A stretch of 21,248 bases of DNA from a virus. The notes beneath the pieces are model-generated. The model ran no database searches, was not told where the DNA came from, and worked only from the letters and a program-made list of their open reading frames with translations. The first letter of the stretch is position 1. The number at the start of each line of letters is the position of its first letter. Location of the stretch: positions 1 through 21,248 of the IMG/VR virus record IMGVR_UViG_3300036716_000705; one strand, written 5' to 3'. This document shows positions 1 to 21,248 of the stretch, piece by piece. Both the position numbers and the translations under genes were made by a program.

Positions 1-1993
1 CAGTTGCTACTCCTGTTAAACTCCAATTCCAAGTTGGTAAAGTAGCGCCAGAAAGAACAGTATATGTGTGATATAACGTAAACGTTTGTCCGTCTGGATC
101 AACTTTATTTTTAATTGCTAGTGTTTCGGCATCTGTGAATTTAGTTCTAAATCCTCTTACTAGTGTTTTTAAGTTTCCCGATTCTGGAATAAACTTGTTT
201 AATGTATAATCTGTACCACTTACTGTTTTTACATCTGCCCAAATAGTAGTTCCGGAATTGGTCTCTAATTCAAGAGTGTCCCCCTCATATACTGTTTCGG
301 TCATCGATGCCGCTGATATTTTCATTCCGTCTAATGTACTGACTGTATAAGTTATTCCTGTTTGAGAAAGAACTACTTCAGTAGTATTAGTTTTATTCGC
401 ATGAAGAAATTTATTTAAAAGACTTGGATGTTTTATAGCATTTGATATTTCATTTCGTATAAAATTATCACTGTTTCCTTTGCTTTTGTTATAACTTAAT
501 GATATCGTTATTGGTTCGTCTTCAACAAATACACTACCATCTGAACCTGTTATACTCAAGTTAGAGTGATGTCCTAGAACATCATCCGTCTCATAGAAAC
601 GAGAGTTGCCAGCGAAAGAAGTATTTACTGCTTTAACTTTATTAACAACATTATTTCCAAGAGTTAACGGATATACATTATAATCTTGTGCATTGACCAT
701 TCTATCTTGTGCGTAATAACTTCTTGGTGCAACTCTACGCACACTTGCGTATGTTTCGCCTGAGAAGTTTTCACTGAAATCTTTTGTACTGCTGATTGTC
801 AATGATAATCTGTATGTTCTATTATCACTACCCGTATAAGGAATTGTTATTGTTTTATTAGAGATATCGTTAGCATTTACAGAAAAATTATCATTATCGA
901 CTGTTCTACGCCACACTCTGTAGTTTCCATATGCCGCATTACCAAACACACCATCTGGATAATGTAGTTCGATTGTATTGTTGTCTGTGGAATTTACACT
1001 TACTATGTCTCCAGAACCAGTTCGCAAACTATTATAAATTGCTGTCTCTCTTGTTTCGTTGTCTACTTTTGTTACACTTGATGCGTAAACACTTGTTGAA
1101 TCTATCTTCTGAATCCACACGTCAGAGTTTGATACATTGATTGCATTTACTCGTTGTATTCTATTTGAAACTTGAGTATTATATGTGAAGTCTTCAAATC
1201 CTAATGCACCAGCAACTGCGTAAACAAAGAATCCAGTTCTATCACTAGCAGAACCTAAATTGTCATTTCGGTTAATAATTGTAAAGTTGTTGTCTAATTT
1301 TGGTTCATCTTCTTGTATTGTTGCATTAACTGTGTCTAGAGATACACGAACCGCTTCAAAGTTTCTAGTTTTTCCATCAACGTTTGCAGAGAACGAATAA
1401 TTTACATTTTTTGTTGACGCTGTTTCATTTATTTCATACAAAGAATGCTCAACATCTACAACTGTTAATGTAGACGTAGGATTCTGAATTTTAGTAGTGC
1501 TTGAAAAAGCAGAATTTAAGACACTGATAAAGTTCTCATACCAATCTATATCATTACTATCGTTCCAGTTGACTGCCTTGCCTGCAAGAGAAACACCCAG
1601 ATTGTCATAGACATTTTCGTCAGTTGACAAACTAGTAATCTTCATAAAGCCTTTTGCATTAATAGGTCTAGTTTTATTATAACCTAGAGTTTTAGCCATT
1701 TGTAGAATACTTGCTCTACGTTCAGCAGTATCCATAAAGTTTTCTCGTGTATTCATATCTAAACGATATGATAAACTGTGTCCAAGATATGCAACTAAAT
1801 CTAAAATGGCAACAAACTCTGAACTTGCGATAAAATCATTAAATTTATCAGGATAAGTTTGGGCTGTGTATGTTAGTAAGGCTTCTCTAATTGTGTCAAA
1901 ATCATATGCTTTAAGACTAATGTTGGTGAATGCAGTATATACCGCTGTCCAACTTTCACTTGCAAATAAATTGTCTGTACGTTCTTGGCTCAT
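1..1993 (-). CDS. 6: Baseplate wedge protein gp6 (partial, C-terminus off the window)
   Basis: The frame is open from an ATG at 1993 to the left edge, at least 664 codons, while T4 gp6 has 660 residues, so little is probably missing. The N-terminal part reads like gp6: a segment around residues 60-100 (LDLVAYLGHSLSYRLDMNTR, then ENFMDTAERRASILQMA) matches the conserved helix region in which T4 gp6 has LCDLLAYN...ESFMRTANLRSSVVQAA. gp6 forms the ring of wedge arms around the baseplate hub and rearranges on sheath contraction. A GAGAGAA ribosome site lies just upstream of the ATG. It follows gene 25 by 13 bases, the same 25-6 order as in T4, and probably shares its late promoter. Family recognition is from remembered motifs; the C-terminal half was not matched in detail. 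Confidence 0.88.
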   Translation of the reverse strand, partial: MSQERTDNLFASESWTAVYTAFTNISLKAYDFDTIREALLTYTAQTYPDKFNDFIASSEFVAILDLVAYLGHSLSYRLDMNTRENFMDTAERRASILQMAKTLGYNKTRPINAKGFMKITSLSTDENVYDNLGVSLAGKAVNWNDSNDIDWYENFISVLNSAFSSTTKIQNPTSTLTVVDVEHSLYEINETASTKNVNYSFSANVDGKTRNFEAVRVSLDTVNATIQEDEPKLDNNFTIINRNDNLGSASDRTGFFVYAVAGALGFEDFTYNTQVSNRIQRVNAINVSNSDVWIQKIDSTSVYASSVTKVDNETRETAIYNSLRTGSGDIVSVNSTDNNTIELHYPDGVFGNAAYGNYRVWRRTVDNDNFSVNANDISNKTITIPYTGSDNRTYRLSLTISSTKDFSENFSGETYASVRRVAPRSYYAQDRMVNAQDYNVYPLTLGNNVVNKVKAVNTSFAGNSRFYETDDVLGHHSNLSITGSDGSVFVEDEPITISLSYNKSKGNSDNFIRNEISNAIKHPSLLNKFLHANKTNTTEVVLSQTGITYTVSTLDGMKISAASMTETVYEGDTLELETNSGTTIWADVKTVSGTDYTLNKFIPESGNLKTLVRGFRTKFTDAETLAIKNKVDPDGQTFTLYHTYTVLSGATLPTWNWSLTGVAT

Positions 1994-2006
1994 ATTATTC
2001 TCTCTA

Positions 2007-2363
2007 TTATTCTCTATCTAAATTAATACTTAATTCTACTGGCTCATTTGATGGTAGTATTTCAAGTCTCAATATAGCGTTTAGTGTGTGGTCCGAGTCT
2101 GTGATTTCAATACTAACAAATTTACATCTCGGATCATCGTTTATAATATCTGTTAAATCTGCTTCAATCAACTCAGTTGTTTCTTCAGTTAGCGGCTCAA
2201 ACAACATATCATGTATAATTGACCCATATGTAGGCAACATTACTCGTTCGCCTTTACGGGTCATGATATGATTCATAAGGTCTTCAATCACTAAATCTTT
2301 GTCATTTAACTGATGATTTATTGCATTTTTATTTTTGGTACTAAAACCTGTGAATAATGGCAT
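2007..2363 (-). CDS. 25: Baseplate wedge protein gp25 (GPW/gp25 family)
   Basis: A 118-residue protein, close to T4 gp25 (132). The core RKGERVMLPTYGSIIHDMLF at about residues 36-55, followed by EPLTEET, is the hallmark of the GPW/gp25 family: a basic turn, then P-x-Y-G-S and a helix ending in F-E-P. In T4-like baseplates gp25 joins the gp6-gp7-gp53 wedge core and contacts the sheath initiator; the same fold occurs in type VI secretion (TssE). It is the first gene of a two-gene unit with gene 6. A late-type octamer (GATAAATA, read on the minus strand) lies about 35 bases upstream. The start at 2363 is the only ATG before the conserved block. Confidence 0.93.
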   Translation of the reverse strand: MPLFTGFSTKNKNAINHQLNDKDLVIEDLMNHIMTRKGERVMLPTYGSIIHDMLFEPLTEETTELIEADLTDIINDDPRCKFVSIEITDSDHTLNAILRLEILPSNEPVELSINLDRE

Positions 2364-2397
2364 AACTTTATTTTCTCTGTAGTTTATTTCTTAAATG

Positions 2398-2405
2398 TAT
2401 TTATC
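2398..2405 (-). promoter_or_regulatory. T4-type late promoter octamer for genes 25 and 6
   Basis: GATAAATA on the minus strand, one base from the T4 late consensus TATAAATA, 35 bases before the gene 25 ATG. The same variant recurs before three other structural genes in this window, which supports it as the gp55-recognised element. Confidence 0.7.
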
Positions 2406-2463
2406 TCTACTTAATATTCGTAGTTTTTAATTGACAAACTGAAACAATAATGTTATCATAGTA

Positions 2464-2471
2464 TATAAATA
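2464..2471 (+). promoter_or_regulatory. T4-type late promoter octamer for clpP
   Basis: Exact TATAAATA on the plus strand, 33 bases before the clpP ATG. This is the T4 late consensus with no mismatch. It lies back to back with the gene 25 octamer in the 2364-2504 gap, which holds nothing else apparent apart from the clpP ribosome site AAGGAA (about 2494-2499). Confidence 0.8.
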
Positions 2472-2504
2472 ATAGTAGAATTTCATTATAACAAGGAATA
2501 CCTT

Positions 2505-3095
2505 ATGCCAAACTTAGTACCAATGGTCGTTGACCAATCAGCAAATGGAGAACGCAGTTACGATATCTTTTCTCGTCTATTAAAAGAACGAGTGATATTT
2601 TTGACTAGTGAAGTCAATGACTATCAGGCAGATTTAATCTGTGCCCAATTGTTATTTTTAGAAGCAGAGAATCCAGACAAGGATATTCATTTTTATATCA
2701 ATTCGCCTGGTGGTGCAGTAACGTCTGGTATGGCAATATATGACACTATGCAGTTTATTAGTTCGCCTGTTGCTACAACCGTGATGGGACAAGCATGTAG
2801 TATGGGTTCACTACTTGCACAAGCAGGTGCTGAAGGTAAGAGACATGTATTACCAAATAGTCGCACAATGATTCATCAACCATCTGGTGGTGCAGGTGGG
2901 CAAGCAACTGATATGAAGATTCAAGTTGATGAGATGATGAAAATGAAAGAAAGATTGACTCAAATCTATGTGAATCATAATTCTGCTGGAAAGAAATTTG
3001 ACGAATTAACCGCGGCAATGGAACGTGACAACTTTATGTCAGCAGAAGAAACGGTTGCGTTTGGTTTAGCAGATAAAGTTATAAACAGTCGTTAA
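2505..3095 (+). CDS. clpP: ClpP-type serine protease, phage-encoded
   Basis: 196 residues, collinear with bacterial ClpP throughout. The catalytic triad is intact: Ser99 in GQACSMGS, His124 in TMIHQPSGG and Asp175 in ERDNFMS. The oxyanion glycines in INSPGG (65-70) and the N-terminal LVPMVVDQ loop that docks with the ATPase are present. It begins almost at the position of the mature bacterial N-terminus, so the usual propeptide is missing and processing may be unnecessary. ClpP forms a double-heptamer degradation chamber fed by ClpX or ClpA; no such ATPase is in the window, so a host partner is likely (inference). The gene sits antisense inside the minus-strand baseplate operon, has its own late promoter, and overlaps the 3' end of the next gene by 4 bases. 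Target proteins are unknown. Confidence 0.96.
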
Positions 3096-3727
3096 GAGAA
3101 TCCAGGCACGAAACTGAATATCTTGGCAGTTTTTGTTCTCTGTTGAGCCAGTTTTTCGTCTACCTTGCCATTCTTCGTTATATTTTTTTGAATTTCGTCT
3201 GTTATTGTATACCAGTCTTTAGCATTTATAAGTGTAATGATTGAACTATTTTCTATAGTAGTGACACCTTCATAAAAGAAATGATACAACAATGCATCAT
3301 AGTGTGGCTGTGATATTTTTACTTTAATAAACTTCTCTAGTATCTTACCAATGTTTCGTAATTGTTTTTCTAAAATGAAATCTGCCATTCCTTTTGTTAT
3401 CTTCTCAAATGTGATATCTACACGTGTAGACGCAACAGTAATATATCCGTAATTCAATTCAGTATCTGATATCTTATAATTATAACCAACTAGATTATCT
3501 TTAACAGTAAGTGTTGGCTTATTGTCTAATATAATAGCATTCTTGCTCATTGATGAAAACGTTAAATTCTTTACATCTTCAAGATTTACTCTTACATTAG
3601 AAAGCATATATCTCGGATTATCATTTAGGTCATAACCCGTTCCTAGATAAGTGCCAGACGAAGTTATAACATTCAACGGCAATTGTATATAATTTAATAA
3701 TGAACCTTTTCGTTTATCGTATATCAT
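3092..3727 (-). CDS. Degenerate lysozyme-like protein in the baseplate operon
   Basis: 211 residues. The C-terminal third (about 140-211: [18 protein letters not shown], then [12 protein letters not shown], then [12 protein letters not shown]) follows the T4-lysozyme/GH24 C-lobe pattern of QxDALxxFxxNxG, STLLxxLNxxD and RRxxExxLF. Near residues 22-34, [14 protein letters not shown] resembles the family's D-x-x-G-x-x-T-x-G-x-G-H loop, but I see no glutamate about nine residues upstream and the active aspartate appears replaced, so it is probably inactive. It follows the spike gene by 9 bases; its ribosome site overlaps the spike stop codon, indicating tight coupling. T4 gp5 carries a lysozyme domain inside the spike; here a lysozyme-like fold seems to be a separate neighbour. 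A structural role is inferred. Alternative: an unrelated tail protein. Confidence 0.6.
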
Positions 3728-3736
3728 TTTTTATTC

Positions 3737-5035
3737 CTACTTCGATTCGAATGCCGCCTTTACGGCTGCCTGTTGTTCCTCTGACAATACTGCCAATCTG
3801 CGACCTTCGTCACTGGCTGCCCAAACTGCAAAATCACTTGCCGTTTCTTTCAATTCTTTGGCTTGTGTTCTAATAAATGGCTCATGTGTTGGCATAGCAG
3901 ATACGATAGTATCTTTTACTTCAGTATTTTCTAAATCTTGCATGTCTGGCATAGAATCAACTAAAATAAGTTCTGACTCTGGTGCAAGAGGACCATTTAA
4001 ATGTAACTTACCACCAGTAGATACTACACAGTTAACTCCAACATTTATATTCATTCCTGCTTCGCTTTGTAAAAACTGATTGCCTACACTTCGTAAATGT
4101 AGTTCTTTATCTGAATTAATTTTAGTATTACCAAAACTATGCATCTGAATATTTTCACCTGCTTCTAAATTAATATTCTTGTCTGCTCGAAGATTGAAAT
4201 CTTTTTCTGTTCTCATACTCAATGAGCCCTCAGCATATACCATAACCTCACCATTTGCTCCAATCTCTACCCATCCAGATCCACTACTGTTTACTGCGTA
4301 AATAAAATCATTACCGCCATCTAAGATAACGGCAGCACCCGAGGCAGTTGTTATTCTTATTTGTTCAGGATGAATAGTACCGTCATCATTGATACTACCA
4401 TCGTCTATAGATACAGCAGAACCACTTGGTGTTTTAAATCCCATAACTTTAGAATGTTGAGGTATGTCATATCCGACATCTCTGCGAGGAGAAGATGTAG
4501 ATGTTCCTCTAAATCTATCAGTAAGTGTGCCCTGTGTAGCAGTTTTTTTGCTTCTTGGATCGTTTGCTACTTCTTTTTCATCTTTTTGAATATCGTCTGT
4601 GGTGGAATAAGATTTTGGCATTGGAGAATCGCTAAAAGCACCTTCACCAGCACCCGATCCATCAACCTTTGGAGAACCACTCACTCCTCCACTAACAACA
4701 TCGACAATGTGTCCTGCTTGAGCAAACCAGAATCCCTCGGTTGATTTACCACCATCTGCAAAGAAAACGAAAACAGTGATACCAGAATCAACTGGCGCAC
4801 TGTGAATAGAACCAGTACTAGCATGTTTGAAGTACATTGGATTATCTGGATCTTGCCCCAATGCTGGAATATAAGCGGCAATTCTGCCTTCTCCCAGTGG
4901 ATCAATAAAATGCTCATCAGTTTTATCACTTCTAGTAACAGTTATGGCTTTGTATATACCCCTACTTAGTGCATCACTAATTGGAAATGCTGATTTAATT
5001 TGTTCTCTTCTAATTGCTTTTACTAAACTTGACAT
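3737..5035 (-). CDS. 5: Baseplate central spike protein, gp5-like, without lysozyme domain
   Basis: 432 residues. About residues 30-125 look like the gp5/VgrG OB-fold (GEGRIAAYIPALGQDPDN..., GITVFVFFADG). Residues 125-195 are a low-complexity Gly/Ser/Asp/Lys linker. From about 195 (MGFKTPSGSAVSIDDG, RITTASGAAVILDGG) to 345 runs a beta-helix made of short repeats (SLSMRTEKDFNLRADKNINL, EAGENIQMHS), typical of the gp5 C-terminal needle. The final 80 residues are helical and unrecognised. T4 gp5 has a lysozyme domain between OB fold and needle; this one does not, as in cyanophage versions. It forms the trimeric membrane-piercing spike. An AAGAGAA ribosome site lies before the ATG, and the gene follows its neighbour by 14 bases. 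Confidence 0.85.
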   Translation of the reverse strand: MSSLVKAIRREQIKSAFPISDALSRGIYKAITVTRSDKTDEHFIDPLGEGRIAAYIPALGQDPDNPMYFKHASTGSIHSAPVDSGITVFVFFADGGKSTEGFWFAQAGHIVDVVSGGVSGSPKVDGSGAGEGAFSDSPMPKSYSTTDDIQKDEKEVANDPRSKKTATQGTLTDRFRGTSTSSPRRDVGYDIPQHSKVMGFKTPSGSAVSIDDGSINDDGTIHPEQIRITTASGAAVILDGGNDFIYAVNSSGSGWVEIGANGEVMVYAEGSLSMRTEKDFNLRADKNINLEAGENIQMHSFGNTKINSDKELHLRSVGNQFLQSEAGMNINVGVNCVVSTGGKLHLNGPLAPESELILVDSMPDMQDLENTEVKDTIVSAMPTHEPFIRTQAKELKETASDFAVWAASDEGRRLAVLSEEQQAAVKAAFESK

Positions 5036-5049
5036 TATGTGTTCTCTTA

Positions 5050-8000
5050 TTATGGGGTTGGGTCTATATAAAATTTATCGCCAGTTATAATTATCTCCAG
5101 CCTTCCGTCTTTTTTTGTAGGAAGTTTGCCATTTATTAATTGACTTTCTTGCCCTGATTTTATATCAGGGAATAAGTCTGCAATCTTTTCTTTTAAAGCA
5201 TCGTAGTCTCTCGAATATGATGGATTCATATCATCATATGTAGTTGTATATATGCCAAAGAATGTGCTAGGATTACTAATCGTTGTCGAAACACCATTTG
5301 CGTCAGTATATATAATTGGTGCAATGTTACTAAAATCTTTAACTTCAATAACATTTCCCATATCATCTGTTACGGTTGTCCTGTCTCCAATATCATAACT
5401 TGTTATTAGTTTGTATATCTTTTTGGCCTCATTATATTGAGTTACTTTATTAGGATTAGCCATTGCATATTCCCAACCAATTCCTTCACCAGCAAAATTC
5501 TTGGAATATCTTGATTTTAAACTTCCTGGTAATATAATATCCATAGTATTAAGAGCAGTCTTTACCAAGATTGGCGCTTTGTCTACCTCAATTTGTGCAA
5601 CTGGATTTTGTATTGGAACATATGTTGTATCATTGCCTGTTACTTTAGTTGCTACTGCTGTAATTTTTTCGGCTGGTAGACCAAGTTCTAAAACAGCGGC
5701 TTCAAATTCAAGTTCTTCTAATGATATTGCATCCACTACTCGATGACTAGGGTCGAAGTAATATGTCTTATTAAGAATCGCATCTTGTTTTAAACCAGAT
5801 GTTACTAATTCTCCTTGTATCTTGCCAATACTGATTGCTTTGCCAATATCCCCTCTGTGTCCTGTTTTCACACTAGCATTTATATCGTTGATTCCTTGTG
5901 CTAAAGTTTCAACGGTCACAAAATCTTTTTCTGTGAGTCTCTCTAGTTCTTCGGCTTTTCTAATTTGTGCCGCGGCTCTGAAGTTCATTGCTCTTCTTAC
6001 ATCATCCGATACTACTATTTTTTCTTTTTCAATATTTTCAACTATTGCTTTTGTTGTGCGTTCATACCATTGCTGTTCTCTAACAACATCATCAACTGTA
6101 ATTGGTGTTTTTTCTATAATGGTTTTAATTTCATCAACAAGAACTTTTACATCACCTGCTTCTGAAACTGTTAATGTGTCTGCATCAGTCTTTACAATCT
6201 CAAGTTTTCTTGTTTCAGGATTAAACACTTTTTCTTTTGCAACTACATTATCAACGGTTTCTTCAAACCAATGTGTGGCCTTCCAATCACCATTTGAATT
6301 CGGATAAGTGATTTGGTCTCTATATTTTTTTTCATTCCATGTATAAGTTGGAAGGTTTATTAATACCTCTGTTGCTTCTTTATTAACTAGTTCTGTATTT
6401 CCATTTAACATGCTGTTATCAACCGTTGCACCTAACGGCTCACTACTAGTACGTTCGTGTGTTCCATTAGAAATTTCTTCTAATATAACTGTTGGTGTTC
6501 TTTCTCCAGTCGCATCAACTACTAGTTTTTGTATGTTATCTGAATTGTGACCTGTAATGTTTAATTCACCTCCGCCAGCGATTTGATACATTGCAACTTC
6601 TTGTGCTGAAAGAACAAAACTAGCATCAGTGGCTGGATCGGCAATTACATCATTAAAATAATCATTGATTGCTGTTATAGTAGATGCTTTTCCTTTGTCC
6701 TCTATGGTAAGTCCGAGTGTTTCAAGTATTGTGGCTTCGGATGCTGTTACTTGCTCACAACTACTTGGCGCAAGACCGGTGGCACATGCATCACGTAATT
6801 TTCTTGTGTTCTCAAGGTAAATAAGAGAATTATTCCATCTTGCCCAATTATCTAATAGAATTGCATCATGTTGCCCTAGTGCTGGGTTTACTGGAGTTAC
6901 TGCTAATGTGTCTACAATATCTTGCTGTAGGTTTTCCATTCTTTCATTTTCACCCCCCATCTTTTCATTAAGTTCCACGTCAAACACACGTTGCCACGCG
7001 GCAACAATACGGTCAACATAATTTGGTCCCTCTTCTTCAATTTTATTGTACATTCTTTCCTGTATCACTTCAACTGATTCCATTTTTCCATCACCTACAT
7101 AATAATACCCGTTCAAATCCCGTCCAAGTACATCTCTATGAACACCATCTGCGCCAGTGACTACTACTCCTTCATAGTCTCCTTCATAGTTTCCTGTTGT
7201 GTAAGTCGCATCTATATCTACTTCTAGGTTAGCATCATTGGTGTCTGTCCTTTCGGTTAGTTGTCCTGCAGAAACAACTCCTGCGTCCGAAGTAAAATGT
7301 TCTGCCGTAGTGTTTTTTACCATCATTAATGTCTGAGTAAATATTCCATTGGAAAATGAACTTGTCATACTGCTCACTGCATATAAACTTGTAATGAGAT
7401 TTCTTTTAAGTATATTGTCGTGTAAGTCAACACCATCAGTTACTCCTGATGTTAATATCATGCCGTTCCAACCATTCTTTGTTGTTTGTATATTTAATCC
7501 TTGTTTGTCTCCTCCACCATTACCAAATGTTTTCTTCAAAGTTTTTTCACCAATCGGCATATATCCTTCTAACCAATAAGGATCACCCTTAATAGTTATT
7601 TGGGCGTGAATCATACTTGGCTTAAGTTGTTTTGATTCGTAGTATTTTGCTTTAACAAGTTCCAAATCTATATCATCGGCTGCTTTAAGTGTATAACTTC
7701 TATTTTCGGCACCCATCTTTCTTATTAGACGTTGAAATGTGATAGGGTTACTTGCTTGTGCTTTAAGAATAGTTCTATAATCATCGTTAGATATTTTAGA
7801 TACGAAATCATTATCTAATTCTTCTGCCAGTATTAGTTTTTTTGGATTTTTATTTGCGTTTTTGACGCCCTCGAATGCTGATTGAATTCCTTTAGACGCT
7901 TTGTTGTGTTTTGAACTTATGGTACTAGACACCGCATCCATATATGATTCTTCAGCGAGTGTTTGGGCGGCTTGATATTCTTCTCCTGATTTAGCCGCTA

Positions 8001-9918
8001 ACTTTTGGGCTTCTACTACCTCACTGTGCAATTGATTTAATCTGGCGTCCATATAGCCAGTATCGAACTCTTTCATAAATTCTTCATTTTCAAATTGAGT
8101 TTCAAGGTCAATATAGGATTTGCCTGCAAATATATCTTCCATTTCACTAGGTGGCATAGAGGTGTCCGTGAAGTTGTTAGTGGCATTACCCTTTTGGTGC
8201 ATTACTTTATGACCGTAAAACTTGTAATATGCGTTAATTATTTGACTTTTGTAAGTGTATTCTTGATTCGCCAGCATCGTTGTCGCATCTTCTTTGGCTT
8301 TTTGTAATTCTGTATCAATATCTTTTAGTCTCTTTGCTTCTGCCGCATTCTTATCGACTATCTCTCGGTGTGCGCCCGATATGTGCTTACCCTCTGCACC
8401 TTCTTTTATAAAATGTTCATATGCCCAGAAATCATCAGGCGTAGAATATGTCTTCAAAAGTTGCGAGTCTAATGAAATGCTAAAGTCTAATATCTGGTCA
8501 TTATTTCCAGTAAACAAATAATCATATTTTTTATTGACGTGTAGATTATCAAATAATTGTTGAAGCACTTCTCGATAACTTAGAATCTTGGCTTGTTGAT
8601 TTGGCATATTTTGGTCTATTACCTTTTCTTCATAGTCTATAAAAAACTTAACATCATATGAATTTTTTCCTTCTACTGGATTATATCCATCTGTTTTGAT
8701 AGCCAGATTTGGAGTAATTTTTAATACTTTATTTGTAGTATGACTATTTCTTTTTAGTTCTTTTCTAACTTCTTCTGAAATAAGGCATATCTCTTCGATG
8801 ACTCCGTAAATCAAATTCTGTGGTAATACTTGGCCAACTGGTTCAGCGTCATTTTTACCTTTCTTTTTAAAGTTTTTTACCTGATCCCACGATACACCTA
8901 ACATTGAACCTTTTGAGAATCCGACATCTTTAAATTGTGTAGAGAATTCATAACTATATGAATGTTTTAGATTTGCGTCTAGAGTGATATGATTATCCGT
9001 CACTGATTTGTTTAACTCTACAAAAAAGGTGTCTAATGTTTCTTTTAGTGTACTGCCCACCTTAAAGTCAAATCCATATTCATTATTACTCACATCAATG
9101 TCCATTACAATTGCGTCTGCTGGCGATTGTCCATCGATAACCGTAGTTGTTCCCCTTGCATCTGTTGAAGTGCTTAGTTCGTGATATTTGCTGATTTTAA
9201 ATGGTAAGACTTTTGTTTGGTTAATCTTTTCTGACTTGCCATCTTTGTGTCCTACAAAATTAATTTTAATATAATATATAGCAGTGCTAATAGAAGTAAA
9301 TCCACATAGAAGAACTGCGTTTTGTAAATTATCTGTTAAACTTGTTTCTCCAACTTGTGTGATAGTGAAAGATAATTTATCCGCTACACCGGCAATTTTA
9401 CTATAATTAGAATTTCCCTGGGGTAAGGATTCCACGGTTAAATCTGTTATATTAAATTCAGTAGTTACCCCAGTTTTTGCTATTATGATTTTATTATCAT
9501 TAGGACCTGGCCAGTTATTGGTGACGACATCTTCTATAATGAAAGATTCTTCTAATTGAAATTTTCGATTTGCCTCTCTATCAACAACAAACAATTCTAG
9601 GTTATATGTGTAGGAATCAAAGACATCAAGTGGGTTTTCGATGAAATTTTTGGTATCTACAAAATCTACTAAAGAGGTCATTCCATTATCATTCTTTGCT
9701 TTTGCTAACGCTATTAATCTCGCATCTGCTTTAAAATTTGCATCATCATCATCGGCTGGCTTTCTTTTTCTGGCTGCCTCCTTATCCACCCATTTAACAT
9801 CGTGGTCTGTAGTGTCTTCCCAAGTGATGGCAGTTTTGTGTGCGTCATACTTATCCACAGTGCCATCGTTGTGTTTGTAACTAACCTCACCAGTTTGAAT
9901 ATTAGCACTATACCCCAT
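5050..9918 (-). CDS. Giant baseplate structural protein, cyanophage VrlC-like
   Basis: 1622 residues, the largest gene here. It lies between gene 53 and gene 5, where cyanomyoviruses carry a large virion protein annotated VrlC-like. Visible parts: an N-terminal region to about 520 rich in beta strands (e.g. NSYDVKFFIDYEEKVIDQ), a charged helical and probably coiled-coil stretch at about 530-730 (DKNAAEAKRLKDIDTELQKA), a segment at about 790-890 containing KGDPYWLEGYMP and SFSNGIFTQTLMMVKN, and an acidic C-terminal half. The FTQTLxMVKN strand resembles tail-hub tube strands; since no separate gene 27 is seen, it may supply the hub function (inference). No enzymatic motif was found in the C-terminal 700 residues. 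AGGAA ribosome site before the ATG. No frameshift or stop interrupts it. Confidence 0.7.
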   Translation of the reverse strand: MGYSANIQTGEVSYKHNDGTVDKYDAHKTAITWEDTTDHDVKWVDKEAARKRKPADDDDANFKADARLIALAKAKNDNGMTSLVDFVDTKNFIENPLDVFDSYTYNLELFVVDREANRKFQLEESFIIEDVVTNNWPGPNDNKIIIAKTGVTTEFNITDLTVESLPQGNSNYSKIAGVADKLSFTITQVGETSLTDNLQNAVLLCGFTSISTAIYYIKINFVGHKDGKSEKINQTKVLPFKISKYHELSTSTDARGTTTVIDGQSPADAIVMDIDVSNNEYGFDFKVGSTLKETLDTFFVELNKSVTDNHITLDANLKHSYSYEFSTQFKDVGFSKGSMLGVSWDQVKNFKKKGKNDAEPVGQVLPQNLIYGVIEEICLISEEVRKELKRNSHTTNKVLKITPNLAIKTDGYNPVEGKNSYDVKFFIDYEEKVIDQNMPNQQAKILSYREVLQQLFDNLHVNKKYDYLFTGNNDQILDFSISLDSQLLKTYSTPDDFWAYEHFIKEGAEGKHISGAHREIVDKNAAEAKRLKDIDTELQKAKEDATTMLANQEYTYKSQIINAYYKFYGHKVMHQKGNATNNFTDTSMPPSEMEDIFAGKSYIDLETQFENEEFMKEFDTGYMDARLNQLHSEVVEAQKLAAKSGEEYQAAQTLAEESYMDAVSSTISSKHNKASKGIQSAFEGVKNANKNPKKLILAEELDNDFVSKISNDDYRTILKAQASNPITFQRLIRKMGAENRSYTLKAADDIDLELVKAKYYESKQLKPSMIHAQITIKGDPYWLEGYMPIGEKTLKKTFGNGGGDKQGLNIQTTKNGWNGMILTSGVTDGVDLHDNILKRNLITSLYAVSSMTSSFSNGIFTQTLMMVKNTTAEHFTSDAGVVSAGQLTERTDTNDANLEVDIDATYTTGNYEGDYEGVVVTGADGVHRDVLGRDLNGYYYVGDGKMESVEVIQERMYNKIEEEGPNYVDRIVAAWQRVFDVELNEKMGGENERMENLQQDIVDTLAVTPVNPALGQHDAILLDNWARWNNSLIYLENTRKLRDACATGLAPSSCEQVTASEATILETLGLTIEDKGKASTITAINDYFNDVIADPATDASFVLSAQEVAMYQIAGGGELNITGHNSDNIQKLVVDATGERTPTVILEEISNGTHERTSSEPLGATVDNSMLNGNTELVNKEATEVLINLPTYTWNEKKYRDQITYPNSNGDWKATHWFEETVDNVVAKEKVFNPETRKLEIVKTDADTLTVSEAGDVKVLVDEIKTIIEKTPITVDDVVREQQWYERTTKAIVENIEKEKIVVSDDVRRAMNFRAAAQIRKAEELERLTEKDFVTVETLAQGINDINASVKTGHRGDIGKAISIGKIQGELVTSGLKQDAILNKTYYFDPSHRVVDAISLEELEFEAAVLELGLPAEKITAVATKVTGNDTTYVPIQNPVAQIEVDKAPILVKTALNTMDIILPGSLKSRYSKNFAGEGIGWEYAMANPNKVTQYNEAKKIYKLITSYDIGDRTTVTDDMGNVIEVKDFSNIAPIIYTDANGVSTTISNPSTFFGIYTTTYDDMNPSYSRDYDALKEKIADLFPDIKSGQESQLINGKLPTKKDGRLEIIITGDKFYIDPTP

Positions 9919-9955
9919 TATTGTTCCTTTTCTACTAAATTTTTCATTGCTTCAT

Positions 9956-10246
9956 TTACACCATTTTACCAATGTTATCTTTGCTTGGAATCTTAATAAC
10001 AGTTCCTGCTGAGAACCCTCTGATAGGGTCTGTTATGATATCTGGATTTCTATGAGCAAATATCCACCAATACTTCGCTGTGCCATACATCTCGTAACTG
10101 CATAAATCTGGACGTTCGTTGAATTCTTGTGGTATAGTGTAATCTTCATCATGCGGATCTTTAAAGATTAATCTCTTTTTCATTATATCTAATACTGTGT
10201 TGTCTATTATGGAAGTTCTATTCCATGGTGAATTTTCTTTATACAT
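9956..10246 (-). CDS. 53: Baseplate wedge protein gp53
   Basis: 96 residues, shorter than T4 gp53 (196), as in marine relatives. The line YTIPQEFNERPDLCSYEMYG, then TAKYWWIFAHRNPDIITDPI and AGTVIKIP, is the gp53 signature: a P-D-L-x-x-Y-x-x-Y-G helix, a Trp pair, R-N-P and a LysM-like last strand with G-T-x-I-x-I-P. gp53 fastens neighbouring wedges together in the baseplate. It overlaps the upstream gene by 8 bases and precedes the giant structural gene by 37 bases, so it belongs to the same late operon. Confidence 0.9.
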   Translation of the reverse strand: MYKENSPWNRTSIIDNTVLDIMKKRLIFKDPHDEDYTIPQEFNERPDLCSYEMYGTAKYWWIFAHRNPDIITDPIRGFSAGTVIKIPSKDNIGKMV

Positions 10247-10862
10247 AGCCTTTATCCCTTAAACTGCCCGAAAGATAATCTTTGACACTAAATTTATCTC
10301 TTATATCCTGTGGTGAATAAGTAGTTGATAGTGTCATTACAAACATATTTTGAACCGGAACTCTCATGCCTTTGTTTATACCAGAAGGTATTTCTACATA
10401 GTCAATATCTGAGTCTAAGTTCCAAGTAAAGTCACGAATTACACATGGCACATTTTTGTATATTCCGTGTGCATAAAATCGTAATATTGGAGGTGGCATA
10501 CCAGGATCTGTATCTTTTAGCCATTGCATTTTCATCATACCTCTAATCCACAATGCCGCATTGTATACATAATTTGCTTCTTCAGTACTTCTTACAATCA
10601 TTGGTGCCGCAACATTAAGTTCCATATTAGCGTGACTGTCAAACGCACGTTGTTGAAAGTTGGAATGAGTTAGTTGGTAGTCTTGGTAGTTCGCACTACT
10701 AATAATTGAGATGGTAGGAGTATACGGAAAGTTAAGTCTTGTTGGTGTTTTAACATGATAACTATTTCTTGGCCCTTGTCTCTCATTCGTCAAAATATTG
10801 TCGAATCTGCCACTCGGTTCTTCTATATATACTGGTTGTTTTGTGTAATATGGGGTTGCCAT
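10239..10862 (-). CDS. 48: Baseplate tail-tube cap protein, gp48/gp54-like
   Basis: 207 residues. The C-terminal half (MPPPILRFYAHGIYKNVPCV, IRDFTWNLDSDIDYVEIP, VPVQNMFVMTLSTTYSPQDI) follows the tail-tube fold shared by gp19, gp48 and gp54: a G-x-x-x-x-V-P-V/C-V strand, a D-x-D-Y-V turn and a final L-x-x-x-Y-x-P strand. Such proteins sit on the hub and start tube polymerisation. I assign gp48 because marine T4-like phages carry a single short cap protein of this form near gene 53, but gp54 is not excluded. First gene of the minus-strand baseplate operon, with an AGGAG site before its ATG and a GATAAATA octamer about 29 bases upstream. Confidence 0.68.
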   Translation of the reverse strand: MATPYYTKQPVYIEEPSGRFDNILTNERQGPRNSYHVKTPTRLNFPYTPTISIISSANYQDYQLTHSNFQQRAFDSHANMELNVAAPMIVRSTEEANYVYNAALWIRGMMKMQWLKDTDPGMPPPILRFYAHGIYKNVPCVIRDFTWNLDSDIDYVEIPSGINKGMRVPVQNMFVMTLSTTYSPQDIRDKFSVKDYLSGSLRDKGYV

Positions 10863-10890
10863 ATGTTATACTCCTAAATCATTATAACAG

Positions 10891-10898
10891 TATTTATC
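10891..10898 (-). promoter_or_regulatory. T4-type late promoter octamer for the baseplate operon
   Basis: GATAAATA on the minus strand, 29 bases before the start of the tube-cap gene. Identical to the octamers before genes 25, 26-like and the tape measure gene. It probably drives the operon down to the lysozyme-like gene. Confidence 0.7.
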
Positions 10899-10940
10899 GT
10901 TGTATTATCTGCGAAGTTTATTGATAATATAGAAGATTTT

Positions 10941-10952
10941 ACTATATATAGT
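10941..10952. repeat. Perfect 12-base palindrome upstream of the gene 55 promoter
   Basis: ACTATATATAGT reads the same on both strands and ends 10 bases before the -35 box of the gene 55 promoter. An operator is possible, but AT-rich palindromes of this length also arise by chance. Confidence 0.35.
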
Positions 10953-10962
10953 GTTTTACCAC

Positions 10963-10992
10963 TTGACATATGTTAACTATATATGTTATAAT
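10963..10992 (+). promoter_or_regulatory. Sigma-70-type promoter with extended -10 for gene 55
   Basis: TTGACA (10963-10968), an 18-base spacer, then TATAAT (10987-10992) preceded by TG at 10984-10985. Both hexamers are perfect. This strongly suggests early transcription of gene 55 and the genes behind it by the unmodified host polymerase. AGGAGA at 11005-11010 is the ribosome site. Confidence 0.82.
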
Positions 10993-11018
10993 TGTTTATA
11001 AATTAGGAGAATTTCACT

Positions 11019-11888
11019 ATGGCAAGGCGACAAAACTATTTAAACAACAAGGATATGTTGAAACAAATACATATCTCAAAATCTAACTACTCTTGGTTCG
11101 AAGATAGAGACAAGTATCATCAGCATGATATTATACTATACTCAACTGATGATATTCCCGAAGCAGTGGACCAAGCAAGAAAGAACAAATCAAAGCGTTT
11201 ACAAAAATTGGCGTGGGATGCGAACGAAGACAAGAAGAAAAAGCAAGTCGATTTCGAAGTGGACCCTGCTTCTTTTACTGAAGACGAAATAATATTTCGT
11301 ATAATGGGATTTGACCATATACCTGATGAGCCGGGTAGAAAAGCAAATCCAAAAACAATAGCAGACTACAAAGTAAAATTACCATTTCCAGCATTCACCC
11401 ATTACACATATGTAGATGGAAATCTCAATGAAGTTGGAATATCACATTATAACAAAGACAAAGAATTTGATTTATCTTCTGGTAAAATTACCGCGGTATT
11501 GGCAACTATGTATATCAAACTAGTAGAAAGATATTCTCAACGGTCAAACTGGAGAGGATACACATACATTGACGAAATGAGAGGCCAAGCGTTGTTACAA
11601 TTGGCACAAATAGGTCTTCAATTTAACGAAGATAAGAGTGATAATCCATTTGCTTACTACACAACAGTAGTGAATAATTCATTCACTCGGGTACTTAATA
11701 TTGAAAAGAAAAATCAAGGCATTCGTGATGACTTGCTAGAAAATGCAGGACAGGCGCCAAGTTGGACAAGACAGTTGGCACACGAAATGAAATCTCAGGA
11801 GCGTTGGCAACAAATCATCAAAACAAAGATTACAGATGATGCTATTCCAACAGAAACCATTAAAGAGATTTACGCTGACAATGACTAA
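11019..11888 (+). CDS. 55: Late transcription sigma factor gp55
   Basis: 289 residues. The core at about 185-245 (NWRGYTYIDEMRGQALLQLA, DKSDNPFAYYTTVVNNSFTR, then VLNIEKKNQG) matches the sigma region 2-like part of T4 gp55, where NFRNYTFVDDM, KSKNPFAYFTQIIYFAFIRR and IQREKKQ occupy the same places. gp55 replaces sigma-70 on host RNA polymerase and recognises the TATAAATA late octamer. T4 gp55 has 185 residues; the extra 100 or so at the N-terminus, charged and lysine-rich, are unexplained. The acidic C-terminal end (IKEIYADND) lies where T4 gp55 has its clamp-binding tail; binding is inferred. It has a strong sigma-70 promoter and AGGAGA 8 bases before the ATG, and it overlaps gene 47 by 8 bases. 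Confidence 0.92.
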   Translation: MARRQNYLNNKDMLKQIHISKSNYSWFEDRDKYHQHDIILYSTDDIPEAVDQARKNKSKRLQKLAWDANEDKKKKQVDFEVDPASFTEDEIIFRIMGFDHIPDEPGRKANPKTIADYKVKLPFPAFTHYTYVDGNLNEVGISHYNKDKEFDLSSGKITAVLATMYIKLVERYSQRSNWRGYTYIDEMRGQALLQLAQIGLQFNEDKSDNPFAYYTTVVNNSFTRVLNIEKKNQGIRDDLLENAGQAPSWTRQLAHEMKSQERWQQIIKTKITDDAIPTETIKEIYADND

Positions 11889-12900
11889 CAATTTGTTTAA
11901 AAAGGCCGCTTGTTTCACGGATATACATTGGGGTCTTAAAAATAATGCGAAACAACATAATGAAGATTGTTTAGATTTCATTGATTGGTTTATCGAGGAC
12001 GCAAAGAAAAGAGATTGTGAAACTTGTATATTCTTGGGTGATTGGCATCATAACAGGTCAAGTCTCAATATATCAACGATGAAATATAGCATTGCTGGTC
12101 TACGAAGACTAAGCAAAGCATTCAAGAAAGTTTATGTTATCTTAGGAAACCATGACTTATTTTATCGTGAAACTCGTGATGTAAATTCTATGGAATTCAT
12201 TGACGACCTTACTAATGTTGTTCTAGTGAGAGATAAATTAGTCGAGGGCGATGTTGCTATCGTCAGTTGGCTTGTAGGTGATGAATGGAAGAAGATTCCT
12301 AAATTAAAGACAAAATACATCTTTAGTCATTTAGAGTTGCCAAGATTCAAACTCAATGCTATGATAGAAATGCCAGACCACGGTGGATTAAATGGCTCTA
12401 TGTTTACTAATCAAGATTATGTATTCACTGGGCACTTTCATAAACGTCAAGTAAAAGGTAATGTAATTTACATAGGCAATGCATTCCCTCATAACTTCTC
12501 GGACGATTGGGATGATGATAGGGGGTGGATGTTCTTAGAATGGGATAAAGAACCAGAGTTCTTTACTTGGGAAGATGCACCAAAATATAAGACAATCGCA
12601 TTATCAAAATTATTAGATGCGCCAGATAAGTATCTAGTTCCAAAAACAACAGTAAAGATAACATTAGATATCGATATTTCTTATGAAGAAGCAAATTTTA
12701 TTAAGGATACATTTGTAGAAACTTACAAGTTGCGTGATGTGACTCTTATACCGGTCAAAAACACTGAACACGAAGATGACACTGGTGCTGAAATTCATTT
12801 TGAAACAATAGATGAAATTGTAATAGCACAATTATCATCATTAGCCGATACTGGAAGTTTTGATAAAAGAGTATTAATAGAAATTTATAATAATTTATGA
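11881..12900 (+). CDS. 47: Recombination endonuclease subunit gp47 (Mre11/SbcD type)
   Basis: From the ATG at 11881 the protein has 339 residues, the same as T4 gp47; the frame is open 45 bases further up inside gene 55, but that start would add an unrelated N-terminus. The metallophosphoesterase motifs are in order: DIHWG (14-18), GDWHH (53-57), GNHD (89-92), SHLE (149-152) and GHFH (184-187). With gp46 it forms the nuclease that resects DNA ends for recombination-dependent replication. It overlaps the gene 55 stop by 8 bases (ATGACTAA), and its own TGA overlaps the next ATG, so gene 55 to gene 46 is one translationally coupled run. An SDR gene separates it from its partner gene 46. Confidence 0.95.
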   Translation: MTNNLFKKAACFTDIHWGLKNNAKQHNEDCLDFIDWFIEDAKKRDCETCIFLGDWHHNRSSLNISTMKYSIAGLRRLSKAFKKVYVILGNHDLFYRETRDVNSMEFIDDLTNVVLVRDKLVEGDVAIVSWLVGDEWKKIPKLKTKYIFSHLELPRFKLNAMIEMPDHGGLNGSMFTNQDYVFTGHFHKRQVKGNVIYIGNAFPHNFSDDWDDDRGWMFLEWDKEPEFFTWEDAPKYKTIALSKLLDAPDKYLVPKTTVKITLDIDISYEEANFIKDTFVETYKLRDVTLIPVKNTEHEDDTGAEIHFETIDEIVIAQLSSLADTGSFDKRVLIEIYNNL

Positions 12901-13511
12901 AAAGAATACTAATCACTGGAAGTCGTAACTATGGCTTATGCGAGGCTATATGTAATTCATTTGATAACTTTAATCAAGGATATATTGATGATGAAATCGA
13001 ATATGAAACAGCAAGTAGAAGTAATGGATATAATTTAGAGACAGCAAACGGACAAAACAAATTAACAAAACATTATATCAAGGAAAACTTTGATATCTTT
13101 ATAAACAACTCTGCGATATGGAAATTTCATCAGGTTATGATTGTTGAATCGATGTTTAATGCCATGAAAGACGCAGATAGAAAAGGACACATTATAAACA
13201 TCGGATCAACTGCTGACACTGGCGTAAAGGGAAGAACCTGGAGATATCCTACGGAAAAGAAAGCACTCAAAGCCTACAATAGAGATTTAACTTATATGGC
13301 AATGGGTGGCAGTAATATAAAAACAACATTAATATCACCAGGAAGTCTAACAACGCCAAGTGTTATGAAGAAACATCCCGATAGAAAACTGATTGATGTC
13401 GAATATATAGCGGAACTAGTCATGTGGATAATCAATCAACCAGAGTATATAAATGTCAACGAACTGTCGATTGACCCTATACAAGATGGCATTTACGCAA
13501 GAGAGGTATAA
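12897..13511 (+). CDS. Short-chain dehydrogenase/reductase
   Basis: 204 residues with the classical SDR layout: an N-terminal beta strand and cofactor loop ILITGSRNYG (4-13), INNSA (69-73) in place of NNAG, catalytic Ser104 in NIGSTAD, and Tyr117-x-x-x-Lys121, with Ser and Tyr 13 apart as usual, then SPGSLTTP (147-154). One oddity: the third glycine of TGxxxGxG is Cys15. Substrate unknown; reductions of sugars, acyl groups or pteridines are all possible. It is sandwiched between genes 47 and 46, with ATGA overlap to 47 and 2 bases before 46, so it is expressed with the recombination nuclease. Whether it is metabolic or has lost catalysis cannot be told from sequence. Confidence 0.85.
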   Translation: MKRILITGSRNYGLCEAICNSFDNFNQGYIDDEIEYETASRSNGYNLETANGQNKLTKHYIKENFDIFINNSAIWKFHQVMIVESMFNAMKDADRKGHIINIGSTADTGVKGRTWRYPTEKKALKAYNRDLTYMAMGGSNIKTTLISPGSLTTPSVMKKHPDRKLIDVEYIAELVMWIINQPEYINVNELSIDPIQDGIYAREV

Positions 13512-13513
13512 GT

Positions 13514-15304
13514 TTGTTAGTAATTAAGAATATAACAATTAGAAATTTTATGAGTGTGGGTAACATTACTCAGGCAGTTACATTAGACCAAAACGAACTA
13601 ACTTTGGTTTTAGGCAACAATATTGACTTGGGTAGTGACGGTGCAAGAAATGGTACAGGCAAGACAACAATCATTAACGCATTAAGTTACGGCTTGTATG
13701 GAAAAGCACTTACAAATATCAAGCAGAACAATCTAATCAACAAGACTAACGGCAAAGGCATGATGGTCACTGTTGATTTCACATACAACGGAAATGATTA
13801 TAGAATTGAACGTGGTCGTTCTCCAAATGTATTTCATTTCTTAAGAGATGGCATGGAACTTGGTGACAATAGTGTCGAAAATGCAGGTCAAGGTGAAATG
13901 CGAATGACCCAAGTTGAAGTAGAGAGTATCATTGGTATTTCTCACGCAATGTTCAAACACATCGTTGCGTTGAATACTTATACTGAACCATTTCTGGCAT
14001 TACGAGCGGGAGACCAAAGAGAGTTAATCGAAGAACTATTAGGAATAACTGAATTATCTCGTAAAGCCGAAGTGTTGAAAGAGATATCAAAGAATACAAA
14101 AGAACAGATAAAAGAAGAAGAGTATTCATTAAAAGCAGCCGAAGACACGAATGCTCGTATCTTAAAAAGTATTAAAGACATTGAACGCAGACAGAAGATT
14201 TGGACTAACAAACAAACATCCGATTTAGGGGAATTAGAAACTGAATTATTATCATTATCACACGTAGATGTTGAATCTGAACTAAAGAATCACACACTGT
14301 TAACATCTTATAATAAAAACTTGTCTGATATTAATCAAGCAACAAATTGGATTAACAGTATCGAGTCTGATAATACGAAACAAAATAGACTTATCGAACG
14401 ACTTGATGGTGAAATCAAGTTGATTAATGAACATAAATGTCATAGTTGTGGGCAAGATATCCACGATAGCAAACAAGAAGAGATTCTTGGTGTGAAGAAT
14501 ACACAAAAAGAAGAAGCAGTATTACATATGCGTTCTAATGAAAGTTCTCTCTTAGAACACACGTCAACAGTAGAGAAAATTGGAGACATTGGTGATAAGC
14601 CTGTTACATTTTATGATTCACTGTCAAACGCATACGAACATCAAAATTCTGTAGAAAAATTAGAAGAATCGATAGAGAACAATAAAAACACAGAAGACCC
14701 GTATGTCGACCAGATAAATGATATGAGAAATGGTGCTTTAGAAGAAGTAGATTATTCTCACATGAATACGTTAGTTTCGTTACTTGAACATCAGGATTTC
14801 TTGTTGAAGTTACTAACTAACAAAGATAGTTTTATTCGTAAAAAGATTATAGACCAGAACTTAAGTTACTTAAACTCTCGTCTAGCATATTACTTAGATA
14901 AGTTGGGATTACCACATGATGTCGTATTCCAGAGTGATTTATCAGTAGAAATCACTGAATTAGGTCGTGATTTAGACTTTGATAATCTAAGTAGAGGTGA
15001 AAGAAATCGACTTATATTAGGTTTAAGTTGGAGTTTCCGTGATATATTCGAGTCATTATACAGCACAATTAACGTGTTATTTGTTGATGAATTGATAGAT
15101 AGCGGAATGGACACCAATGGTGTCGAATCGTCACTTGCTGTTCTTAAGAAGATGGCAAGAGATGGAAATAGAAGTGTGTTTTTGATATCACACAAAGACG
15201 AATTACAAGGACGTGTTGAAAGCGTCCTTAATGTAATAAAAGAAAATGGTTTCACAAGTTTTTCTCACGAAGAGGAAAGCGCCATGTACAACACAAAGGA
15301 GTAA
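13514..15304 (+). CDS. 46: Recombination endonuclease subunit gp46 (Rad50/SbcC type)
   Basis: 596 residues (T4 gp46: 560). Walker A GARNGTGKTT at 43-52, long coiled-coil arms (about 175-480), a zinc hook CHSCGQ with Cys309 and Cys312, the ABC signature LSRGERNRL near 491-499 and Walker B NVLFVDEL near 520-527. It is the ATPase that, with gp47, processes DNA ends. The start is a TTG: it is preceded at 7 bases by GAGAGG, keeps the conserved first strand (VIKNITIRNFMSVG), and lies 2 bases after the SDR stop, whereas the first ATG downstream would cut that strand. The use of TTG may tune gp46 to gp47. Confidence 0.95.
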   Translation: MLVIKNITIRNFMSVGNITQAVTLDQNELTLVLGNNIDLGSDGARNGTGKTTIINALSYGLYGKALTNIKQNNLINKTNGKGMMVTVDFTYNGNDYRIERGRSPNVFHFLRDGMELGDNSVENAGQGEMRMTQVEVESIIGISHAMFKHIVALNTYTEPFLALRAGDQRELIEELLGITELSRKAEVLKEISKNTKEQIKEEEYSLKAAEDTNARILKSIKDIERRQKIWTNKQTSDLGELETELLSLSHVDVESELKNHTLLTSYNKNLSDINQATNWINSIESDNTKQNRLIERLDGEIKLINEHKCHSCGQDIHDSKQEEILGVKNTQKEEAVLHMRSNESSLLEHTSTVEKIGDIGDKPVTFYDSLSNAYEHQNSVEKLEESIENNKNTEDPYVDQINDMRNGALEEVDYSHMNTLVSLLEHQDFLLKLLTNKDSFIRKKIIDQNLSYLNSRLAYYLDKLGLPHDVVFQSDLSVEITELGRDLDFDNLSRGERNRLILGLSWSFRDIFESLYSTINVLFVDELIDSGMDTNGVESSLAVLKKMARDGNRSVFLISHKDELQGRVESVLNVIKENGFTSFSHEEESAMYNTKE

Positions 15305-15307
15305 TTT

Positions 15308-15484
15308 ATGAGTACAAATGCAGAAATTATGGAAGCAATTGAAACATACCAGGCAGAAAATGCCAAGTTTGAAGAAAAGGGTGTAAAAGCCTCTGCGGCT
15401 CGTGCCAGAAAGGCATTAGGCGATATTGGAAAACTTACAAAGGTACGTAGAAAGGAAATCCAAGATAAAAAGAACAGTATGTAA
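15308..15484 (+). CDS. Small Hc1-type histone-like protein
   Basis: 58 residues from an ATG 3 bases after the gene 46 stop, with GGAG in the ribosome-site position. The sequence has an acidic N-terminal helix (IMEAIETYQAENAKFEEKG) and a basic second half (KASAARARKALGDIG, KLTKVRRKEIQDKK). This order, E-x-K-G-x-K-A-x-A-x-R-x-R then L-x-K-x-x-K-x-x-R-K-E, resembles chlamydial histone H1-like Hc1 and small proteins common in cyanophages. It could bind DNA or the recombination machinery; the role is inferred from charge and neighbours only. Real-gene status is supported by the tight packing between genes 46 and the methyltransferase-like gene. Confidence 0.8.
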   Translation: MSTNAEIMEAIETYQAENAKFEEKGVKASAARARKALGDIGKLTKVRRKEIQDKKNSM

Positions 15485-15490
15485 AAGAAA

Positions 15491-16084
15491 ATGAGTTGTA
15501 TGGAAGAATATATCCCAAAGTTTTTAGATATGCTTTATGATAAAGAGATTGCAAAACATCTAACTATCGAGGAAGTAAGGGATGCGTTTCATACGAATCA
15601 GATTCTAAGTAAAAAAGAAGCAAGTCTTGCCTTCGAGGCTGTCAGCGATAATGCAAAGAAAGTATTGTATATCGGCTCATGGCTAGGCTTTCTTACTCGT
15701 GTGTTTATTGAAAAATATCCCAATATAAATTTCGAAGAAGTTGATATGGACACGAGATGTAAAGAAATAAGTGGCAGATTCAATTACACGTTTAAAAACT
15801 ATCTCGGACATCAAAGTATGAACATTGATAGTTTTGGTCGTGAACATGAATTCGATACTGTTATTAATCTTAGTTGTGAGCATATGACTACTGATTGGTT
15901 CAATAGAATCAAGCCCGGAACTCAACTTATCATACAAAGTAATAATCTGATAATTGATGACCATATAAACAACTGTAAATCACTAGATGATTTCAAAAGC
16001 AAATATCCTCTTAGCGAAATAAAGTACAGTAACACGCTAAAACTTAATGTTTTTGACAGATTTACAGTATCTGGCATCAAATAG
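15491..16084 (+). CDS. SAM-dependent methyltransferase-like protein
   Basis: 197 residues with a Rossmann methyltransferase pattern: motif I VLYIGSWLGFLTRVF (58-72), an acidic residue ending strand 2 (FEEVDMD, about 81-87), and DTVINLSCEHM (122-132) where motif IV would be, followed by PGTQLIIQSNN (142-152). Motif I has GSWLG rather than the usual GxGxG. The first 45 residues are a helical cap (TIEEVRDAF, LSKKEASLAF). Target unknown; nothing in the sequence says DNA, RNA, protein or small molecule. It begins 6 bases after the Hc1-like gene with a poor ribosome site (AAGAAA); an alternative ATG three codons in (15500) is possible. Last gene of the gene 55 to 46 run. Confidence 0.68.
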   Translation: MSCMEEYIPKFLDMLYDKEIAKHLTIEEVRDAFHTNQILSKKEASLAFEAVSDNAKKVLYIGSWLGFLTRVFIEKYPNINFEEVDMDTRCKEISGRFNYTFKNYLGHQSMNIDSFGREHEFDTVINLSCEHMTTDWFNRIKPGTQLIIQSNNLIIDDHINNCKSLDDFKSKYPLSEIKYSNTLKLNVFDRFTVSGIK

Positions 16085-16114
16085 AAATTAAATTGTAAAA
16101 AAGTCTAAAAACGC

Positions 16115-16143
16115 TTGACTTTTACTTTTCAGTATGATAGTAT
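16115..16143 (+). promoter_or_regulatory. Sigma-70-type promoter with extended -10 for a small RNA or leader
   Basis: TTGACT (16115-16120), 17 bases, TAGTAT (16138-16143) with TG at 16135-16136. An overlapping TATAAT (16141-16146) would need a 20-base spacer. The 14 bases TAAAAACGCTTGAC (16106-16119) are repeated exactly at the minus-strand promoter near 17674-17687. Confidence 0.7.
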
Positions 16144-16149
16144 AATAGA

Positions 16150-16311
16150 ATCAACGGATGCCTATGTCTCCTCTAAACCTCTCTCATCGACACTGGTATT
16201 TGCTGATAACTCTATCACAAGAGAAAGTACCACAAAAATAAAATTTTGTATCTTTCAAAGATAGGGAGTTTTACTAAAAACCCAGTATCAGAAATGGTAC
16301 TGGGTTTTTCT
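16150..16311 (+). ncRNA. Probable non-coding RNA or attenuator leader, about 160 bases
   Basis: Between the promoter at 16115 and the terminator at 16275-16311 I find no credible gene. Predicted pairings: an 8-base stem TGGTATTT (16194-16201) with AAGTACCA (16225-16232), enclosing TGATA/TATCA (16204-16208/16213-16217); ACAAAA/TTTTGT; TATCT/AGATA around 16250-16264; then the terminator. AGTACC (16226-16231) can also pair with GGTACT (16296-16301), which would break the terminator stem, so it could act as an antiterminator controlling the membrane gene 40 bases downstream. A pyrimidine run (CCTCTCTC, about 16178-16185) is complementary to GAGAG-type ribosome sites. No known RNA family recognised. 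Confidence 0.5.
16275..16311. terminator. Rho-independent terminator, probably bidirectional
   Basis: ACCCAGTATC (16280-16289) pairs with GGTACTGGGT (16296-16305) around a 6-base loop, with one U.G pair. It is flanked by an A run upstream and TTTTTCTTTT downstream, so it can end transcripts on the plus strand and, by the A run, on the minus strand too. Confidence 0.9.
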
Positions 16312-16351
16312 TTTGTCTAAATACATAATCATACTACAGAGAGTGTTTACA

Positions 16352-16597
16352 ATGTCTAATACTGAAAAAATGAAATGGCTGGCGACTATTATGTTCGTTT
16401 GTGCCGGAACATTAATATCTTTTAATATACCCGAATCCAAATATGCGTTTCCGCTATTTGCGACAGGTCATTTGATAGTTTTGGGGGTATTTTTGAGATT
16501 AAAAGATAAACCAATGATTTTTCAAAACGCATTCTTCTTATGTATTGATATATTTGGAATATGGCAGTGGCTATTAGCGCCTATATTTTTTGTTTAA
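16352..16597 (+). CDS. Small membrane protein, three predicted membrane segments
   Basis: 81 residues from the ATG at 16352, which has AGAGAG 8 bases upstream; a longer version from a TTG at 16313 would begin inside the terminator tail and is unlikely. Hydrophobic stretches lie at about 7-24 (MKWLATIMFVCAGTLISF), 30-48 (AFPLFATGHLIVLGVFLRL) and 55-78 (FQNAFFLCIDIFGIWQWLL). The layout and the charged KDKP turn between segments 2 and 3 resemble short membrane proteins of unknown function in T4-like marine phages. It follows a terminator and possible attenuator. A TCTAAATA (16316-16323) could be a weak late octamer. Its 3' end overlaps the convergent endonuclease gene by 17 bases. Confidence 0.68.
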   Translation: MSNTEKMKWLATIMFVCAGTLISFNIPESKYAFPLFATGHLIVLGVFLRLKDKPMIFQNAFFLCIDIFGIWQWLLAPIFFV

Positions 16598-17018
16598 GGC
16601 TTTGTAAGTACTCTTTGAGAATTTTTGAACTTCCCACTCGTACATTGATAATACCATTATAGTACTCATCTGTTTCAAGCACTCTACGGTCAAATTGTTC
16701 TTTGGCTTCTACATAACTTAATGCGCCACGACTCGGACAATAGTGTAGAATCTCACGGGAAAATTTATCGGGACCTAATTTTTTTACATCGGCATTCAAA
16801 TGGTCAGAAGAACCCCAATAGGTTCTCCAATCGCTTTCTTTATATCCACGTCTTTTGTTCTTTCTACCTTTAAGTGGTGGTTTAGTGGTTTTAAATCTTG
16901 CTAACTTCTTACCAATGTATTTCCGATTATCTGTAAGATTTGTAATCACATACACAAAACCTTCTACGTCTTCGGGTAAATCATTAACAACTTCATTATT
17001 ATATGTCCAATCACTCAT
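16581..17018 (-). CDS. GIY-YIG endonuclease, Seg-like
   Basis: 145 residues. The GIY-YIG core is EGFVYVITNLTDNRKYIGKK (19-38), with Tyr and the second-strand Y-I-G in place; the basic region (KGRKNKRRGYKESDWRTYWG, 50-69) holds the family's arginine and a W-x-x-Y-W-G-S motif seen in T4-like Seg proteins. Glu104 or Glu107 in LSYVEAKEQF is the likely metal ligand. No DNA-binding module follows, so target range is unclear. Such free-standing genes are homing endonucleases that spread between related phages; here it lies beside a large structured RNA. Two AATAAATA octamers (17136-17143 and 17113-17120, minus strand) and a dyad (17049-17064) lie in its leader. The ribosome site is weak. Confidence 0.83.
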   Translation of the reverse strand: MSDWTYNNEVVNDLPEDVEGFVYVITNLTDNRKYIGKKLARFKTTKPPLKGRKNKRRGYKESDWRTYWGSSDHLNADVKKLGPDKFSREILHYCPSRGALSYVEAKEQFDRRVLETDEYYNGIINVRVGSSKILKEYLQSLKQKI

Positions 17019-17048
17019 TATACGTCATCTCATTGTTCAATATCTTAA

Positions 17049-17064
17049 TAGGTCTAAAGACCTA
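17049..17064. repeat. Perfect inverted repeat in the leader of the GIY-YIG gene
   Basis: TAGGTCT and AGACCTA with a 2-base spacer. In the minus-strand leader it would form a hairpin with 5-6 pairs about 30 bases before the ATG; as DNA it could be an operator. In T4, homing endonuclease leaders often carry hairpins that limit translation; that role is inferred here. Confidence 0.5.
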
Positions 17065-17112
17065 ATATCTTCGGAAATTTCTTTTCGTTCCACTCAAAGA
17101 ACATTTCCTTGA

Positions 17113-17120
17113 TATTTATT
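17113..17120 (-). promoter_or_regulatory. Possible late promoter octamer for the GIY-YIG gene
   Basis: AATAAATA on the minus strand, with a second copy at 17136-17143. One base from the GATAAATA used elsewhere in the window, but the surroundings are very AT-rich, so chance is likely enough to keep confidence low. Confidence 0.35.
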
Positions 17121-17151
17121 TCTTCCATTTAATATTATTTATTTTAATTCT

Positions 17152-17643
17152 TGTTGAGTTTGGAAGACACAATTGCCCTCCTATCGGGGCAACTGCTGAT
17201 ACTTGTTTAGTTCATCAGATTCTATGTCTAAGTTAGCCACTAGTAATGGCGAGGTCGGTTGGCGATTCCCTCTTAACTTAGTATTGCGTCTTTCGACCCA
17301 ACGGCACTTCGATTAATCCACATAGAATAAAACTTTATCAAAGTCGGTAGTATTGTAAATCTACCAGCGGTGTGTACATTTCTGTACGGTAAATACTAGT
17401 CATTCGAATACCTTTAGAGTACCGAATGTTATGTTATAAACAGTTCTTGTGGTTACGAGAAGCAGTGTCGGAGTTCATCCCAACTTATCTGAACGCCTAG
17501 CACTATACTAGCGTCCTCAATCCCGGAACGGCATCCCGCTCAACAGATCCACTATGTTTGCCATTATTAGAATCATTATTAGCCATAATTTCTTTTAGTG
17601 TTTGGGGTATATTGAGACTTGTATTAGAATTTATATTAGTTAT
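17152..17643 (-). ncRNA. Large structured non-coding RNA of unrecognised family
   Basis: No gene fits here, and the GC content rises (about 48% in 17461-17520) above the flanks. Read on the minus strand it folds into successive helices inside a closing helix TGTTGAG (17545-17539) with CTCAACA (17158-17152). Inside: CGGGAT/GTTCCG (17538-17533/17529-17524, using G.U pairs); ACGCTAG/CTAGGCGT (17514-17508/17500-17493); CATTCG/CGAATG (17428-17423/17406-17401); GTACA-GAAA-TGTAC (17387-17374); GGTAG/CTACC (17365-17361/17350-17346); ATTCTATGT/ACATAGAAT (17328-17320/17227-17219) enclosing GTC-GAAA-GAC, CTAAGTTA/TAACTTAG and two small hairpins; TTGCCC/GGGCAA near 17170-17192. GAAA loops and G.U pairs support the minus strand, as does the promoter at 17650-17678. 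The 3' end is not defined. Confidence 0.72.
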
Positions 17644-17649
17644 GAGAAC

Positions 17650-17678
17650 ATACTAACACAATCTATTATAGATGTCAA
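17650..17678 (-). promoter_or_regulatory. Sigma-70-type promoter with extended -10 for the large RNA
   Basis: On the minus strand: TTGACA (17678-17673), 17 bases, TAGTAT (17655-17650) with TG at 17658-17657. The predicted start is near 17643. The 14-base block TAAAAACGCTTGAC (17687-17674) is identical to that at the 16115 promoter. Confidence 0.75.
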
Positions 17679-17695
17679 GCGTTTTTATAACTTTT

Positions 17696-17917
17696 TTATA
17701 AAATAGGTGTTCCAGCCTTTTTACTCATCTCAAAGTTCTCAGATATTATCTCGTTTAAGTGTTTGATATGACTAGTCGGCATTTCGTGAAGTTCAGATAT
17801 ACTGACACCCCCTCTCATGTACCAAGTTAGTTTGTACAAGGATTTGTGTAGAGAGTCAAGTTGTTTTTGATAAGTCTCTTGTCTTTCTACAATTTCCGCG
17901 GCGCTGGCAGACTTCAA
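17696..17917 (-). CDS. Small baseplate-hub assembly protein (gp51-like), possibly made by frameshift
   Basis: 73 residues if started at the TTG at 17917. A helical N-terminal part (AAEIVERQETYQKQLDSLHK) is followed by LTWYMRGGVSISELHEMPTS and a helix ending ENFEMSKKAGTPIL. The W-Y-M-R-G-G-x-S turn and the K-K-x-G-x-P end recall small proteins found just behind gene 26 in T4-like phages and linked to hub assembly catalyst gp51; this is from memory and needs a profile search. The TTG has only a poor ribosome site (AGG 4 bases away). The frame lies at -1 relative to the gp26-like gene and remains open back through its last codons, where A-AAT-TTT forms a slippery heptamer, so a fusion is a real alternative. 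The strand then carries the RNA promoter. Confidence 0.6.
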   Translation of the reverse strand: MKSASAAEIVERQETYQKQLDSLHKSLYKLTWYMRGGVSISELHEMPTSHIKHLNEIISENFEMSKKAGTPIL

Positions 17918-17922
17918 CCAGC

Positions 17923-18762
17923 CTAAGAAAAATTTACAGGATTTAACTCAAAAGTTACCTTTTCTTTACTATCACACGATTCACAAGTGAACTCAAAGGT
18001 TGATATCTCATCTGTTTTTGGATTTGCAGAAAACACGACATCATTAACTTTTTTAACTACATCTGCTGGAATATTGTTCATAAACTCTGTAATAGAATCG
18101 TAATCTGTTACGGTTTCGTCTGGAGTTTCAATTCTGTCTATCGCAGTAATTAACAAATCTACGTTTTGTTTCGATACTTTTCTGAAACTAATTGCAAATT
18201 GTTTTGCCATCTCCATTTCATCTCCATCTTCTCCCTCTGCGGTTAGTTGAATACTATTTAATATACGGGCTTGTTCAACATCGATTAGTGCCAATTTTGT
18301 TAAACTTTCAAGTTTTGGTGGATGTACGTAGATTTTTAAATCCTCGTATTCTATAGGAGCAATATCTTCTACATCTGGAAATCTCTCAAGAATACTGTTT
18401 ATATCTATGTTGTAGTCTGCTTGTTCTTTACATTCAGAACATGTATGAGTGTGTTCAATGTTTTTACCATATGTTGCGTATTTTATTGCTAGATATAATA
18501 GTTCTGCATCTATGTTACATAGATTTCTAGGATTAGGAATCGATGGTACACAACTTTTAATGAGGTTTACTAGTGATTCGCCGTTAAGAAGTTCATCGGG
18601 ATTTTGCATTGATATCTCATCAATCGCAGTCATTGGGAGTATAGCAATCTCGTCTAATACAGTTTTTTCGATTTCTGGATTAAATCTACCCCCCGTTGGG
18701 ATTTGCACGTAAATTGCAGGTTTACGAAAATATTTGGATAATGGATTTGCTTCAGTGTTCAT
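17923..18762 (-). CDS. 26: Baseplate hub assembly protein, gp26-like
   Basis: 279 residues. N-terminal NPLSKYFRKPAIYVQIPTGG (6-25), then RF, is the signature opening of T4 gene 26-type proteins (a short helix, then a strand ending P-x-x-G-R-F). Two Cys pairs, C108-x-x-C111 (TCSECKEQ) and C260-x-x-C263 (FTCESCDSKE), may bind a metal, and the end FELNPVNFS matches the family ending. In T4 the gene 26 and 51 products are needed to build the baseplate hub; the pair occupies the place of the tail assembly chaperones of other phages. AAAGGA lies 7 bases before the ATG. A GATAAATA octamer lies 73 bases upstream, in the shared leader with the divergent tape measure gene. Confidence 0.78.
   Translation of the reverse strand: MNTEANPLSKYFRKPAIYVQIPTGGRFNPEIEKTVLDEIAILPMTAIDEISMQNPDELLNGESLVNLIKSCVPSIPNPRNLCNIDAELLYLAIKYATYGKNIEHTHTCSECKEQADYNIDINSILERFPDVEDIAPIEYEDLKIYVHPPKLESLTKLALIDVEQARILNSIQLTAEGEDGDEMEMAKQFAISFRKVSKQNVDLLITAIDRIETPDETVTDYDSITEFMNNIPADVVKKVNDVVFSANPKTDEISTFEFTCESCDSKEKVTFELNPVNFS
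17929..17935 (-). promoter_or_regulatory. Candidate -1 ribosomal frameshift site
   Basis: Heptamer A-AAT-TTT (X-XXY-YYZ form) in frame, two codons before the stop of the gp26-like gene (GTA AAT TTT TCT TAG). A slip by -1 would read on as F-L-G-W-L-K-S into the 73-residue frame, giving a protein of about 355 residues. Confidence 0.45.
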
Positions 18763-18774
18763 TTTGTTTCCTTT

Positions 18775-18782
18775 GATAAATA
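18775..18782 (+). promoter_or_regulatory. T4-type late promoter octamer for the tape measure gene
   Basis: GATAAATA on the plus strand, 113 bases before the ATG at 18895. It lies next to the gp26-like start, facing the minus-strand octamer at 18836-18843. Confidence 0.6.
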
Positions 18783-18794
18783 CAGTATGAGTTA

Positions 18795-18836
18795 ATTAGT
18801 AACGCAATTAAGTATGAATATAATTGCCTTACTAAT
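18795..18836. repeat. 16-base-arm inverted repeat between facing late promoters
   Basis: ATTAGTAACGCAATTA (18795-18810) and TAATTGCCTTACTAAT (18821-18836) pair at 15 of 16 positions around a 10-base loop. The repeat lies within the leaders predicted for both the gp26-like and the tape measure transcripts. No U run follows on either strand, so it is not a terminator. Confidence 0.8.
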
Positions 18837-18843
18837 ATTTATC
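18836..18843 (-). promoter_or_regulatory. T4-type late promoter octamer for the gp26-like gene
   Basis: GATAAATA on the minus strand, 73 bases before the ATG at 18762. It points toward the plus-strand octamer at 18775, so the two transcripts would overlap by about 40 bases. Confidence 0.65.
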
Positions 18844-18894
18844 TTTAATAATAACTACGAAGTTTTAGAATATAACAAAACATAGAGAGTATTG

Positions 18895-20997
18895 ATGGCA
18901 CAAGAACAAGATGTATTTATTTCGGGAATTAGCGGCAGTATTGCTCAGTGGAGTACTGAAGCAACTGCAGGTAGAATATCAACAACATTAAGTCAGATAG
19001 CAGGACAGAATGTCCAACTTATAAACTTACTTAATCATGTCGCCGCAGGCACAAAAATGTCTACAAAAGAGATGAACGAAATGGGCAACGAAGTTCGATC
19101 CTCAAACAAGGCAGCAAAGTCGGGGCAAAAAGCCGAGAGGATTGAGGCAGCGAAACAAGGACAATTCTGGAAAGGTCTAATGTCTAAAGTTGGTATGGGT
19201 GATAATAGAATAGTTGAGCAATTAATAAAGAATCAACAGTCAACCAGAAACGCCTCAAAAAAGATTGAAGAATTGGTGAAAAGTGGTGTTAACAGAGACG
19301 TAGCAACGTCATTCGTAAGAAAAGAGGACGAAGATGGTAACCTGCTACCAGATAGCGTTAACAGAAAAAACTTTACGAAGGCCGCAGGCGCAGTTATGGC
19401 ATTCTTGGCCACAATTGAAGATGCCACAAAGGCTGGTTACTTGGAAAGAGCAAATATGGCGGCTGAATTACGCCAATCGGGTTTAACGGCTTCATTGGAT
19501 AAAACGAATCAAGGATTTCTGCAACTTTCGAGAATGATTAGTGAGACAGGATTTGAATTTGGTCATGCGGCAGAATTCACTAAAGAGTTCTCTAGAACAG
19601 TAGGAATCAAAGGAGTACAGAGTACATTAAAATTTGCCAACTCTATGGCAGACGCTGAAAGCGAAACAGGAATGATGCAAAAATTTGCTTTGAGTTTCGG
19701 ACAAGTTGTCAATATGTCAGGACAATATCTTGACGGATTAAGAATTTCAGGACAACTTCAAGGAAGGTCAGACCAACAGTTAAGAAAAGGAATGGACAGT
19801 TTCATGTCTAATGTCGAGGCTACTTCGAATGTATTGAAAATTTCAATGGAAGAAGCGGCAAAAATGATGGCAGACTCTATGACAGATGTCGACCAAGGTA
19901 GATTCTTAACTCTTGATCCAAAAATGCAAGAATCTATTCTATCAGGTTTACAATTTGCAGGTGCTGGTGAAGGACCAATAATGGATTTACTCGCGGCAAG
20001 ACTTGGAGCAGGTTCTGAACAAGCGTTCATGATGACAAGCGAATTCCAAGAGTATTCTGGTTCTATGCTGGGACAAGAATTATTAAAATATGTTAATCAA
20101 GTCGCACCAACATTGGGAAACCAGGGTGACAAAGCATTTCAAACACAATTAGCAAATACATTGCCTCAAATGGTTGATGGACTAATAGAGATGTTTAGTC
20201 AATCAGGCAACCGGGCACTTATTATGTCTAATGACCAGGAGGCGAGCAGATTAGCCCAGTTAAGTAAAATGAAACAAACTATGGCAGATGCGAACAAAGG
20301 TATTTCTGGCGGCGGTAGAGAAGACAAAGCCGCTATGTTATATACAGAACAACAACGTGAGGCAGTAGTACAGGCAGAAAGGTCAATGACTAGATTAATG
20401 CCTGCATTTACAAAAAATATTGAAGATTTGACTACAGTAAACAGGGAATTTGCTAACCAGGCAGCCATGTCGTTAAAATTCAACCAGTCTCTCATTTCCT
20501 CACTCACTAACACCATTGTTGCCGCGGATATTGCCTTCAAGAGCGCCGCCATTGGCTTCTTTGAGATGCAAGGCGAGTCTTGGACAGATTTCTTCAAGCA
20601 ATTCTTCGCCGGTGAAGACATTAAAAATCCGCTCTTTGACGGTACCGGTACTTCGTTCAAGAGTATAACATCACAGAACTCTCTTGCAAACCCAACCAAA
20701 TCCATCGACCAGTTAACAAGCGATTTTGGCGTTATGAATTTAGAAGAAGCCAAAATTCAATTGGAAAAATTAAAAAAAGAACAAGGGAATAACACAGAGT
20801 TTTTTGAAGCAATTGCTGGCAATACATCTATGTTACCAATTGTGTTACCTGCACTTATGACCTTGTTGACAATACCTGGCGGCGACAAGATTATTGGACT
20901 CAATCAAGGCGTGAGAGACGCCGGCGTGAATGCTGAAAGCCAAGCAAGAGTTATCGCAGCCCTTGAAGCCTTTATAAAAACTCTTGAAAATCAATAG
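18895..20997 (+). CDS. Probable tail tape measure protein (gp29 position)
   Basis: 700 residues from the ATG at 18895; GAGAG lies 5 bases upstream, and the TTG just before it (18892) is less likely. The protein is almost wholly alpha-helical with high Gln, Met, Ala and Ser content and no enzyme motif. Features include a helical N-terminus (IAQWSTEATAGRISTTLSQI), long amphipathic helices through 200-550, and a hydrophobic segment near 655-672 (SMLPIVLPALMTLLTI) as many tape measures have. It lies next to the hub assembly genes, where tape measure genes usually sit, though divergently. T4 gp29 has 590 residues. No residue-level match to gp29 was recalled, so the role rests on composition, length and position. 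Another internal virion protein remains possible. Confidence 0.5.
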   Translation: MAQEQDVFISGISGSIAQWSTEATAGRISTTLSQIAGQNVQLINLLNHVAAGTKMSTKEMNEMGNEVRSSNKAAKSGQKAERIEAAKQGQFWKGLMSKVGMGDNRIVEQLIKNQQSTRNASKKIEELVKSGVNRDVATSFVRKEDEDGNLLPDSVNRKNFTKAAGAVMAFLATIEDATKAGYLERANMAAELRQSGLTASLDKTNQGFLQLSRMISETGFEFGHAAEFTKEFSRTVGIKGVQSTLKFANSMADAESETGMMQKFALSFGQVVNMSGQYLDGLRISGQLQGRSDQQLRKGMDSFMSNVEATSNVLKISMEEAAKMMADSMTDVDQGRFLTLDPKMQESILSGLQFAGAGEGPIMDLLAARLGAGSEQAFMMTSEFQEYSGSMLGQELLKYVNQVAPTLGNQGDKAFQTQLANTLPQMVDGLIEMFSQSGNRALIMSNDQEASRLAQLSKMKQTMADANKGISGGGREDKAAMLYTEQQREAVVQAERSMTRLMPAFTKNIEDLTTVNREFANQAAMSLKFNQSLISSLTNTIVAADIAFKSAAIGFFEMQGESWTDFFKQFFAGEDIKNPLFDGTGTSFKSITSQNSLANPTKSIDQLTSDFGVMNLEEAKIQLEKLKKEQGNNTEFFEAIAGNTSMLPIVLPALMTLLTIPGGDKIIGLNQGVRDAGVNAESQARVIAALEAFIKTLENQ

Positions 20998-21028
20998 ACA
21001 GTGATATATGATAATATGATAGATAGGG

Positions 21029-21057
21029 TTGACAATGAATATGAAATATGTTAATAT
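21029..21057 (+). promoter_or_regulatory. Sigma-70-type promoter with extended -10 before the portal gene
   Basis: TTGACA (21029-21034), 17 bases, TAATAT (21052-21057) with TG at 21049-21050. A near-miss late octamer GATAAATT (21059-21066) follows at once. The predicted start would leave a leader of under 20 bases including the ribosome site AGGA (21067-21070). Confidence 0.6.
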
Positions 21058-21077
21058 AGATAAATTAGGAATAGATT

Positions 21078-21248
21078 ATGACGTGGAAAAAGTACTTTAA
21101 AACATATGACGGTGTTCCTCGTCGTTCACCGGACGCTGGTGTCAGAGATACCCACGCGTCTAGTTCGAAATATAGCAGTTGGCTACCAGAAGTTTACATG
21201 GGCCAACCAAACAGAGCCCAAAGATACGGTCAATATGACCAAATGGAC
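21078..21248 (+). CDS. 20: Portal vertex protein gp20 (partial, N-terminus only)
   Basis: 57 codons from the ATG at 21078 to the right edge, with AGGA 7 bases upstream. The segment SSKYSSWLPEVYMGQPNRAQ (29-48), then RYGQYDQMD, closely follows the conserved start of marine T4-like portal proteins (S-x-Y-x-x-x-L-P-E-V-Y-x-G-x-P-N-R-x-x-R-Y-x-x-Y-x-x-M-D), the region just before the usual gene 20 marker. The portal forms the dodecameric ring through which DNA enters and leaves the head and to which the tail joins. The rest of the gene lies outside the window. Confidence 0.9.
   Translation, partial: MTWKKYFKTYDGVPRRSPDAGVRDTHASSSKYSSWLPEVYMGQPNRAQRYGQYDQMD

Follow-up and report, generated by a model that had tools for sequence, protein, structure and literature searches.

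What is encoded by some 490 bases without an apparent gene in a T4-like phage was the question raised by positions 17152 to 17643 of the window, i.e. the whole stretch of 21,248 nucleotides analysed, for which a preliminary description had proposed a large, ornate structured RNA on the minus strand. This 21.2-kb viral record from IMG/VR has the gene content of a T4-like phage: genes for the late sigma factor gp55, gp46/gp47, baseplate wedge proteins, a hub/lysozyme protein, a T4 baseplate (hub) protein and ClpP. The stretch is flanked by a 73-aa gene (17696-17917, minus strand), which is the next after the hub gene, and by a SegE-type GIY-YIG gene (16581-17018, minus strand; PF19835). PF19835 comprises free-standing homing endonucleases. 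The absence of a gene was borne out: no open reading frame of at least 50 aa exists between 17113 and 17695, no conserved protein-coding frame was found in the stretch, and single-base insertions and deletions separate close relatives in the RNA alignment. A 27-codon leader peptide was considered and rejected, since its ATG start is lost among close relatives (AAG in L119).

Forty-three distinct syntenic homologues, 60-91% identical and lying between the hub and SegE genes, were reached in IMG/VR via the neighbouring proteins. Conservation of their noncoding blocks was strong, for instance 91% along 57 nt, versus 50-57% identity for the hub protein. The minus strand folded better than its dinucleotide shuffles (z of -2.42, with 2 of 100 shuffles as good) and the plus strand no better than its own (z of -0.15), in agreement with the strand originally proposed. 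A 90-pair structure was fitted to a 31-sequence alignment with 95.5% of the cells paired and double-sided changes in 40 pairs, so that the compensatory changes expected in homologues of a folded RNA were present; none of 500 shuffles and no slid version of the structure came near the real one, whether judged by cells paired, by double changes or by covariation score, and the core gave the same outcome against shuffles and slid controls when tested alone. In a tree of 45 RNAs, one pair of helix P9 (17298-17262) underwent eight independent compensatory events and no breaking one. This stretch of the window encodes a conserved structured RNA, kept in an elaborate knotted shape across a group of uncultured T4-like phages.

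The RNA runs, from 5' to 3', through a leader, hairpins H1 to H4, a kissing strand, H5, H6, a core (P7 to P12), H13 and a tail of two hairpins (Table 1). The core forms a nested pseudoknot. P8 has its 5' strand in the loop of P7 and its other strand far downstream, so that P7 and P8 make one pseudoknot, and both P10 and P11 are crossed by P9. The 9-base helix first described at 17328-17320/17227-17219 contains P8 and is retained, though the multi-branch junction suggested earlier is in reality this nested pseudoknot. The two hairpins reported to end in GAAA loops were both recovered, at 17387-17374 and 17297-17288, the first missing in some clades and the second keeping a GNRA loop throughout the alignment. 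The kissing contact proposed for the P12 loop (17246-17240) found its best fit with the CUAG at 17399-17396. The 7-base closing helix proposed to enclose the consecutive helices (17545-17539/17158-17152) had to be abandoned: only 49.8% of its cells were paired, shuffles did as well, and it overlaps the covarying hairpin H1 by three bases. H13 is flanked by a pair of similar sequences (17216-17202 and 17163-17150), which vary in step across relatives, as repeats and not as complements (for example GACAAG/GACAAG, GGAACAAG/GGAACAAG).

Table 1. Features of the RNA gene, in 5' to 3' order on the minus strand. Percentages are alignment cells paired; "double-changed" pairs carry double-sided changes.
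Feature	Positions	Strand	Evidence or remarks
Sigma70-type promoter TTGACA-N17-TAGTAT, extended -10 TG	17650-17678	-	kept in close clade
TATAAAT, possible T4-type late promoter	17629-17635	-	weak; gp55 homologue encoded at 11019-11888
AU-rich leader, CUAAUAYAAA repeats, length variable	17557-17643	-	alignments; start inferred from -10 site
H1 hairpin, 6 bp	17526-17541	-	100%; 4 of 6 pairs double-changed; strongly covarying
H2 hairpin, variable length	17493-17514	-	88.4%; 3 pairs double-changed
H3 hairpin, 5 bp	17467-17484	-	100%; 3 pairs double-changed
Unpaired stretch CUGCUUCUCGUAACCACA, near-invariant	17448-17465	-	alignment
H4 hairpin, conserved loop CUCUAAAGG	17401-17428	-	6 of 10 pairs double-changed
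CUAG, kissing partner of P12 loop	17396-17399	-	100% in 31 sequences; U-A to C-G in 9 of them
H5 hairpin, GAAA loop	17374-17387	-	absent from some clades
H6 hairpin	17346-17365	-	98.7%; 3 pairs double-changed
P7 (17344-17337 with 17313-17306)	17306-17344	-	83.5%; 5 of 8 pairs double-changed
P8, core outer helix (17326-17320 with 17227-17221)	17221-17326	-	99.5% in 31 homologues; double changes
P9 (17303-17298 with 17262-17256)	17256-17303	-	100%
Small hairpin, GNRA loop	17288-17297	-	loop GAAA/GCAA/GUAA across alignment
P10 (17281-17274 with 17235-17228)	17228-17281	-	92.3%; covaries in relatives
P11 (17272-17269 with 17254-17251)	17251-17272	-	100%; GAGG/CCUC to GGGG/CCCC
P12 hairpin, loop UUACUAG	17236-17250	-	100%; 3 of 4 pairs double-changed
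H13 hairpin, 10 bp	17169-17196	-	94.5%; distant relatives share layout
3' tail: hairpin 17116-17064, then hairpin AGGUCUUUAGACCU 17063-17050	17050-17116	-	kept despite different next gene

The near-ideal extended -10 promoter noticed just upstream of the RNA was confirmed, and it was absent from the more diverged window-type clades (L039/L041). At the other end, the AGGUCUUUAGACCU hairpin is kept in L129, L208 and L242, where a gene other than SegE follows, so the tail belongs to the RNA. Within the window this two-hairpin module occurs once; among 131 distant loci, 91 have it on the 3' side of the RNA. It is likely the 3' end of the transcript. The gene would thus be an independent one, extending from about 17643 to about 17047 on the minus strand, with transcription starting at its own promoter, predicted to end at its own tail hairpins and yielding a noncoding RNA of about 600 nt; the preliminary description was right about a large RNA, but its estimate of about 490 bases was too short. 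The same promoter form (TTGACA...TGTTA..AT) also precedes clpP (2431, plus strand) and gp55 (10963, plus strand), and promoter and TATAAAT occur together in the three units (2431-2470, 10963-11003 and 17678-17629 for clpP, gp55 and the RNA, respectively), with TATAAAT starting 33-43 bases past the start of the -35 box in all three. These units possibly carry an early plus late promoter pair; the spacing is suggestive only, and the window shows no enrichment of TATAAAT (10 found vs. about 15 expected from composition).

No Rfam family, GOLLD and ROOL included, matched the window at the gathering score, and a search of an 851-base region at E-values up to 10 revealed no family in the core and no RF01718 (three chance-level matches were ignored). 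Judged by covariance model, the window RNA is a member neither of RF01718 nor of GOLLD, ROOL, group I or II introns, or HDV-like and other ribozymes, and no tRNA or tmRNA was found in the window. Against phage records, the window RNA as query gave weak chance matches only, and two distant RNA types used as queries revealed no related DNA. Such an RNA is easily overlooked, its core lacking an Rfam model and no similar sequence turning up in the phage records searched. Since compensatory changes were seen and neither a known-intron match nor a protein frame was found, the original interpretation of the stretch was supported.

Relatives beyond the syntenic group were found through the core. A profile search, considering phages with sequence across the site, detected the RNA where the hub protein was at least 50% identical and not in phages where it was 36% identical or less. 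A hand-made motif combining P9 and P11 detected the core in diverged phages, and just 5' of it RF01718 (Polynucleobacter-1, 141 nt) matched with 77-116 bits. A covariance model built from window-type RNAs only (R1) was run against 449 kb of diverged loci, where all 8 matches with E-values up to 5 fell on the core, and against a second set, where 15 of 16 distant matches did so; E-values of single matches were 0.03-5. With the model built from distant relatives only (R2), the window core scored 6.2 bits and ranked tenth, while in L036 the core ranked first with 18 bits; this reverse test gave a weak result for the window itself, which counts against the link.

The core pattern was found in at least 120 viral stretches of the viral collection; among the matches listed, 102 of 129 occurrences were within 1.5 kb 3' of a SegE gene, 100 of them on the SegE strand, mostly with 160-290 bases between the SegE gene and the core. 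In 257 Gb of genomes the pattern gave 15 matches, none near a SegE-type gene: three were Methylococcales contigs which also carry RF01718, and the remaining ones look like chance. RF01718 was present directly 5' of the core in 15 of 20 SegE-adjacent loci. The RF01718-type pseudoknot was 96% paired, with 22 of 33 pairs double-changed; P7 and P8 of these relatives had 12 of 13 pairs and 5 of 5 counted pairs double-changed, respectively.

Based on sequence comparison, the window RNA appears to belong to a superfamily sharing a homologous P7-P12 core, and very probably has a common origin with the RNAs bearing RF01718, given the R1 matches, the intermediates L065, L067 and L074, the shared helices, the nearly identical core motifs (CGUUNN ... 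NNAACCG), the tail and the neighbourhood. Both kinds of RNA have the same core, the same SegE gene beside them and the same kind of tail hairpins, but the window RNA lacks the RF01718 domain, its 5' half consisting of another set of hairpins, and it is located upstream of the SegE gene and not downstream as in most relatives. RF01718, a little-studied database motif, becomes one end of a large phage RNA, a variable 5' domain within a superfamily of such RNAs. To this superfamily, for which no other 5' domain was known before, the window RNA adds a new branch whose 5' domain differs from RF01718. The architecture, with its strong covariation, is tied to a specific gene neighbourhood of T4-like phages. 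Two observations concern the wider set of loci. In the Methylococcales contigs L401 (38-108 and 378-960), L402 and L408, RF01718 and the core occur with no SegE gene nearby, and in L401 a tRNA is located 270 bases upstream of them. Another conserved and apparently structured RNA (RNA-C; L066, L068, L071 and L072), with a similar tail (GAGCG..AGCGA), is present 3' of the SegE gene, and was recognised by neither the R1 nor the R2 core model.

An independent phage gene for a structured noncoding RNA is, on balance, probably the best overall explanation of the locus. The placement of the RNA relative to the SegE gene varies: it is upstream in the clade of the window, most relatives have it downstream, and in two loci the two are divergent. 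Of 108 distant loci, 73 have a convergent gene, encoded on the opposite strand, as the next one downstream, and the window-type RNAs of L129, L208 and L242 have other genes downstream. Since position and orientation vary, the next gene is often convergent and a SegE gene is missing from the vicinity in some relatives, the RNA is likely to act in trans, and would not be the leader of a neighbour. What it would do there is less certain. By analogy, its likeliest role, put forward tentatively, would be that of a folded structural scaffold, alone or with protein, during lytic growth, as supposed for GOLLD and ROOL; this role was chosen because the layout is most like theirs. GOLLD and ROOL are also large, ornate, noncoding phage RNAs with kissing loops and pseudoknots, they form RNA-only assemblies, and in GOLLD the 3' part is conserved and the 5' part less so (PMC12286853). 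With its pseudoknots, kissing loop and GNRA loop, a 3' core that is conserved, a 5' domain that varies and its phage setting, the window RNA resembles them, but its family was not seen near tRNA genes, with the exception of L401. The locus provides a defined, testable large RNA for study, much as GOLLD and ROOL were prior to the solution of their structures. That the core is a new kind of active RNA (a ribozyme, or else an assembly made of RNA only, of the GOLLD/ROOL kind), equipped with exchangeable 5' domains, RF01718 among them, in many uncultured T4-like phages, is possible, though rather doubtful.

The nested pseudoknots and the near-invariant unpaired bases of the core would also suit a catalytic RNA (self-cleaving, self-splicing or trans-acting), with the core and its near-invariant joining sequences as putative active site. 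Nested pseudoknot topology is common to the window RNA, HDV-like ribozymes and group I introns, and the order P9-P10-P11-P12 presumably resembles the P1-P2-P1.1-P4 crossing of HDV-like ribozymes. We nevertheless consider catalysis unlikely: no Rfam ribozyme or intron matched even with E-values up to 10, the P3 hairpin is missing at the HDV position and no known catalytic core is present, and the genes on either side are intact, so there are no interrupted exons or exon pair for splicing.

It is similarly improbable that the RNA serves the SegE-type GIY-YIG protein as guide, cofactor or substrate, in the manner of HEARO RNA with IscB/IsrB, also a structured RNA beside a nuclease gene. In diverged phages the RNA is directly downstream of the SegE gene at near-constant spacing, and conservation of the protein greatly exceeds that of the adjacent hub (77% vs. 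34% identity to L074). An obligatory link is, however, ruled out by several relatives without the gene: the window-type RNAs of L129, L208-L211 and L242 have no SegE gene nearby, nor do the Methylococcales contigs L401 and L408. Conversely, many phages (Melnitz, S-SRM01, L221, L237) have a SegE gene without an adjoining RNA, and orientation varies by clade. The case differs from HEARO also in that no model was matched and in that the nuclease is of the GIY-YIG type and not always nearby.

A cis element, either a riboswitch-like leader or a 3' UTR, controlling the SegE gene or the hub operon would agree with the window itself, where the RNA lies between the SegE and the hub-side genes on the same strand, and with RF01718 having been flagged as a possible cis-regulator (Weinberg et al. 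2010, PMC2864571). The clade-dependent placement of the RNA upstream or downstream of SegE or divergent from it, the convergent next genes mentioned above and the RNA's own tail hairpins, which stand between it and the next gene, make this hardly likely. That the RNA is what remains, in degenerate form, of a mobile element brought by the adjacent homing-type endonuclease is suggested by the family of that neighbour, yet very improbable in view of the strong selection on structure in every lineage, the compensatory changes across all clades and the single RNA copy in each viral stretch.

Some protein genes of these loci also deserve mention. The SegE-type protein of the window is 77-95% conserved where the hub protein is 34-78%, which is odd for a homing endonuclease, and is often labelled NAD synthetase in cyanophage annotation. 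In L036 (2796-4004) and also in L038, the RNA and the SegE gene are separated by an inserted gene for a 402-aa protein, which has a CNLACRTC motif of the kind seen in radical SAM enzymes. Elsewhere in the window, a 701-aa protein (18892-20997) had no family match, a 1622-aa protein (5050-9918) matched a virion protein family over part of its length only, and a short-chain dehydrogenase-like gene (12897-13511) is located with gp47 on one side and gp46 on the other.
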